Assembly (NCBI RefSeq): GCF_025515205.1
Contig: NZ_JAOPFX010000001.1
Location: 1,302,001-1,366,000, forward strand
DNA: 64,000 bases
Source: Microbacterium fluvii
GTDB taxonomy: Bacteria > Actinomycetota > Actinomycetes > Actinomycetales > Microbacteriaceae
Reading direction: 5' to 3'
Shown: positions 1 to 64,000 of the stretch, piece by piece
How positions within the stretch are numbered: the first letter of the stretch is position 1
Layout: the number at the start of each line of letters is the position of its first letter
Program-made: the position numbers and the translations under genes
The notes under the pieces: model-generated
Told to the model about the DNA's origin: nothing
Seen by the model: the letters and a program-made list of their open reading frames with translations, nothing else
Database searches by the model: none

Positions 1-770
1 TCGACCGCCATGCGCGGCAGGGTCGCGACACCGATGCCCTGAGCGACGAGGCTTTCGACGGCGACCGTGTTGTCGGTCTCGAACCCGATGCGCGGAGCGA
101 ATCCGGCGCGTTCGCAGACCTCGAGCAGGTGCCCGCGGCAGCGGGGGCACCCGGCGATCCACTGCTCCCCCGCCAGATCGGCCATCGACCCTCCTCGGCG
201 CGCGACAGGGTGGGCCGAGGGCAGCACCAGCAGCAGGTCATCGACGCCGATGTCGCGAACCGTCAGACCGCGTGCGCTGGTGCCGTGCGGGTCGTGCCGG
301 TCGCCCGGGTAGCCGAAGGTGAGGGCGATGTCGACCTCGTCGTCACGCACGGCGGCGACAGCCTCAGGCGGCTCGGCCTCGACGTAGGTCACGGTGAGGC
401 CGGGGCGCGTGCCGGAGAGCGCGGCCAGCAGCCGCGGGACCACGGTCGGGGACGCAGAGGGGAAGCCCGCGAGCCGCACGGTCGCTGCCTCGACGCCCTT
501 CAGCCGAGCCAACTCGTCTGCAGCAGCGTCGAGGGCGCCCGTGACGGCGGGCGCGTGCCGGGCGAGCACGCGGCCCGCGGCCGTCAGGCGCATGCGCCTT
601 CCCGCTCGTTCGACGACGGGCACTCCCAGCCTCTGCTCGAGGCGGCGCATCTGCTGGCTCAGCGCAGGCTGGCTGTAGCCGAGCAGCCGAGCGGCGCCGG
701 TGAGCGAGCCGGTGTCGGCGATGGCCTTGACGACCCGCAGGCTCGCGGCGTCGAGTTCGAGTTCGGGCAT
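1..770 (-). CDS. LysR-family transcriptional regulator, C-terminus cut by window edge
   Basis: The reading frame begins MPELELDAASLRVVKAIADT and continues off the left edge, so 256 residues are visible. Residues about 5-64 form a LysR winged helix-turn-helix (GSLTGAARLLGYSQPALSQQ, then RRLEQRLGVPVVERAG). From about residue 90 the periplasmic-binding-like effector fold starts (VRLAGFPSASPTVVPRLLAA). It is divergent from a class V aminotransferase gene, and LysR regulators usually control the divergent neighbour and themselves. A perfect palindrome lies in the 81-bp gap. The start is the ATG at 770; a weak TATGTA element ends 6 nt before it, so the mRNA may be leaderless. The effector cannot be named from sequence. 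Confidence 0.9.
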   Translation of the reverse strand, partial: MPELELDAASLRVVKAIADTGSLTGAARLLGYSQPALSQQMRRLEQRLGVPVVERAGRRMRLTAAGRVLARHAPAVTGALDAAADELARLKGVEAATVRLAGFPSASPTVVPRLLAALSGTRPGLTVTYVEAEPPEAVAAVRDDEVDIALTFGYPGDRHDPHGTSARGLTVRDIGVDDLLLVLPSAHPVARRGGSMADLAGEQWIAGCPRCRGHLLEVCERAGFAPRIGFETDNTVAVESLVAQGIGVATLPRMAV

Positions 771-793
771 GCTTCATACATAACACATCCGCA

Positions 794-809
794 TGTTCAG
801 CATTGAACA
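794..809. promoter_or_regulatory. Palindrome in LysR/aminotransferase divergent promoter
   Basis: TGTTCA, a 4-nt spacer, then TGAACA: perfect 6-bp arms that contain the LysR T-N11-A pattern. It lies in the 81-bp gap between the two divergent genes, 24 nt upstream of the regulator start codon and just upstream of a TATATG element (823-828) pointing toward the aminotransferase. A LysR operator is the natural reading. This is inference from position and symmetry only. Confidence 0.55.
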
Positions 810-851
810 CCTGCCGTAGACGTATATGCCGGCGCAACGGATGCTGGAGCG

Positions 852-1898
852 ATGGACGTCATGGGCGAGACCGCGCCGCATCCGCTGGCCGCGCAGTTCG
901 CGAACGGACGCGGGTACCTCGCGGCCTGCACGGCGGGACTGCCGATGTCGGGCACGCGCCGCGCGGTGCGTGACGACCTCGACCGGGCCCCCGACCCCGA
1001 GCGCTATTGCGCCATCGTCGAGCGCAGCCGCGGCCACTTCGCCCGCCTCGTCTCGATCGCCGCCGAGCGCGTCGCGATCGGCTCCCAGACCTCGGTGCAG
1101 GTCGCGCTGGTCGCGGCCTCCCTCCCGCCGGGTGCAGAGGTGCTGTCTCCGGATGGCGAGTTCTCGTCGCTCGTTCTGCCGTTCGTGCAGGCGGGAGCGC
1201 GCGTGCGCACGGCACCGCTCGAAGACCTCGCGGGCGCCGTGGGCCCCCGGACGCGACTCGTGGCCTTCTCGCTCGTGCAGTCGGCGACGGGAGAGGTGGC
1301 CGACGTCGACGCGATCTGCCGCGCGGCCGCCGCGGTCGGCGCACGCACCGTGTGCGACATCACGCAGGCCGCGGGATGGCTGCCGGTCGACGCCACGCGG
1401 TTCGACGCCGTCGTCTGCCACACCTACAAATGGCTGTGCGCGCCACGTGGCGTCGCCTTCCTCGCGCTCAGCGCCGAATTCGCCCGCACGCTGACCCCCG
1501 TGCAGGCCGGCTGGTACGCCGGCGACGACCCCTGGGCGTCGTGCTACGGCGCCGAGGTCGATCTGGCCGGCTGTGCGCGCCGCTTCGACGTGTCGCCCGC
1601 CTGGCAGGCGTTCGTCGGAGCCGAGCCGGCGCTCGCGGCCTTCGCGGATGCCGATCTCGACGCGATCCATCGGCACGACACGGGTCTGGCCGCCGCGTTC
1701 CGGGAGCGCGTCGGCCTCGCGTCGGCAGAACGACCGAGCGCCATCGTGACCTGGGACGACCCCGAGGGCGACGACCTCGCGCGCCTGCAGGCCGCAGGGC
1801 TCACAGCATCCGGTCGGAACGGCCGCGCTCGCGTCGCGTTCCATGTCTTCAACGACGACCGCGATCTCGACGAGGCCGTCGCGGCGCTGCGGGGCTGA
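852..1898 (+). CDS. PLP-dependent aminotransferase class V family protein
   Basis: A 348-residue fold-type I PLP enzyme of the cysteine desulfurase/kynureninase/class V aminotransferase group. The cofactor-binding Asp is D169 (TVCDITQAAG) and the Schiff-base Lys is K193 in HTYKWLCAPRG. Length is slightly short for the family (usually 370-400). No conserved loop Cys of a true cysteine desulfurase is evident near the C-terminus, so an aminotransferase or lyase is more likely than sulfur mobilisation. The substrate is not identifiable. Start: ATG 852 has GGAG only 2 nt away, while ATG 861 (residue 4) is equally possible. Divergent from the LysR gene, its probable regulator. Confidence 0.85.
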   Translation: MDVMGETAPHPLAAQFANGRGYLAACTAGLPMSGTRRAVRDDLDRAPDPERYCAIVERSRGHFARLVSIAAERVAIGSQTSVQVALVAASLPPGAEVLSPDGEFSSLVLPFVQAGARVRTAPLEDLAGAVGPRTRLVAFSLVQSATGEVADVDAICRAAAAVGARTVCDITQAAGWLPVDATRFDAVVCHTYKWLCAPRGVAFLALSAEFARTLTPVQAGWYAGDDPWASCYGAEVDLAGCARRFDVSPAWQAFVGAEPALAAFADADLDAIHRHDTGLAAAFRERVGLASAERPSAIVTWDDPEGDDLARLQAAGLTASGRNGRARVAFHVFNDDRDLDEAVAALRG

Positions 1899-3152
1899 TC
1901 AGCGCCGGCCCATCGGGGCCAGCGCCACGACGACGGCCACGATCGACAGGGCCACGAGTGCGAGACCGCCGTAGCCGATCCAGCCGAGCACGATGCCGGC
2001 CAGAATCGCCCCCGTTCCCCCGACGAGGCTCATCGCCAGGTCGCTGCGGCCCTGGCGCCTCGTGCGCAGCTCTTCGCTCGACGATTCGGTGAGCAGGGCG
2101 GATCCGGCGACCGTCGACGCGCTCCAGCCCAGCCCGAGCAGCACGAGGGCGACGGTGACGCCCACGGTCGAGTCCTGTGCGATCGCGGCGGTGAGCAGGG
2201 ATGCGGCCAGCAGCGCCTGCCCGACGAGCACGGTCGCGATCCGACCCAGACGGTCGGCGAGGATGCCGAAGACGGGCGCGAGCGCGTACATGCCGGCGAT
2301 GTGCAGGCTGATGGTGAGACCGACCACCTGGATCGATGCGCCGTGGTGGGTCAGGTGCACAGGGGTCATCGCCATGACGGCGACCATCACGCCGTGCGCA
2401 CCGGCGACGGCCACGATCGCGTACCGGGCGGTGCGGGGGCGATCCGCGCGGGCGATCGCGGAGCCGGCGCGCCCTCCCACGGCGCCGACCAGCCGCTGGG
2501 CGAGCAGCAGCGGGTCGGGGCGCAGCCCGATCAGATACAGGGCGACGCCGAGCAGCTGCGCCACGACGGTGAACACGTAGGGGCCGGTGAGTGCCGGCAT
2601 CCCGAGCGCGTCGCCGATGACCTCCCCTGGGCCGATGAGATTCGGCCCGAGCACGGCGCCGATCGTGGTCGCCCACACGACGATCGACAGGTCGCGGCCG
2701 CGCGAGCGGTCGGTCGAGAGATCGACCGCGGCGAAGCGGGACTGCAGGTTCGCCGCCTGCCCCGCGCCGATGAGCGCGAACCCGGACAGCAGGAGGGGGA
2801 ACGAGCGCAGGGCGGCCGCGACGATGACCACGGCGACACCGCCCAGGGCGATGAGCATTCCCGACGCGAGGGAGATCCGGCGACCGCGTCCGCGTGCGAG
2901 AGCGGCGAGGGGAACAGCCAAGAGCGCCGTGCCGAGGGTGATCGCCGCGGTCGCGAGGCCCGAGAACGCCTCATCGCCGGAGATATCGGCCGCCAGCAGC
3001 GCGCCGAGCGAGATCGTCGCGCCGAACGCGATGCCGCCGAGGATCTGCCCGAACGAGAGAACCCACAGAGTGCGGCGCCTGATCGCGATCAGGCCCGCTT
3101 CGTCCAGTGGGGGTACCGGCTGCTGGCCCTCGGGTGCCCGGGCCTCAGGCAT
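1899..3152 (-). CDS. MFS transporter (12 TM)
   Basis: A 417-residue major facilitator superfamily protein with about 12 hydrophobic segments after a polar N-terminus of roughly 25 residues. The first membrane segment is around [20 protein letters not shown]. The loop [15 protein letters not shown] after TM2 and the later [16 protein letters not shown] match MFS motif A in both halves. Its start overlaps the end of the upstream hydrolase gene by 8 bp, so the two are translationally linked. It ends one base after the convergent aminotransferase. Substrate unknown; exporter-like MFS is a family-level assignment. Confidence 0.85.
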
Positions 3153-3909
3153 TCCGGGCCGTGTTGCGCAGGATCCCCAGCCCCGTGATCTCGACCTCGA
3201 CCGCGTCTCCGGCCTCGAACGGGCCGACGCCGGCGGGGGTGCCGGTGAGGATCACATCACCCGGCAGCAGGGTGAAGGCAGCGGAGGCGTAGGCGATGAT
3301 GTCGGAGACCGAGTGGATCATGTCGGATGCCGGGGCCTGCTGCTTCACCTCGCCGTTCAGGCGCGTCGTGACCTGGGCGGCATCGATGTCGAACTCGGTC
3401 TCGATGGCGGGCCCCAGCGGGCAGAACGTGTCGAAGCCCTTCGCCCGCGCCCACTGGCCGTCGGCGTACTGCAGGTCTCGGGCGGTGACGTCGTTGGCGA
3501 TCGTGTAGCCGAAGACGTAGTCGAGGGCCTTCTCGGTCGGCACGTTCTTGGCGATGCGCCCGATGACGACGGCCAGCTCGCCCTCGAAGTCGGTGCGCTG
3601 CGACTGCGGCGGGCGCACGATCGCATCGCCCGGCCCGATGACGGCGGTGTTGGGCTTGAGGAACAGCAGCGGCGCCGCGGGAGCCTCCCCGCCCATCTCG
3701 GCGGCGTGGTCGTGGTAGTTCTTGCCGACGCACACCACCTTCGAGCGCGGGATCACCGGCGCCAGCAGCGCGACGTCGGCGAGCGGCACGCGCTCGCCCG
3801 TCGTGTCGAAGCCGGCGAACATCGGGTCGCCGGCGAGCACGACGAGTTCGCTCCCGTCGACGATCCCGTACTTGATGGCGTCCTGGTGGCTGAAGCGCGC
3901 GATCCTCAC
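3145..3909 (-). CDS. Fumarylacetoacetate hydrolase family protein
   Basis: A 254-residue member of the FAH family (fumarylpyruvate hydrolase, 2-hydroxyhepta-2,4-dienedioate isomerase and oxaloacetate tautomerase relatives), which cleaves or isomerises beta-diketo acids with a divalent metal. The N-terminal segment has [17 protein letters not shown]. The metal-binding acidic residues lie in [13 protein letters not shown] and [14 protein letters not shown]. The catalytic-lid region [14 protein letters not shown] and the terminal [13 protein letters not shown] are typical. Start GTG 3909 lies 6 nt after a TAGGCT element (3916-3921 on the complement), so it probably has its own leaderless promoter downstream of ilvE. 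Precise substrate unknown. Confidence 0.85.
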
Positions 3910-3932
3910 CCGCCCAGCCTACCGGGGCGGTC

Positions 3933-5033
3933 TCAGGCGTCGAGGCGGAGGAGCCACCCGTGCCGGTCTTCGCGGCGGCCGTACTGGATGTCGGTGAGCT
4001 CTTCCCGGAGCGACAGCGCGAGCGAGCCGGTCGGCTGCTCGTCGATGAAGTCGGCGCCCTTGAGCGTGCCGATCGGGGCGACGACGGCGGCGGTGCCGCA
4101 CGCGAACACCTCGACGATCTCGCCGGAGGCGACGCCCTCGCGCCACTCGGCGAGCGAGACGTGACGCCCCTCGACCTTGTGACCGCGGTCGCGCGCCAGC
4201 TGCAGGAGGGATTCGCGGGTGACGCCCTCGAGGATCGAGTCGGACTGCGGCGTCACGATCGTGCCGTCCTTGTAGACGAAGACGATGTTCATGCCGCCGA
4301 GCTCTTCGACGTCGCCGTTCTGGTCGAGGAAGACGACCTGGTCGCAGCCCTGCTCGTAGGCCTCGGCCTGCGGCAGCAGGCTCGCGGCGTAGTTGCCGCC
4401 GGTCTTGGCGGCGCCCGTGCCGCCCTTGCCGGCGCGCGCGTAGTCTTCGCTGAGCCAGATCGACACCGGCTTCGCGCCGCCCTTGAAGTAGGCCGCCACG
4501 GGAGAGGCGATCAGGTAGTAGGCGACCTTGTTGGCGGGGCGCACGCCCAGGAAGGCCTCCTTGGCGAACATGAACGGGCGCAGGTACAGGCTCTGGTCGG
4601 CGCCGGAGGGCACCCACGCGCCGTCGACGGCGATGAGTTCGCGCAGCGACTGAATGAAGTACTCCACCGGCAGCTCGGGCAGGGCGAGACGGCGGGCGCT
4701 GCGCTGCAGGCGCCGGCCGTTCTGCTCGGGGCGGAAGGTCCACACCGACCCGTCCTCGTGCCGGTAGGCCTTGATGCCCTCGAAGATCTCCTGCCCGTAG
4801 TGCAGCACGGCAGCGGCCGGGTCGAGCGAGATCGGCCCGTAGGGCTGCACACGCGGGCGGTGCCAGCCGCCGCCGACCGACCAGCAGATGTCGACCATGT
4901 GGTCGGTGAAGGTCGTGCCGAACACGGGGTCGCGCAGCAGCTCTTCGCGCTGGGCGGCCGACTTCGCGGCGAGGTTCTTCGTGACGGCGAACTCGAGCGG
5001 GGCGAGGGCGGCGTCGGTGCTGGTGAGGGTCAT
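3933..5033 (-). CDS. ilvE: Branched-chain-amino-acid aminotransferase
   Basis: A 366-residue class IV PLP aminotransferase that makes the last step of leucine, isoleucine and valine synthesis (transfer of the glutamate amino group to branched 2-oxo acids). Signatures: LHYGQEIFEGIKAYRHEDG near residue 80-100, SLYLRPFMFAKEAFLGVRP, the PLP Lys K210 in GAAKTGGNYAASLLPQA, and the FACGTAAVVAPIG loop. The reading frame is open 115 codons upstream, but ATG 5033 begins the family-like N-terminus and has AGGA 7 nt away. Lies 64 nt downstream of leuB in the same direction, which fits a leucine/BCAA transcription unit. Confidence 0.95.
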   Translation of the reverse strand: MTLTSTDAALAPLEFAVTKNLAAKSAAQREELLRDPVFGTTFTDHMVDICWSVGGGWHRPRVQPYGPISLDPAAAVLHYGQEIFEGIKAYRHEDGSVWTFRPEQNGRRLQRSARRLALPELPVEYFIQSLRELIAVDGAWVPSGADQSLYLRPFMFAKEAFLGVRPANKVAYYLIASPVAAYFKGGAKPVSIWLSEDYARAGKGGTGAAKTGGNYAASLLPQAEAYEQGCDQVVFLDQNGDVEELGGMNIVFVYKDGTIVTPQSDSILEGVTRESLLQLARDRGHKVEGRHVSLAEWREGVASGEIVEVFACGTAAVVAPIGTLKGADFIDEQPTGSLALSLREELTDIQYGRREDRHGWLLRLDA

Positions 5034-5097
5034 GTTCACGTCCTGGCTTTCTGTGCGCGTAGGCGCTGCCCCCAGGGTACGCCCGGGGTCACGGCGG

Positions 5098-6150
5098 CTA
5101 CGGCTGCAGGCGGGCGGCGATCGCGTCGCCGACCTCCGCAGTGGATCGGATGCTGTCGCCCCGCGCCGCGATGTCGTCTTCGACGGCCAGGGTGACGGCG
5201 TCGGCCGCATCGTGCAGCCCGAGGTGATCGAGCAGCAGAGCGGTGGAGAGGATCGCGGCCGTGGGGTCGGCCTTCTGCTGTCCCGCGATGTCGGGCGCCG
5301 AACCGTGTACGGGCTCGAACATCGAGGGGAATGCGCCGTCGGGGTTGATGTTGCCCGAGGCTGCGAGGCCGATGCCACCGGTCACGGCGCCGGCCAGGTC
5401 TGTCAGGATGTCGCCGAAGAGGTTGTCGGTGACGATCACATCGAAGCGGCCCGGGTTCGTGACCAGGAAGATCGTCGCCGCGTCGACGTGCAGATAGTCT
5501 ACGGCGACCTCGGGGTGCTCCTGCGCCACCTCGCCGACTACGCGCGACCAGATGGAGCCCGCGTGCACGAGCACATTGGTCTTGTGCACGAGGGTGACCT
5601 TCTTGCCACGCCGCTCGGCGAGGTCGAACGCATAGCGCACGACCCGCTCGACGCCGAAGGCCGTGTTGACGCTCGTCTCGTTGGCGACCTCGTGCGGGGT
5701 GCCCTTGCGGATCGCGCCGCCGTTGCCGACATACGGACCCTCGGTGCCCTCGCGGACGACGACGAAATCGATGTCTCCGGGGGCGGCGAGGGGGCCCGGG
5801 ACCCCGGGGTAGAGCTTCGACGGGCGCAGGTTGACGTAGTGGTCGAGCTCGAACCGGAGCTTCAGCAGCAGTCCGCGCTCGATGTTCGCGTCTTTCAGAC
5901 GGGGGTCGCCAGGCACTCCCCCGACCGCGCCGAGCAGGATCGCGTCGTGACCCTTGATGGCGGCGAGGTCGTCGTCGGTGAGCGTGTCGCCGGTCTCGAG
6001 ATACCTCGCCGCGCCGAGTGAGAAGCGCGTCTTGTCGAACGTGACGTCGGAGCCGGCGGTCGCGGCGTCGAGCACCTTCTCGGCCTCTGCGACGACCTCT
6101 GGGCCGATGCCGTCACCCGGGATGACGGCCAGCTTCACGACGCGCGACAT
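5098..6150 (-). CDS. leuB: 3-isopropylmalate dehydrogenase
   Basis: A 350-residue NAD-dependent beta-decarboxylating dehydrogenase that converts 3-isopropylmalate to 2-oxoisocaproate in leucine synthesis. Family marks: [20 protein letters not shown] at the N-terminus, [15 protein letters not shown], the substrate Arg stretch [13 protein letters not shown], and the catalytic [26 protein letters not shown] region with the [13 protein letters not shown] adenine site. Start ATG 6150 has AAGGAG 4 nt upstream. The gene heads the leftward leuB-ilvE block; leuA, leuC and leuD are not in the window. Confidence 0.96.
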
Positions 6151-6161
6151 TGCTCTCCTTC

Positions 6162-7694
6162 TCAGCGGCGGGATTCCTCCAGCGTAGTGGCCGCGACGAC
6201 CGCGGCGACGACGACCAGGACGGCCCCGATGAGCGCGGCACATCCTGCGCCGGCGTCGAAGGCGAGCGCGGCGGCCTCGCGCAGCGAGGCGGCGGCGTCG
6301 GGTGCGAGTCCGTCGGCCGTGGCCATCGCCCCCGCGAGCGTCTCGCGGGCAGAGGCAGCCGCATCCGCCGACAATCCGGCCGGCAGCGCCAGGTTCGCGC
6401 GGTACGTCGCGGCCAGGATGCCGCCGATCACCGTCGTGCCGAGCACCGCGCCGACCTCGTATGCCGTCTCCGAGACGGCGCTGGCTGCGCCCGCCTTGGA
6501 CGGCGGTGCGCTGGCGAGCACGAGCTCGTTCGACACCGTCTCGGCCGCCCCGATGCCGATGCCGAGGTTCATGAAGGCGGCGACCAGCAGCGGCAGGGAG
6601 CCCGCGGTCATGCTCACCCACACGAGCAGATAGCCGGCGACCGAGAACACGAGCGCCGACGGCACGACGATGCGGGGCGACACGCGCGCAGAGATCGGCA
6701 CGACGACCAGGCCCGAGACGATCATGAGGGCGAGGCCGGGCACGAGGGCGAGGCCCGCCTGCATGGGGCTGAGCCCGACGATGAGCTGCAGATGCTGTGA
6801 GACGAAGTAGAGGAAGCCGACCAGGGCGACCACGCTCAGCAGGTTCACCAGCACCGATCCGCTGAACGAGCCGCGGCGGAACAGCGCCATGTCGAGCATG
6901 GGCACGTCGAGGGCGAGCTGGCGCCGTACGAACAGCACGCCGGAGCACACGCCGGCGGCGACGAGCACGCCGATGAGGGCGGTCGGGCCGTGCACGGCGA
7001 ACTCCTTGATGGCATAGACCACAGGAACCATCGCCCCCATCGACAGCAGGATGCTGATCGCATCGAGGCGGCCGGGGTGCGGGTCGGAGCTCTCGGGCAC
7101 GAGCAGCGGCGCGAGCACGAGCAGCGGCACGAGCACGGGAACGGCGAGGAGGAACACCGAGCCCCACGCGAAGTGCTCCAGCAGCACTCCGCCGACCACC
7201 GGGCCGAGCGCGGCACCGGCCGAGAACGCCGCCGCCCAGACGGCGATCGCGAGGCGTCGCTGGGCGCGATCGGTGAAGATGCCGCGGATCAGAGACAGCG
7301 TCGACGGCATGAGCATCGCGCCGAACACGCCCATCGCGGCGCGCCCGGCAATGAGGGCTCCCGCGGTCGGGGCGAAGGCCGACAGCGCCGAGACGAGGGC
7401 GAAGCCGGTCGCGCCGATGAGCAGCATCCTGCGCCGGCCGAACCGATCGCCGAGCGTGCCCATCGTCACGAGCAGTCCCGCCAGCACGAGCGGATAGGCG
7501 TCGACGATCCACAGCTGCTGGGTCGCGGTCGGGCCGAGCTCGAGCGCGATCTGCGGCAGCGCGAAGCTCAGCACCGTGTTGTCGACCGAGATCAGCAGCA
7601 CGGGCAGCATGAGCACGACCAGGGCTGCCCAGCCGCGCCACCCGACGCGCTGCGCGCGGGTGTCGGCGAGGGTGAGTTCCTGGGTGAGAGTCAT
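6162..7694 (-). CDS. DHA2-type MFS drug exporter (14 TM)
   Basis: A roughly 510-residue MFS protein with about 14 hydrophobic segments. Motif A is [12 protein letters not shown] and the antiporter motif C is in the [13 protein letters not shown] helix, both typical of drug/H+ antiporters. Divergent from a TetR gene with an operator between, the standard layout of a regulated efflux pump. Two ATGs are adjacent (7697 and 7694). TATAGA ends 6 nt before the second, and there is no Shine-Dalgarno sequence, so a leaderless start at 7694 is preferred. The start lies inside the reach of the palindrome, so bound repressor would block the promoter directly. Exported compound unknown. Confidence 0.9.
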
Positions 7695-7701
7695 CATTTG
7701 T

Positions 7702-7723
7702 CTATACCGTCCAGCCGGTATAG
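7702..7723. promoter_or_regulatory. TetR operator between efflux pump and regulator
   Basis: Perfect inverted repeat CTATACCG, 6-nt spacer, CGGTATAG. It overlaps the -10 elements on both strands: TATAGA facing the exporter and TATAGT (7719-7724) facing the TetR gene. A TetR dimer bound here would repress both genes. Symmetry, size and position fit a TetR operator well; binding is inferred. Confidence 0.85.
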
Positions 7724-7759
7724 TAACAGCATCCGCCCTCCCCTGCCAGGATGGAACCG

Positions 7760-8305
7760 ATGAGCAGACCCCCGCGCGCCCGCGACAGCGTGCTTGACGC
7801 GTTCGAGCAGCTGCTGATCTCCGATGGAGCGAGGGCCGCCACGATGGACGCCACAGCGCGAGCGGCCGGGGTCTCCAAGGGGGGCCTGCTGTACCACTTC
7901 GCCTCGAAGGACGCTCTGGCGGCCGGGGTCATCGAGCGGCTGTCGGCGCTGGTCACTGATGACGTGGATGCCATCCGCACCGCCCCGGAGGGACCGGTCG
8001 CCTTCTTCCTGCGGTCGTCGGTGATGGCCGACGATCCACTCGATCGCGCGATCATCGCCGTCTCGCGCCTCGCCCAGGCCGGCAGCGCCGCGGCCAACGC
8101 GGCCCTCCGCGAGATGCGGGAGCGCTGGGAAGAGGCGCTGCGCCCGCACGTGCGCGATCAGGCCGCGCTCGACCTCGTGATCCTCGTCAGCGACGGGCTC
8201 TATTTCAACAACGCCCTCGGCGGCGACACCGCCACGGCGCCGGTGCCCGAGGGCGCCGCCCTCGACGCGCTCATCGCGCTCGTCGAGGGCAGCGTGCGGT
8301 CCTGA
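7760..8305 (+). CDS. TetR/AcrR-family transcriptional repressor
   Basis: A 181-residue regulator. Residues about 8-55 are the TetR helix-turn-helix (SVLDAFEQLLISDGARAATM followed by ARAAGVSKGGLLYHFASKDAL). The rest is the all-helical ligand/dimerisation domain. ATG 7760 is chosen over ATG 7751 because an AGGATGG stretch is correctly spaced before 7760. It probably represses the divergent DHA2 exporter and itself through the palindrome at 7702-7723 and is released by an exported compound. Convergent with serA, whose stop lies one base beyond. Confidence 0.9.
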   Translation: MSRPPRARDSVLDAFEQLLISDGARAATMDATARAAGVSKGGLLYHFASKDALAAGVIERLSALVTDDVDAIRTAPEGPVAFFLRSSVMADDPLDRAIIAVSRLAQAGSAAANAALREMRERWEEALRPHVRDQAALDLVILVSDGLYFNNALGGDTATAPVPEGAALDALIALVEGSVRS

Positions 8306-8306
8306 C

Positions 8307-9911
8307 TCAGGCCTCGGTGATCTCGATCTGGCGGAAAAGATCGGCATCGATCGCGGCACGCACTTCGTCGAGCAGCTCGTCGGCGACGGGAGAGTCGACC
8401 GTCAGCACCGAGAGGGCCTGACCGCCGGCGGCCTGCCGCGCGATCTGCATACCGGCGATGTTGATGCCCGCCTCGCCGAACTTCTGGCCGTAGACCGCGA
8501 CGATGCCGGGGCGGTCGGTGTAGAGCATGACGATGTGGTGCTGCTCGATCGGCAGCTCCAGCGCGTAGCCGTTGATGCCGACGAGCTTCTCGATCTGCTT
8601 GGTGCCGGTCAGGGTGCCCGAGACGGCGAGCTGCGAGCCGTCGGACAGGGCGCCGCGCAGGGTGATGACGTTGCGGTACTCGGGGCTGTCGGCATCCACC
8701 AGCAGCCGCGATTCGATGCCGCGCTGATCTGCCAGCAGCGGCGCGTTCACATACGAGACCGTCTCGCTGACGATGTTGGTGAACACGCCCTTGAGGGCGG
8801 CGAGCTTGTAGACGCTGACGTCGTACTGGCTGAGCTCGCCGTGCACCTCGACGTCGAGCGACGTGAGCGGAGAGTGCGCGAGCGCCGCGAAGATCTGACC
8901 GAGCTTCTCGACGAGTGGGATGCCGGGGCGCACGTACGGGTCGATGACGCCGCCGGCGACGTTGACCGCGTCGGGCACGAGCTCGCCGTCGAGGGCGAGG
9001 CGCACGGACTTCGCGACCGAGATGCCGGCCTTCTCCTGCGCCTCGTCGGTCGAGGCGCCCAGGTGGGGCGTCACCACGACGTTGGGAAGCGAGAGCAGCG
9101 GGAACGCCGTGCCCTCGGGCTTGGGCGGTTCGCTCGTGAAGACGTCGAGGCCGGCGCCGGCGATCGTGCCCTCGGTGAGCGCCGTGTGCAGCGCCTCTTC
9201 GTCGATGAGACCGCCGCGGGCGACGTTGACGACATAGGCGGTCGGCTTCATCAGCGCGAACTGCTCGGTCGAGATCATGCCGGTCGTCTCGGGGGTCTTC
9301 GGCATGTGGATCGTGACGAAGTCACTCTGGGCCAGGAGCTCGTCGAGGGTCACCAGCTGCACGCCCAGCTGCTGCGCGCGGGCGCTCGTGACGTAGGGGT
9401 CGTACGCGATCACTCGCGTGTCGAAGGCCTGCACTCGGGCGGCGACGAGCGCGCCGATGCGGCCGAGTCCGATGATGCCGATCGTCTTCTCGAACAGCTC
9501 GGTGCCGGTGAACGAGCTGCGCTTCCACGCGCCGCCGGCGAGCGACCCGTGCGCGGCGGGCACGTGGCGGGCCAGGCTCAGCATGTGGGTGACGGTGAGC
9601 TCGGCGGCCGAGATGATGTTGGAGGTCGGCGCGTTGACCACCATGACGCCGGCGGTCGTGGCCGCCTTGATGTCGACGTTGTCCAGGCCCACACCCGCAC
9701 GGGCGATGACCTTCAGCACGGGCGCCGCGGCGATGGCCTCGGCGTCCATCTTCGTCGCCGAGCGGATCAGCACGGCGTGCGCGTCGGCCAGAGCCGGCAG
9801 CAGCGCCGCCCGATCGGCCCCGTCGACCGAGCGGACCTCGAAGTCGGGACCGAGCGCATCGATCGTGGCGGGTGAGAGTTCTTCGGCGATCAGGACGACG
9901 GGCTTGGACAC
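8307..9911 (-). CDS. serA: D-3-phosphoglycerate dehydrogenase
   Basis: A 534-residue enzyme for the first step of serine synthesis (3-phosphoglycerate to 3-phosphohydroxypyruvate, NAD-dependent). The N-terminal half has the nucleotide fold IGIIGLGRIGALVAARVQ and the catalytic segments VVNVARGGLIDEEAL and VVVTPHLGAST. It is the long actinobacterial type: an intervening domain (about 320-455) and a C-terminal ACT domain (HHIVMLYTDRPGIVAVYG, INIAGMQIAR) expected to bind serine for feedback inhibition. Start GTG 9911 (VSKPVVLIAEELS) matches the usual family N-terminus and has AAGG upstream; GTG 9923 is an alternative. A TAGGCT element at 9952-9957 (complement) could be its -10, giving a leader of about 34 nt. 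Confidence 0.95.
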   Translation of the reverse strand: MSKPVVLIAEELSPATIDALGPDFEVRSVDGADRAALLPALADAHAVLIRSATKMDAEAIAAAPVLKVIARAGVGLDNVDIKAATTAGVMVVNAPTSNIISAAELTVTHMLSLARHVPAAHGSLAGGAWKRSSFTGTELFEKTIGIIGLGRIGALVAARVQAFDTRVIAYDPYVTSARAQQLGVQLVTLDELLAQSDFVTIHMPKTPETTGMISTEQFALMKPTAYVVNVARGGLIDEEALHTALTEGTIAGAGLDVFTSEPPKPEGTAFPLLSLPNVVVTPHLGASTDEAQEKAGISVAKSVRLALDGELVPDAVNVAGGVIDPYVRPGIPLVEKLGQIFAALAHSPLTSLDVEVHGELSQYDVSVYKLAALKGVFTNIVSETVSYVNAPLLADQRGIESRLLVDADSPEYRNVITLRGALSDGSQLAVSGTLTGTKQIEKLVGINGYALELPIEQHHIVMLYTDRPGIVAVYGQKFGEAGINIAGMQIARQAAGGQALSVLTVDSPVADELLDEVRAAIDADLFRQIEITEA

Positions 9912-9997
9912 GCTGGCAGACACCTTCGAGGCAGGAAGTGGGATCGCCACCAGCCTAGTGGCCGGTTCACATGCGCCTTGCCGTGTGACAGAGATCG

Positions 9998-10345
9998 TCA
10001 GGCGCCGTAGAGACTGGATGTCACCGACGCGTAGGCGAAGATGTCGAGCCAGAAGACCGCGACGAGGCACAGCCCCGTCAGCAGCACGAGCGTCAGCTCG
10101 AAGAAGCGCCGACGCCATCCGATCGCGAACGCACCGGCGAACACGGCGAGGGGGAACACGATCGGCAGGGCCAGCACGAACCACCCGTAGGCGCTCAGGC
10201 CCACGTCTCCCCCGGCCTGCTGCACCATGAACGACACGGCGCCCCACACGGCGTAGGCGTAGAGCAGGCCGAACAGGCCCGCGGTCACCGCGATGACCCA
10301 CACCGGCAGCGCGGTGCGGCGGACGGATGCTGTCGCCTCGGCCAT
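9998..10345 (-). CDS. Small integral membrane protein, unknown function
   Basis: 115 residues with three clear hydrophobic segments (around VWVIAVTAGLFGLLYAYAVW, WFVLALPIVFPLAVFAGAFAIG and FFELTLVLLTGLCLVAVFW). No catalytic motif is visible. Its ATG overlaps the stop of the upstream membrane-protein gene (ATGA), so the two are translated together and may form a complex. It precedes serA in the same direction with an 86-nt gap. I do not recognise the family. Confidence 0.7.
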   Translation of the reverse strand: MAEATASVRRTALPVWVIAVTAGLFGLLYAYAVWGAVSFMVQQAGGDVGLSAYGWFVLALPIVFPLAVFAGAFAIGWRRRFFELTLVLLTGLCLVAVFWLDIFAYASVTSSLYGA

Positions 10346-10845
10346 CAGCGCACCCCCGCCATGAGGAACGGCCACGGAATGAGCACGACGACGCCGACGA
10401 TGAGCGGCAGCATCCGCTTCCAGACCGCGGCGCCGCGGGTGAGCACGAGCGTCGTCGCGAACCACACGAGCGGGGCGAGCGAGGCGAGGAGCCACGCCGC
10501 CGTGAAGCCGGCCGGCTCGAGGAAGAGCTGTGCGACCAGATTGAGGCTCTGACCGCCGACGAACCAGCCGACGGCGTAGAGCAGGTGGATGCCCCCGAGC
10601 ACGCCGAAGGTCACGAGCGCGACGTTGCCGAGGGGCGCGGGCTCGCCCGTGATGTCAACGGTCGATGCCGTCGCGGGCGAATCCTGCGCCGGAGCCACCG
10701 CGGCATCCAGGGCCTCGCTCCCCTTGCCGACCGCGGTATAGCCGGCGGGAAGCCGCGAGGGGGCCGGCGCGTCGTCCACCCCGGCATCGAGGGTCGGGTC
10801 GTCGTCGCCGTCCCAGGTCAGGGCGTCGTCGTCTTCGCGTGGCAC
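10345..10845 (-). CDS. Membrane protein with acidic N-terminus, unknown function
   Basis: 166 residues: an acidic, disordered cytoplasmic region of about 80 residues (EDDDALTWDGDDDPTLDAG) followed by three hydrophobic segments (NVALVTFGVLGGIHLLYAVG, AAWLLASLAPLVWFATTLVL, MLPLIVGVVVLIPWPFLMAG). GTG 10845 is chosen because TACGCT ends exactly 6 nt upstream, the leaderless pattern seen repeatedly in this window; the frame is open to 10953 but that extension looks non-coding. Stop overlaps the next start (ATGA). Function unknown. Confidence 0.6.
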   Translation of the reverse strand: MPREDDDALTWDGDDDPTLDAGVDDAPAPSRLPAGYTAVGKGSEALDAAVAPAQDSPATASTVDITGEPAPLGNVALVTFGVLGGIHLLYAVGWFVGGQSLNLVAQLFLEPAGFTAAWLLASLAPLVWFATTLVLTRGAAVWKRMLPLIVGVVVLIPWPFLMAGVR

Positions 10846-10907
10846 CCCTCCAGCGTAACCGGCGAGGTCCACAGGCTCTGCCCGCGTCGACTCCGATGTC
10901 GACAGAG

Positions 10908-10949
10908 CGCGCGGGGGCGGCGCGGCTCGGTGTGCGCCGCCCCCGCGCG
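10908..10949 (-). terminator. Strong hairpin terminator after the 75-aa gene
   Basis: Perfect 16-bp GC stem (10908-10923 with 10934-10949) around a 10-nt loop. It starts directly at the stop codon of the leftward 75-aa gene. No T-tract follows, common in high-GC actinobacteria. It isolates the small-gene pair from the membrane-protein/serA unit. Confidence 0.75.
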
Positions 10950-11177
10950 TCACATCGCCGGCACAGCGGGAGTGCCGCCCGAGCCGCGACGATGCAGATG
11001 CACGTGGGTGCGCACCCAGTGGGCCGTGCGCCGCAGCATCCGCCTGGCTGAGGACTCCGGCGCGACGAAAGTGGCGCGCCGCCCCTGCTGCTGACGGCGC
11101 AGCCTCGCCTGTTCCACCAGCTCCGCCGTCTGACGCTGAGCGTGGTCGTACGCCACGGCGCTCATGTAGCTGTCCAT
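10950..11177 (-). CDS. 75-aa basic protein, unknown function
   Basis: Small, strongly basic protein (RLRRQQQGRR, SSARRMLRRTAHWVRTHVHL) without a signal peptide or membrane segment. The N-terminal 30 residues look helical. It starts 7 nt after the stop of the 57-aa gene, with GAGG in that gap, so the two are co-transcribed. A strong terminator follows immediately. The pair is divergent from the BTAD/STAND regulator gene. I do not recognise a family; the basic patches could bind nucleic acid or phospholipid, which is speculation. Confidence 0.6.
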   Translation of the reverse strand: MDSYMSAVAYDHAQRQTAELVEQARLRRQQQGRRATFVAPESSARRMLRRTAHWVRTHVHLHRRGSGGTPAVPAM

Positions 11178-11184
11178 GTCCTCG

Positions 11185-11358
11185 TCACTCCGCTATGAAG
11201 GCGGCGCCGCTGTGCGCGCCCCCGCCCTGTCCGCCGACTCGTTCGTCGGCACCTGCCGAGCCGGCGTTCGCCACCGCCGCGACGATGCCGAGTCCCGCCG
11301 CCAGCAGCACCGCGGCGATGCCGGCCATGACTCGTGTGCGAATGGCCGTGGTGTCCAT
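11185..11358 (-). CDS. 57-aa predicted secreted or membrane-anchored peptide
   Basis: Starts at ATG 11358, with a good Shine-Dalgarno (GGGGGA) 6 nt upstream. Residues 1-32 resemble a signal peptide: a short charged start (MDTTAIRTR), a hydrophobic core of about 18 residues, and an Ala-Asn-Ala ending suited to signal peptidase I. Cleavage after residue 32 would release a 25-residue glycine-rich peptide ending GAAFIAE. Otherwise it is a single-pass membrane protein. Divergent from the large regulator, with 151 bp between. Too small for a family call. Confidence 0.6.
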   Translation of the reverse strand: MDTTAIRTRVMAGIAAVLLAAGLGIVAAVANAGSAGADERVGGQGGGAHSGAAFIAE

Positions 11359-11420
11359 GACCGTCCCCCGTTTCTGCCGCTGCCCGCTGCACCGGCTGAT
11401 TCCACGGTGCGGCGCCGGGG

Positions 11421-11487
11421 TACCCGCGGCGTACGCGGCGATACCCATCCGGTACCCGTCGCTCACGCGGGCTGTTGACGGGTACCC
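11421..11487. repeat. Helically phased TACCC repeats in regulator promoter
   Basis: TACCC occurs at 11421, 11442, 11453 and 11483, and a one-mismatch copy TACGC at 11432. Steps are 11, 10, 11 and 30 bp, so all lie on one face of the helix. The last repeat ends 10 nt upstream of the proposed -10 element at 11498. SARP/BTAD regulators are known to bind direct repeats spaced about 11 bp just upstream of the -10, which matches. Autoregulation by the BTAD protein is inferred. Confidence 0.6.
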
Positions 11488-11503
11488 ATGCCGGGCCCAC
11501 ACT
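11475..11503 (+). promoter_or_regulatory. Candidate promoter of the BTAD/STAND gene
   Basis: TTGACG at 11475-11480, 17-nt spacer, then CACACT at 11498-11503. The start codon ATG 11510 begins 6 nt after this -10, so the transcript would be leaderless; no Shine-Dalgarno is present. The -10 is weak (only A2 and T6 of TANNNT fit), as expected for a promoter that needs an activator. Confidence 0.5.
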
Positions 11504-11509
11504 GCTCGC

Positions 11510-14500
11510 ATGAGCGTGAGGGTGCTGGGGCCGCTCGACACCGGGGCGGCGCTGAGTCCGAGGGAGCGGACGATCCTGAGCGCGCTCATCGTGCGGCGCC
11601 CCGATGCGATCCCGCCCGGTGAGCTCGCCGACGCATGCTGGGGCGCCGACGCTCCCCCGACCTGGGCGCAGCAGGTCAAGAAGTCCATCTCGACGATCCG
11701 TCGGATGCTGGGGGCAGACAGTGTGCGCACGTTGGGCGCCGACTACGCCTTCGGCCTCGACCCCGACACCCTCGACGCGACGCGCTTCGAACGACTGGTC
11801 TCGGCGGCTCGCCAACAGCAGCTCCACGGCGAGCACGATCGCGCGATCGATGCCTACCAGCGCGCCCTCGCGCTCTGGCGCGGTCGGCCCTTTCCCGACA
11901 TCGCCGACTGGGAGCCGGGTGTCGTCGAGACGATGCGGCTGACCGAGATCCGCGACAGCGCCGCAGAAGAGCTGCTCGACGCACGACTGAACGCGGGCGA
12001 TGAGCGCGCGGTCATCCCCGACGCCGAGCGTCTGGTGCGCGAGAATCCCCTGCGTGAGGACCGGTGGGCGATTCTGGCGCTGGCCAACTATCGCGCCGGG
12101 CGCCAGGCCGAGGCGCTGGCGACGGTGCGCGCGGCCCGGGAACGTCTGCTCGACGAGCTGGGCATCGAGCCGGGCGCGCGGCTGCGCGATCTCGAAGTGG
12201 CCATGCTGCGCCAGGATCCGGGCCTGGTGCGCACGGTCGCGACGCCGAGCGCCTCATCGCAGTGCCCCTATCCGGGGCTGGCGGCATTCGGCCTCGACGA
12301 CGCCGAGGTGTTCTTCGGCCGCGAAACCGACGTCGAGGCGCTCGTCGATCGTCTGCGCCCCGGCGCTCTCGTCGCCGTCGTCGGCCCGTCCGGGTCGGGC
12401 AAGTCGTCTCTCGTGCTCGCCGGCGTGCTCCCCCGCCTCGTGGCGGGCGGCCGCGTCGCGCGGATCGTGCGGCCGGGGACCGGCGGCGCGGCGTCGTTCG
12501 CGGATGCGGTGGAGCGCGGCGGCGTGGTCGTCGTCGACCAGGCCGAGGAGCTGATGCAGGTCACCGGTGCCGAGATCGAGGACTTCTGCGCGCGTGCGGC
12601 CGAGTTCCTCACCGACGGTGGCACGATCGTGCTCACGCTGCGCTCCGACTTCCTCGACCGAGCCACCGCGCTCCCCCATGTCGGCGAGGCCGTCGCCCGC
12701 GGCGTCTACGCCCTGGCCCCGCTGTCGGCGGCGAGTCTGCGCGAGGCGATCGAGCAGCCGGCGCGGCACGCCCACCTGAGGTGGGAGCCCGGCCTGGTCG
12801 AACTCGTGCTGCGCGACGCCGCCGACAGGTCGACGACGCTGCCGCATGTGTCGCACGCGCTGCGAGAGACCTGGGCGCGCCGCGCCGGGGCGGTGCTCAC
12901 GGTCGAGGGGTATGAGGCGACGGGCGGCATCGCCGGTGCGATCGCGCAGTCGGCCGAGACGCTCTACCGGCAGCTCTCGCCTTCCGAGCGGACGCTGTGC
13001 AGAGCTCTCATGCTGCGGCTGGTCGCCCGCGATGCCGAGGGGCTCTCGCTCCGCCGCCGCACTCCCCTCCCGGCACTGCTGGCCGATGCCGATCGGCGCG
13101 GCGTGATCGAGAAGCTCGTCGCCGCGCGGCTCGTCGTCGTCGACGGCGAGGCGATCATGATCGCGCACGAGGCGATCGCCACCGCCTGGCCGCGCCTGGA
13201 CGGCTGGCTGGAGGAGGATGCTGCCGGCGCTCGGCTGATGGGGTCGCTCGAACTCGCGGCGCAGACCTGGGACGCCGATGGCCGCCCGGCCGACGCCCTG
13301 CTGCGCGGCGGCCGCCTGCAGGCGCTGCGTGAGTGGCGGGAGGACGCCCAGCCCGATCTCACCGAGGCCGAGGCCGCCCTACTGGATGCGTCGACGACGG
13401 CCGAGCGCGACGAACTCTCGGCGCTGCAGGAGCACACCCGCCAGCAGCGCCGGCAGAACCGGCGCCTGCGCTGGGCGCTGGGCGGCATCGGCGTGGTGCT
13501 CGTGGCGGCGGTCGCCGCGGGAGGGCTGGCGGCAGCATCCGCCCGGAATGCCACCGTGGAGGCCGTCACCTCACGGGCACTGAGCCTGCGCACGACCGAC
13601 CGCGAGCTGGCGGCCCTGATGGCCGTCGCCGCGCACGAGTCCTGGCCTGGCGACGAGCGCACGTCGACCGCCCTGGTCGGCTCGGTGACCGAAGCGGCGG
13701 GCTATATCGGCACCACCTACGTGCCCGATGCCCAGTGGCGGGTCGGCGTGTGGCCGATCCCCGGCACGACGCAGGCGGCCATCGTGCGCGATCAGGTCAA
13801 CGTGGAGATCATCGACTACGTGACGGGCGAGCGGATCCGCAGCCTCACGCCGGCGCTCGAGCGTCCTCCGGGGATCATCCGCCCCTGGGTGCGGGTGAGC
13901 GCCGACGGCAGCACGATGGCGATCGCTCAGCACTTCGCCGACCCGCAGACCGGTGCAGGCGAGGTCGAGCACGTGTCGTTCTTCGATCTGGAGTCCGGTC
14001 GGCAGGTCGGCTCGACGATCGTGACGACGACCGCCACCGACACGATCTCGCTCAGCCCGGACGGCGCCCATCTCACCTGGGCCGCGACCGGAACGCTCGT
14101 GGTCGTAGACCGCGACACCGGTGAGGTGCGCACCGCCGAGGTCGAGACGACTCCGCCGGAGGCGATGTCGTGGTCGGCGGCGTCGGCGTATGGTTCAGAC
14201 GGCTCGCTGCGCGTGGCCACCGTCACGGGGCGCCTGCTCGAGATCGACCCCGAGACACTCGCGGTGCGGGGCAGCGTCGCGATCCCGCCGCGACGCATGA
14301 ACAACGCCATCCTCATCGCCGACGACGGCACCGTGTTCGGCATCGGGATCGAGGGGGTCGCCGTGATCGACTCGGCCGGTGTGCAGGTGTGGACGCGGGG
14401 CTTCGAACGCACCTGGGAGTGCTCCCGTCCCCTCGTGAGCTCGACCACCGAGATCGCCGGGTGCGGCGACGAGCGCGGCAGCGTGCAGCTGTGGAACCTG

Positions 14501-15712
14501 CGCACCGGGATGCGCATCGCCGAGCCGTTCGACTATCAGGGTGGAGGCTCCGGCGACCTGGCGCTCGTGGACGGCGATCGGGAGCTGCTGCTGCTCAGTG
14601 CGATCCTTCCCCGCATCGGGCGGCTGCGCGTCGACGGCTCGGGCGCAGGCGCCGAGATCGTCGCGCGCGGTCAGACGACGGCGGCGGGCTTCAGCCCCGA
14701 CGGCACCCGCATCATCGTGCGGGGAGAGGTGGTCGAAGGCGCAGAGACACCGCTGAGCGTGTGGGACGTCGAATCGGACGAGGCCGTGTTCCGCATCCCC
14801 GACGACGTCGTGGACGACTACGACGGCTACCTCGCCTCCGATCCGCGCTGGCTGACCGATGACCTGCTGGGCATCTGGCGCATCGACACCGACGACGACG
14901 GCACCGAGACGCCGCACATGACCGTGCTCGACATCTCGACCGGGCGCTTCGTCGCCACCGAGCTTCCCGACGACACCTGGGACGTGTATCCCTCGCCCGA
15001 TCGCGACCGCTTCTACGTGACGCAGGCCGTGCCCGACGAGAACTCGTTCCCGCAGTTCGAACCGTGGGTGAGCGTGTTCGACCCGTCGACGCTGACGCTG
15101 CTGCCGCAGCGCTTCAACGCAGCCGACTACCTGTATTCGGTCGCCTCGTCGACCGACGGCTCGCAGGTGTTCGTGACCCGCTGGATCAACGACTCGCTCG
15201 GGTTCCGCACATCGGTCTATGACGGCGCCACCGGCGAGGCGACCGGAGAGGGCCTCGAGCGCATGTTCAGCGTGGCCTGGGCCGGCGGAGACACCGTCAT
15301 CGGCGCGGGCGACACCGGGCTGTACGAGTATTCGTCTCGCACGCTCGAACGCATCGGCACGCTCCCCGCGCAGAAGTCGCGGGTCTCGAAAGTGTCATTG
15401 ACCGGCGATCTCCAGACGCTCATGTCGGCGTCGACCGGCGATGACGGCGTGTCGCTGATCGACCTGGCCACCCGCCGCAGGCTCGGCGACGCGATGTTCG
15501 CCGGCGACGACGGGATCGCCGACGTCGCGCGTGACGGTTCCGCGTTCGTGATTTCTGTGCCGCAGGGCGTGGCGCTCTGGAGCCTGGATCCGGACGCCCA
15601 GTCCGACGCGCTCTGCCGCATGGCCGGCCGCGAACCCACGGCCGACGAATGGGCGAACTACTTCAGCGAGCTGGGCGCCCAGCATCCGCTCTGCGCAGAC
15701 GTGCTCGGATAG
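11510..15712 (+). CDS. BTAD-type regulator fused to STAND NTPase, TM helix and beta-propeller
   Basis: 1400 residues. Residues 1-90: OmpR-like winged helix (MSVRVLGPLDTG, PPGELADACWGADAPPT, RTLGADYAFGLD). About 95-240: bacterial transcriptional activation domain, TPR-like (FERLVSAARQQQ, AIDAYQRALALWRG, LLDELGIEPGARLRDLE). About 255-600: STAND-type NTPase, introduced by PYPGLAAFGLDDAEVFFGRE; Walker A GPSGSGKS at 292-299, Walker B VVVVDQAEEL with D343, then a helical arm. About 655-677: one transmembrane helix (ALGGIGVVLVAAVAAGGLAA). About 690-1400: WD40-like beta-propeller blades (AAGFSPDGTRIIV, SADGSTMAIA, LSPDGAHLTW). Topology puts DNA-binding and NTPase parts inside and the propeller outside, so it could sense an external signal and act directly on DNA. 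The frame opens at 11195, but ATG 11510 starts the HTH domain and fits the leaderless promoter. Confidence 0.88.
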   Translation: MSVRVLGPLDTGAALSPRERTILSALIVRRPDAIPPGELADACWGADAPPTWAQQVKKSISTIRRMLGADSVRTLGADYAFGLDPDTLDATRFERLVSAARQQQLHGEHDRAIDAYQRALALWRGRPFPDIADWEPGVVETMRLTEIRDSAAEELLDARLNAGDERAVIPDAERLVRENPLREDRWAILALANYRAGRQAEALATVRAARERLLDELGIEPGARLRDLEVAMLRQDPGLVRTVATPSASSQCPYPGLAAFGLDDAEVFFGRETDVEALVDRLRPGALVAVVGPSGSGKSSLVLAGVLPRLVAGGRVARIVRPGTGGAASFADAVERGGVVVVDQAEELMQVTGAEIEDFCARAAEFLTDGGTIVLTLRSDFLDRATALPHVGEAVARGVYALAPLSAASLREAIEQPARHAHLRWEPGLVELVLRDAADRSTTLPHVSHALRETWARRAGAVLTVEGYEATGGIAGAIAQSAETLYRQLSPSERTLCRALMLRLVARDAEGLSLRRRTPLPALLADADRRGVIEKLVAARLVVVDGEAIMIAHEAIATAWPRLDGWLEEDAAGARLMGSLELAAQTWDADGRPADALLRGGRLQALREWREDAQPDLTEAEAALLDASTTAERDELSALQEHTRQQRRQNRRLRWALGGIGVVLVAAVAAGGLAAASARNATVEAVTSRALSLRTTDRELAALMAVAAHESWPGDERTSTALVGSVTEAAGYIGTTYVPDAQWRVGVWPIPGTTQAAIVRDQVNVEIIDYVTGERIRSLTPALERPPGIIRPWVRVSADGSTMAIAQHFADPQTGAGEVEHVSFFDLESGRQVGSTIVTTTATDTISLSPDGAHLTWAATGTLVVVDRDTGEVRTAEVETTPPEAMSWSAASAYGSDGSLRVATVTGRLLEIDPETLAVRGSVAIPPRRMNNAILIADDGTVFGIGIEGVAVIDSAGVQVWTRGFERTWECSRPLVSSTTEIAGCGDERGSVQLWNLRTGMRIAEPFDYQGGGSGDLALVDGDRELLLLSAILPRIGRLRVDGSGAGAEIVARGQTTAAGFSPDGTRIIVRGEVVEGAETPLSVWDVESDEAVFRIPDDVVDDYDGYLASDPRWLTDDLLGIWRIDTDDDGTETPHMTVLDISTGRFVATELPDDTWDVYPSPDRDRFYVTQAVPDENSFPQFEPWVSVFDPSTLTLLPQRFNAADYLYSVASSTDGSQVFVTRWINDSLGFRTSVYDGATGEATGEGLERMFSVAWAGGDTVIGAGDTGLYEYSSRTLERIGTLPAQKSRVSKVSLTGDLQTLMSASTGDDGVSLIDLATRRRLGDAMFAGDDGIADVARDGSAFVISVPQGVALWSLDPDAQSDALCRMAGREPTADEWANYFSELGAQHPLCADVLG

Positions 15713-15725
15713 CGCGGATGCCGGA

Positions 15726-15754
15726 AGCCCGGCCCCCTTGTAAGGGGCCGGGCT
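15726..15754 (+). terminator. Rho-independent-like terminator after the regulator gene
   Basis: 11-bp perfect stem AGCCCGGCCCC / GGGGCCGGGCT with a 7-nt loop, 13 nt after the stop codon. It also lies past the 3' end of ilvC from the other strand, so it can serve both convergent units. Confidence 0.8.
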
Positions 15755-15814
15755 CCGTGTGGCTCTGAATCAAAGCCGGCTCGGCGGGTCAGCCGAGGCC
15801 TGGGTCACCGAGGG

Positions 15815-16897
<1,083 letters not shown>

Positions 16898-17407
16898 TCA
16901 GCCGCGCAGCACGCGCTCGGTGATGGACTTGCCGCCGCGGCCGATCGCCAGCAGGCCCGACTGCGACAGCTCTTTGATGCCGAAGGGCTCGAGCGCGCGC
17001 AGGAGCGCCTCGACCTTGCCCTTGTCACCGGTGACCTCGATCACCAGCGCGTCGCTCGCGTAGTCGACCACCGACGCGCGGAAGAGGTTGACCACCTCGA
17101 TGACGTTCGACCGCGTCGCGTTGTCGGCGCGCACCTTGATGAGCATGTGCTCACGCTGCACGGATGCCGACGGCTCCAGCTCGACGATCTTGATGACGTT
17201 GACGAGCTTGTTCAGCTGCTTGGTGACCTGCTCCAGCGGCAGCTCGTCGACGTCGACGACGACCGTGATGCGGGACAGCCCCGGCACCTCGGTCACCCCC
17301 ACGGCGAGGGATTCGATGTTGAAACCGCGGCGGGCGAACAGTCCTGCGACGCGGGTGAGCAGACCCGGCTTGTTCTCGACGAGAAGGCTCAGCACATGGC
17401 TCGACAC
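16898..17407 (-). CDS. ilvN: Acetolactate synthase small (regulatory) subunit
   Basis: 169 residues. N-terminal ACT domain (LSLLVENKPGLLTRVAGLFA, GFNIESLAVGVTE) that binds valine for feedback control, followed by the second domain needed to activate IlvB (HMLIKVRADNATRSNVIEVV, ALVIEVTGDKGKVEALLRAL). Starts at GTG 17407, 3 nt after the ilvB stop, with AGGAGG inside the end of ilvB, so the two subunits are translated in step. Confidence 0.96.
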   Translation of the reverse strand: MSSHVLSLLVENKPGLLTRVAGLFARRGFNIESLAVGVTEVPGLSRITVVVDVDELPLEQVTKQLNKLVNVIKIVELEPSASVQREHMLIKVRADNATRSNVIEVVNLFRASVVDYASDALVIEVTGDKGKVEALLRALEPFGIKELSQSGLLAIGRGGKSITERVLRG

Positions 17408-17410
17408 GAC

Positions 17411-19213
17411 TCAGTCCTCCTGCTCGAACGCCGGCGCGTGGTCGCGCGCGTACTGGATGTAGCTGTTGCTGACCCCCTGCGGCACCATCGGCCACACCAT
17501 CGCGTCGGCGCTCACGACGAAGTCGATGACGACGGGGCGGTCATTGGTCTCGAGAGCGGTCTGGATGGCAGCATCCACGTCTTCTTCTCGCTCCACGCGG
17601 ATCGCGAGGCACCCGTAGGCCTCGGCGAGCTTCACGAAGTCGGGAATGCGCACCGTGCCGTGCCCGGTGTTGAGGTTGGTGTGCGAGTAGCGGCCGTCGT
17701 AGAAGAGCGTCTGCCACTGGCGCACCATGCCCAGGCTCGAGTTGTTGATGATCGCGACCTTGATCGGGATGTTGTTGATGGCGCAGGTGGCCAGCTCCTG
17801 ATTGGTCATCTGGAAGCAGCCGTCGCCGTCGATCGCCCACACCGTGCGGTCGGGTTCGGCGACCTTGGCCCCCATCGCGGCGGGAACCGAGTAGCCCATC
17901 GTGCCGGCGCCGCCGGAGTTGAGCCACGCGTTGGGGCGCTCGTACTTGATGAACTGCGCCGCCCACATCTGGTGCTGGCCGACGCCGGCGGCGTAGACGC
18001 CCTCGGGGCCGGTCAGCTCGCCGATCCGCGAGATGACATACTGCGGCGACATGAGCCCGTCGGCGGGCGGCGTGTAGCCGAGGGGGAACTCCTCGCGGAG
18101 CCCGTCGAGGAACGCCCACCACTCCGAGGTGTCGGGTCGCGCCGCTGTCGTGGCGCCGTGATAGGCGGCGGCGAGGTCGACGAGCACCTCTTTGAGGTCA
18201 CCCACGATCGGCACGTCCGCGGTGCGGATCTTCGAGATCTCGGCGGGGTCGATGTCGACGTGCACGACCTTCGCGTTGGGGGCGAACAGCGCCGCCTTGC
18301 CGGTGACGCGGTCATCGAAGCGCGCACCGAGGGCGATGATGAGGTCGGACTCCTGCAGCGCCAGCACCGCGGGCACCGTGCCGTGCATGCCGGGCATGCC
18401 GAGGTGCTGCGGGTGCGAGTCGGGGAAGGCGCCGCGGGCCATCAGGGTCGTCACGACGGGTGCGCCTGTGGCCTCGGCGAGTTCGCGCAGCTCGCCCGAT
18501 GCGTGCGAGCGGATCACTCCGCCGCCCACGTACAGCACGGGCTTGACCGATTCGGCCAGCAGCTGCGCGGCGGCCTGGATCTGCTTGCCGTGGGCCTTGG
18601 TCACGGGGCGATAGCCGGGGAGCTCGACCTTGGGCGGCCAGATGAAGGGCGCCTCCGCCTGCTGGGCGTCCTTCGTGATGTCGACCAGCACCGGTCCCGG
18701 TCGACCGGTCGAGGCGATCTCCCACGCCGCGGCGATGGCGGCGGGGATCTCGTCGGCCGTCTTCACGAGGAAGGAGTGCTTGGTGATCGGCATCGTGATG
18801 CCGACGATGTCGGCCTCCTGGAACGCGTCGGTGCCCATGAGGTTCGAGAACACCTGGCCGGTGATGCACAGGATCGGCACCGAGTCCATGTAGGCATCGG
18901 CGATCGCGGTCACGAGGTTCGTCGCGCCGGGGCCCGACGTCGCGATCGCGACGCCGGTCTTTCCGGATGCTGCGGCATAGCCTTCGGCGGCGTGCCCGGC
19001 GCCCTGCTCGTGACGCACCAGGATGTGCCGGATCTCGGAGGTGTCCATGAGCGGGTCGTAGACCGGGAGGATCGCTCCGCCCGGCAGACCGAAGACATCG
19101 GTCACGCCGAGCATCTCGAGCGAACGGACGACCGCCTGAGCGCCCGTCAGCACAGGTGCGCCGGCGGTGCGGGCCGGAGGTCGTGGAACCACGGTGGCGG
19201 AATCGGAGGGCAT
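17411..19213 (-). CDS. ilvB: Acetolactate synthase large (catalytic) subunit
   Basis: 600-residue thiamine-diphosphate enzyme that condenses pyruvate into acetolactate or with 2-oxobutyrate into acetohydroxybutyrate. The catalytic Glu is in [18 protein letters not shown], the FAD/ThDP fold follows ([20 protein letters not shown]), and the ThDP/Mg motif is [19 protein letters not shown] with NN of [14 protein letters not shown]. Start ATG 19213 has AAGGAG 7 nt upstream. Only 47 nt separate it from ilvD; I see no leader peptide or attenuator hairpin there. Confidence 0.97.
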
Positions 19214-19260
19214 GGTGATGCTCCTTGAAATGCAGACAGAAGGAGAAGGTCGGGCCGGGG

Positions 19261-20979
19261 CTACCCCGTGACCGCGCCCTCCGCAGCGGAGCGCACGAGC
19301 TTGGAGTACTTGGCCAGAACGCCACGGGTATAGCGCGGGGGCAGCGGCTCCCAGCCTTCCCGGCGGGAGCTCAGCTCGGCCTCATCGACGAGTAGGTCGA
19401 GAGTGCGAGCCGCGATATCGACCCGTATCAGATCACCATCGCGCACGAAGGCGATGGGACCAGCGTCCACCGCTTCGGGTGCTATGTGGCCGATGCACAG
19501 GCCGGTTGTGCCGCCTGAGAATCGTCCGTCCGTCAAGAGTAGTACATCTTTTCCGAGTCCCGCGCCCTTGATCGCGGCCGTGATCGCGAGCATCTCGCGC
19601 ATGCCGGGGCCGCCCTTGGGGCCCTCGTAGCGGATGACCACGACGTCGCCCGCCTGGATCTCGCCGGCCTCCAGGGCGTCCATCGCCGAGCGCTCGCGCT
19701 CGAACACGCGGGCGGGGCCTTCGAACACGTCGGCGTCGAAGCCCGCGGACTTCACTACGGCGCCCTCCGGGGCGATCGTGCCGTGCAGGATCGTGAGTCC
19801 GCCGGTCACGTGGATCGGGTCGTCGAAGCGGTGGATGACGTCGCCGTCGACCGGGTCGGGATCGAGGTCACGCATGTTCTCCGCGAGGGTCTTGCCCGTG
19901 ACCGTCAGCGCGTCGCCGTGCAGCAGGCCCTCGTCGAGCATCGCCTTGAGGATCACCGGGATGCCGCCGTGCTTGTCGACGTCGTTCATGACGTACTTGC
20001 CGAACGGCTTCATGTCGGCCACGTGCGGCACCTTGTCGCCGATGCGGTTGAAGTCGTGCAGGTTCAGCTCGACCTCTGCCTCGCGGGCGATCGCGAGCAG
20101 GTGCAGCACGACGTTCGTCGAGCCGCCGAGCGCCATCGCGAGGGCGATCGCGTTCTCGAAGGCCTCGGGGGTGAGGATGTCGCGGGTCGTGATGCCCTGC
20201 TTGAGCAGGTTGATCACGGCCTCGCCTGAGCGGTGTGCGAAGTAGTCGCGGCGACGGTCGGCGGAAGGGGGCGCGGCCGAGCCTGGCAGGCTCAGACCCA
20301 GAGCCTCGGCGACCGAGGCCATCGTGTTGGCGGTGTACATGCCGCCGCACGCGCCTTCACCGGGGGCGAACGAGCACTCGATGCGCTTGAGCTCCTCCTC
20401 GGTGATGCGGCCGGCCAGGCACGCGCCGACGCCCTCGAAGGAGTCGACGATCGTGATCTCCTTGAGCGAGCCGTCGGGCTGCTTGAGCCAGCCGGGGGCG
20501 ATCGAGCCGGCGTAGAGGAAGACGCTCGACAGGTCGAGGCGGGCGGAGGCCATCAGCATGCCGGGGATCGACTTGTCGCAGCCGGCCAGCAGCACGGTTC
20601 CGTCGAGGCGCTCGGCCATCACGACGGTCTCGACCGAGTCGGCGATGACCTCGCGCGAGACCAGCGAGAAGTGCATGCCCTCGTGGCCCATCGAGATGCC
20701 GTCCGACACCGAGATGGTGCCGAACTGCAGCGGGTAGCCGCCGCCGGCGTGCACGCCCTCTTTCGCACCCTGAGCGAGGCGGTCGAGGCTGAGGTTGCAG
20801 GGGGTGATCTCGTTCCAACTCGAGGCGATGCCGATCTGCGGCTTGTCCCAGTCTTCGTCACCCATGCCGACGCCGCGCAGCATTCCGCGCGAGGTCGTGG
20901 CCTCGATGCCGTGGGTGACGACGCGGCTGCGGGGCTTGATGTCGATCTGATCGGGGGCGGATGCTGCGTCTTGGGGCAT
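19261..20979 (-). CDS. ilvD: Dihydroxy-acid dehydratase
   Basis: 572-residue Fe-S dehydratase that makes 2-oxoisovalerate and 2-oxo-3-methylvalerate. Cluster Cys are in [18 protein letters not shown] and [13 protein letters not shown]; the C-terminal [19 protein letters not shown] is the family signature. Length is normal. Starts 9 nt after the otsB stop. Odd: codons from about 19570 down to 19330 (last ~80 residues) are rich in codons otherwise rare here (GTA, CTA, TTG, ATA, AAA, GGA, CGA, TCA, ACT), unlike the rest of the gene, while the protein stays canonical. Confidence 0.97.
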
Positions 20980-20988
20980 TCTCGAAGT

Positions 20989-21810
20989 CTATTCCTGCGC
21001 GGGGGCGCCGGTTGCGAAGCCCGCGCGCATGGCGGCGAGCCGCGTCAGCAGCGCCGCGAAGGCCGGGATGTCGGCGACGCGCACGGCCGCGGAGCTCCGG
21101 CCCTCCCCCACCCGGACGCCGAGGTCGCGGGCGCCCAGACTCGCGATCGCGTCTTCATCGGTCACGTCGTCGCCCGCGAAGAGCACGGCCGTCGCACCGG
21201 TCGTCTCGCGCAGCGCCGCGACCGCGGTGTCTTTGCCTTCGTGCCGAAAGGCGAACTCGACGATGTTGTGCCCCGTCCGACGCCGCCAGTGCGGGGCCTC
21301 CGCCGCCACGAGCGCGTCGACGGCCTCGTTCGCCGCGGCGGAGTCCTCCGGCGACGAGAGTCGCGTGTGCAGGCCGAAGCCGAAGCTCTTCGGTTCGATC
21401 CACACGCCCGGCCGGTCGGCCACGGCCGCCTCGGCGCGCGCACGCAGCCGGTCGCGGCGCTTCTGCTCGTCTTCGGCGTCGGCGGGCACCGCGACGCCGT
21501 GCTCCGGCGTCCAGAACTCGACTCCGTGGGAGCCCGCCAGCAGCACCCGCGACGCGTCGTCGTGCTCGGCGATCTCACGCAGATCGTGCAGGCTCCGCCC
21601 CGAGACGAAGGCCACCGTCGTGCGCGGCAGCGCGACCAGCGCGGCGACGGCATGCCGGGTCTGCGGGGTCATCCTCGCCGTCATCGGCTCGTCGACCAGC
21701 GGCGCGAGCGTGCCGTCGAAATCGAGCGCGACCAGCAGCGTGTCGGTCGAGGCGACCCGGGCGAGCGCGGCATCCGCTTCGATCGAGGCGGTGGCGGCGT
21801 CGATGGTCAT
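20989..21810 (-). CDS. otsB: Trehalose-6-phosphate phosphatase
   Basis: 273-residue HAD phosphatase that releases trehalose from trehalose 6-phosphate. Motif I LLVALDFDGTLAPLVDEP has the two catalytic Asp, motif II VAFVSGRSLHDL, and motif IV VLFAGDDVTDEDAI. The cap contains the specificity residues around SHGVEFWTPEHG and IEPKSFGFGLHTR. Overlaps the end of otsA by 4 bp (ATGA), so the two trehalose enzymes are coupled. Trehalose is a compatible solute and cell-wall sugar in actinobacteria. Confidence 0.95.
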   Translation of the reverse strand: MTIDAATASIEADAALARVASTDTLLVALDFDGTLAPLVDEPMTARMTPQTRHAVAALVALPRTTVAFVSGRSLHDLREIAEHDDASRVLLAGSHGVEFWTPEHGVAVPADAEDEQKRRDRLRARAEAAVADRPGVWIEPKSFGFGLHTRLSSPEDSAAANEAVDALVAAEAPHWRRRTGHNIVEFAFRHEGKDTAVAALRETTGATAVLFAGDDVTDEDAIASLGARDLGVRVGEGRSSAAVRVADIPAFAALLTRLAAMRAGFATGAPAQE

Positions 21811-23225
21811 CTCGTGCCCTGCGCCCGGCTGTCGGCGCGCACCCGGGCGAGCGCGTCGAGGAACGACCGCGACCAGGCGTCGACGTCGTTCTCGATCACG
21901 CGGCGGCGCAGCGACCGCATGCGGCGGCCCTGCTCAGCCCCCGGCATCGTGATCGCGCGCTCGATGGTGTCTTTCAGCGATCCGATGTCGTGCGGATTGA
22001 CCCGCAGCGCCATGCCGAGTTCGTCGGCCGCTCCCGCGAACTCGCTGAGCACGAGCACTCCGCGGTTGTCGATCCGAGAGGCGACGTACTCCTTGGCGAC
22101 GAGGTTCATGCCGTCGCGCAGCGCCGTGACCAGCATGACGTCGGCGGCGAGGTACAGCGCCACCATCTCCTCGCGCGGGTAGCCCTGGTGCAGGTAGCGG
22201 ATCGCGGTGTGGCCCATCGTGTCGAAGTCGCCGTTGATGCGACCCACCGTCAGCTCGATCTCGTCGCGCAGCTGCATGTAGGCCTCGACGCGCTCCCGAC
22301 TGGGGCTGGCGACCTGCACGAGGGTCACGTCTTCGACATTGACGCGCTCATCGTGGAGCAGTTCGCCGAAGGCCTTGAGGCGATGCCGGATGCCCTTCGT
22401 GTAGTCGAGCCGGTCGACGCCGAGCAGGATGCGCTTCGGATTGCCGAGGCTCTCGCGGATCTCGGCGGCGCGGGCCTGCACTTCGGGCCTGCGGGCGAGT
22501 TCGACGTACGCGTCGACGTCGATCGAGATCGGAAAGGCCTTCGCCAGCGCGACGCGCGTCGAGCCGTCTTCCTGGGGGATGCGGATGCCGGAGGCCCGCG
22601 TCTCGTAGTGGAAGAGCCGGCGGATCGAGCGCGTGAAGTTGCCCGCGTCGGCGACCCGCTGAAAGCCGATCACGTCGGCGCCCATGAGTCCCTCGAGCAC
22701 CTGCTTGCGCCACGGCAGCTGCGAGTAGAGGCCGTATGCCGGGAAGGGAATGTGGTGGAAGTAGCCGATCGTGAGGTCGGGCCGAAGCTCGCGCAGCATC
22801 TTCGGGACGAGTTGCAGCTGGTAGTCCTGCACCCACACCGTTCCGCCCTCCGAGACGACGGATGCGGCGGCCTCGGCGAACCGGCGGTTGACCTCGACGT
22901 AGGTCTCCCACCAGAGCCTGCGGTACCGGGGAGGGGAGATCACATCGTGATAGAGCGGCCAGAACGTGTCGTTCGACATGCCCTCGTAGTAGAGCTCGAC
23001 GTCGTCGGCGCTCAGAGCGACGGGAACGAGCAGCATCCCGTCGAATTCGAACGGATCCAGAGTGAGATCGGGCTGCCCCGCCCAGCCCACCCATGCTCCG
23101 TCGGTGCGCTTCATCACCGGCTCGAGGGCGGCGACCAGTCCCCCCGGAGAGTGTTTGAACTCGCCGTCTGCGCCGCGGTCCACGGGAAGACGGTTGGCGA
23201 CGACGACGAACTCAGCTGTGGACAC
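21807..23225 (-). CDS. otsA: Trehalose-6-phosphate synthase (GT20)
   Basis: 472-residue GT20 glycosyltransferase that joins UDP- or GDP-glucose to glucose 6-phosphate. Diagnostic stretches: FVVVANRLPVDRG, VWVQDYQLQLVPKMLRELRP, IGYFHHIPFPAYGLY, LLGVDRLDYTKGIRHRLKAF and GMNLVAKEYVASR. Start GTG 23225 has GGGAG 6 nt away. TAGCCT (23257-23262 complement) fits a -10 and lies in a perfect palindrome shared with the divergent small gene. First gene of otsA-otsB-ilvD-ilvB-ilvN-ilvC. Confidence 0.96.
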   Translation of the reverse strand: MSTAEFVVVANRLPVDRGADGEFKHSPGGLVAALEPVMKRTDGAWVGWAGQPDLTLDPFEFDGMLLVPVALSADDVELYYEGMSNDTFWPLYHDVISPPRYRRLWWETYVEVNRRFAEAAASVVSEGGTVWVQDYQLQLVPKMLRELRPDLTIGYFHHIPFPAYGLYSQLPWRKQVLEGLMGADVIGFQRVADAGNFTRSIRRLFHYETRASGIRIPQEDGSTRVALAKAFPISIDVDAYVELARRPEVQARAAEIRESLGNPKRILLGVDRLDYTKGIRHRLKAFGELLHDERVNVEDVTLVQVASPSRERVEAYMQLRDEIELTVGRINGDFDTMGHTAIRYLHQGYPREEMVALYLAADVMLVTALRDGMNLVAKEYVASRIDNRGVLVLSEFAGAADELGMALRVNPHDIGSLKDTIERAITMPGAEQGRRMRSLRRRVIENDVDAWSRSFLDALARVRADSRAQGTR

Positions 23226-23257
23226 GAACGCTCCCGGTTTCGGCTCTGACCTTCCAG

Positions 23258-23277
23258 GCTACCGGCGGACCGGTAGC
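23258..23277. promoter_or_regulatory. Perfect palindrome in otsA divergent promoter
   Basis: GCTACCGG, spacer CGGA, CCGGTAGC. It overlaps the -10 of otsA (TAGCCT on the complement) and that of the divergent small membrane gene (TAGCGT, 23274-23279). Position and symmetry suggest an operator controlling both directions. The regulator is unknown. A hairpin role is unlikely since it lies upstream of both start sites. Confidence 0.55.
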
Positions 23278-23285
23278 GTTGTGGC

Positions 23286-23546
23286 ATGCGCGACTACCTC
23301 TTCGGAACGGGCATCGTCGGTGCCATCACCAGCGGCCTCACCCTCATGCGCACCATGCGCGGTGGAGCGCCCTTCACGTGGCGGGCGGCGCTGGCCATGA
23401 TCAGCTGGCTGATCACCCTGGCCCTCGCCATCGGCGCGATCGTCGACACGCGCAACGCTCGCCGCGGCCACTCGGTCGCGGCAGATTCCCCCGTCGCCGA
23501 GAAGCAGCACAAGCTCGCGGCGAAGGGCGCGCGCCGCCACCGCTGA
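23286..23546 (+). CDS. Small membrane protein, unknown function
   Basis: 86 residues with two hydrophobic segments (YLFGTGIVGAITSGLTL and ALAMISWLITLALAIGAIV) and a basic C-terminal tail (HKLAAKGARRHR). ATG 23286 starts 6 nt after TAGCGT, so a leaderless mRNA is likely. Divergent from otsA. Family not recognised. Confidence 0.65.
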   Translation: MRDYLFGTGIVGAITSGLTLMRTMRGGAPFTWRAALAMISWLITLALAIGAIVDTRNARRGHSVAADSPVAEKQHKLAAKGARRHR

Positions 23547-23550
23547 GCGG

Positions 23551-23991
23551 CTACAGCTCCAGCTCGTAGTGCACGAAGCCCGACTTCTGGGCGACGCGGT
23601 CGTAGAGCGCCCTGGCGGTCGTGTTGGTCTCGGCCGTGAGCCAGTAGACCTTTTCGCAGGAGTTCTCGCGCGCCCACCCGGCGACATGCGCGATGAGCGC
23701 CCCGCCTGCGCCGACCCCGCGGGCGGCGGGATCGACGAAGAGGTCTTCGAGGTAGCAGTAGGTCGTCGTGGCCCAGGTCGCCGGGTGCGTGAGCCAGTGC
23801 ACGATGCCGACCGCACGCCCCTCGTCGTCCCGCGCGATCGCGCCGTGCAGGTCGACGCCGTCGACGAGCCGACCGAAGGTGCGCGCCGTCACGTCGTCAG
23901 AGAGGTCGGCCTCGTAGAACGTGAGGTACCCCCGCCAGAGGCCGAGCCACTCGTCGTGATCCGACTCGGTGAGTGCGTGGATGCTGAGCAT
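23551..23991 (-). CDS. GNAT-family N-acetyltransferase
   Basis: 146-residue GCN5-related acetyltransferase. Acetyl-CoA pyrophosphate loop DPAARGVGAGGALIAHV (R/Q-x-x-G-x-G/A), preceded by the beta4 strand TYCYLEDLFVD and followed by VYWLTAETNTTARALYDRV. Start ATG 23991 is preferred to GTG 24000 because TAGCGT ends 7 nt upstream. Acceptor unknown (amine, antibiotic or protein N-terminus are all possible). Confidence 0.85.
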   Translation of the reverse strand: MLSIHALTESDHDEWLGLWRGYLTFYEADLSDDVTARTFGRLVDGVDLHGAIARDDEGRAVGIVHWLTHPATWATTTYCYLEDLFVDPAARGVGAGGALIAHVAGWARENSCEKVYWLTAETNTTARALYDRVAQKSGFVHYELEL

Positions 23992-24016
23992 GCCGCCCAC
24001 GCTACCGAGTAGTGAC

Positions 24017-25201
24017 TCACCGTGTGAGGATCAGGGCGTCGCCCTGTCCGCCTCCCCCGCACAGCGCCACAGCAGCGGTGCCGCCGCCGCGGCGGACGAG
24101 TTCGTGCACGGCGTGGACGACGAGCCGGTTGCCGGAGGCGCCCACGGGGTGTCCGAGGGCGATGCCGCCGCCATGGATGTTCACGACGTCGTCTGCGAGC
24201 CCCAGCTCGGCCTGCGATCGGGCCACGACGGCGCCGAACGCCTCGTTGATCTCGACGAAGTCGAGGTCTGCCACGGCGATGCCCTGCTTCTGCACGGCCT
24301 TCGCGATGGCGTGCGCCGGCTGAGCGTGCAGCGAGTTGTCCGGCCCCGCGACCTGGCCGGACGCGCCGACGACCGCCAGCACCTCCCAGCCGTTCTCGTC
24401 GGCGTGCGACCGGGTCGTCAGCACGACCGCCGACGCTCCGTCGGAGATCTGCGACGAGTTGCCTGCCGTGATCGTCCCGCCCTCGGAGAACGCCGGGCGC
24501 AGGCCCGCGAGGGTCTCGACGGTCGTCTCGGGGCGGATGCCTTCGTCGCGGTTCACGACAACGGGCGCGCCTCGGCGCTGCGGGATCTCGACCGGCACGA
24601 TCTCGGCATCGAAGACGCCCGCCTCAGCCGCCGCGGCAGCACGCTGGTGGGAACGGGCGGCGACCGCATCCTGCGCCTCCCGCGTGACCTCGTAGCGCGG
24701 ATTCAGCCGCTCGGTCGAAGCGCCCATGCTGTCCCGGTCGAACGCGTCGGTCAGGCCGTCGTACGCCATGTGGTCGAGCACCTCGACCGATCCGTAGCTC
24801 CAGCCCTCGCGCGAGCCCATCAGCAGATGCGGCGCCCTGCTCATCGACTCCATGCCGGCTGCCACGACCACGGTCGCATCTCCCAGGCGCAGCATCCGCG
24901 CGCCGTCGATGATCGCGGTCAGACCCGACAGGCACACCTTGTTGATCGAGCCGGCGTGCACGTCCCACCCGATGCCGGCCCCGATCGCAGCCTGGCGGGC
25001 GGGATTCTGGCCCGCCCCGGCGGGCAGCACCTGGCCGACGAGCACGGCGTCGACCGCGGCGGCGGGAATGCCGCCCTTCTCGAGTGCTCCGGCGATCGCT
25101 GCCGACCCGAGCTGCACCGAGCTGAGGGTCGACAGCTGGCCCTTGAGCCGCCCCTGCGCCGTGCGCGCGGCGGCGACGATGACGACGTCGTCGTGGTTCA
25201 T
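24017..25201 (-). CDS. Acetyl-CoA C-acetyltransferase (thiolase)
   Basis: 394-residue thiolase. The nucleophile Cys is in SINKVCLSGLTAIIDGARML, the general-base His in NIHGGGIALGHPVGASGNR, and the second Cys in VALCGGGGQGDALI. The length and the INKVCLSG form favour a degradative acetoacetyl-CoA thiolase over a PcaF 3-oxoadipyl type, but the latter is not excluded. Follows CoA-transferase subunit B by 4 nt with AAGGAG in reach, so it acts on acetoacetyl-CoA made by that enzyme, giving two acetyl-CoA. Confidence 0.88.
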   Translation of the reverse strand: MNHDDVVIVAAARTAQGRLKGQLSTLSSVQLGSAAIAGALEKGGIPAAAVDAVLVGQVLPAGAGQNPARQAAIGAGIGWDVHAGSINKVCLSGLTAIIDGARMLRLGDATVVVAAGMESMSRAPHLLMGSREGWSYGSVEVLDHMAYDGLTDAFDRDSMGASTERLNPRYEVTREAQDAVAARSHQRAAAAAEAGVFDAEIVPVEIPQRRGAPVVVNRDEGIRPETTVETLAGLRPAFSEGGTITAGNSSQISDGASAVVLTTRSHADENGWEVLAVVGASGQVAGPDNSLHAQPAHAIAKAVQKQGIAVADLDFVEINEAFGAVVARSQAELGLADDVVNIHGGGIALGHPVGASGNRLVVHAVHELVRRGGGTAAVALCGGGGQGDALILTR

Positions 25202-25205
25202 GTGT

Positions 25206-25859
25206 CTATTCTCCTTCGTCGCCCGACAGGCGCACGATCAGCGGGGGCTCGGTGGCGGCGACGACCTCGTCGACCGTGACGCCGGGCGCGGTCTCGACGA
25301 GCACGAGCCCGTCGGCGGTGACGTCGATGACGGCGAGGTCGGTGATGATGCGGTCGACGACCCCGCGGCCGGTCAGCGGCAGCGAGCAGCCGTCGACGAT
25401 CTTCGCCGAGCCGTCGCGGGCGACGTGCTCCATCAGCACGATCACGGTGGCCGCGCCGTGCACGAGATCCATCGCGCCGCCCGGGCCCTTGACCATCTTC
25501 CCGGGGATCATCCAGTTCGCGAGGTCGCCCGCGGCCGATACCTGCATGGCACCGAGGATCGCCGCGTCGATCTTGCCGCCGCGGATCATGCCGAAGCTCG
25601 TCGCCGAGTCGAAGAATGCGGCGCCGGCAAGAGTCGTCACGGTCTCTTTGCCCGCGTTGATGAGGTCGGGGTCGACCGAGTCCTCAGCGGGGTACGGACC
25701 GACCCCGAGAATGCCGTTCTCGGACTGCAGCACGACGGTGACGCCGTCCGGCACGTAGTTGGGCACGAGGGTCGGCAGACCGATGCCGAGGTTGACGTAG
25801 GCGCCGTCGCCGAGCTCGCGTGCGGCGCGGGCGGCCATCTCGTTGCGCGTGAGTGCCAT
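25206..25859 (-). CDS. 3-oxoacid CoA-transferase subunit B
   Basis: 217-residue beta subunit of a family I CoA-transferase. The active-site Glu that forms the enzyme-CoA thioester is in [34 protein letters not shown] and [16 protein letters not shown] are typical of ScoB/AtoA/PcaJ. It moves CoA from succinyl-CoA (or another donor) to acetoacetate. One base separates it from subunit A. Context with 3-hydroxybutyrate dehydrogenase and thiolase favours acetoacetate over 3-oxoadipate. Confidence 0.9.
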
Positions 25860-25860
25860 C

Positions 25861-26646
25861 TCAGGCCTCGCTTCCTGTATCGGAGGACCGAACGGTGCGA
25901 CGCTCGATGCGCTTCTCGATGCCCGTGCCCACCTCGACGATCCGGTGCACATAGATGCCCGGGAGGTGGATGCCGTCGGGATCGAGCTCTCCGGGCTCCA
26001 CCAGCTCCTCGACCTGCGCGATGCACACCCGACCCGCCATCGCGGCGAGCGGATTGAAGTTGCGGGCCGCCTTGTTGAAGACGAGGTTGCCGTGCCGGTC
26101 GCCACGCAGGGCGTGCACGAGGGCGAAGTCGGTGACGATCGCCTCTTCGAGCACGTAGTCCCGCGTCGTGCCGTCGACGGCGAAGCTTCGCACGTCCTTG
26201 GCAGGCGAGGGCACGGCGACCGAGCCGTCGGGCGCGTAGCGACGAGGGAGTCCGCCCTCGGCGACCTGCGTTCCGACGCCGGTCTGGGTGAAGAAGGCGG
26301 CGATGCCCGAACCGCCGGCGCGGAGCTTCTCGGCGAGGGTGCCCTGGGGGGTGAGTTCGAGCTCGAGCTCACCCGAGAGGAACTGGCGTTCGAACTCCTT
26401 GTTCTCGCCGACGTACGACGAGGTCATCTTGCGGATGCGCTTGGCGTTCAGCAGCACACCGAGGCCCCAGTCGTCGACCCCGCAGTTGTTGCTGACGATG
26501 CTGAGGTCGCTCGTGCCCTGCGCGAGCAGCGCCTCGATGAGGGCGATGGGGTTCCCAGACAACCCGAACCCGCCGACGGCCAGCGTCGCCCCGTCGGGGA
26601 TGTCGGCGACCGCTTCGGCGGCCGATCTCCAGGTCTTGTCGATCAC
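25861..26646 (-). CDS. 3-oxoacid CoA-transferase subunit A
   Basis: 261-residue alpha subunit. The CoA-binding loop is [20 protein letters not shown] near residue 22; [17 protein letters not shown] and [22 protein letters not shown] are conserved in ScoA/PcaI proteins. GTG 26646 is the start, with AAGGAG 6 nt upstream; a longer open frame exists but has no signal. First gene of the leftward scoA-scoB-thiolase operon, divergent from an IclR regulator. Confidence 0.92.
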
Positions 26647-26736
26647 GGACGACTCCTTCGTTGCGTGCGTGGGCGCCTGCGGGGCGGGACCTCCATCGTG
26701 CGCGGTGCGAGCGGGATCGCCCGCACGCGCGCTTGC

Positions 26737-26769
26737 GATGTGGATACCGGTGCGCATAGTGTCCACATC
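26737..26769. promoter_or_regulatory. Inverted repeat in IclR/CoA-transferase intergenic region
   Basis: GATGTGGA (26737-26744) and TCCACATC (26762-26769), perfect arms with a 17-nt gap, ending at the IclR start codon. Between them lie TTGCGA (26733-26738) and CATAGT (26755-26760), a plausible promoter for the regulator. The widely spaced arms fit IclR dimers; autoregulation and control of the CoA-transferase operon are inferred. Confidence 0.6.
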
Positions 26770-27558
26770 ATGGACGCAGCGAAGTCCGGCACCGTGCCCG
26801 GGGCTCAATCCGTCGGCCGCGCGGCGCGGCTGCTGCGACTGGTCACCGGCGCTGGAGCCGAGGGGCTCACGGTCGGCGATCTCGCACGGCAGGCCGAGCT
26901 CACGCGGCCCACGGCGCATCGGCTGCTGACGGCGCTCCGGCACGAGGGTCTCGTCGATCACGATGAGCGCAGCGGCCGCTGGATGCCGGGCCCGGAGCTC
27001 TATCTCATGGGTACGGTGGCGGCATCCCGTTACGACATCACCTCGATCGCGCGGGATATCGTGCGATCGCTCGCCGTGCGCACGGAAGAGAGCGCGTTTC
27101 TATCGGTGCGCCGGGGTGACGAGACCGTATGCCTGCTCCGTGAGGAGGGGAGCTTCCCCATCCGCTCGTTCGTCCTGGCCGAAGGGGTGCGCTTTCCGCT
27201 CGGCGTGGCGTCGGCCGGGTTGGCTGTGCTGGCGTTCCTGCCGCCTCACGATGTGGACGCGTACTTCGAACGCCATCCCGAGCTGGCACAGCGATGGGGC
27301 TCGGCGCACAGCGAGAAGCGCCTGCGGGCGCGACTGCGCGACACGAAGGAGCGCGGATACGCCGTGAATCCGGGGCTGATCCTCGAAGGCAGCTATGGGC
27401 TCGGGGTCGCAGTGTTCGATCGCGACGGACATCCGCAATGGGCGCTGAGCCTCACGGGTGTCGAGTTCCGCTTCGGCCCCGAGCGCCTCGCCGAACTCGG
27501 CCGCACGCTGCTGGCCCACGCGCATCAGCTCACGACGAGGGTCGCCGCTGCGCGCTGA
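26770..27558 (+). CDS. IclR-family transcriptional regulator
   Basis: 262 residues. N-terminal winged helix about 15-75 (SVGRAARLLRLVTGAGAEGLT, DLARQAELTRPTAHRLLTAL), C-terminal IclR effector domain ([60 protein letters not shown]). Divergent from scoA; IclR proteins often control CoA-transferase and aromatic-acid genes (PcaR/PcaU type). No Shine-Dalgarno before ATG 26770 and a candidate -10 9 nt away imply a very short leader. Convergent with the next gene, 3 nt apart. Confidence 0.9.
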   Translation: MDAAKSGTVPGAQSVGRAARLLRLVTGAGAEGLTVGDLARQAELTRPTAHRLLTALRHEGLVDHDERSGRWMPGPELYLMGTVAASRYDITSIARDIVRSLAVRTEESAFLSVRRGDETVCLLREEGSFPIRSFVLAEGVRFPLGVASAGLAVLAFLPPHDVDAYFERHPELAQRWGSAHSEKRLRARLRDTKERGYAVNPGLILEGSYGLGVAVFDRDGHPQWALSLTGVEFRFGPERLAELGRTLLAHAHQLTTRVAAAR

Positions 27559-27561
27559 GGC

Positions 27562-28362
27562 TCAGCGGGCGGTCCAGCCGCCGTCGATCGTGTAGGAGGC
27601 ACCCGTGACCATGCCGGCCTTGTCGGAGACGAGCCAGCCGGCGAGCGAGGCGACCTCGTCGACCTCGACGAGCCGCTTCACGGCGACGTCAGCCAGCATG
27701 ATCCGCTCGACGACCTCGTCTTCGCCGATCCCGTGGATGCGCGCCTGGTCGGCGATCTGCTTCTCCGCGAGGGGCGTGCGCACGTAGGCGGGGTCGATGC
27801 AGTTGCTCGTCACTCCGTGCGGCCCGCCTTCCAGGCCCGTCACCTTCGACAGACCCTCGAGCGCGTGTTTGGCCGTCACGTAGGCGACCTTGTAGGCGCT
27901 GGCGCGCAGCCCGTGCGCACTCGAGATGTTCACGACGCGCCCCCAGCCGCGCGCGTACATGCCCGGCAGCGCCGCGCGCGTGAGCAGGAACGGCGCTTCG
28001 ACCATGAGCCGCTGGATGAACCGGAAGGTGTCGGGGTCGTACTCGTGCAGGGGTGCGACCTTCTGGATCCCGGCATTGTTCACGAGGATGTCGACGTCGA
28101 GGGAGAGGTCGTCGAGAGCCGGCGTGTCGCTGAGATCGACGACCCACGACTCCCCGCCGACAGCGGTGGCGGCAGCATCCGCCCCCGCGGCGTCGATGTC
28201 GGCGACGATCACGTGCGCTCCGCGTCGAGCGAACTCCTCCGCGCACGCGAGGCCGATGCCGCCTGCGGCGCCCGTGACGAGCGCGCGTCGTCCGGCGAGA
28301 TCCTGCTCCTTCATGTCAGCAGACTCGACCGCATCCGCCGACACGTCAAGATCGCTGTACAT
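27562..28362 (-). CDS. SDR oxidoreductase, probable 3-hydroxybutyrate dehydrogenase
   Basis: 266-residue classical SDR. Cofactor loop ALVTGAAGGIGLACAEEFA, NNAGIQKVAPLHEYDPDTF, catalytic Ser in VVNISSAHGLRASAYKVAYVTAKHALEGL with the YxxxK Tyr and Lys, and the C-terminal GASYTIDGGWTAR. The HGLRAS and NNAGIQ segments resemble D-3-hydroxybutyrate dehydrogenases, and the CoA-transferase and thiolase next door fit that role (3-hydroxybutyrate to acetoacetate). Start: ATG 28362 lies exactly 6 nt after TATACT; ATG 28314, which aligns better with family N-termini but has no Shine-Dalgarno, is the alternative. Confidence 0.82.
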   Translation of the reverse strand: MYSDLDVSADAVESADMKEQDLAGRRALVTGAAGGIGLACAEEFARRGAHVIVADIDAAGADAAATAVGGESWVVDLSDTPALDDLSLDVDILVNNAGIQKVAPLHEYDPDTFRFIQRLMVEAPFLLTRAALPGMYARGWGRVVNISSAHGLRASAYKVAYVTAKHALEGLSKVTGLEGGPHGVTSNCIDPAYVRTPLAEKQIADQARIHGIGEDEVVERIMLADVAVKRLVEVDEVASLAGWLVSDKAGMVTGASYTIDGGWTAR

Positions 28363-28387
28363 ACCGGCAGTATATAACAGGGGTATG
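28360..28387. promoter_or_regulatory. 28-bp palindrome over back-to-back leaderless promoters (MarR operator)
   Basis: CATACC-N5-TATATA-N5-GGTATG, symmetric about 28373.5. The outer arms include both start codons. Leftward -10 TATACT (28369-28374 complement) and rightward TATAAC (28373-28378) overlap by two bases, and each ends 6 nt before an ATG. A MarR dimer here would silence both the dehydrogenase and the marR-MFS genes. Confidence 0.75.
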
Positions 28388-28828
28388 CTTTGGTCCGTGA
28401 CCCACGAGAAAGACATCGAACACCTCATCTTCGCCGCGCACGCGCTCGCGCGCATGACCGCGGCCGAGACCGGCAGCCAGACGCCGGCGGCGCAGTGGCG
28501 CACGATCGCGTTCCTCGAGGAGCGAGGGCCGCTGCGACTGGGCGAGCTGGCGGCTCTCAGCCGCGTGACCCAACCCGGCATCACCCGGCTGACCGGACAG
28601 ATGGCCGACGCGGGCCTCGTCGAGCGCACCGCCGACCCGGCGGACTCGCGCGTCACCGTGATCTCGCTGACCGATGCCGGCAGCGCGGCGCTCGATCAGT
28701 GGCGCACGCAGCTGACGGCCGCCCTCGCTCCGCGCTTCGACGACCTCGATGAGAGGGAGTGGGAGGCGCTGCGCACGACGGCGGCCGTGCTCGCCCGCAA
28801 GACCGGCGCGCTGGAGGCCACCCGATGA
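28385..28828 (+). CDS. MarR-family transcriptional regulator
   Basis: 147 residues with a winged helix in the middle: AQWRTIAFLEERGPLRLGEL, LSRVTQPGITRLTGQMADAGLVER (recognition helix), wing TADPADSRVTVISLTDAG. Flanking helices form the dimer. ATG 28385 follows TATAAC by 6 nt; GTG 28397 is a less likely alternative. Stop overlaps the MFS start (ATGA). Probably represses the divergent dehydrogenase and its own operon through the palindrome covering both starts. Confidence 0.9.
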   Translation: MLWSVTHEKDIEHLIFAAHALARMTAAETGSQTPAAQWRTIAFLEERGPLRLGELAALSRVTQPGITRLTGQMADAGLVERTADPADSRVTVISLTDAGSAALDQWRTQLTAALAPRFDDLDEREWEALRTTAAVLARKTGALEATR

Positions 28829-30051
28829 GCCACGCGAGCACGGGATCGGTGTGGCGTCAGCCCAAGGCCGTGTGGGCGGTCGCGTTCGCGTGCGTCGTCG
28901 CCTTCATGGGCATCGGCCTGGTCGATCCGATCCTTCCCGCCATCGCCGAGTCGCTCGAGGCCTCCCCCGTCGAGACCGAGCTGCTGTTCACGAGCTATCT
29001 CGTCGTGACGGGTCTGGCGATGTTCGTCACCAGCTGGATCTCGAGCCGCATCGGCGCGAAGGCGACGCTGCTGATCGGTCTCTCCCTCATCGTCGTGTTC
29101 GCACTGCTGTGCGCGCTGTCGGGCAGCGTCGATGCGATCATCGGCTTCCGCGCGGGGTGGGGCCTGGGCAATGCGCTGTTCATCTCGACGGCTCTCGCGA
29201 CGATCGTGGGAGCCGCCTCCGGTGGCAGCGCAGCGGCGATCGTGCTCTATGAGGCAGCGCTGGGCCTCGGCATCGCCGTGGGGCCCCTCCTGGGCGGCAT
29301 CCTCGGCGAGGTCAGCTGGCGCGGGCCGTTCTTCGGTGTGGCGGCGCTCATGGCGATCGCCTTCATCGCCATCGTGGTGCTGCTGCGCACCGATGCCGAG
29401 ACCCGTCAGCCGATCCCGTTCTCGGCGCCGTTCCGCGCCCTCGGGCGCCCCGCGCTCGCGGTGCTGGCGGCGGCCGCGGTCTTCTACAACATCGCGTTCT
29501 TCGTGCTGCTCGCCTTCTCGCCCTACCCGCTCGGGTTCGGGGCGATGGGCATCGGCCTCACCTTCTTCGGTTGGGGCGTGGCGCTGGCGATCACGAGTGT
29601 CTGGGTGGCGCCGCTGATGCTGCGCCGCCTCGCCCGCACGACGGCCATGCTCATCGTGCTTCCGCTGCTCGCGATCGATCTGCTGGCGGCGGCCGTGCTC
29701 TCGGCGGACCCTGCGGGGCTCGTGGTGTGCATCATCGTCGGCGGCCTGCTCCTGGGCCTGATGAACACGATCCTCACCGAATCGGTGATGGAGGCCACCG
29801 ATCTGCCCCGGTCGGTGGCCAGCTCCGCCTACTCGGCGGTGCGGTTCCTCGGCGGTGCCGCCGCTCCCCCGATCGCGACGCTGCTGTGGCACGCCTACGG
29901 CCCCGCCGTGCCGTACGTGTTCGCCGCGTGCTCGATCGCCGTGGCTGCCGCCGTCATCGCGTTCGGCCGCCGGGCGCTGGCGCGCATCGACGAGCGCGAG
30001 GCGGATGCTGCCGAGGAGGCCGTCGCGGTGCTCATCGGAGACGCCGCGTAG
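28825..30051 (+). CDS. MFS transporter (12 TM, DHA1-like)
   Basis: 408 residues with about 12 hydrophobic segments. Motif A-like loop SWISSRIGAKATLLIGLSL after TM2 and a motif C-like stretch ALGLGIAVGPLLGGILGE in TM5 suggest a drug/H+ antiporter-type carrier. Translationally coupled to marR (ATGA). A carrier for 3-hydroxy acids or an exporter are both possible; sequence alone does not decide. Followed by a terminator. Confidence 0.85.
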   Translation: MSHASTGSVWRQPKAVWAVAFACVVAFMGIGLVDPILPAIAESLEASPVETELLFTSYLVVTGLAMFVTSWISSRIGAKATLLIGLSLIVVFALLCALSGSVDAIIGFRAGWGLGNALFISTALATIVGAASGGSAAAIVLYEAALGLGIAVGPLLGGILGEVSWRGPFFGVAALMAIAFIAIVVLLRTDAETRQPIPFSAPFRALGRPALAVLAAAAVFYNIAFFVLLAFSPYPLGFGAMGIGLTFFGWGVALAITSVWVAPLMLRRLARTTAMLIVLPLLAIDLLAAAVLSADPAGLVVCIIVGGLLLGLMNTILTESVMEATDLPRSVASSAYSAVRFLGGAAAPPIATLLWHAYGPAVPYVFAACSIAVAAAVIAFGRRALARIDEREADAAEEAVAVLIGDAA

Positions 30052-30073
30052 CGGCATCCGTCCGGGAGATGCG

Positions 30074-30100
30074 AAAGGGACCCTCGTGGAGGGTCCCTTT
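30074..30100. terminator. Bidirectional hairpin terminator
   Basis: 12-bp perfect stem AAAGGGACCCTC / GAGGGTCCCTTT with a GTG loop. T-rich on one side and A-rich on the other, so it works in both directions: after the MFS gene and after the leftward tRNA-Lys. Confidence 0.88.
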
Positions 30101-30105
30101 CTGCG

Positions 30106-30181
30106 TGGTGCACCCCCAGGGACTTGAACCCTGAACCCACTGATTAAGAGTCAGTTGCTCTGCCGATTGAGCTAGAGGTGC
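30106..30181 (-). tRNA. tRNA-Lys (CTT)
   Basis: Cloverleaf on the minus strand: acceptor stem GCACCTC / GGGGTGC (one G-U pair), D-arm GCTCAATCGGCAGAGC, anticodon stem ACTGA / TCAGT with loop CTCTTAA (anticodon CTT, lysine AAG), T-arm CAGGG TTCAAGT CCCTG. Discriminator A and an encoded CCA (30106-30108). The short terminator hairpin follows 5 nt downstream. Confidence 0.97.
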
Positions 30182-30277
30182 GGATCGATCCGCCGTGGCG
30201 AACCGAGGACCAACGTTACCATCACGATTGCGTCTCCCGAAATCGGCGCGACCCCGGGCGCGTCTACCATGGTGGTT

Positions 30278-31126
30278 GTGACTGCTCCCCCCTCGACTGT
30301 GCGCTTCGATGCGCCCTACGACGGGGATCTGTCGGCCGATCTGGAGCTCGCGCTTCGCCTTGCGGATGCTGCCGACGCGGTCGCGATGGCCCGCTTCGAC
30401 GCACCGGACCTCGACGTGCAGCTCAAGGCAGACGCGACGCACGTGACCGAGGCCGACCTCGCGACCGAGCGGGCGATCCGTGATCTGCTGGCCGCCGAGC
30501 GCCCCGAGGACGGCGTGTTCGGTGAGGAGTTCGGCTCCGCAGGGTCGACCGAGCGCCAGTGGATCATCGATCCGATCGACGGCACCGCCAACTACCTCAA
30601 GGGCATCCCGATGTGGACGACGCTCATCGCGCTCGTCATCGACGGGGTGCCCCGCGTCGGCGTCGCCAGCCAGCCCGCGATCGGGCGCCGGTGGTGGGCA
30701 GCCACGGGGCTCGGCGCATGGACGAACTCCACGGCCGGACCGCGCCGCATCCGGGTGTCGGCCGTCGCCGACGTCGCCGAGGCGTCGGCGAGCTTCCAGA
30801 GCATCACGCAGTGGCGCGAGGTCGGCCGCACCGACGCGCTCCTGCGGCTGACAGACGCGGTGTGGCGCGATCGGGGCTACGGCGACGCGTGGCCCTACAT
30901 GCTCCTGGCCGAGGGGCGTCTCGAGTTCGTCGCCGAGTTCGGCGTGAAGGAGTACGACATCGCCGCCCTCGTGCCGATCGTGCACGAGGCCGGCGGACGG
31001 TTCACCTCGTACGACGGCGACGACACCCTCTCGGCACGCTCGTCGCTCGCGACCAACGGCCGCCTCCACGATGACTTCCTCGATCTGCTGCACCGCCCAT
31101 CGACGCCCCCGGAGCCCACTGAATGA
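30278..31126 (+). CDS. Inositol monophosphatase family phosphatase (HisN-like)
   Basis: 282 residues. Metal site 1 GVFGEEFG (Glu), and the signature WIIDPIDGTANYLKGIPMWTT carries the two Asp. The C-terminal metal ligand is in GYGDAWPYMLLAEGRLE and the EYDIAALVPIVHEAGG helix closes the fold. Actinobacterial homologues include histidinol-phosphatase HisN and SuhB-type enzymes; the substrate is not decided here. Start GTG 30278 lies 7 nt after TACCAT; ATG 30269 would add three residues. Coupled to the lipoprotein gene by ATGA. Confidence 0.88.
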   Translation: MTAPPSTVRFDAPYDGDLSADLELALRLADAADAVAMARFDAPDLDVQLKADATHVTEADLATERAIRDLLAAERPEDGVFGEEFGSAGSTERQWIIDPIDGTANYLKGIPMWTTLIALVIDGVPRVGVASQPAIGRRWWAATGLGAWTNSTAGPRRIRVSAVADVAEASASFQSITQWREVGRTDALLRLTDAVWRDRGYGDAWPYMLLAEGRLEFVAEFGVKEYDIAALVPIVHEAGGRFTSYDGDDTLSARSSLATNGRLHDDFLDLLHRPSTPPEPTE

Positions 31127-31704
31127 CTCGCACGACGTCTCGTCTCGGCCTCGCACTCACGCTCGCTCTGACGACCGCCCTCGCCACTGCCTGCAGCTCG
31201 ACCGCGCCGGAGGCGGTGGAGACGACCGCCGCACCGACGGCAGCGGCGACGACGGCCGCGCCGACCCCCGACGCGACCCCCACCGAAGAGCCCGTCTCGT
31301 CTGACGCGCCCACCTGCGAGACGATCATCCCGGCGTCGACCGTCGCGGAGTTCGAGGACCTCGAGTGGACGGCCCAGGAGGAGCCCTTCGTGCTCGCGGG
31401 TGACGAGATCACCGGTGGCCTGCAGTGCAAGTGGGGCGACCTCACGGCGGCGACCGACCACATCCAGATGTTCGGTTGGGCACCCATCGACGAAGCCGAT
31501 GCGATCGCGGCGCAGGACCAGCTCGTCGCCGACGGGTGGAGCCTCGAAGAAGGCGACGAGGGGATCTACGTCACCGAGAGCGCCGAGACGGCCATCTACA
31601 CCGACGACGACGGCTACGGGTGGACCTATCTGTTCGGCGACGGCTGGGTGAAGTTCGCCGACACGAAGCAGAGTCTGCTCCTGGTCGAATGGCCGCAGGC
31701 CTGA
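31123..31704 (+). CDS. Predicted lipoprotein, unknown function
   Basis: 193 residues. Signal peptide 1-23 with a lipobox ending LATAC, Cys24 being the lipid attachment site. A Thr/Ala/Pro-rich linker (about 28-62) leads to a folded domain (CETIIPASTVAEFEDLEWTA, LQCKWGDL, WTYLFGDGWVKFAD). Two Cys (about 62 and 103) could form a disulfide. It shares a pattern with the TP-rich secreted protein at 37876-38502 (C-K/R-W, ATD, WAP, YLF in the same order), so the two look paralogous. ATGA overlap with the phosphatase upstream. Confidence 0.75.
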   Translation: MTRTTSRLGLALTLALTTALATACSSTAPEAVETTAAPTAAATTAAPTPDATPTEEPVSSDAPTCETIIPASTVAEFEDLEWTAQEEPFVLAGDEITGGLQCKWGDLTAATDHIQMFGWAPIDEADAIAAQDQLVADGWSLEEGDEGIYVTESAETAIYTDDDGYGWTYLFGDGWVKFADTKQSLLLVEWPQA

Positions 31705-31707
31705 CCC

Positions 31708-32247
31708 GTGGCGATCGGGGCGACGGTCCACACCTTCGCGGTGGAGCTGGCAGACGTCGACCGCGGGGTCTACGAGCAGCTCTCGCTGCGCGTGGCGCAG
31801 CATCCGTCTGAGACGGGCGTCTTTCTGCTCACGCGGGTGCTCGCCTATTGCCTCGAGTACGAAGAGGGCATCGCCTTCAGCGAGGGGATCTCGGCCACCG
31901 CCGAGCCGGCCGTGTTCGTACGCGATCTCACCGGCGCGCTCCTGGCCTGGATCGAAGTGGGCGCGCCCGATGCCGCTCGACTGCACGACGGCAGCCTCAA
32001 AGCAGACCGCGTCGCGGTCTACACGCACCGGGAGCCGACGCGCCTCGCCGCCGGCTGGGCGGGTAAGCGCATCCACCGAGCCGACGAGATCAGACTGCGC
32101 AGCTTCGACCAGGGCTTCGTCGAGGCCGCCGCCGCGGGGCTCGAACGTCGCAACAGCATGACTCTCTCGGTCACCGAGAGTCAGCTGTATCTCGAGCTCA
32201 ACGGCGCCACCTTCGACAGCGCGCTGCACGAGACCGCCATCGCGTGA
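31708..32247 (+). CDS. YaeQ family protein
   Basis: 179 residues, full length for YaeQ, a family with a restriction-endonuclease-like (PD-(D/E)XK) fold and no firm biochemical role. Typical stretches: ATVHTFAVELADVDRGVYEQ, VAQHPSETGVFLLTRVLAYCLEYEEGIAFSEGI (shown in parts), WIEVGAPDAARLHDGSLKAD and MTLSVTESQLYLELNG. GTG start 3 nt after the lipoprotein stop. Gene neighbourhood gives no further hint. Confidence 0.85.
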   Translation: MAIGATVHTFAVELADVDRGVYEQLSLRVAQHPSETGVFLLTRVLAYCLEYEEGIAFSEGISATAEPAVFVRDLTGALLAWIEVGAPDAARLHDGSLKADRVAVYTHREPTRLAAGWAGKRIHRADEIRLRSFDQGFVEAAAAGLERRNSMTLSVTESQLYLELNGATFDSALHETAIA

Positions 32248-32252
32248 GGCGC

Positions 32253-32411
32253 TCAGGTCTGGCGGCGGATGAACCCCATCAGCCAGGCGATGACACCGAC
32301 GATGAGCAGCACGAGGCCGATCCACAGCAGGAACTTCGCCGCCTCGACGAAGACGCCCAGCAGAAGCAGCACGATGCCGACGATGATCAGCAGGATCACG
32401 AGTGAGGTCAT
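32253..32411 (-). CDS. 52-aa membrane protein
   Basis: Very short gene: MTSLVILLIIVGIVLLLLG, then VFVEAAKFLLWIGLVLLIVG, ending FIRRQT. Two hydrophobic helices with a short loop and a basic end. ATG 32411 has GGAG 7 nt upstream. Resembles the many tiny LLLLG-rich membrane proteins of actinobacteria; no function known. Convergent with YaeQ (5 nt). Confidence 0.65.
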   Translation of the reverse strand: MTSLVILLIIVGIVLLLLGVFVEAAKFLLWIGLVLLIVGVIAWLMGFIRRQT

Positions 32412-32547
32412 GATGAGACTCCATCACATCGGCGCACGCGTGTACCGGGGGTTGACAGCAGCGCTGCCGCTTCGGTAGCGCACTCGCCCACGGGCACTCG
32501 TGCCGGTAGCGTCGGATCGGCGGGACGCATTCGGCAGGAGGATCGCT

Positions 32548-33876
32548 GTGGAGAAGTTCGACGTGATCGTCGTGGGGGCCGGCGTCGCGGGCCTCACCGC
32601 CGCACGGCTGCTCTCCCGAGCGGGGCGCAGCGTCGTCGTGCTCGAGGCTCGCGATCGCATCGGCGGACGGGTGCACACCGATCGGTCGAGCGGGCTCGCG
32701 ACCGACCTCGGTGCCTCCTGGATCCACGGCATCGACGATTCGCCGGTTGCGGCCGCGGCAGCGGCCTTCGGCATGTCCACCGTCGAGTTCACGGTGGGCA
32801 GCTACCAGCCCGACAGCCGACCGATCGCCTACTACAACCCCGACGGCGAGCGACTGACGGATGCTGACGCCCAGCGCTTCGCCGACGACGTGCACGCGCT
32901 CGATGCCGAACTTCTCGGCGTGGTCGCCGCCTCCGCGCCGGACGCCTCGTATCGCGATGTGACGGACGCTGCTCTGGCCCGGATGGGCTGGGACTCCGAG
33001 CGCACGGCGCGGGTGCGCGAGTACCTGGAGCACCGCTCCGAGGAGCAGTACGGCGCCTGGATCGATGACCTCGCCGCGCACGGCCTCGATGACGATCAGG
33101 TCGAGGGCGACGAAGTCGTGTTCCCGGGCGGCTACGACCGCCTGCCCGAGCACCTCGCCGCAGGCATCGACGTGCGGCTCGGACACGTCGTCGCCGCGGT
33201 GCGATGGTCGCCGTCCGGAGCTGTGGTCGAGACCGCCGACGCGGCGTTCTCCGCCGGCAGCGCAGTGGTCACGGTGCCCGTCGGGGTGCTGCAGTCGGCG
33301 GACTTCTCGATCGACCCGCCCCTCCCCGAACCGGTCGCCGGGGCCCTGTCGCGGCTGCGCATGAACGCGTTCGAGAAGATCTTCGTGAGCTTCGACGAGA
33401 AGTTCTGGGAGGACGACGTGTATGCGATCCGCCGGCAGGGTCCGCGGGCCGCGTGGTGGCACTCCTGGTACGACCTGACGGCCCTCCACGGCGTGCCGAC
33501 GCTCCTGACGTTCGCCGCGGGCCCGGCGGCCGTCGAGACCCGCCAGTGGAGCGACGAGCAGGTGGTGGCCTCGGTGCTCGAGGGCCTGCGCGAGCTGTAC
33601 GGCGACCGGGTCGGGGTGCCCATGCAGGTGCGCCGCACGGCCTGGCAGGACGACCCGTTCGCGCACGGCGCCTACGCCTTCATGACCGTCGGCTCCACCA
33701 CGGCCGACCACGATGAGCTGGCGACACCGATCGGGGGCGTGCTGCATCTGGCCGGCGAGGCGACCTGGACCGATGACCCGGCGACGGTCACCGCGGCGCT
33801 GATGTCGGGGCACCGTGCCGCCGAGCGCGTGCTCGGCCGAGAGATCCCGATCGCCGAGATCTGGGCGGGCGACTGA
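32548..33876 (+). CDS. FAD-dependent amine oxidase (flavin monoamine oxidase family)
   Basis: 442 residues. N-terminal FAD motif [21 protein letters not shown] and [16 protein letters not shown]. The substrate-side region has ASWIHGI and the VPVGVLQS strand. C-terminal FAD segment [23 protein letters not shown]. The family oxidises primary/secondary amines or polyamines, making H2O2. No signal peptide, so cytoplasmic. GTG 32548 is the start: AGGAGG lies 6 nt upstream. Convergent with the Nudix gene. Confidence 0.88.
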
Positions 33877-33885
33877 GGTTCCTCC

Positions 33886-34299
33886 TCAGCGGGGCAGGAA
33901 GTTCTCGCGTGCCAGCGGCGCGATCTCGAGTTCGTCGGTCTCGCCCGCTCCGACCCAGCGCAGCTCGTCGATCTCCGCCGCGATGACCGGCACCTGAGCG
34001 CCGATGGCGACCTCGAACACATCGGCGACCACCGCGAAGCCCGGCTCGTTGGCGGCCGCGGCGGTGAACTCTCCCAGCGGCCGCAACGAGCCGGCATCCA
34101 GCACCAGACCGAGCTCTTCGGCGAGCTCGCGCCGCAGTGTCTCGGCGGGCGTCTCCCCCGGCTCCGGCTTGCCGCCCGGCTGCATGAACGCCGTCGTACC
34201 TGCTTTGCGCACCAGCAGCAGGCGGCCTCCGGCGTCGACGATCACCGCCGCCGAGACGCGGATGCTGCGGGCTGCGGTCGGATCGTCGAGGGTGCTCAC
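33886..34299 (-). CDS. Nudix hydrolase
   Basis: 137 residues with an intact Nudix box GKPEPGETPAETLRRELAEE followed by LGL (G-x5-E-x7-REUxEExGU), so Mg-dependent cleavage of a nucleoside diphosphate linked to another moiety. Start GTG 34299 lies exactly 6 nt after TAGCGT (34306-34311 complement): leaderless. Divergent from the zinc-ribbon SDR gene, 49 bp apart. Substrate unknown; a (d)NTP-cleaning MutT-like role is possible. Confidence 0.88.
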   Translation of the reverse strand: MSTLDDPTAARSIRVSAAVIVDAGGRLLLVRKAGTTAFMQPGGKPEPGETPAETLRRELAEELGLVLDAGSLRPLGEFTAAAANEPGFAVVADVFEVAIGAQVPVIAAEIDELRWVGAGETDELEIAPLARENFLPR

Positions 34300-34348
34300 C
34301 GCAGCACGCTAACAGCAGTCGTCCACCTCGCCCGCCGTAGAATCGGGT

Positions 34349-35827
34349 GTGCCTCCCGAGACCCCCGCCGAATCCGCGCCGACCCGCATCATCGATCCCG
34401 CCGACCTGGCGACGACCCTGCGGGTGCTCGAGAGCATGGCGGGCCTCGACGAGACCCACCCCGATTTCATCGCGGTGCGCCGGGGCACCGCCCAGATGTT
34501 CCGCGCCGTCAAGCGCCACCGTCGCCGCGAGATCCGCGAAGCCGCCGCGGCCGCCGACAGGGCTGTCGTCGCCGCCACCGCCACGGGGGCGCCCGACCGG
34601 ATCGACGACGAGACCCGCGGCATTCCGATCTCCACCTCGACGACCGCGCCGACCGCCGGGACGCTCCGCAAGGCGCGCGACTGCTACATCTGCAAGCAGC
34701 CGTACACCGTCGTCGACGCGTTCTATCACCAGCTGTGCCCCGACTGCGCGGCGATGAGCCACGCCAAGCGCGACGCCCGCACCGACCTCACCGGCAAGCG
34801 GGCGCTGCTGACCGGCGGCCGCGCCAAGATCGGCATGTACATCGCGCTGCGGCTGCTGCGCGACGGCGCGCACACGACGATCACGACGCGCTTCCCTCGC
34901 GACGCCGTGCGGCGATTCTCGAGCCTGCCCGATGCCTCCGAGTGGCTCGACCGGCTCAAGATCGTCGGCATCGACCTGCGCGATCCCGCCCAGGTGCTGG
35001 GCCTGGCAGACGACGTCGCCGCGGCCGGTCCTCTCGACATCCTCATCAACAACGCCACCCAGACCGTTCGCCGCTCCCCGGGCGCGTACCAGCCGCTCGT
35101 CGATGCCGAACTCGCACCGCTGCCCTCGGGGCCGCTTCCCGAGCTCGTGACCTTCGGGCACACCAACGACCAGCATCCGCAGGCGCTCGAGCGCTCGGTC
35201 TCGGCGCACCCGATCCTCGCGGCGGCCGCGTCGCGGGCCGACGAGCTCACCGAACAGGCGATGGCGGCGGGCTCCAGTTCGCTCGAGCGGCTCGCCGCCG
35301 GCACGGCGATCGACGCGGGCGGGCTCATCCCCGACGTCGATCACGTGAACTCGTGGACGCAGCGGGTCGAAGACGTCGATCCCCTCGAGATGCTCGAGGT
35401 GCAGCTGGCCAACACGACCGCGCCCTTCCTGCTGATCTCCAAGCTCCGCCCCTCGATGGCGGCCAGCACCGCCCGGCGCACCTACATCGTGAACGTCAGC
35501 GCCATGGAGGGCGTGTTCAACCGCGGTTACAAGGGCCCCGGGCATCCGCACACCAACATGGCCAAGGCGGCCGTGAACATGCTCACCCGCACGAGCGCGC
35601 GCGAGATGTTCGAGAGCGACCGCATCCTGATGACGAGCGTCGACACCGGCTGGATCACCGACGAGCGCCCGCACTACACGAAGGTGCGTCTGGCTGAAGA
35701 GGGCTTCCACGCGCCGCTCGACCTCGTCGACGGCGCCGCCCGCGTGTACGACCCGATCGTCCGCGGCGAGGCCGGTGAAGACCTGTTCGGCGTGTTCCTC
35801 AAGGACTACGCGCCGGGCCAGTGGTGA
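34349..35827 (+). CDS. SDR-family protein with N-terminal zinc ribbon and altered active site
   Basis: 492 residues. About 1-105: acidic/helical region. 112-133: zinc ribbon with C112, C115, C130, C133 (CYICKQ, LCPDC). From about 150: Rossmann fold with ALLTGGRAKIGMYIALRLLR, DLRDP, LDILINNATQTVRR, and NVSAMEGVFNRGYKG. The catalytic YxxxK is replaced: HPHTNMAK puts Thr402 four residues before Lys406. A long insertion (about 250-330) lies between core strands. NAD(P) binding is likely, but ordinary SDR catalysis is doubtful. GTG 34349 follows TAGAAT by 5 nt: leaderless. GTGA overlap with the next gene. Confidence 0.82.
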   Translation: MPPETPAESAPTRIIDPADLATTLRVLESMAGLDETHPDFIAVRRGTAQMFRAVKRHRRREIREAAAAADRAVVAATATGAPDRIDDETRGIPISTSTTAPTAGTLRKARDCYICKQPYTVVDAFYHQLCPDCAAMSHAKRDARTDLTGKRALLTGGRAKIGMYIALRLLRDGAHTTITTRFPRDAVRRFSSLPDASEWLDRLKIVGIDLRDPAQVLGLADDVAAAGPLDILINNATQTVRRSPGAYQPLVDAELAPLPSGPLPELVTFGHTNDQHPQALERSVSAHPILAAAASRADELTEQAMAAGSSSLERLAAGTAIDAGGLIPDVDHVNSWTQRVEDVDPLEMLEVQLANTTAPFLLISKLRPSMAASTARRTYIVNVSAMEGVFNRGYKGPGHPHTNMAKAAVNMLTRTSAREMFESDRILMTSVDTGWITDERPHYTKVRLAEEGFHAPLDLVDGAARVYDPIVRGEAGEDLFGVFLKDYAPGQW

Positions 35828-36051
35828 ACCGCATCCGCCTGCCCGAGGTCGGCCACCGGGTGGTGGTGCGCTACCTCCTGCCCGACGGGATGGCGACCGA
35901 CGCCCTCGGCGAACTGCTCAGCGCGGATGCCGAGACCGTGGTCGTCGACGGCAAGCGGGGCATCGAGCACATCCCGCGCGAGACCATCGTCGCCGCGAAA
36001 GAGGTTCCCCCTCCTCCGGCGCCCCGCCCGCTACCTTCGATCGAGCCTTGA
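35824..36051 (+). CDS. 75-aa SH3-like beta-barrel protein
   Basis: Starts at GTG 35824 inside the stop of the zinc-ribbon SDR gene (GTGA), so it is coupled. The pattern GHRVVVRYLLPDGMATDALG, LLSADAETVVVDGK, IEHIPRETIVAAKEVPPPP resembles the small N-terminal barrel found before GNAT domains in some actinobacterial acetyltransferases, here without the GNAT part. Proline-rich C-terminus. A partner or regulator of the SDR protein is the simplest reading (inference). Confidence 0.55.
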   Translation: MNRIRLPEVGHRVVVRYLLPDGMATDALGELLSADAETVVVDGKRGIEHIPRETIVAAKEVPPPPAPRPLPSIEP

Positions 36052-36112
36052 CGACCGTCCACCTGTCGGATCGGTGGGGCGGATGCTGCGTGCGAGCGCA
36101 CTCCCGGCGCCA

Positions 36113-36156
36113 CCGGCCCCGCGGCTCCGACGCCTGAACGGGATCCGCGGGGGCCG
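36113..36156. terminator. Hairpin between convergent genes
   Basis: CCGGCCCCGCGG (36113-36124) pairs with CCGCGGGGGCCG (36145-36156), one bulged G, 20-nt loop. Lies in the 111-bp gap between the rightward SDR operon and the leftward oxidoreductase, so it can end both. No T-tract. Confidence 0.55.
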
Positions 36157-36162
36157 TGAGGC

Positions 36163-37140
36163 TCAGAACTTCAGCAGCACCTTGCCCGCACGCCCAGGGG
36201 CGTCACTGACGGCGACGGCCGCGCGCACCTGGTCGAACGGGAACACGGCCTCGACCGGCAGCTGCACCTGGCCCGAGCCGATGCGCTGCACGAGTTCGCC
36301 GAACAGCGCGGCCCGCGCCGCGGCATCCATCGAGGCGCTCACCTTGCTGCCCCAGAAGCCCTTCACGACCGCCTGCTTGAAGATCAGGTCGCCCGAGCCC
36401 AGCTCGAGGGTGGGCGAGGCCATCGCGCCGAACGAGACGAGCGTGCCGCCCTCGCCCAGCAGCGACAGCAGGTCGCCGGCCGCGCTCCCGCCGACCGAGT
36501 CGACCGCCGCCCGAGTCGCCGCGCCGTCGAGCACGGCCGCGGCGCGTTCCCGCCAGTCGGGCTGCTCGGTCGAGACGACATCGTCGATGCCGGCCTCGGC
36601 GAGCTCCGCGACGCCGGCGTCACGACGCACCAGCCCCAGCACGCGTACCCCGCGGGCCGCGGCGAACTGGGCGAGCAGGCGCCCGACGGCGCCGTTCGCG
36701 GTGTTCTGCACGATCCAGTCGCCCTCGTGCACCTCGAGGAACTCGAGCAGGCTCAGTGCGCTGAACGGCATCGACACCAGCTGGGCCGCGGTCTCGTCGG
36801 AGAGCGAGTCCGGCACCGGGATGAGCGCCTTCGCATCGGCCACGAAGTACTCTCCCCACACGCCGAACGTGCCGCCCGTCGCGACGCGGCGTCCGACCTC
36901 CAGGCCCTCGACGCCTTCGCCCACGGCATCGACGATGCCGACCGCCTCTGTTCCGGCGGCGGCCGGGAGTTCGGGCTTGTAGCCGTAGGTGCCGCGGATC
37001 GTCCACAGGTCGTGGTTGTGGATCGGAGAGAGCAGCGTGCGCACGCGCACCTGCCGCGCACCCGGCTCCGGCAGGTCTCGGTCGACGACGTCGAGAACCT
37101 CGGCCGGGTCGCCGAAGGTGGAGTGACTGAGTGCGCGCAT
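36163..37140 (-). CDS. Zinc-independent MDR alcohol dehydrogenase / quinone oxidoreductase family
   Basis: 325-residue medium-chain dehydrogenase/reductase. GroES-like N-terminus with LLSPIHNHDLWTIRGTYGY and AAAGTEAVGIVDAVGEGV; cofactor fold WIVQNTANGAVGRLLAQFAAARGVRVLGLVRRD, whose loop NGAVGR and the downstream Arg favour NADPH. It lacks the zinc-binding Cys set of classical alcohol dehydrogenases and resembles trans-2-enoyl-CoA reductase/quinone oxidoreductase types. ATG 37140 has AAGGAG 7 nt upstream. Substrate unknown. Confidence 0.83.
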   Translation of the reverse strand: MRALSHSTFGDPAEVLDVVDRDLPEPGARQVRVRTLLSPIHNHDLWTIRGTYGYKPELPAAAGTEAVGIVDAVGEGVEGLEVGRRVATGGTFGVWGEYFVADAKALIPVPDSLSDETAAQLVSMPFSALSLLEFLEVHEGDWIVQNTANGAVGRLLAQFAAARGVRVLGLVRRDAGVAELAEAGIDDVVSTEQPDWRERAAAVLDGAATRAAVDSVGGSAAGDLLSLLGEGGTLVSFGAMASPTLELGSGDLIFKQAVVKGFWGSKVSASMDAAARAALFGELVQRIGSGQVQLPVEAVFPFDQVRAAVAVSDAPGRAGKVLLKF

Positions 37141-37278
37141 GGTGGTGCTCCTTGGGATCGTGGCCGGCGGGGTGGCGACAGGGCCGTCTTCCAGTCTCCC
37201 CCGCATTCGCACACCGAGGGCCGATCAGGTGGAGCCTCTTTCGCGCGGCCCGCAGAACAGCCGTGCGCGCACGCAACA

Positions 37279-37318
37279 AGGCCCCGGGTTCTGCACAGAT
37301 GCGCAGAGCCCGGGGCCT
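37279..37318 (-). terminator. Terminator of tmRNA
   Basis: 16-bp stem (37279-37294 with 37303-37318, one G-T pair) and an 8-nt loop, 22 nt beyond the 3' end of tmRNA, followed on the minus strand by TTGTTG. Matches an intrinsic terminator. Confidence 0.85.
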
Positions 37319-37339
37319 GAACTCGTGACAGCGGTTGAG

Positions 37340-37707
37340 TGGAGATGGGGGGAATCGAACCCCCGTCCATCGCTGGGATACTGCGGATTCTCCGGGCGCA
37401 GTCTGTAGAGGCGTTCTGCTCGGCTCCGACCTTTGTCACAGACACCTAAGTCGACGAGCCCAGCCTGATAAGAGTCCCGCGTGACGCTCAGGCGTCGTCA
37501 CGCAGCAAGATCCCTAGATGACGCCAAGGACCGTGACGGGATCAGTCACGGATTGACGGACTCGGGCTCGCTGCTCAGGCAGCGAGGGCGAAGTCGGACT
37601 GCTTCTTTTCGGCAGTTATTGGTTTGCAGGGGGCGTTCACGAGATAACCCTGCATCCTCGGCCCGCTTCACGCAGATTCACAGGCGATGTCGAAACCGAT
37701 CATCCCC
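37340..37707 (-). ncRNA. ssrA: Transfer-messenger RNA (tmRNA)
   Basis: 368 nt on the minus strand. 5' end GGGGATGATCGGTTTCGACA; 3' tRNA-like end with T-arm GGGGG TTCGATT CCCCC and CATCTCC pairing with GGGGATG (one G-U), discriminator A, CCA not encoded. The tag frame runs 37613 to 37575: resume codon GCC, peptide AEKKQSDFALAA, then TGA. The ALAA ending is the proteolysis signal for ClpXP-type proteases. It frees ribosomes from broken mRNAs with SmpB, whose gene lies 4.3 kb away. Confidence 0.97.
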
Positions 37708-37875
37708 GTGGTGCCCTGTCATGCAGGGCTGACCTCTTCGCAGAGGGCCGCTGTCACGCTGTGGAGTTGTCGATCCTGGGGAGCTGTCGCACCCGAGCGT
37801 CCCAGAATACAACGAATCCGCGACACCGGCCATTCCGGCACGGGTCCGCGGTCGCCGCCTGGGTAATGTCATCGG

Positions 37876-38502
37876 GTGAGCACGAAGAACCTCTGGATCG
37901 TCGCGGGCGCAGCGGTCGCCGTCGTCGCAGCGCTGATCATCGCCCTGGTCGCTTCCGGCGCGGGCGCGCCCGCACCCACGCCGACTCCGACCGTGAGTGC
38001 CACGCCCACGCCGACGCCGTCGGCCACGACACCGACGCCCACGCCGACCCCGACGCCGACCGATTCGGGCGCGCCGCAGGCGGAGGGCACCTGCCAGAAC
38101 ACCGCGACCCCCGAGTTCCTCGCGATGATGGACGACCGCGAGTGGACCGTGAAGAACACGGCGGGCCAGGAGTCGGGCGCGAAGCCCTTCGCCGTCTTCC
38201 CCGATGGCAGCCCCGACGGCTGGATCTCGTGCCGCTGGGCGGCCGATCCCGATGCGGCCACCGACAACATCATCGACCTCGCGTGGGCGCCGTTCACCGT
38301 CGACCAGATCGACGGCGCCACGGCGGCGCTCGACGCCGAGGGCTACAGCCACAAAGACGGCGGGGCCGGCGGCATCCTCTACGTCTACGACGACGAGTCG
38401 GGCGGGCCAGAGGGCGACGCCTACCTGTTCACCCAGTACGACGTGCGGTGGGCGATGACCGAAGAGGAGCTGGGCTTCATCCAGGCTCCGGCGGCCCAGT
38501 GA
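37876..38502 (+). CDS. Membrane-anchored TP-rich extracellular protein
   Basis: 208 residues. N-terminal hydrophobic helix (LWIVAGAAVAVVAALIIALV) without a lipobox, then a Thr-Pro repeat linker (about 33-62) and an outer domain (ISCRWAADPDAATDNIIDLA, YLFTQYDVRWAM). Same order of conserved points as the lipoprotein at 31123-31704. Start GTG 37876 is 6 nt after TAATGT (37864-37869): leaderless. GTGA overlap with the M20 peptidase gene. Confidence 0.75.
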   Translation: MSTKNLWIVAGAAVAVVAALIIALVASGAGAPAPTPTPTVSATPTPTPSATTPTPTPTPTPTDSGAPQAEGTCQNTATPEFLAMMDDREWTVKNTAGQESGAKPFAVFPDGSPDGWISCRWAADPDAATDNIIDLAWAPFTVDQIDGATAALDAEGYSHKDGGAGGILYVYDDESGGPEGDAYLFTQYDVRWAMTEEELGFIQAPAAQ

Positions 38503-39836
38503 CCGGCGGGGTCGTCGCCCGTCCGCACGTCGCGGAGCGGCTCGCGAAGCTGATCCAGCAGCCGACCGTCTCGGCCGAGCGCGAGACCAGAGGCGACGCG
38601 CCCTTCGAGGCGCTCATCGCCCTTCTTCCCGAGCTGTACCCGCTCGTGCACCGCGAGCTGAGCCTCGAGCGGGTCGGGCCCTCCGGCCTCCTGTACCGCT
38701 GGGCGGGAGTGAGCGCGCAGCATCCGCTCGTGCTCATGGCGCACTACGACGTCGTGCCGGTCGACCTCACCGACGACTGGACGCATCCGCCGTTCGCCGG
38801 CGTGGTCGAAGACGGCTGGGTGTACGGGCGCGGCGCGCTCGACGACAAAGGACCGCTCGTGGTCGTGCTCGAGGCCGTCGAGAATCTGGTGGCCGCGGGC
38901 TTCACGCCCGCTCGCGACGTCTACCTCTCGTTCGGCGGGGACGAGGAGGTGTTCGGTGCGAGCGCCGAAGCCGCCGCCGCGCTGCTGGCCGAGCGCGGCA
39001 TCGAGCCGTGGCTCGTGGTCGACGAGGGCGGCGCCGTCGTCGATGCGCCTCTGCCGTTCGTCCGAGGCCAGGCGGCGATGATCGGCGTGGGCGAGAAGGG
39101 CATCCTGACGCTGCGGCTGACCGCACGCGCCGACGGAGGGCACGCCTCGGCTCCGCCGCCGCTGACCGCCGTGGGGCGCGTCGCCCGGGCGGTTCACCGG
39201 CTCACCCCCGGCACTTTCCGCCCGCGCGTGCCCAGGGCGATCTCGCGGATGCTGCGCCTGCTCGCCGATCGAACGCCGGGGCCGGCGCGGCTGCTCTATC
39301 GCGCCCTCGCGGCCGCCCCTCCGGTCACGGCGCGGGTGCTGGCCGCGATGGGCGGGGAGCCTGCGGCGATGGTGCGCACGACCGTCGCCGCCACGATGCA
39401 GTCGGGCGGCACCGCCGACAACGTGCTGCCCTCGCAGGCGTCGGCGACCATCAATCTTCGGATCGCGCTCGGCGAGACCGTCGAGTCCACCGTGCGGCGG
39501 GTGCGGCGCCGTATCGCCGACCCCGAGGTCGCCGTCGAGATCGTCTCCGGCGATGAGCCGTCGCCGGAGACGTCGGTCGACGGACCCCAGTTCGCGCTGC
39601 TGGCCGAGGCCCTCGGCGTCTCCCACCCGGAGGCCGCGGCGGTGCCCTATGTCATGATGGCCGCCACCGACTCTCGGGCCTTCCACCGCCGCTTTCCCGC
39701 AGTGTTCCGCTTCGCGCCCCTGGAGATGAGCGCCGCCCAACGCGCCGCCATCCACGGCGTCGACGAGCGCGTCGAGATCGCGGCCCTCGAGCGCGGCGAG
39801 CGGTTCCATCGCGAGCTCATCCAGCGGCTACAGTGA
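38499..39836 (+). CDS. M20 family metallopeptidase (dipeptidase-like)
   Basis: 445 residues. Zinc-site motifs: LVLMAHYDVVPVD (His), YGRGALDDKGPLVVVLEAVE (bridging Asp), LSFGGDEEVFG (catalytic Glu), LVVDEGGA, and a C-terminal AATDSRAFHRRF His. An inserted lid domain (about 190-310) contains TADNVLPSQASATINLRIA, the dimerisation fold. Resembles CNDP-like dipeptidases and N-acyl amino acid amidohydrolases; no signal peptide, so cytoplasmic. GTGA coupling to the secreted protein gene. Confidence 0.88.
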   Translation: MTGGVVARPHVAERLAKLIQQPTVSAERETRGDAPFEALIALLPELYPLVHRELSLERVGPSGLLYRWAGVSAQHPLVLMAHYDVVPVDLTDDWTHPPFAGVVEDGWVYGRGALDDKGPLVVVLEAVENLVAAGFTPARDVYLSFGGDEEVFGASAEAAAALLAERGIEPWLVVDEGGAVVDAPLPFVRGQAAMIGVGEKGILTLRLTARADGGHASAPPPLTAVGRVARAVHRLTPGTFRPRVPRAISRMLRLLADRTPGPARLLYRALAAAPPVTARVLAAMGGEPAAMVRTTVAATMQSGGTADNVLPSQASATINLRIALGETVESTVRRVRRRIADPEVAVEIVSGDEPSPETSVDGPQFALLAEALGVSHPEAAAVPYVMMAATDSRAFHRRFPAVFRFAPLEMSAAQRAAIHGVDERVEIAALERGERFHRELIQRLQ

Positions 39837-39870
39837 TCGCACCCGCACCCCGCTTCAGAACGGAGCACCG

Positions 39871-41331
39871 ATGACGCAGCGCGTCTCCATCGGCACGCTG
39901 GCAGGCGTCGTCGGCTTCCTGGCCTTCGTCGAGTTCACCTCCGGCGTGCTGCAGGGCTACTACACGCCCATGCTCACCGACATCGCCCGGCACCTGGGCA
40001 TCCACGACGCCGACGTCAACTGGCTCGAGGGCACCCAGCTCATGCTGTCGGCCCTGGTCGTGCCCGCCTTCGCGAAGCTCGGCGACATGTACGGCCATAA
40101 GCGGATGCTGGTGATCTCCACGGCGGTGACGGCTGCGGCATCGCTGGCGCTGCCGTTCACCGACTCGTTCGCGCTGTTTCTGGCGGCATGGGCGATCCAG
40201 GGCTTCTACGTCGTGTGGCTGCCGCTGGAGATCGCGCTCATCTGGTCGCGCTCTCGCCGGATGGAGGGCCGCTCCGTCATCACGGCACGAGCAGCGGGGT
40301 TCCTCGTGGCAGCGCTCGAGGCCGGCGCCATCACCGGCGCTCTCGTGGGCGGCGCGCTGATCGACGAGCTCCCCCTCACGGTGGTGCTGCTCGTTCCCGC
40401 GCTGCTGGTCGTCGTCTGCTTCTTCGTCATCCTCTTCGGCGTGCGGGAATCGCCCGAGACCACGGGCGGGCGTCTCGACACGGTGGGTCTCACCCTGGTC
40501 TCCATCGCCCTGCTCGCCTTCACGGGCGGCCTCAGCCTGCTGCGCCTGAACGGCCCCGCCGATCCGTGGGCGTGGGCGGTCGTCGCGCTCGGCATCGCGC
40601 TGCTGGTGCCGTTCGCGCTGTGGGAGCTGCGCCACGACGACCCGCTCATCGACGTGCGGATGTTCCGCTCCCCCGCCCTCGGCCCGGTGTTCCTGACCGC
40701 CGGCCTTTTCGGGGTGAGCGTGCTCGGCGCGCAGGCGCCTCTTTCGACGTTCGCCCGCACCGACCCCGAGGTCTACGGCTACGGCCTGGGCACGACGGGG
40801 TTCGCGACATCGCTCATCATCGGGGTGTACCTCGTCGCGATGATCACGGGTGCTCTGCTCTATCCGCTCGTCTCACGGCTGCTCACCCCGCGCGTCACCC
40901 TCATGATCGCGGCGCTGCTGGTGGGTGTCGGGTTCCTTCTGTTCCTTCCCTTCCACGCCGCCTACGCGCAGGTCATCTCGAACATGGTGATCGTGGGCCT
41001 GGGCTCGGGGGCGCTGGTCGCCGCGCTGCCCGCTGCCGCAGCATCCGCCGCGCCACCGACACAGACGGGCGTCGCGACGGGCCTCACCAACTCGGTCAAG
41101 ACCGTCGGCGGGGCGATCGCGTCGTGCGTGTTCGGCATCGCGCTGTTCCACGGCGCGACGGGCTCGGGCGTCGCCGCCGATGGCACCGCGGGCTCGTTCT
41201 CGGGGTACCTCACGGTCTGGGTCGTCTGCGGCGTGACCGCGCTGGTCGCCGCCGTGCTGCTGCTGTTCGTGCCCCGACGCGCCTTCACCGATGACGCGCT
41301 CGTCGCCGCCGAGTACAGTCAGCGATCATGA
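39871..41331 (+). CDS. MFS transporter (14 TM)
   Basis: 486 residues with about 14 hydrophobic segments. Motif A-like AFAKLGDMYGHKRMLVISTA and a motif C-like AGAITGALVGGALID point to a DHA2-type antiporter. GGAG precedes ATG 39871. It follows the M20 gene by 34 nt and its stop overlaps the next start by 4 bp. Substrate unknown. Confidence 0.87.
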   Translation: MTQRVSIGTLAGVVGFLAFVEFTSGVLQGYYTPMLTDIARHLGIHDADVNWLEGTQLMLSALVVPAFAKLGDMYGHKRMLVISTAVTAAASLALPFTDSFALFLAAWAIQGFYVVWLPLEIALIWSRSRRMEGRSVITARAAGFLVAALEAGAITGALVGGALIDELPLTVVLLVPALLVVVCFFVILFGVRESPETTGGRLDTVGLTLVSIALLAFTGGLSLLRLNGPADPWAWAVVALGIALLVPFALWELRHDDPLIDVRMFRSPALGPVFLTAGLFGVSVLGAQAPLSTFARTDPEVYGYGLGTTGFATSLIIGVYLVAMITGALLYPLVSRLLTPRVTLMIAALLVGVGFLLFLPFHAAYAQVISNMVIVGLGSGALVAALPAAAASAAPPTQTGVATGLTNSVKTVGGAIASCVFGIALFHGATGSGVAADGTAGSFSGYLTVWVVCGVTALVAAVLLLFVPRRAFTDDALVAAEYSQRS

Positions 41332-41993
41332 GCGACGTCATCATCACGGTGCGCGGAGAGCGCGAGCATCGGGTCGCGCCGGAACAGGCCGTCGCCCGCA
41401 TCGTGGTGCGGGCCGACGGACCCGACCGCGGCGAGGTCGTCGAGCGGATGACCGCCGCCGCGACCGTGCTGCGCGACGATCTGACGGCGCGCAAGACGGC
41501 GGGCGGCATCGCGGACTGGTCGAGCAGGCGCGTATCGGTGTGGGCGGATCGCCCGTGGAACGCCGAGGGCAAGCGGCTCGCGCCGGTGCACCGCGCGTCG
41601 GTCGAGATCACGGCGACGTTCACGGATTTCACCGCACTGTCGTGGTGGCTCAGCGAGATCTCCGACCGCGACGAAGTCGCCGTCGAGGAGGTCAGCTGGG
41701 AGCTCACCCCCGAGACGGCGCGCCGCGTCGAGGCCGACGTCGCCGCATCCGCCGTGCAGGTCGCCGTCGCGCGCGCGACCGCCTACGCCGCCGCGATCGG
41801 GCTGACCACGGTCGTTCCCGAGCAGATCGCCGATCTCGGGCTGCTGTCGTCGGGCGGTGCCGAGACGGCGGCTCCCCGCATGATGAAGGCGGCGATGATG
41901 TCGGATGCCGGCGGCTCCGGCGCGCCGTTCGCCTTCGAGCCGGAGGAGATCACCGTCACCGCGGCCGTCGAGGCGCGCTTCCGCGCGCGCTGA
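41328..41993 (+). CDS. SIMPL domain (DUF541) protein
   Basis: 221 residues matching the SIMPL/DUF541 pattern: MSDVIITVRGEREHRVAPEQ, repeated helix TAAATVLRDDLTARK, central VEITATFTDFTALSWWLSEI, and the late helix AVQVAVARATAYAAAIGL. Bacterial relatives (YggE-like) are linked to oxidative stress or oligomeric assemblies without a defined reaction. No signal peptide here, unlike many relatives. ATGA overlap with the MFS gene. Confidence 0.82.
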   Translation: MSDVIITVRGEREHRVAPEQAVARIVVRADGPDRGEVVERMTAAATVLRDDLTARKTAGGIADWSSRRVSVWADRPWNAEGKRLAPVHRASVEITATFTDFTALSWWLSEISDRDEVAVEEVSWELTPETARRVEADVAASAVQVAVARATAYAAAIGLTTVVPEQIADLGLLSSGGAETAAPRMMKAAMMSDAGGSGAPFAFEPEEITVTAAVEARFRAR

Positions 41994-42005
41994 CGCCCGG
42001 CAGCG

Positions 42006-42482
42006 TCACTCGCCGAGACGGTTGCGCGAGCGCATGGCGCGTTCTGCCTCGCGCTTGTCCTGGCGCTCTCGCAGTGTCTGGCGCTTGTCCCACTCGTGCT
42101 TGCCCTTGGCCACCGCGATCTCGACCTTGGCCCGCCCGTCCGAGAAATAGAGCTTCATCGGGATGAGCGTGTACCCGCCCGCCGAGACGGCGTGCGAGAG
42201 CTTGACGATCTCGTCTTTGTGCAGCAGGAGCTTGCGGATGCGCTTGGCCGAATGGTTGGTCCAATGCCCCTGCGAGTACTCGGGGATGTGCACGGCGTCG
42301 AGGAACGCCTCGCCGTTCTGGATGTAGGCGTAGCCGTCGGCGAGGTTCGCCCTGCCCTGCCTGAGTGACTTCACCTCGGTGCCGGTGAGCACGAGACCCG
42401 CTTCGTAGATCTTCTCGATGTTGTACTCGTGGCGCGCGCGACGGTTGGTCGCGATGACCTTCTCGCCGCGTTCCCTGGGCAT
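42006..42482 (-). CDS. smpB: SsrA-binding protein
   Basis: 158-residue tmRNA partner. ATNRRARHEYNIEKIYEAGL, VLTGTEVKSLRQGRANL, GYTLIPMKLYFSDGRAKVEI and KGKHEWDKRQTLRERQDKRE are the RNA-binding barrel and the C-terminal tail that acts as codon-anticodon mimic. Sits next to ftsX, the usual actinobacterial order. Confidence 0.97.
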   Translation of the reverse strand: MPRERGEKVIATNRRARHEYNIEKIYEAGLVLTGTEVKSLRQGRANLADGYAYIQNGEAFLDAVHIPEYSQGHWTNHSAKRIRKLLLHKDEIVKLSHAVSAGGYTLIPMKLYFSDGRAKVEIAVAKGKHEWDKRQTLRERQDKREAERAMRSRNRLGE

Positions 42483-42552
42483 GGCCTTCTCCTGGGTCGT
42501 CGCCGCGCCCGGTGCGCGGCAGCCTGTCAGTCTATCCGACGCGCGGGCGCAC

Positions 42553-43467
42553 TCAGGCTCGGAGCCAACGACGGATGGCGAACCCGGCCGAGAACGCGGC
42601 CAGCACGACGCCGATGCCGACGATCACCGGGATGACCACGGCGAGGTCGGAGACGCCCACCCACGTCGCGATGAAGGTGATGCGCTCGCGCAGGTAGTCG
42701 TTGACGCCGAACTCGACGATCCCCCACACCGCGACGCTGGCCAGGGCCGAACCGATGAGCGCCGCGAAGACGCCCTCGAGGATGAACGGCGTCTGGATGA
42801 ACCGGTTCGAGGCGCCCACGAGCCGCATGATGCCGAGCTCGCGGCGGCGGGCGTACGCCGACAGGCGGATCGTCGTCGCGATCAGCAGCACCGCGGCGAT
42901 GAGCATGAGCCCGGCGATGCCGACCGCGACGTAGGTGGCTATGGTCAGCGCGGAGAACATCGGCTCGAGGTAGGCCATCTGGTCCTGCACCTCTTCTACC
43001 CCGGCCATGCCGCTGAAGGCCTCGCGGATGACGTCCGACTGCGTCTGGTCGACGAGGTTGATGCGGAAGACGGCGTTGATCTGGTCGGCCGTGATGAAGT
43101 CCTCGTAGCCCTCGCCCAGCAGCTCCAGCGCCTCGGCGTACGCCTGCTCGTTGTCGAGATAGGTGTAGTCGCGGATGAGCGGGGCCAGCGCCGGGCCCTC
43201 CAGCTCGGTGCGCACCTGCTCGGTCTGCTCTTCGGTGGCGAGCCCGTCGGTGCAGGTGTCGGTCTGCGACACCGTGGTGCACATGTAGACCTCGACCTGG
43301 GCGCGGTCGGTCCAGAAGTCGCGCATCTGGGCGATCTGCATCTGCATGAGGATGGCCGAACCCACGAAGGTGAGCGAGACGAAAGTCACGAGCACGACCG
43401 AGATGACCATCGAGGCATTCCGCCGCAGGCCCGTGAATGCCTCGGAGAGGATGAGTCCGAATCTCAT
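42553..43467 (-). CDS. ftsX: Cell-division protein FtsX
   Basis: 304 residues: four membrane helices with a large extracellular loop between the first ([20 protein letters not shown]) and the second ([20 protein letters not shown]). The loop (about 50-175) has two Cys ([12 protein letters not shown]) and would contact a peptidoglycan hydrolase. [20 protein letters not shown] is the FtsX signature. ATGA overlap with ftsE. Confidence 0.95.
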
Positions 43468-44468
43468 GAGGTGGGTCCTACGCTGTCGTCGGGGTCGGAC
43501 TCGCCCAGGCCCAGCCGGTCGGCCAGCCCCAGCTCGTCGACGTCGACCTCGGGGATGTCCGCGATCGGGATCGGCGATGTCGTCGAGCGCGCGACCGCGT
43601 CGTCGGCGGATGCCGGCGCCTCAGGACGCGCCGGGGGTGCGGCATCCGTCTCCTCCGGCGGCGCGACGACCGCCGGGGCCGCATCGGCGAGGGCGACTTC
43701 TCGCTGAACCTCGAGCACGGCGGTGAGGGCCGCCACAGCGGCGGCACCCCGCTCGACGGCGGGGGTGAGCGAGGGGATCGCCGAGGTGTCGCCGTAGCCG
43801 CCGTGGCGCTCGTCACGCACCATGACGCCGTTCTTGAGCTCGATCACGCGACGCTGCATCTGATCGACGAATCCGGCCTCGTGGGTGGCCATGAGCACCG
43901 TCGTGCCGTTGGCGTTGATGCGCGCCAGCAGCTGCATGATGTCCACCGAGGTGGCCGGGTCGAGATTGCCGGTCGGCTCGTCGGCCAGCAGCAGCTGCGG
44001 GCGGTTGACGAGGGCGCGGGCGATCGCCACGCGCTGTTGCTCACCGCCGGACAGTTCGTGCGGCAGCCGCTTCTCTTTGCCGTCGAGACCGACCAGGGCC
44101 AGCACCTCGGGGACGGCCTGATGGATGAAGGCGCGCGACGAGCCGATCACCTGCAGGGTGAAGGCCACGTTCTGGAAGACGGTCTTGCCCGGCAGCAGTC
44201 GGAAGTCCTGGAAGACGGCGCCGACATGCCGGCGGAAGTAGGGCACCTTGCGGTTCGAGAGCGTGCGGAGGTCTCGGCCCAGCACGACGACGCGACCGTC
44301 GGTGGGGCGCTCTTCTCGCAGGATCAGGCGCAGGCACGATGACTTGCCCGAGCCGGATGCGCCGACCAGAAAGACGAACTCCCCGCGCAGCACCTCGAAG
44401 TCGACCCTGTCGAGGGCGGGTTTCGGGGAGCCGCGGAAGTTCTTCGTGACGTTCTCGAAGCGGATCAT
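43464..44468 (-). CDS. ftsE: Cell-division ATPase FtsE with C-terminal extension
   Basis: 334 residues; ordinary FtsE is about 225-230. Walker [11 protein letters not shown], signature [20 protein letters not shown], Walker [13 protein letters not shown], switch His in LMATHEAGF. After residue about 225 follows an extra 110-residue acidic Pro/Ala tail ([20 protein letters not shown] ... [12 protein letters not shown]), likely disordered. FtsEX activates septal wall hydrolysis. A TAGGCT lies 9 nt before the start. Confidence 0.95.
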
Positions 44469-44525
44469 GGCCTGTCGAGCCTAAGCGGCCGCCCCGGTCA
44501 CGCCCGCTGCGACACCCTTATTCGA

Positions 44526-45638
44526 TCAGTCGTCGTCGTCCTTGCGCTTGCGCCAGCGGATGCCGGCCGAGATGAACCCGTCGATGTCGCCGTCGAAGAC
44601 GGGGCTGGGGTTTCCGACTTCGTAGCCGGTGCGCAGGTCCTTCACCAGCTGCTGGCCGTAGAGGAAGTACGAGCGCATCTGGTCGCCCCAGCTCGCCGTG
44701 ATGACGCCGGCGAGCTCCTTCTTCGTCGCCGCCTCCTGCTCCTTCTGCAGAAGCATCAGACGGGTCTGCAGCACACGCATCGCGGCGGCGCGGTTCTGGA
44801 TCTGCGACTTCTCGTTCTGCATCGACACGACGATGCCGGTCGGCAGGTGCGTGATGCGCACGGCGGAGTCGGTCGTGTTGACCGACTGGCCTCCGGGGCC
44901 CGACGAGCGGAAGACGTCGACGCGGATGTCGCCCTCCGGCACGTCGACCTCCTGCGCTTCCTCCATCACGGGGATGACCTCGACGGCGGCGAAGCTCGTC
45001 TGCCGCTTGTCGGCGGAGCCGAACGGGCTGATGCGCGCCAGGCGATGCGTGCCGGCCTCGACCGAGAGTGTGCCGTACGCGTAGGGGGCGTCGATCTCGA
45101 ACGTGGCCGACTTGATGCCGGCGCCCTCGGCGTAGGACGTGTCCATGACCTTGACGGGGTACTTGTGACGTTCGGCCCAGCGCAGGTACATGCGCATGAG
45201 CATCTCTGCGAAGTCGGTGGCGTCGTCGCCGCCGGCGCCCGAGCGGATCGTCACGACGGCCGCGCGGTCGTCGTACTCGCCGTCGAGGAGGGTCTGCACC
45301 TCGAGGTCGCCGATCACCTTCTCGAGCGCGGCGAGTTCACGCCGCGCCTCCTCGGCCGAATCCTCGTCCTCCATCTCGTTGGCGAGCTCGACGAGGACGT
45401 CGAGGTCGTCGAGACGCTGCTCGACCTCGGTGACCCGCTTGAGCTCTGCCTGACGGTGGCTGAGGGCGCTGGTGACCTTCTGCGCCTTCTCGACGTCGTC
45501 CCAGAGGTCGGGCGCGCCGGCCTCGTCGGAAAGGCGCGCGATATCGGCGGTGAGCGCCTCGACGTCCACCACGGCCTTGATGTCGGCGAAGGTGGTGCGC
45601 AGGGCCTGGATGTCGGCGGAGAGATCGAGTTCGAGCAT
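44526..45638 (-). CDS. prfB: Peptide chain release factor 2
   Basis: 370 residues. Stop-codon tripeptide SPF in [17 protein letters not shown] (reads UGA/UAA) and GGQ in [17 protein letters not shown] for peptide release. The frame is continuous from ATG 45638: no in-frame TGA near codon 25, so the autoregulatory frameshift of many bacteria is absent. First gene of the prfB-ftsE-ftsX-smpB block. Confidence 0.97.
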
Positions 45639-45663
45639 GACACTCCAGACTAACGTGGATGCG

Positions 45664-46953
45664 GTGACCGACCGTGAGGAGCCGCTGAACCCGCGGGCGC
45701 TCCTCTGGCGCTTCGCGCCGATGATCTACGGCCCGACGGTGCTGTTCGCCCTCGGCGAGGGAGCCGTCATCCCGCTGATCCCGGTGATCGCCGCCGAGCT
45801 CGGCGCCGATGTGCCTGTCGCAGCCCTCATCGCCTCGGCGCTCGTGGTCGGCCAGCTCTGCGGCAATCTGCCGGCCGGCTGGGCCGTCGCCCGCATCGGC
45901 GAGCGGCTTACGATGGCTTTCGCGGGCGTCATCGCCGTGGGCGGCGTGGTCGCGATGGCCGTGGCTCCCGTGCTCGCGGTGTTCGCCGCGTCCGTCTTCC
46001 TCATCGGCTTCTGCGCGGCGGCGTTCGGGCTCGCGCGCCACTCGTTCATGACGACGCGGATGCCGCTGGCCTACCGCGCCCGTTCGCTGTCGCTGCTGGG
46101 CGGCACGTTCCGCCTGGGCATGTTCGTCGGCCCCTTCGTGGCGGCCGCGCTTCTCGCGATCTTCGGCGACGAGCACGCCGCGATCTGGTTCTTCGGCGCA
46201 TGCCTGGTGGCATCGGTGCTGCTCGTGCTGCTCGGGCCCGACCCCGAGGCCGAGTTCGCCGATGCGCCGTCCGGCGCAGACCCGGCAGCGGCAGAAGACA
46301 CCGGAGAAGCGGTGACCGGGTCGATCCCGACGGCACGCGGTGCGGGACGAGTGGGCGTGTTCGCCACGATGTGGCGGCACCGCGCGGTGCTCTCCCGGCT
46401 CGGTGTCGCGGCGGCGTCGCTGTCGGCGGTGCGGTCGGCCCGGCAGGTCGTGCTGCCGCTGTGGGGCGTGTCGATCGGGCTCGACGCGTCGACCATCGCG
46501 CTGGTCGTGGGCATCTCGGGAGCCATCGACTTCGCGCTGTTCTACGCCAGCGGGCAGGTCATGGATCGGTTCGGTCGGCTGTGGGCGGCGCTTCCGGCCA
46601 TGGTGCTCATGGGCGGCGGCTTCATCGCCCTCGCCTTCACGCACGACCTCTCCTCGAACGCCATGTGGTTCGCGATGTTCGCCGCCGTGCTCGGCGTGGG
46701 CAACGGGCTGTCCAGCGGCATCCTGCTCACTCTCGGCGCGGATGTCGCACCACCGGCCGATCCTGCCCCGTTCCTGGGCTCGTGGCGCACCCTGACCGAC
46801 GCCGGCGGCGCTCTGGCCCCGTTGCTGGTGTCGGCGGTGGCCGCAGCCACCTCGCTCGCGGTGGCGACGGGGGTCGTCGGGCTCATCGGCTTCGCCGGTG
46901 CCGTCGCCTTCGTGCGCTACGTGCCGCGGTTCGTGCCGCGCCCGCGGGAGTGA
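45664..46953 (+). CDS. MFS transporter
   Basis: 429 residues, about 12 hydrophobic segments, with a central acidic loop ([20 protein letters not shown]) between halves. Motif A-like [19 protein letters not shown] and [22 protein letters not shown] 45664 lies 7 nt after TAACGT: leaderless; the frame is open upstream inside prfB. Divergent from prfB by 25 bp. Substrate unknown. Confidence 0.84.
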
Positions 46954-46954
46954 G

Positions 46955-47359
46955 TCAGCGCAGCGCACTGCGACTGGTCGCCGTCGACTGCAGCGCGATG
47001 CCGTCTGGCACGAACAGGGTGAGCACGGGCGGGCGCCAGGTGTCTGCGAGGGTGACGCGCGCCGAGGTGCCGTCGGGGCTGGCAGCGGTCACCACGACGG
47101 CTGCGGCGCCGGCCGAGGCCAGCAGAGCGGCCGCGCCGCGGGCGACGTCGGCGTCGGTGAGGCGCGCGTGCGGTTCGCCGCTGGAGACCTCGAGCGTGAA
47201 CTCGTCGGCGGCGGCCAGGGCAGCGGCATCGGCCCAGCCGTCCAGCCGTTTCTGCGTCAGATACAGGCTCGTCGCGTCGACGCACACCAGGATCGCGGCC
47301 AGCGCGATGAGCGCGTAGGCGATCGTGAGGGGCAGGATGCTGCCGTCGTCGCGCGTCAT
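46955..47359 (-). CDS. TadG-like pseudopilin/Tad pilus-associated protein
   Basis: 134 residues, last gene of the Tad operon. N-terminus RDDGSILPLTIAYALIALAA is a type IV-pilin-like segment with one hydrophobic helix; then TSLYLTQKRLDGWADAAALA, the typical TadG/Rv3654c-like stretch, and a beta-rich outer domain. ATGA-type overlap with the TadE gene upstream. Confidence 0.8.
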   Translation of the reverse strand: MTRDDGSILPLTIAYALIALAAILVCVDATSLYLTQKRLDGWADAAALAAADEFTLEVSSGEPHARLTDADVARGAAALLASAGAAAVVVTAASPDGTSARVTLADTWRPPVLTLFVPDGIALQSTATSRSALR

Positions 47360-47805
47360 CGGCTCCCCCACAGTCGAGAGATCTTCTGCGCCGACGCCGA
47401 TTCGACAGCCACCGAGGCCAGGTCGGAGAGACCGAGCGCCTCGGGCACGAGCGGCAGGGCGACCTGCGTAGACACGGTGACGACGAGGGTCGCCCCCGCC
47501 CGCGGACACTCCCCGGCCGGGCGGCAGGTCAGCGCCACCTCGACCGCATCGGCGTCGAGCCCGTAGCCGTCGACGACCGAGGCGACGATCAGGTCGACCC
47601 GCTCGGCAGCCTCCGTCTCATCGGATGCCGTGGCCACGGCGCGCGCGACATGCCTCGCCGCGGCGTCGACCCCCATCGTCTGACCCTGGATCTGCCCCAG
47701 GGCGACGACGAGGTAGACCAGCGGCACCAGCAGCACGACACCGGCGAGGATGAACTCGAGCGCGGCCGATCCGGCGTCGTCAGTCCAGCGACTCGAGCGG
47801 GGCAC
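47356..47805 (-). CDS. TadE-family pseudopilin
   Basis: 149 residues. DDAGSAALEFILAGVVLLVP is a TadE-type signal/anchor helix with the conserved Glu five residues after Gly. Two Cys (CRPAGEC) may form a disulfide in the outer domain. Starts at GTG 47805, inside the preceding TadE gene (26-bp overlap), so co-expressed. Confidence 0.82.
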   Translation of the reverse strand: MPRSSRWTDDAGSAALEFILAGVVLLVPLVYLVVALGQIQGQTMGVDAAARHVARAVATASDETEAAERVDLIVASVVDGYGLDADAVEVALTCRPAGECPRAGATLVVTVSTQVALPLVPEALGLSDLASVAVESASAQKISRLWGSR

Positions 47806-48172
47806 GGGCGGTCACCTCCAGCATCCGACTCGCACCCAGCAGTCCCGCCAGCGGAAGCGTCGCACGAACGGTGACTTCGACCGCGGGCGCTCCGAGAGCC
47901 TCCGTGCGCCGCGCGCTCACGTCGGCGTCGTACGCGTCGCCCACCGAACGGGCGATGAGCGCCCGCGTGCGTTCGGCGCCCTCGGCGAGGGACGTGTCGG
48001 CGAGGGCGGCGTGGTAGGCGCCGTCGGACGCGGCATCGTGCAGCACGTTGCGCACGTACACGGCCAGCCCGAACTGCAGCACGGCGAGGGTGAGCACCGT
48101 CAGCAGCGCACCCACGAGCACGAACTCCACGGGGCTCGAGCCGCGCTCGTCGCCGAGCCGAGGCCGAGCCAT
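47780..48172 (-). CDS. TadE-family pseudopilin
   Basis: 130 residues. DERGSSPVEFVLVGALLTVL gives the G|S...E prepilin-like cleavage/anchor motif; the helix runs on to NVLHDAASDGAYHAALADTS, a pattern conserved in actinobacterial TadE proteins. It would be placed in the membrane at the base of the Tad fibre. Starts 3 nt after the pilin-like gene stop. Confidence 0.82.
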   Translation of the reverse strand: MARPRLGDERGSSPVEFVLVGALLTVLTLAVLQFGLAVYVRNVLHDAASDGAYHAALADTSLAEGAERTRALIARSVGDAYDADVSARRTEALGAPAVEVTVRATLPLAGLLGASRMLEVTARAPLESLD

Positions 48173-48175
48173 GCG

Positions 48176-48379
48176 TCACAGACCCGAGACGCTCGCGATG
48201 GCCTGCTCGAACAGGCCGGTCAGCGCGGGGCCGGCCACCGCCCACAGCAGAACGACGATTCCTGCCGTCATCAGCGTGATGAGCACCCACCCGGGCACGT
48301 CGCCGCGCTCGTCGTCGAGCTCTGCCCTCAGCCGCGCGCGTGCGCGCACGAGTGCCTGCTCCAGTGATGCACGATTCAT
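48176..48379 (-). CDS. DUF4244/Flp pilin-like protein
   Basis: 67 residues. A charged leader (ARARLRAELDDERG) is followed by DVPGWVLITLMTAGIVVLLW and ALTGLFEQAIASVSGL, the size and layout of Flp/DUF4244 pilins: cleavage after Gly would leave a 35-residue hydrophobic pilin. It lacks Glu at +5. ATG 48379 is preferred over 48397 since AAGGAG lies 7 nt before it. Confidence 0.75.
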   Translation of the reverse strand: MNRASLEQALVRARARLRAELDDERGDVPGWVLITLMTAGIVVLLWAVAGPALTGLFEQAIASVSGL

Positions 48380-48400
48380 GTGCGTTCTCCTTTCCATCGG

Positions 48401-49315
48401 TCACCCGATTCCGAGTCGGAGCATGAACACGCCGGGGAACACGGCGATGAGGATGCTCAGCGGGAGGATCAGGAAGACCAGCGGGAAGAGCATGAGGATC
48501 TCCCGACGACCCGCCTGTTCGATGAGGCTGCGCTTGGCGTCTTCCCGTGCGTCGCCGGCCTGCGACTGCAGCACCTGCGCCAACGGTGCTCCTCGGTCGA
48601 TCGCCGCGACCAGCTGATCGACGCTGCGGCGCAGCGCCGGCAGGTCGACGCGCTGCGCGAGCTCTTCCAGAGCGTCGGTCAGAGTCGAGCCGGTGCCGAC
48701 CGACAGCAGGGCGACGCGCATCTCGGCTGCGAGCTGCCCCGCGCCGACCTCGGAGACGCGCCGCAGCGAATCTAGGATGCCTTCGCCCGCCGACAGGCAC
48801 AGCGAGAGGAACTCGAGCACCGTGGGCAGCTCGTCGGCGATGCGGGCCGTGCGTGCGCGTGCCGCGCGCGTGAGCTGCAGGTCGCACGCGACGAGTCCCG
48901 CCACCGCCCCGAGAAGAGGAAGCAGAGCGGATGCGGGGCTCCCGGCGCCCGCCAGCACGAGCACCACGACGGTGACACCGCCGACGGCCAGTCCCGCGAG
49001 CGCCCAGGCGAGCCGGCGGGCACGGAAGGCAGCGGCATCCGCGGGCAGGCCCGCCTGACGCAGGCGTCGCTCGAGCGCCGGCGACGCCCCCGCAGCCCTG
49101 CTCCCGCGCGCGCGCCATCGCCGCGCGAGCGAGCGCACGTCGACTGCCGCCGCCTGCGGAAGCGACACTCCCCGCGGGTCGGTGACGTCGCGGATGTACG
49201 GACCGATGCGCCGCGCGAGCGAGGGGGCGCCCCACCGCGGTGCCGCAGAGAGCGCCAGCAGCACGCCCGCACCCAGCGCGGCGCCGAGGAGGATCGCGAG
49301 GGCCGCCGCCGTCAT
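48401..49315 (-). CDS. tadC: TadC-like type II/IV secretion platform protein
   Basis: 304 residues with a T2SSF domain (about 130-260: LPTVLEFLSLCLSAGEGILD, DALEELAQRVDLPALRRSVD) and helices at the N-terminus, middle (two) and C-terminus. TadB and TadC form the inner-membrane platform above the TadA ATPase. ATGA overlap with tadB. Confidence 0.85.
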   Translation of the reverse strand: MTAAALAILLGAALGAGVLLALSAAPRWGAPSLARRIGPYIRDVTDPRGVSLPQAAAVDVRSLARRWRARGSRAAGASPALERRLRQAGLPADAAAFRARRLAWALAGLAVGGVTVVVLVLAGAGSPASALLPLLGAVAGLVACDLQLTRAARARTARIADELPTVLEFLSLCLSAGEGILDSLRRVSEVGAGQLAAEMRVALLSVGTGSTLTDALEELAQRVDLPALRRSVDQLVAAIDRGAPLAQVLQSQAGDAREDAKRSLIEQAGRREILMLFPLVFLILPLSILIAVFPGVFMLRLGIG

Positions 49316-50172
49316 CCGAACCACCGCCGAGGCTCGGGAAGACGACCGACGCGCACCATCAGCCGGTAGGCCACCACCGAGACGATCGCGCTGACCACGA
49401 TGAGCACGACGCCTTCGGCCGTCGCATACGCACGGGCCGCCTCTGGACGGGTGGACAGCAGCGCGAGGATCACCCAGGGTGCGGCGACCCCGAGCACCGC
49501 GGCGCCGCGCGTCCAAGACTGGCGGGAGTCGACCTCCGCCCGCAGCGCCGCATCGGCGCGCACCGAAGCCGCCAGCGACCGCAGCACCGTCGTCAGCTCG
49601 GTGCCGCCGACCTGGCGCGCCATCCGCAGAGTCTCGATCACGCGATCACCCACGGGGTCGGCCAGTGCGCCCTTGAGCGTGCGGGCACTGGAGTCGAAGT
49701 GCCCGGACGCGGCCAGATCGCGCGCGAAGCCGACGAAGGGCTCGCGCAGGGGGTCGGGGGCGGAGGTGGCCAGATCGGCCACGGCGTCGGGGAGCGATCG
49801 CCCCGCGCGCACCGAGGCGATGAGCAGGTCGCACACGTCGGGCCAGAGACCGCGCCGGGTGCGCACGAGGCGCGCGGCGCGGACGCGCAGCCAGGCGAGC
49901 GGAGCAACTCCGCCGGCGAGGGCCGCAAGACCGGCGAGCACCGGCACGGGGCTGATCAGCCAGGCGACAGCACCGGCCAGGGCAGCGGATCCCGCGCATG
50001 CGGCGGGCAGAGCGCCGCTCGGCGCCGCGTGCAGACCCGCGGCATCCAGCAGCGCCCTGGTCGCGTCTGCGCGCTCGTCCCGTGCGCGCGTCCGGACCTT
50101 GCGCGGCCACACCCACGGAGACACCACCAGCAGCACTCCGGCGGCGAGCATGGCACCCCAGACGAGGGTCAT
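49312..50172 (-). CDS. tadB: TadB-like type II/IV secretion platform protein
   Basis: 286 residues with a T2SSF domain (LWPDVCDLLIASVRAGRSLP, FVGFARDLAASGHFDSSART, MARQVGGTELTTVLRSLAAS) and several hydrophobic helices. Pairs with TadC. Its ATG overlaps the stop of tadA (ATGA). Confidence 0.85.
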   Translation of the reverse strand: MTLVWGAMLAAGVLLVVSPWVWPRKVRTRARDERADATRALLDAAGLHAAPSGALPAACAGSAALAGAVAWLISPVPVLAGLAALAGGVAPLAWLRVRAARLVRTRRGLWPDVCDLLIASVRAGRSLPDAVADLATSAPDPLREPFVGFARDLAASGHFDSSARTLKGALADPVGDRVIETLRMARQVGGTELTTVLRSLAASVRADAALRAEVDSRQSWTRGAAVLGVAAPWVILALLSTRPEAARAYATAEGVVLIVVSAIVSVVAYRLMVRVGRLPEPRRWFG

Positions 50173-51326
50173 GTCGGCGCCGCACGATAGAGCGTGCGCG
50201 TCTGGATGACCCCGTCGACGACCCCCGTGGGCGCGACGATCTCGACGATTCGTCGCCGCCCCGAGCGGCCCTTGGCGCAGTGCACGACGAGGTCCACGCA
50301 CGACGCGACCGCGGGCACCACGAAGCCCGCGTCGATGTTGCGCCCCGCCAGCAGCGGCAGCGCGGCGAGCTTGCTCAGCGCCTCGCGCGCCGAGTTCGCG
50401 TGGATCGTGGCTGCACCCGGCACGCCCGTGTTCAAAGCGAGCAGCAGGTCCAACGCCTCGGCATCGCGCACCTCGCCGATCACGAGTCGATCGGGCCGCA
50501 TGCGCAGCGCCTCCTTCACGAGTCGCCGCAGCGACACCTCGCCGGTGCCCTCGAGGCTCGGCTGCCGACCCTGTAGCGACACGAGGTCGGCGCGGTCGAC
50601 GGCCAGCTCGAAGGTCTCCTCCACCGTGACGATGCGCTCCTCCGGCGGGCACGCGGCGATGAGTGCTCCCAGCAGGGTCGTCTTTCCCGCGTGGGTCGCG
50701 CCCGACACGAGGACGCTGCGGCCTTCTGCCAGTGCGTCTCGGAGCATCCGCGCCACCTCGTCGGGGAGGGCGCCTGCGGCGACCAGGCCGTCGAGGTCGC
50801 GGTAGGCCGGGAGGAACCGCCGGAGGTTGACGACCCAGTGACGACGCGTGATGTCGGGAATGACCACGTGCAGCCGGGAGCCGTCAGGCAGCGACGCATC
50901 GACGAACGGCGAGCTGAGGTCGACCCGACGGCCGGTGGCATGCAGCATCCGCTCCACGAGGTCGCGCACGGACTCGTCGGTCAGGGCGAGCGGCACACGT
51001 TCGCTCACACCGCCGCGGGCGACGAAGATGCGATCGGGGGCGTTGATCCACAGCTCCTCGACGGTCGGGTCATCGAGGTAGCGCTGCAGCGGTCCGTAGC
51101 CGGCCACGACCGCGAGCACGTCGCGCACACACGCGCCCTCGTCGTCGACCGGGGCGACTCCGCGCGCCAGCGCGAAGTCGTTGTGACGGCGCACCTCGGC
51201 ACGCGCCACCTGTTCCGCCGCCTGCGGATCGCGCGCCGGATCGATGCGCTCCTCCCGCAGCCGGTCGCGCACGCGCTCGGTCACGACGGCCGAGGGTGCC
51301 GCAGACGCGACGGGCGCGAGGCTCAT
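50169..51326 (-). CDS. tadA: TadA/CpaF secretion ATPase
   Basis: 385-residue hexameric ATPase of the GspE/VirB11 class. N-terminal domain with YGPLQRYLDDPTVEELWINA; Walker A GATHAGKT, Asp box around TVEETFELAV, Walker B RPDRLVIGEVRDAEALDLLL, His box TIHANSAREALSKL. Heads the leftward tadA-tadB-tadC-pilin-tadE-tadE-tadG operon. No CpaE/Ssd-like ATPase or prepilin peptidase is nearby, so a peptidase elsewhere must process the pilins. Confidence 0.93.
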   Translation of the reverse strand: MSLAPVASAAPSAVVTERVRDRLREERIDPARDPQAAEQVARAEVRRHNDFALARGVAPVDDEGACVRDVLAVVAGYGPLQRYLDDPTVEELWINAPDRIFVARGGVSERVPLALTDESVRDLVERMLHATGRRVDLSSPFVDASLPDGSRLHVVIPDITRRHWVVNLRRFLPAYRDLDGLVAAGALPDEVARMLRDALAEGRSVLVSGATHAGKTTLLGALIAACPPEERIVTVEETFELAVDRADLVSLQGRQPSLEGTGEVSLRRLVKEALRMRPDRLVIGEVRDAEALDLLLALNTGVPGAATIHANSAREALSKLAALPLLAGRNIDAGFVVPAVASCVDLVVHCAKGRSGRRRIVEIVAPTGVVDGVIQTRTLYRAAPT

Positions 51327-51365
51327 CGCGCCATGATGCCAACGCGCTGCGCCGAGCCGCTGAAG

Positions 51366-51374
51366 TTATCCACA
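51366..51374 (+). promoter_or_regulatory. Perfect DnaA-box-like 9-mer
   Basis: TTATCCACA, the consensus DnaA box, 40 bp upstream of tadA and 62 bp upstream of tRNA-Leu. A GGGGG/CCCCC inverted repeat follows a few bases later. Single box, so not an origin; it may be chance or a DnaA-responsive promoter site. Confidence 0.35.
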
Positions 51375-51435
51375 GCGATTCGGGGGGAATCCCCCACAGG
51401 AGACGCACAGTCGTCTCACTAGACTGATTCCACTC

Positions 51436-51517
51436 GCGGGAGTGGTGAAATCGGCAGACACGCAGGATTTAGGTTCCTGTGCCTTCGGGCGTGTGGGTTC
51501 AAGTCCCACCTTCCGCA
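51436..51517 (+). tRNA. tRNA-Leu (TAG)
   Basis: Class II tRNA with a long variable arm. Acceptor GCGGGAG / CTTCCGC (G-U pair), D-arm TGGTGAAATCGGCAGACA, anticodon stem CAGGA / TCCTG with anticodon TAG (reads CUA/CUN), variable stem TGCCTTCGGGCG, T-arm GTGGG TTCAAGT CCCAC, discriminator A. CCA is not encoded. TAGACT at 51420-51425 is a likely -10. Confidence 0.96.
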
Positions 51518-51549
51518 CGAGTCGTCGCTCACCACCCAGCCACCGCCGT

Positions 51550-52281
51550 ATGACGGGACCACCCTTGCATCAGATCGCCCTGATCCCCTGGCTCGATCCA
51601 GAGACGATCATCGCCGCCGCCGGCCCCTGGGCGCTGCTGGTGGTGTGCTTCATCGTCTTCGCCGAGACGGGACTGCTCGTCGGCTTCCTGCTCCCCGGCG
51701 ACACGCTGCTGGTGATCTCGGGGCTGCTCACGCACACCAACGACATCTTCGGCCTCAACATCTGGATCGTGGCCCTCCTGATCGCCCTGGCCGCCTTCAT
51801 CGGCGGCGAGGTCGGCTACCTCATCGGCCACAAGGGCGGCCCCGCCGTCTTCGAGCGCAAGGAATCGGGGCTGTTCAGCCGCAAGAACGTCGAACGCACC
51901 AACGCCTTCTTCGAGCGCTACGGGGGTCTCACGGTGATCCTCGCCCGGTTCGTTCCGATCGTGCGCACCTTCGCCCCGGTCGCCGCGGGTGTCGGCCACA
52001 TGCCCTGGCGCCGGTACAGCCTCTACAACCTCATCGGCGCGCTGCTCTGGGGCTTCGGCCTGGTCATGCTCGGCTACGTCATCGCCTTCATCCCGCCGGT
52101 CGCCTGGTTCGTTCAGGAGTACATCGACCTGATCCTCCTCGCCGCCGTCGGCGGAACGGCCCTCGTGACGCTGTGGCACTACTTCGCCGAGCGCCGCAAG
52201 GCGCGCGCCGAGACGGCAGCGGGCCTGCCCGCGGTCGATCCCGTCGTGACCGACGGCCCCGAGACGGAGCCCGGCAGCTAG
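51550..52281 (+). CDS. DedA family membrane protein
   Basis: 243 residues. DedA/SNARE-associated domain: ETGLLVGFLLPGDTLLVISG (with the conserved LPG.. segment), GGEVGYLIGHKGG, FFERYGGLTVILARFVPIVR, TFAPVAAGVGHMPWRRYSLY. These proteins move undecaprenyl phosphate or phospholipid head groups across the membrane and affect envelope stress. ATG 51550 has no Shine-Dalgarno, so it may be read through from tRNA-Leu 32 nt upstream; TTG 51565 is an alternative start. Stop overlaps that of Ku (CTAG). Confidence 0.87.
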   Translation: MTGPPLHQIALIPWLDPETIIAAAGPWALLVVCFIVFAETGLLVGFLLPGDTLLVISGLLTHTNDIFGLNIWIVALLIALAAFIGGEVGYLIGHKGGPAVFERKESGLFSRKNVERTNAFFERYGGLTVILARFVPIVRTFAPVAAGVGHMPWRRYSLYNLIGALLWGFGLVMLGYVIAFIPPVAWFVQEYIDLILLAAVGGTALVTLWHYFAERRKARAETAAGLPAVDPVVTDGPETEPGS

Positions 52282-53135
52282 GCCGACTTCTTCTTCGCGC
52301 CCTTCTTCTTCGACGGCGCGGATGCTGCCGCATCCGTCGCGCCGGTGCGTGCCGCCCGAGAGCGCTCGACGCTGGCCCGCAGCGCCTCCATGAGGTCGAT
52401 GACCTCGCCCTGCGGCTCGTCGGCCTGCTCGCCGAAGGTCTCGGACGTGTCGAGCGCCTCGCCCTTCTCGAGCTTCGCCTCGATGAGGGTGCGCAGCTCC
52501 TGCTGGTATTCGTCGGCGAACTGCGAAGGATCGAAGTCGCTCGAGAAGCTGTCGACGAGCGACGCCGAGAGCTCGAGCTCCTTCGCCGAGATCTTCACGG
52601 GTTCGTCGAGCGCCGCGAAGGCCGCTTCGCGCACCTCGTCGGCCCACAGCAGCGTCTGCAGCACCAGCACGTCGTCGCGCACCCGCAGCGCCGCCAGCCG
52701 GGTCTTCTGCCGCAGCGAGAAGCGCACGATCGCGGTGCGCTCGGTCTGCTCGAGGGTCTTGCGCAGCAGCACGTACGCCTTCGGAGATGCGGAATCGGGC
52801 TCGAGGTAATAGGCCCGGTCGAGGGTCAGCAGGTCGACCTGATCGCTCGGCACGAACTCCACGACCTCGATCTCCCGGCTGCGCTCGGCCGGCAGCGAGG
52901 CGATGTCGGCGGAGGTCAGCACGACGGTGCGCTCGCCGTCGTCGTAGGCCTTGTCGATGTCCTGATACGCGACCGTCTGACCGCACACCTCGCACGTGCG
53001 CTGGTAGCGGATGCGTCCGCCGTCCTCCCCGTGCACCTGATGCAGCGGCACGTCGTGGTCTTCGGTCGCGGAGTACACCTTGACCGGAACGTTCACGAGT
53101 CCGAACGTCAGCGCACCCTTCCAGATCGCCCTCAT
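52278..53135 (-). CDS. ku: Ku protein (non-homologous end joining)
   Basis: 285-residue bacterial Ku homodimer that clamps broken DNA ends and recruits LigD. MRAIWKGALTFGLVNVPVKV, RYQRTCEVCGQTVAYQDIDK, LLTLDRAYYLEPDSASPKAY, ALRVRDDVLVLQTLLWADEV and the Lys-rich tail SKKKGAKKKSA are diagnostic. TGTACT ends 6 nt before ATG 53135. Divergent from ligD, 82 bp apart, with a palindrome between. Confidence 0.95.
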   Translation of the reverse strand: MRAIWKGALTFGLVNVPVKVYSATEDHDVPLHQVHGEDGGRIRYQRTCEVCGQTVAYQDIDKAYDDGERTVVLTSADIASLPAERSREIEVVEFVPSDQVDLLTLDRAYYLEPDSASPKAYVLLRKTLEQTERTAIVRFSLRQKTRLAALRVRDDVLVLQTLLWADEVREAAFAALDEPVKISAKELELSASLVDSFSSDFDPSQFADEYQQELRTLIEAKLEKGEALDTSETFGEQADEPQGEVIDLMEALRASVERSRAARTGATDAAASAPSKKKGAKKKSA

Positions 53136-53138
53136 GCC

Positions 53139-53154
53139 CCCAGTACACACTGGG
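53139..53154. promoter_or_regulatory. Palindrome in ku/ligD divergent promoter
   Basis: CCCAGT, 4-nt spacer, ACTGGG: perfect 6-bp arms overlapping the proposed ku -10 (TGTACT on the complement, 53142-53147). A candidate operator for joint control of the end-joining pair. The regulator is unknown; no SOS box is recognisable. Confidence 0.45.
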
Positions 53155-53217
53155 AAGCCCCGCCGAAGCCAGGGGTTGCGCTCGCCCGTGCGGCGGGTCG
53201 CACGGCAGGATGAAGCC

Positions 53218-55623
53218 ATGCCGGGCGAGCAGCTGGTCACGATCGAGGGGCGACGGCTGCGCCTGACGAACCTCGACAAGGTGCTGTATCCGTCCACCGG
53301 CACGACCAAGGGCGAGGTGATCGACTACTACTCCCGCATCGCCCGGATGCTGCTGCCGCACCTCGCGGGTCGCCCCGTCACCCGCATCCGCTGGCCGGAG
53401 GGCGTCGACCATCCGTCGTTCTTCGCGAAGGACCTCGAGCGCGGCGCGCCCGACTGGGTGGCGCGGCGCGCGATCGACCACTCCGGCGGCGCCAAGGACT
53501 ATCCGCTCGTCGACGGGCTGCCGACGCTCGTGTATCTCGCCCAGGTGGCCTCGCTGGAACTGCACGTGCCGCAGTGGCGCTTCGACGAGAAGGGACGGCG
53601 CGCACACCCCGACCGACTCGTGCTCGACCTCGATCCCGGCCAGGGGACGGGGCTGGCGGAATGCGCTCAGGTGGCACGCTGGGCGCGCGACATCCTCACC
53701 GGCATGGGGCTCGGGCCCGTGCCGGTGACCAGCGGCAGCAAGGGCATCCACCTCTACGCCCCGCTCGACGGCGCGCAGACGAGCGAGCAGGTGACGGCGG
53801 TCGCGCACGAGCTCGCGCGGGCCATCGAGGCCGATCATCCCGACCTCGTCGTCAGCCAGATGGCCAAGATCCAGCGCGGAGGCAAGGTGTTCATCGACTG
53901 GAGTCAGAACAACGGCGCCAAGACCACGATCGCGCCGTACTCGCTGCGCGGCCGCGACCAGCCGACCGTCGCGGCGCCGCGCACCTGGGAGGAGCTCGAC
54001 GATCCTGAGCTGCGCCACCTCCTGCTCGACGAGGTGCTCGAGCGAGCGACGCGCGGCGACCTGCTGGCCGCGCTGAGGCCGCAGCCCACGGCATCCGCTC
54101 CGCTTGCCGCCTACATCGCCAAGCGCAGCGCGAGCGCCACGCCCGAGCCGGTGCCGGCGTCTCCCACCGCCGACGCGTCGGCACCCGCCGGCCGCCCACG
54201 GTTCGTCATCCAGGAGCACCACGCGTCCCGGCTGCACTGGGACTTCCGGCTCGAGCACGACGGCGTGCTGGTGAGCTGGGCCGTGCCCAAGGGGGTGCCC
54301 GCCGACTCGGGGCGCAACGCGCTCGCGGTCATGACCGAAGACCACCCGCTGGAGTACGCCGGCTTCGAGGGCCACATCCCCCGTGGCGAGTACGGCGCGG
54401 GCACGGTCACAATCTGGGACGCCGGCGACTATGACCTCGAGAAGTGGCGCGACGACGAGGTCATCGTCACAGTGCACGGCCGCCCAGGGGGGCCGCTCGG
54501 CACGGTGCGACTCGCCCTCATCCGCACGGGGGGCATCGGCGAGAAGTCGACCTGGCTGCTGCATCGCATGAAGACGGATGCGGCAGGCAGGACGCAGGAG
54601 GCCCTCACCCCCGCCGAGGCGGTCGCCACCGTGCCCGCGTCGGACGTGCGAACGACGCGGTCCCCGCGGCCGATGCTGGCCACCGGGGCGACGCCCGCGC
54701 TCGCCCGCAGCGCCGCGCGACGGTGGGGCGCGTGGGCGGAGGTCAAGTGGGACGGCATCCGGGCGCTCGGCGTGTGGGACGGCACGGCGCTGCGGCTGTG
54801 GGCCCGCAGCGGCACCGAGATCACGGCGCGGTACCCCGAGTTGACGGCGGGCGACCCGGGATTCGGGCCCGAGCCGGTCGTGCTCGACGGCGAGATCGTC
54901 GCCCTCGACGCGCAGGGCCGCCCGAGCTTCACGCGCCTGCAGAACCGCATGCATCTGACCAAGCCCCGTGAGATCGAGCGCGAGGCGCAGCGCACACCCG
55001 TGCGCTGGTTCCCTTTCGACGCGCTGGGTCGCGGCGACAGCGACCTCGACGATCTGCCGCTGCGCGAGCGTCGCGCGCTGCTCGAGCAGGTGTGCGGATC
55101 GACGATCCCGCAGATCGTGCTGCCCCCCGTGTTCGACGACGTCGACGACGCGCTCGCCGCGAGTGCGCAGTTCGGGCTGGAGGGGGTGGTGGTCAAGAAC
55201 CCGGACTCCCGCTACCGCCGGGGGGCCCGATCGGATCAGTGGCTGAAGGTCAAGCTGACCCGCATGCAGGAGGTCGTGGTCGGCGGCATCCGACCGGGCC
55301 GCGGCGGACGCACCGGCGCCATCGGGTCGCTCCTGGTCGGCATCCCCTCCGCCGACGGCCTGCAGTATGCGGGCCGCGTCGGCACGGGCTTCGGCGAAGC
55401 CGCCCTCGCGCGCCTGGAGGGGATGCTGCAGCCCCTGCGCACCGACGAGAACCCGTTCGTCGGCGTTCCCGCCGCCGACGCGTCGGACGCGCTGTGGGTG
55501 CGTCCGGAGGTCGTCGGAGAGGTGGAGTTCGGCGAGCTCACGCCCGCCGGCATCCTCCGTCACTCCCGCTGGCGGGGCCTGCGGCCCGACAAGTCCCCCT
55601 CGGACGTGGTCGTCGAGAAGTGA
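53218..55623 (+). CDS. ligD: ATP-dependent DNA ligase D (Pol-PE-Lig)
   Basis: 801 residues, domain order as in mycobacteria. Polymerase/primase about 1-295 (LTNLDKVLYPSTGTTKGEVI, LVLDLDPGQG Asp pair, VTSGSKGIHLY). Phosphoesterase about 325-470 (RFVIQEHHASRLHWDFRLEH, GYIPRGEY-like GHIPRGEYGAGTVTIWD). Ligase about 480-801: nucleotidyl Lys K510 in AEVKWDGIRALG, VVLDGEIVALD, GLEGVVVKNPDSRY, QWLKVKL. Repairs double-strand breaks with Ku. ATG 53218 has AGGA 7 nt away; the frame is open upstream without a better signal. Confidence 0.95.
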   Translation: MPGEQLVTIEGRRLRLTNLDKVLYPSTGTTKGEVIDYYSRIARMLLPHLAGRPVTRIRWPEGVDHPSFFAKDLERGAPDWVARRAIDHSGGAKDYPLVDGLPTLVYLAQVASLELHVPQWRFDEKGRRAHPDRLVLDLDPGQGTGLAECAQVARWARDILTGMGLGPVPVTSGSKGIHLYAPLDGAQTSEQVTAVAHELARAIEADHPDLVVSQMAKIQRGGKVFIDWSQNNGAKTTIAPYSLRGRDQPTVAAPRTWEELDDPELRHLLLDEVLERATRGDLLAALRPQPTASAPLAAYIAKRSASATPEPVPASPTADASAPAGRPRFVIQEHHASRLHWDFRLEHDGVLVSWAVPKGVPADSGRNALAVMTEDHPLEYAGFEGHIPRGEYGAGTVTIWDAGDYDLEKWRDDEVIVTVHGRPGGPLGTVRLALIRTGGIGEKSTWLLHRMKTDAAGRTQEALTPAEAVATVPASDVRTTRSPRPMLATGATPALARSAARRWGAWAEVKWDGIRALGVWDGTALRLWARSGTEITARYPELTAGDPGFGPEPVVLDGEIVALDAQGRPSFTRLQNRMHLTKPREIEREAQRTPVRWFPFDALGRGDSDLDDLPLRERRALLEQVCGSTIPQIVLPPVFDDVDDALAASAQFGLEGVVVKNPDSRYRRGARSDQWLKVKLTRMQEVVVGGIRPGRGGRTGAIGSLLVGIPSADGLQYAGRVGTGFGEAALARLEGMLQPLRTDENPFVGVPAADASDALWVRPEVVGEVEFGELTPAGILRHSRWRGLRPDKSPSDVVVEK

Positions 55624-56544
55624 TCAGGCGTGCGCGTCGTTCTCGACGTGCCCGGCGGGCTCGAGCTGGAACGTCGAGTGGGCGACGTCGAAATGCTCTG
55701 CGAGGCACGACTGCAGCGTGCTCAGCAGCGCCGGCGCGTCGCCTGCTGCCAGGTGCTGCGGATCGACGACGACATGGGCCGTGAACACCGGCGCCCCTCG
55801 CGTGAGCTGCCACACGTGCACATCGTGCACATCGACCACGCCGGGCGCGGCGAGGATATGCGCGCGGATGTCGGCGACGTGCACGCCGGCGGGCGCGCTC
55901 TCACTGAGCACCGCGGCGACCTCGCGCAGCAGCGTCACAGCACGGGGCAGGATCATCGCGGCGATGAACAGCGATGCGACCGCGTCGGCCGGCATCCATC
56001 CGGTCGTCGCGATCACGATCGCCGCGACGATGACGGCGGCAGAGCCGATGAGATCGCCGAGCACCTCGAGGTACGCGCCGCGCACGTTGATGCTCGTGCG
56101 CTGGGCGGCGCTGAGCAGCCACAGCGACACGGCATTGGCGACCATGCCCGCGATAGCGGTCCCGAGCATGAGGCCGCCCTCGACCTCCGCGCGCGATCCG
56201 TCGAGCAGACGCCGGATCGCCTCCACGGCTACCCAGACGGCCAGCACGATCAGGATCACGGCGTTGATCGCCGCGCCGAAGACCTCGGCGCGCTGATAGC
56301 CGAAGGTGCGCCGGTCGTTGGCGGGGCGGGCCGCCACGACGCTGGCGATCAGGGCGATGACCAGGGCCGCGGCATCCGTGAACATGTGCGCCGCGTCAGC
56401 CAGCAGCGCGAGCGATCCCGACAGCACCGAGCCCACGATCTGCAGCACCATGACGACGCTCGTGATCGTAAGCGAGATCGCCAGCAGGCGACGATGGCTC
56501 GCCCCTCTGATCCCGTGCGCGTGCCCGTGCGCGTGGTCGTGCAT
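55624..56544 (-). CDS. Cation diffusion facilitator (Zn2+ exporter)
   Basis: 306 residues. His-rich start HDHAHGHAHG, six membrane helices, the tetrahedral metal site HxxxD in LLADAAHMFTDAAAL and NVRGAYLEVLGDLIGSAAVI (His of the usual HxxxD replaced by Tyr/Leu context, Asp kept). C-terminal domain VVDVHDVHVWQLTRG, as in ZitB/CzcD. Exports zinc or related ions by proton exchange. ATG 56544 lies 6 nt after TAGCCT: leaderless. Its stop adjoins that of ligD. Confidence 0.88.
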   Translation of the reverse strand: MHDHAHGHAHGIRGASHRRLLAISLTITSVVMVLQIVGSVLSGSLALLADAAHMFTDAAALVIALIASVVAARPANDRRTFGYQRAEVFGAAINAVILIVLAVWVAVEAIRRLLDGSRAEVEGGLMLGTAIAGMVANAVSLWLLSAAQRTSINVRGAYLEVLGDLIGSAAVIVAAIVIATTGWMPADAVASLFIAAMILPRAVTLLREVAAVLSESAPAGVHVADIRAHILAAPGVVDVHDVHVWQLTRGAPVFTAHVVVDPQHLAAGDAPALLSTLQSCLAEHFDVAHSTFQLEPAGHVENDAHA

Positions 56545-56609
56545 GTCTTCAGGCTATTGCGGGCGCCCCCGTGCGGCGGGCGGGTGCAGCCAATCGGGAA
56601 TGAGGACGA

Positions 56610-57218
56610 TTATCGGTCGCGACCGAGCTGCTCCAGCAGCGGCACGAGCGCGGCGAACGCGCGCGCCCGGTGCGAGAGGGCGTTCTTCTCGTCGGCCGTC
56701 CACTCCCCCACGGTGCGCTCGGCGTCGGACGCCTGGCCGTCGGGAATGAACACCGGGTCGTACCCGAAGCCGCCCGCTCCTGCGGGCGAGGTCGCGAGCC
56801 GACCCGGCCACACGCCTTCGACCACGTGCTCGGCGGCATCCGGCACGACGAGGGCGATCGTCGAGACGAACTGCGCCGTCCGATGGGGGTCGGCGATGTC
56901 GCTGAGCTGGTCGAGCAGCAGCTCGAGGTTCGCGACGGCGTCTTTGCGGTGCCCGGCCCAGTACGCGGAGAACACGCCGGGCGACCCGCCGAGCACGTCC
57001 ACGCTGATGCCGCTGTCGTCGGCGAGGGCGGGAAGCCCCGTGTGGGCGGCCGCCGCGCGCGCCTTGATGAGCGCGTTGGCCGCGAACGTCGTGCCGTCTT
57101 CGACCGGCTCGGGACCGTCGTAGCCGATGACCTCGAGGTCGGGGCGGGTGGCGGCCACGATCGCCTGGAACTCCTCGACCTTGTGCGGGTTGTGCGTCGC
57201 GAGCACGATCCGCGGCAT
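56610..57218 (-). CDS. rdgB: dITP/XTP pyrophosphatase (RdgB/HAM1)
   Basis: 202-residue house-cleaning enzyme that hydrolyses dITP, dXTP and ITP to monophosphates. MPRIVLATHNPHKVEEFQAI, ALIKARAAAAHTGLPALADD, SGISVDVLGGSPGVFSAYWA, GGFGYDPVFIPDG and KNALSHRARA are the family signature. Begins 2 nt after rph; last gene of murI-rph-rdgB. Confidence 0.95.
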   Translation of the reverse strand: MPRIVLATHNPHKVEEFQAIVAATRPDLEVIGYDGPEPVEDGTTFAANALIKARAAAAHTGLPALADDSGISVDVLGGSPGVFSAYWAGHRKDAVANLELLLDQLSDIADPHRTAQFVSTIALVVPDAAEHVVEGVWPGRLATSPAGAGGFGYDPVFIPDGQASDAERTVGEWTADEKNALSHRARAFAALVPLLEQLGRDR

Positions 57219-57220
57219 CG

Positions 57221-57961
57221 TCAGCGCTCCGCCGCCAGCGCCGAACTCTGCAGGTCGCGCAGCTGTGCGCACCCGTTCACGCCCAGCTCGAGCAGCGCGT
57301 CGAGCTCGCGCTTGTCGAACGGCGCGCCCTCGGCCGTGCCCTGCACCTCGACGAACAGGCCACGGCCGGTGACCACGACGTTCATGTCGGTCTCGGCGCG
57401 CACGTCTTCGACGTAGGCGAGGTCGAGCATGGGTTCGCCGTCGATGATGCCCACCGAGACGGCGGCGACCGAATCGATCAGCGGGGTCGACTTCTGCGCG
57501 ATGAACTTCTGCCTCCGGCCCCACTCGATCGCATCCGCCAGCGCCACGTAGGCCCCCGTGATCGCCGCCGTGCGGGTGCCGCCGTCGGCCTGCAGCACGT
57601 CGCAGTCGATCACGATGGTGTTCTCGCCGAGCGCCTTGGTGTCGACGACGGCGCGCAGCGCCCGCCCGATGAGCCGCGAGATCTCGTGCGTGCGTCCGCC
57701 GATGCGCCCCTTGACCGACTCGCGGTCGTTACGCGAGTTCGTGGCCCGTGGCAGCATCGCGTATTCGGCCGTCACCCAGCCCTTGCCCTTGCCGGTGAGC
57801 CAGCGGGGCACGCCGTTCGTGAACGACGCCGTGCACAGCACCTTGGTGCCGCCGAACGAGATGAGCGCCGAGCCCTCGGCCTGCGCGCTCCAGCCGCGCT
57901 CGATCGTGATGGGGCGGAGCTCGTCGGGTGTGCGCCCGTCGGCGCGGATGATCTCGGTCAT
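57221..57961 (-). CDS. rph: Ribonuclease PH
   Basis: 246 residues; phosphorolytic 3'-5' exoribonuclease that trims tRNA precursors. [60 protein letters not shown] and [20 protein letters not shown] with [15 protein letters not shown] are typical. ATG 57961 has AAGGAG 4 nt before it; 25 nt after murI. Confidence 0.96.
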
Positions 57962-57986
57962 GGTTCTCCTTCGGAAGCGGATGCCG

Positions 57987-58805
57987 TCAGCGCGGCAGAT
58001 CGATGGCGCCCGTCTGCACGAGGCGCACGGTGCTGACCTCGCGCCCCATCAGCCGGTGCGCGAGGTGGAGGAAGTCGTCGGCGGAATCGCCCGTGGCCTC
58101 GTAGTCGTGCGCGGCCACGGCGTCGGGGCCGGCGAGCAGGTCGCGCGAGACGAGTTGGCGGTAGACGTCTTTGGCCGTCTCGGTGTCGCTCGAGACCAGC
58201 GACACGTCGGGGCCCATCACATAGCTGATCGCACCCTCCAGGAACGGATAGTGGGTGCAGCCGAGCACGAGCGTGTCGACGCCGGCGTGCCGAAGCGGTG
58301 CCAAGTACTCCTCGGCCACCGCCAGCACCTCCGGCGAGTCGGTGATGCCGGCCTCGACGAACTCGACGAATCGCGGGCACGCCTGGGCAAACACCTGCAG
58401 GTTCTCGTTGACTTCGAGCATGTCCTGGTAGGCCCGGGAGCCGATCGTGCCCGTCGTGCCGATCACCCCGATGCGGCCGTTGCGCGTCGTCGACATCGCC
58501 GTCCGCACGGCGGGGCCGATCACCTCGACCACCGGCACGTCGTAGCGCTCGCGCGCATCGCGCAGCATGGCGGCCGACGCGGTGTTGCAGGCGATCACGA
58601 GCATCTTCACGCCCTCGTCGACGAGGGTGTCGAGCACTTCGAGGGCGTAGCGGCGCACGTCGGCGATCGGCTTGGGGCCGTAGGGCGAGTGCGCCGTGTC
58701 GCCGATGTACCGGAGGGATTCGCGCGGCAGCTGGGCCGAGATCGCGCGTGCGACGGTGAGCCCGCCGACGCCGGAGTCGAAGATTCCGATCGGGGCGTCG
58801 TCCAC
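57987..58805 (-). CDS. murI: Glutamate racemase
   Basis: 272 residues; makes D-glutamate for peptidoglycan. [31 protein letters not shown], the two catalytic Cys in [14 protein letters not shown] and [16 protein letters not shown], and [15 protein letters not shown]. Start GTG 58805 is 6 nt after TAGGCT (58812-58817 complement): leaderless. First gene of murI-rph-rdgB, divergent from pncB. Confidence 0.96.
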
Positions 58806-58811
58806 GTCCCC

Positions 58812-58851
58812 AGCCTACGCCAGCGGGTACGCCCGCCCACGTCAGTAGGCT
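58812..58851. promoter_or_regulatory. Mirror-image leaderless promoters for murI and pncB
   Basis: TAGGCT occurs at 58812-58817 on the complement and again at 58846-58851 on the plus strand, each ending exactly 6 nt before its start codon. The two -10 hexamers are identical. No convincing -35 is seen for either, consistent with extended or weak -35 actinobacterial promoters. Confidence 0.6.
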
Positions 58852-58857
58852 GACCGC

Positions 58858-60180
58858 ATGAGCGCCTCCACCGCCCTGCTCACCGACCGCTACGAGCTCA
58901 CGATGCTCGACGCCGCGCTGCGCGACGGCACCGCACAGCGTCGCTGCGTCTTCGAGCTGTTCGCGCGGCGCCTGCCCGGCGGCCGCCGCTTCGGGGTCGT
59001 GGCCGGCACCGGCCGGCTGCTGTCACTGCTGAGGGAGTTCTGCTTCGGCGACGACGAGCTGAAGTTCCTGCGCGACGAGAAGGTCGTGGATGCCGCGACC
59101 GTCTCGTTCCTCGAGGGCTATCGCTTCTCGGGCACGATCACCGGATATCGGGAGGGCGAGCTGTACTTCCCCGGGTCGCCCGTGCTCACGGTGGAAGGGA
59201 CGTTCGCCGAGGCGGTGATCCTCGAGACACTCGCGCTGAGCGTGCTCAACCACGACTCGGCCATCGCCACCGCCGGGGCACGCATGAGCATCGCTGCGGG
59301 AGATCGGCCACTGGCGGAGATGGGCTCGCGCAGAGCCGGCGAGTCCTCCGCCGTCGCCGCGGCCCGCGCGGCCTACATCACCGGCTTCGGCGCGACGAGC
59401 AACCTCGAGGCAGGACGCCGGTGGGGCGTTCCGACGATGGGCACGGCTGCTCACGCCTGGACGCTGCTGCACGACTCGGAAGAAGACGCCTTCCGCGCGC
59501 AGGTCGAAGCGCTCGGCACCGACACGACCCTGCTCGTGGACACCTACGACATCGCCGAGGGCGTGGCCACCGCCGTCCGCGTGGCCGGCACGGCCCTCGG
59601 CGGCGTGCGCATCGACTCGGGCGATCTGCCGATCGTCGCCGCACAGGTGCGCGAGCAGCTCGACGCGCTGGGGGCCTCGCAGACCCGCATCACGGTGACC
59701 AGCGATCTCGACGAGTACGCGATCGCCGCACTCGCCGCCTCCCCGGTCGACGCCTACGGCGTGGGCACCTCGCTCGTCACCGGCTCGGGCACGCCCACCG
59801 CCGGCATGGTGTACAAGCTCGTCGCCCGGCAGGATGCCGCAGGCGGCTGGGTCTCGGTGGCGAAGGCCTCGGCCGACAAAAGCTCGAAGGGCGGTCGCAA
59901 GGCCGCCTTCCGCACCCTCGACGCCGGCACCGCGACGAGCGAGCTCATCGCGGTCTCGGACGGCTTCGAACAGCTCGAGACGGCAGCGGCCCATCCCGAC
60001 GCGCGCGCCTTGCAGACGCAGCTGGTGGTCGAGGGCGAGATCGACACCACCGCGGAGGGGGCCGACGGCGTCGCGGTCGCCCGTGCGCACCACGCCAGGG
60101 TGCGCGAGGAACTGCCGGTCAGGGCGCTCGCGCTCAGCCGATCGGACCCGGCGATACCCACGGTCTACATCGACGCGTGA
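58858..60180 (+). CDS. pncB: Nicotinate phosphoribosyltransferase
   Basis: 440 residues; salvages nicotinate into NAD via nicotinate mononucleotide. LLTDRYELTMLDAALRDGTA, RRCVFELFARRLPGGRRFGV, GSRRAGESSAVAAARAAYIT (catalytic region), MGTAAHAWTLLHDSEEDAFR (phosphorylated His), GVRIDSGDLPIVAAQVREQL and VDAYGVGTSLVTGSGTPTAG. ATG 58858 is 6 nt after TAGGCT. Convergent with the DUF3039 gene. Confidence 0.96.
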   Translation: MSASTALLTDRYELTMLDAALRDGTAQRRCVFELFARRLPGGRRFGVVAGTGRLLSLLREFCFGDDELKFLRDEKVVDAATVSFLEGYRFSGTITGYREGELYFPGSPVLTVEGTFAEAVILETLALSVLNHDSAIATAGARMSIAAGDRPLAEMGSRRAGESSAVAAARAAYITGFGATSNLEAGRRWGVPTMGTAAHAWTLLHDSEEDAFRAQVEALGTDTTLLVDTYDIAEGVATAVRVAGTALGGVRIDSGDLPIVAAQVREQLDALGASQTRITVTSDLDEYAIAALAASPVDAYGVGTSLVTGSGTPTAGMVYKLVARQDAAGGWVSVAKASADKSSKGGRKAAFRTLDAGTATSELIAVSDGFEQLETAAAHPDARALQTQLVVEGEIDTTAEGADGVAVARAHHARVREELPVRALALSRSDPAIPTVYIDA

Positions 60181-60184
60181 GGGC

Positions 60185-60451
60185 TCAGCCGACCATCGAT
60201 TCGTAGATCTCTTTGCAGGTGGGGCACACCGGGAACTTCTCCGGATCGCGACCGGGGGTCCACTTCTTCCCGCAGAGTGCTCGCACGGGCTTGCCGGTCA
60301 GCGCCGACTCGAGGATCTTGTCCTTCTTCACGTAGTGCGAGAAGCGCTCGTGATCCCCCGGTTCGATCTGCTCTTCCTGGAGGAGCTCTTCGAGCTCGCG
60401 GTCGAGCGTGGCCAGTCCGCCCTGATCGGGGCTGTCTCCGGGGGTGCTCAT
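60185..60451 (-). CDS. DUF3039 protein
   Basis: 88 residues. Acidic start, then LATLDRELEELLQEEQIEPG, HERFSHYVKKDKILESALTG, and RALCGKKWTPGRDPEKFPVC followed by PTCKEIYE. The single Cys plus CPTC, with a His, could hold a zinc ion. Actinobacteria-wide small protein, role unknown. ATG 60451 is 7 nt after TACACT (60459-60464 complement). Confidence 0.88.
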   Translation of the reverse strand: MSTPGDSPDQGGLATLDRELEELLQEEQIEPGDHERFSHYVKKDKILESALTGKPVRALCGKKWTPGRDPEKFPVCPTCKEIYESMVG

Positions 60452-60490
60452 GCCAGCCAGTGTAGCCGCCGGGCCCGCACCGAGGGCGGC

Positions 60491-62056
60491 TCAGGTCGAC
60501 TCCGCGAACTCCATGATCCTGCCCGCACGCCGGCGGAAAACGACCGAGCCGATCGCGATGCCGGCCACGAGCGTGCCGACTCCGATGCCGATGCCCGCCC
60601 ACATCGCGGACTCGGCCGCCTCGATGTCGTCGGTCAGCGCGATCCAGGCCCACCAGAGGGCCGGGGCGCACAGCGCGAGCGAGCCGAGCATCACCAGCGC
60701 CTGCGCGATGCCACCCGCCGAATCGAACCGCTGCGGCTGTCGAAAGGGGCTCTCCCCCGGCGGGGAGACGGCATACGGCGCTGCAGCCGACGCGATGCTC
60801 GAAAGCCCGAGGCCCGCACCGAAGAGCCCCGTGCACACCCCGATCATCGCGGGCAGCAGCGCCCACCTCCCGTGCACCGAGATCGCCAGCGGCATGACCA
60901 CCGCCAGCGCGGGAAGGCCCACGAGCAGCACCGGCACGAGCCGCCCGACCCGATCCGAGACGCCTCGCACTCCCGCCGAGATGTGCATCCAGACCGCGGT
61001 CGAGTCATAGGCGAGATCGTTGTGCGGCAGCCAGCCCAGGAAAAGAGCGATGAAGGGCACCGGGATCAGTGCGACCGTCTGCAGCGGCACGCCCACGATC
61101 AACAGCGGCGCCATCGTCAGTGCGGCGGTGATCGGCACCACGACGAGATTCACGACGTAGCGGCGGTCGCGCAGCCAGTACATGAGGCTGCGCGCCGCGA
61201 TGGCGCCGCCGGGGGTGCCGGGGGCGACGGCGAACCAGCCCAGCCCTCCGCGCTCTCGCGTGGCTCGTGGGCGCTCGGTCGTGGTCAGCAGCACCCGCAC
61301 CAGCAGCATCCACACCAGCCACAGCACTACAGGCGATCCGATCGCCACCACTGCCGGCACCGTCGGATCTGCGCCCTCCGCGACGACGGCGGGAATCGCC
61401 CACGCCGCACCGAGCGGTGTGACCGCGAGCACATCGACGGCCTCGCTGAGCTGACTGGGCACCGTGCCATGCCAGTCGAGCGATGCGAGGAACACCCCCA
61501 CCGGCACGACGACCACCACGATCGTCAGCGCGAACAGCCCCGACAGCTCGCGCGAGCGACGCTCGCGCAGGAACAGTGCCGTCAGTGCCATGCAGACCCG
61601 CGCCAGCAGCACGCACACGGCGATGCCGAGCGCCACGCTGACCCCGGCCAGCAGGGGCGAGACCCCGCGCTCGGTCCAGACGATCGCGACGCAGATGCCG
61701 ACGGCGAGAACCACGAGCACCGGCACGCTCAGCGCGCCCGCCAGCGCGAGCGCCGCCGCGAGGCGTCGGGGGGCCAGTCCCAGCACAGCGAAGCGGCGCG
61801 GGTCGAGGGGGTCTTCGACCGCCGCGACGAGCGGCGCGAGGGCGAAGCCGAAGGCGACCGCCGATCCGCCCAGCACCGTCACGACGCGCACCACCTCGTC
61901 ATCGTCTCCGCTCAGCCCCAGGACGGCCCAGCACGCGGCGCCGGTGGCGGCCATCAGCAGCACGAGGCCGGTGACCACCCTGGCGACGTGCCGGGCGTCG
62001 CCCCGCAGCGTGCCGATCAGCAGATCGAATCTCAGCCGGAGAACGTGTGCAGCCAT
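60491..62056 (-). CDS. ABC transporter permease
   Basis: 521 residues with about 12 hydrophobic segments, in two similar halves. Soluble loops are Arg-rich (TTTERPRATRERGG, YWLRDRRYVVN). Overlaps the ATPase gene by 25 bp and must form one ABC-2-like exporter with it. No substrate-binding protein gene is adjacent, so export is likelier than import. Substrate unknown. Confidence 0.82.
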   Translation of the reverse strand: MAAHVLRLRFDLLIGTLRGDARHVARVVTGLVLLMAATGAACWAVLGLSGDDDEVVRVVTVLGGSAVAFGFALAPLVAAVEDPLDPRRFAVLGLAPRRLAAALALAGALSVPVLVVLAVGICVAIVWTERGVSPLLAGVSVALGIAVCVLLARVCMALTALFLRERRSRELSGLFALTIVVVVVPVGVFLASLDWHGTVPSQLSEAVDVLAVTPLGAAWAIPAVVAEGADPTVPAVVAIGSPVVLWLVWMLLVRVLLTTTERPRATRERGGLGWFAVAPGTPGGAIAARSLMYWLRDRRYVVNLVVVPITAALTMAPLLIVGVPLQTVALIPVPFIALFLGWLPHNDLAYDSTAVWMHISAGVRGVSDRVGRLVPVLLVGLPALAVVMPLAISVHGRWALLPAMIGVCTGLFGAGLGLSSIASAAAPYAVSPPGESPFRQPQRFDSAGGIAQALVMLGSLALCAPALWWAWIALTDDIEAAESAMWAGIGIGVGTLVAGIAIGSVVFRRRAGRIMEFAEST

Positions 62057-63321
62057 TCCAGGCCCTCCACGTCGCTGAGGCCCCCGGCGAGCTCGACGAA
62101 GCGCTGCTCGAGTGTCAGCTCGCCGCGGACATCGTCGACCGTTCCCTCGGCCAGCACCTGTCCGGCCACGATGACCGCGACTCGAGTGCACACGCGTTCG
62201 ACGAGGTCCATGCCGTGACTGGAGAGGATCACCGTGCCGCCGTGGGCGACGTAGGTCGACAGGATGTCGAGGATGACGGCGCTGGAGACGGGATCGACCG
62301 CTTCGAACGGCTCGTCGAGCACCAGCACGCGCGGCGAATGGATCATGGCGCCGGCGAGCATGATCTTCTTGAGCATGCCTGCCGAGTAGTCCGAGACGAC
62401 TCGGCCCAGCGCATCGGCGAAGTCGAAGGCGCGCGCGAGATCGGCAGTGCGGCTCTCGACCACGGCGGGCCGCAGGCCCCGCAGCACGCCGTAGTAATAG
62501 AGCAGCTGCCGACCGGTGAGTCGATCGAACGTCCGCAGACGGTCGGGCAGCACGCCCAGCATCCGTTTCGCGCCGACCGGATCGGATGCCGCATCCACAC
62601 CGGCGACGGTGAGTCGGCCGGCGTCTGGCCGAAGGAGGCCGGCGATCATCGAGAGCGTGGTGGTCTTTCCTGCGCCGTTCGGACCCACGAGACCGTAGAA
62701 GGTGCCCGCCGGTACTGTCAGGTCGATGCCGTCGACGGCGCGTGTCTCGCCGAACGACTTCGTGATGCCGCGCAATGCCAGTGCCGGCTCTCCGTCGGTC
62801 GCCGCAGGCGCCGTGAACACTTCGGCGACATCGTCGGCGTGGTCCGGGTTCGCCGCAGGCTGCGGCGCACCCGGCTCGATCTCGGGCAGTGTGTCGACTA
62901 CGCCATCGGGCTCGACTGCGGCGTCGGGCTCGACTGCGGCCGCGGCTGCCGCCTGAATCCCGATCTCGACGTCGGCTTCGGGCGCGACCTCGGTCTCCGG
63001 GGCGGGTGTCGACGACTCCGGCAGCGGCGGCTGCGGAGGGATCTCCGGCAGCGGGAGCGGCGGCTGCGGAGGGATGTCCCGCGGCGGGAGCGGCGGCTTC
63101 GGGGGGATCACGAGGTCGGCCTCGGGAACGGTCGGCGTGGTCGCGGAACCCCCGGTCGACCCGGACTTCTTCTTCGGGGCCGGACGCGCAGCGGCCGGCT
63201 TGCGCTTCTTCGCCGGCGCCTTTCCCGCGCGCTGCGGCGCGATCCGCTTCGCAGCGGCCTCCGCCGCCACCTCGGGCTCGGTCTCATCGGGCTCGGAGGG
63301 CAGCGGGAGGGACGGCGTCAC
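62032..63321 (-). CDS. ABC transporter ATPase with long proline-rich N-terminal extension
   Basis: 429 residues; the ATPase core is only about 185-429. Walker A LVGPNGAGKTTT, signature YSAGMLKKIMLAGAM (in place of LSGGQ), Walker B RVLVLDEPFEAVDP, switch His in SSHGMDLVE. Residues 1-175 are disordered: Lys/Ala-rich (KAPAKKRKPAAARPAPKKKS), then PPLPPRDIPPQPPLPLPEIP repeats, then acidic Ala/Pro. GTG 63321 lies 6 nt after TACTTT (63328-63333 complement), so the extension is really translated if that promoter is used. Exporter with the overlapping permease. Confidence 0.85.
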   Translation of the reverse strand: MTPSLPLPSEPDETEPEVAAEAAAKRIAPQRAGKAPAKKRKPAAARPAPKKKSGSTGGSATTPTVPEADLVIPPKPPLPPRDIPPQPPLPLPEIPPQPPLPESSTPAPETEVAPEADVEIGIQAAAAAAVEPDAAVEPDGVVDTLPEIEPGAPQPAANPDHADDVAEVFTAPAATDGEPALALRGITKSFGETRAVDGIDLTVPAGTFYGLVGPNGAGKTTTLSMIAGLLRPDAGRLTVAGVDAASDPVGAKRMLGVLPDRLRTFDRLTGRQLLYYYGVLRGLRPAVVESRTADLARAFDFADALGRVVSDYSAGMLKKIMLAGAMIHSPRVLVLDEPFEAVDPVSSAVILDILSTYVAHGGTVILSSHGMDLVERVCTRVAVIVAGQVLAEGTVDDVRGELTLEQRFVELAGGLSDVEGLEWLHTFSG

Positions 63322-63519
63322 CGATCCAAAGTATCAACCGGAACCGGCACCGGCCAGGCTTGACGGACGGCCCGGAGTATGCCACCGCAGATCACGAAAC
63401 CGCAACGGGCTGCCGCCGTTCTGGGCCTTCCCAGCCAGCGCCGCTAGCATGGGCGATGGCACGAGGGAGTGTCACATCGGTGAACACACCGCGACTTTCC
63501 CCACTTCAGGAGCAGATCC

Positions 63520-64000
63520 GTGACCATCCAGACCGTCATCCTCGCCGCAGGCATGGGCTCTCGGCTCGGACGCAGCCTGCCCAAGCCGCTCACTCAGCTC
63601 GGCGACGGCCGCAGCATCATGCAGCAGCAGCACGACAACATCCGCGCAGCCTTCGGCCGCGACGCCCGGATCACCGCTGTCGTCGGCTACCGCGCCGAGA
63701 CGATCGTGGAGGCCTTCCCCTCCGCCGATTATGTCTACAACGACCGGTACGACCAGACGAACACCTCGAAGAGCCTGCTGCGCGCGCTCAGCGCGACCGG
63801 CAAGGCCGGAGTGCTCTGGATGAACGGCGATGTCGTCTTCGACCCCCGCGTCCTGGGACGTGCGATCGCGCTCATCGAGCAGCAGCAGTCGTTCGTCACG
63901 GTGAACACGTCCAAGGTCAGCGATGAAGAGGTCAAGTACACGGTGGATGCCGGTGGGCACATCGACGCGCTGTCGAAGACGGTCGTCGGGGGCATCGGCG
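63520..64000 (+). CDS. Nucleotidyltransferase (NTP transferase family), C-terminus cut by window edge
   Basis: 160 residues visible. TVILAAGMGSRLGRSLPKPL is the nucleotide-binding loop with the PKPL motif; VLWMNGDVVFDPRVLG holds the metal Asp. The short NDRYDQTNTSKSLLRAL segment resembles choline-phosphate/sugar-phosphate cytidylyl- or uridylyltransferases (LicC-like). GTG 63520 has AGGAG 7 nt upstream. TAGCAT at 63445-63450 is a likely -10, giving a leader of about 63 nt that begins with its own ATG (63456) in another frame. Confidence 0.85.
   Translation, partial: MTIQTVILAAGMGSRLGRSLPKPLTQLGDGRSIMQQQHDNIRAAFGRDARITAVVGYRAETIVEAFPSADYVYNDRYDQTNTSKSLLRALSATGKAGVLWMNGDVVFDPRVLGRAIALIEQQQSFVTVNTSKVSDEEVKYTVDAGGHIDALSKTVVGGIG

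Follow-up and report, generated by a model that had tools for sequence, protein, structure and literature searches.

The regulator gene and its surroundings

The window analysed here is a stretch of 64,000 nucleotides from Microbacterium fluvii (contig NZ_JAOPFX010000001.1, positions 1,302,001 to 1,366,000). It contains a gene for a large multidomain protein that faces a small divergent open reading frame across an intergenic region with direct repeats and candidate promoter elements. The features, in window coordinates, are:

10950..11177, minus strand: 75-aa ORF, small and basic, that follows the 57-aa ORF
11185..11358, minus strand: divergent ORF of 57 aa, predicted target, with a hydrophobic stretch (signal or membrane peptide)
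11404..11409, minus strand: -10-like element CACCGT of the putative divergent promoter; the closest repeat is 9 nt away
11419..11457, plus strand: candidate operator, GGTACCC at 11419, GATACCC at 11440 and GGTACCC at 11451, repeats 21 and 11 bp apart
11475..11503, plus strand: putative promoter of the regulator, TTGACG at 11475-11480 and CACACT at 11498-11503, with the ATG 6 nt further on
11510..15712, plus strand: regulator gene, 1400 aa, winged helix-BTAD-nSTAND1-membrane helix-propellers (ORF, Pfam, hydropathy, models)
11546..11719, plus strand: winged helix, residues 13-70 (Trans_reg_C below cut-off; AfsR alignment)
11771..12202, plus strand: BTAD domain, residues 88-231 (PF03704, E 2.3e-32)
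12266..13291, plus strand: nSTAND1 NTPase, residues 253-594, with Walker A at 292-299 and Asp343 (PF20703, E 1.3e-93)
13364..13537, plus strand: long predicted helix, residues 619-675, running into the hydrophobic segment 656-676 (hydropathy, relatives, model)
13547..15709, plus strand: predicted extracytoplasmic half with WD40-type propellers, residues 680-1400 (models, fold matches, relatives)

The open frame of the regulator spans 11195 (ATG) to 15712. We prefer 11510 as the translation start, because relatives align from residue 1 of that product and because the promoter recurs upstream of relatives (at least seven sites), its -10 hexamer ending 6 nt before the ATG in the window; both observations led us to reject the earlier ATG at 11195. 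With the ATG so close to CACACT, the regulator transcript is probably leaderless. Full-length copies of the regulator are sporadically distributed, being found in 4 of 70 other genomes of the genus (G001-G070).

Domain architecture and membrane topology

A preliminary description of this DNA had proposed the order winged helix, BTAD domain, STAND NTPase, membrane helix and large C-terminal half, and Pfam, fold comparison and hydropathy bear it out. The BTAD and nSTAND1 domains are clear Pfam matches, and the winged helix falls under the Trans_reg_C cut-off (22.8 versus 26.2 bits). Searches of NCBIfam and PADLOC with the regulator gave no better name. The head is confirmed as AfsR-like in sequence and fold: it aligns to the AfsR structure 8k60 over 247 columns with a target-normalised TM-score of 0.86 and 34% identity, phmmer matches AfsR over residues 10-239 or 10-279 of the window protein, and the succession of winged helix and BTAD is that of AfsR-type SARPs. 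In the NTPase, none of the proposed Walker A positions varies across 28 sequences, and neither does Asp343, as expected of an nSTAND1 domain.

Helix 52-67 of the modelled winged helix is taken as the recognition helix. Residue 58, which aligns to AfsR Thr88, ranks first of 110 columns for normalised association with the box sequence, a narrow lead (0.62 versus 0.59) with ancestry not removed; its raw mutual information is 2.09, and columns 82, 77, 91, 106 and 66 are higher. The equivalent of AfsR Arg92 is Thr62 in the window protein and Arg, Lys, Gln or His in relatives, so the AfsR contacts may not carry over.

The membrane helix that had been placed near 655-677 is seen as a single clear hydrophobic helix at 656-676 (Kyte-Doolittle mean about 2.2), found at the same place in all 27 close relatives and present in all 38 further nSTAND1 proteins examined (L103 is counted in both sets). 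The model draws it as one long helix, with confidence dropping to 63-73 across residues 651-670. Charge bias across the helix is consistent with an outside C-terminal half in every member of both sets. The count of outer cysteines is even in 24 of 26 close relatives and 33 of 36 further proteins, compared with 17 of 27 and 13 of 38 for inner cysteines, and among cysteines 971, 985, 1369 and 1395 of this half the C-terminal pair is invariant in 27 sequences. Charge bias, cysteine pair and even outer counts together support an extracytoplasmic location, which upholds the earlier topology at the level of sequence.

The C-terminal half had also been described as WD40-like, with structure prediction as the check. 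No WD40 family was above cut-off in the Pfam scan of the regulator. The model of this half has a mean pLDDT of 88.5, and its PDB matches include WD40 proteins and full-length Apaf-1 (3sfz and 3shf) with query TM-scores of only 0.29-0.42; the model suggests WD40-type propellers, probably two rather than the single one first proposed.

A recurring candidate operator between divergent genes

Direct-repeat triads of the form GRTAYNC, spaced 21-22 and then 11 bp, lie upstream of 29 of the 50 regulator genes examined with scores of 14-15 of 15; these 29 upstream regions represent 28 distinct genes, because L076 and L089 are the same gene. The remaining 21 regions score below 14 and include all seven Lentzea loci of the set. 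By eye, CGTAT repeats recur every 11 bp close to the start of the regulator in the Lentzea loci. The spacing of 21 + 11 bp in the window, and of 22 or 21 + 11 bp in relatives, agrees with the AfsR target, in which 11 or 22 bp separate the repeats; there the -10 lies 8 bp from the 3' repeat (PMC10936776, available portion).

In the direction leading away from the regulator gene, 23 of 31 sites have a -10-like element about 9 bp beyond the repeats, counted where the A and T of the hexamer are both placed; the 31 comprise the 29 regulator upstream regions and two extra sites. After dereplication the element is present in 15 of 22 sites, against 3 for the best other offset and a mean of 0.6 over 50 offsets, this one included. 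It is missing from eight sites, five in Demequina (L092, L094, L095, L096 and L099), which are all the Demequina sites with a triad, and three in Nocardioidaceae (L097, L098 and L103). No -35 was seen for the divergent promoter. The distance from heptamer to hexamer was counted as 9 nt, compared with the 8 bp published for AfsR, and there is a conflict of direction: the AfsR contact spacing fits a box read towards the regulator, whereas the -10 element lies the opposite way. Because the boxes in the window are nearly palindromic, they may be read either way.

The two extra triads (in G028 and G065) precede lipoprotein-like ORFs. Both keep the -10-like element at its usual offset and, within the stretch examined, have no TTGAC on the other side. 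Two boxes alone are not significant, given 11 sites in five genomes versus 7 for the reversed pattern (1 versus 3 in the window's genome). The exact two-box pattern has only one site in the window's genome, and allowing one mismatch adds four rows (three places), all of which lack a first repeat at 21 or 22 bp upstream. With two mismatches the total of 85 is a modest excess over the 57 of the reversed-pattern control, and further weak operator sites may exist in this genome.

At 24 of 27 loci there is a divergent ORF whose product has a hydrophobic stretch near its N-terminus; ten other distances on the same strand give 0-7 of 22-27. The product in relatives is mostly a predicted lipoprotein, secreted or membrane-anchored protein. 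No exported-looking divergent ORF is found at L069-L071, the other three of the 27, or at L041a. Among 118 genomes, no convincing homologue of the 57-aa peptide was found elsewhere (best other E 6.9e-4). The 75-aa basic ORF is possibly in the same transcript; no homology was shown between it and a 67-aa protein encoded at L040, a related locus. The latter has homologues in G068, G049 and G011 (1.9e-16, 1.5e-15 and 1.1e-11), and since no full-length regulator was found in those three genomes, the 67-aa gene is not tied to the regulator.

Relation to known systems

ToxR and CadC are examples of regulators in which a single chain has a DNA-binding head, a membrane helix and an outer part. Neither is known to have an NTPase between head and membrane, unlike the window protein. 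A DNA-binding domain and a membrane helix in one chain with no kinase (PMC10269533, available portion) are shared by the window protein; a term search of that source found no mention of BTAD, WD40 or NTPase, and an intramolecular disulfide in CadC is named in the title of PMC3096576. AfsR, the large SARP of Streptomyces coelicolor, shares the SARP head, the nucleotide-binding domain following it and the repeat spacing, but continues with NOD and TPR domains where the window protein has nSTAND1, a membrane helix and propellers; the available text of the AfsR paper contains neither 'transmembrane' nor 'WD40' (PMC10936776). SARP-LAL regulators such as PimR also place a SARP head on a large ATP-binding protein, but the C-terminal half is LAL-type. 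The PimR target has three repeats with 4-nt spacers, and 'transmembrane', 'extracellular' and 'WD40' are absent from the available text of the SARP review (PMC10972967).

The nSTAND1-WD40 proteins L047, L048, L049 and L050 share nSTAND1, membrane helix and WD40-type propellers, but have HTH_31 at the N-terminus in L048 and L050 (below cut-off in L050) and guanylate cyclase with AAA_16 in L047, with no BTAD among the matches listed. The membrane-tethered SARP-STAND layout is present as first described, but its nSTAND1-helix-propeller portion also occurs with other N-termini and is not peculiar to this gene. Apaf-1 has a CARD effector and is not known to have a membrane helix between NTPase and propellers. 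CARD is absent from the Pfam matches of the regulator, and Apaf-1, a STAND NTPase with a C-terminal WD40 sensor (PMC7159879, available portion), serves as a comparison for a possible working mode only.

Proposed mechanism and alternatives

We consider it moderately probable, on sequence grounds, that the protein is a transmembrane one-component SARP activator of the divergent exported-protein gene, with the triad operator, the new element, as its likely target. The head and nSTAND1 NTPase would be cytosolic, one helix continuous with a helical stalk would span the membrane, and the propellers, probably two and probably disulfide-bonded, would lie outside. The head would bind the repeat triad that separates the regulator gene from the divergent gene and activate the divergent promoter, which has a -10 without a visible -35; in the window the product would be the 57-residue exported-looking peptide. 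An outside ligand would change the propellers, and the change, passing through the stalk, would allow the protein to oligomerise in a nucleotide-dependent way that brings SARP heads next to one another on the repeats. The sequence itself displays the domain layout, the repeats, the charge and cysteine patterns, an exported-looking neighbour and, at two thirds or more of the sites, the -10 position; we infer topology, DNA binding, activation, signal and nucleotide switch alike. The earlier SARP-like assignment stands in part: the AfsR-like head and the recurring operator favour it, and DNA binding is a prediction. An extension in which the exported divergent product is itself the propeller ligand, and in which regulator, operator and peptide together make up a self-contained circuit for extracellular feedback or quorum sensing on a membrane-split Apaf-1-like STAND machine, seems improbable.

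There is a lesser but real chance that the regulator acts mainly on its own promoter, with the divergent gene under independent control. Relative to the regulator's start, repeats 2 and 3 fall near -60, as class I activator sites do, and a fourth repeat falls inside the regulator's promoter (11481-11487). Repeat 3 is separated from the regulator's -35 by 23 or 24 nt in nearly all sites of Microbacterium, Agromyces and Demequina, and by 13 nt in Cellulomonas, Nocardioidaceae and L043; the AfsR contact spacing points the same way, and Demequina and Nocardioidaceae keep the repeats without the divergent -10. However, the regulator's promoter has good -35 and -10 hexamers and so needs no activator, unlike the divergent promoter with its -10 only; the two extra triads have the divergent -10 without TTGAC opposite, and the exported-looking ORF recurs at most loci.

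The helix might instead only anchor a cytosolic protein whose propellers remain inside and cover the NTPase like a lid. The comparison is with Apaf-1, whose WD40 repeats sense cytochrome c (PMC7159879, available portion) and which is among the fold matches; the uniform charge bias and the even outer, but not inner, cysteine counts make this very unlikely. We give still less credence to an nSTAND1 conflict protein acting against invaders, in which the BTAD head recruits or activates effectors and regulates no neighbouring gene. nSTAND1 is named in counter-invader systems (PMC8195603, available portion) and the sporadic distribution would suit such a role, but the Pfam scan contains no effector domain, PADLOC yields only weak P-loop matches, and regulation better fits the recurring operator and exported-looking divergent ORF.

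The activator model makes a compact prediction, since this genome has a single clear operator and the two promoters beside it diverge, and relatives with differing boxes and recognition helices provide material for how SARPs read DNA. The signal input of large SARPs is poorly understood. If the model is true, a SARP with a STAND switch tied to an outer propeller would be a direct route from outside the cell to a promoter without a kinase.

Architecture and membrane topology

What kind of regulator is encoded beside the ilv genes of the Microbacterium fluvii window? Our verdict is that it is a membrane-spanning SARP-STAND protein with probable outer propellers and a predicted, divergently encoded exported target. 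The features discussed are:

11185-11358, minus strand, divergent ORF (57 aa)
11419, 11440 and 11451, putative operator of three direct repeats (boxes)
11481-11487, fourth repeat
11510-15712, plus strand, regulator (1400 aa)
15712-15780, GC-rich inverted repeat

The regulator reading frame is genuine and carries the domains named in the preliminary description. BTAD (88-231) and nSTAND1 (253-594) are both well over the Pfam cut-off; the proposed winged helix (13-70) falls just under it as a Pfam match, but the fold of the head matches AfsR, a large SARP of Streptomyces coelicolor (structure 8k60). Residues 1-720 as modelled by AlphaFold2 (28 sequences, mean pLDDT 87.4) align with AfsR over 247 columns at 34% identity, with a target TM-score of 0.86. 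In this model a single helix, 619-675, continues into the hydrophobic segment, and confidence along it drops to 73 at 651-660 and 63 at 661-670. The model of residues 680-1400 (27 sequences, mean pLDDT 88.5) is all beta except for three starting helices and short helices at the end. The propeller-type C-terminal half proposed earlier holds at the level of fold class only, because the top PDB matches, WD40 proteins of ribosome assembly and of cilia together with full-length Apaf-1, reach query TM-scores of 0.29-0.42. These matches are double propellers, and on our reading of the model the C-terminal half would form two propellers.

An outside location of this half, also proposed earlier, is favored by charge bias and cysteine pairing. 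In the window the helix is preceded by RRQNRRLR, and net charge is greater in the 15 residues preceding the helix than in the 15 following in all 27 relatives. A further set, L102-L139, shows this bias at every one of its 38 loci; the two sets share L103 and were both drawn from the best 80 of 216 confirmed loci. The four cysteines of the C-terminal half (971, 985, 1369 and 1395) are all invariant in a seven-sequence alignment; among 27 sequences 1369 and 1395 remain invariant whereas the 971/985 pair does not, although by position a pair occupies that place in 22 of 26 sequences. Of 26 relatives, 24 have an even number of outer cysteines (L095 and L096 are odd), L097 being excluded because its frame ends early and leaves no outer cysteines; with L097 included, 25 of 27 are even. 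Inner counts are even in 17 of 27. The further set gives even outer counts in 33 of 36 (L129, L131 and L136 are odd), with L130, which has none, scored as even and L113 and L115 excluded as cut or short, and even inner counts in 13 of 38, where the inner stretch contains an unproven upstream frame. Since paired outer cysteines fit disulfides, we infer that the C-terminal half probably lies outside the membrane. A shorter relative of 1035 aa (L046, 8071-11175) has a smaller outer half and keeps two C-terminal cysteines, 1008 and 1033.

Genomic setting and distribution

The window's genome (3.33 Mb, five contigs) has a single match over the cut-off for BTAD and a single one for nSTAND1. Among the matches listed, 4 of 70 other genomes of the genus encode a full-length regulator: G065, G028, G062 and G045, the last with two full copies about 4 kb apart (L041, 3737-7927 and 12061-16287), each with its own operator and with differing box sequences. 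In the window the gene sits between serA and, on its other side, ilvC, ilvN, ilvB and ilvD (gene names assigned by eye). In L146 (G068), ilvC, an ORF of the 67-aa type and a CutC-like gene are consecutive without the regulator, and the regulator gene therefore looks accessory at a fixed site. By eye, the inverted repeat at 15712-15780, between the regulator and ilvC, looks like a terminator common to two convergent genes.

Putative operator and predicted divergent target

Upstream of the relatives' regulator genes, TTGAC is followed after 17-18 nt by a CACACT-like element. The start codon lies 35 nt past TTGAC in each of the 7 sites displayed, and the transcript is therefore probably leaderless. 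Ahead of this promoter stand three direct repeats, GRTAYNC. In a scripted scoring that covered the upstream regions of 50 regulators plus two extra sites, a score of 14 or 15 of 15 is reached by 29 of the 50 (28 distinct genes), with full triads in clades that include Microbacterium, Agromyces, Cellulomonas, Demequina and Nocardioidaceae. The 21 scoring below 14 are L046, L077, L080, L082, L083, L084, L087, L090, L093, L100, L101, L102 and L104-L112; some repeats are visible by eye in L046, L077, L082, L090 and L100. By eye, the Lentzea loci (L106-L112) have no triad and carry CGTAT repeats in 11-bp steps close to the regulator start. Repeat 3 is mostly 23 or 24 nt from the regulator's own -35 element, and 13 nt in L043, L085, L097, L098 and L103; the 11 nt obtained for L092 reflects an earlier TTGAC picked by the script. 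A fourth repeat in the window, GGTACCC (11481-11487), lies between the -35 and -10 elements of the regulator's own promoter and could allow self-repression; L041a has GGTATCG in roughly this position.

In the direction away from the regulator, the first repeat of the operator is followed 9 nt on by a -10-like hexamer. This hexamer keeps both its A and its T at 23 of 31 triad sites, the other eight being five from Demequina and three from Nocardioidaceae. After dereplication this offset fits 15 of 22 sites; no other offset fits more than 3, and averaged over 50 offsets, the fitting one included, the number is 0.6. The published SARP rule (PMC10936776) sets the repeats at a spacing of 11 or 22 bp and puts 8 bp between the 3' repeat and the -10. 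No -35 was seen by eye on the divergent side. Two boxes alone are no evidence, because across five genomes that pattern finds 11 sites and the reversed one 7, the figures for the window's genome being 1 and 3. Regulator promoters account for five of the 11; another two, in G028 and G065, carry the third repeat and the -10-like element and precede lipoprotein-like ORFs beyond serA; the remaining four have, by eye, no first repeat at triad distance. G062's own regulator promoter was missed because the last base differs in both boxes. In two related genomes, the extra triads in L053 and L058 (about position 1500) precede short, lipoprotein-like ORFs, likewise beyond serA, with C-terminal ends of similar appearance.

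Across the operator, 24 of 27 loci (the window and named loci scoring at least 13, with L076 dropped as a duplicate) have an opposite-strand ORF that begins 95-230 nt away from the regulator, is at least 40 residues long and has an N-terminal hydrophobic stretch; L069, L070 and L071 lack one. Ten other distances on the same strand give 0-7 of 22-27, and the count is 0-1 at eleven arbitrarily chosen distances on the strand of the regulator. These ORFs encode 52-418 residues, 19 of the 24 at most 148 and the others 173, 257, 262, 277 and 418, and by eye they vary by genus: lipoprotein-like MNTTQN proteins in Agromyces, 52-57-aa peptides in Microbacterium, and other proteins again in Demequina and Nocardioides. 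L041b, L043 and L046 also have an exported-looking ORF by eye, while L041a has none; that of L046 has a strong hydrophobic segment. From hydrophobicity, the products are predicted to be exported.

Possible box recognition and polarity

The HMMER alignment places AfsR V86-K95 opposite V56-R65 of the window protein, with AfsR numbering set by the residues named in PMC10936776; in that paper the base-specific contacts are those of Arg92 and Thr88. Scored by mutual information over joint entropy, residue 58, which aligns with Thr88, shows the strongest association with the box sequence (0.62; next 0.59, residue 91; 110 columns, 23 dereplicated sequences, shared ancestry still included); by raw mutual information columns 66, 77, 82, 91 and 106 exceed it. 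Thr accompanies GGTACT, Asn GATATCC, Ile and Gly GGTATC or GTTATCA, Ala GGTATG (except GGTATCC in L094), and Lys, in the window, GGTACCC. Among Agromyces loci, L088 pairs Thr with GGTACTC, which may be an independent case, and L072, L076 and L078 pair Ala with GGTATGG. Because shared ancestry remains, the association is a hint that residue 58 is linked to box specificity. If the AfsR contacts were carried over, residue 62 (Thr in the window, variable in relatives) would meet the conserved T and residue 58 the variable base with the box read towards the regulator. The divergent -10 element lies on the opposite side from this reading, and the conflict in polarity is the main weakness of the claim that the regulator activates the divergent gene. 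The window boxes are nearly palindromic.

Relation to described regulators

Transmembrane regulators are termed diverse and prevalent in the abstract of PMC10269533; BTAD, WD40 and NTPase were absent from that paper as search terms. In the SARP review PMC10972967, 'transmembrane', 'extracellular' and 'WD40' are absent, and 'membrane' occurs once, in 'cytomembrane', about a histidine kinase. The accessible portion of PMC1262709 mentions BTAD for AfsR-like and EmbR proteins only, that of PMC2447327 contains neither BTAD nor WD40, and that of PMC8195603 names nSTAND1 in counter-invader systems; BTAD is absent from the survey of prokaryotic WD40 proteins (PMC5587647). In the open-access literature we found no paper with nSTAND1 together with BTAD, none combining SARP, WD40 and Streptomyces, and, in titles and abstract starts among the matches listed, no membrane-bound SARP. 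Our only claim is that no description of this architecture was found in the open-access literature searched. In our judgment, the protein has a SARP head and probably works in the manner of a transmembrane transcription regulator.
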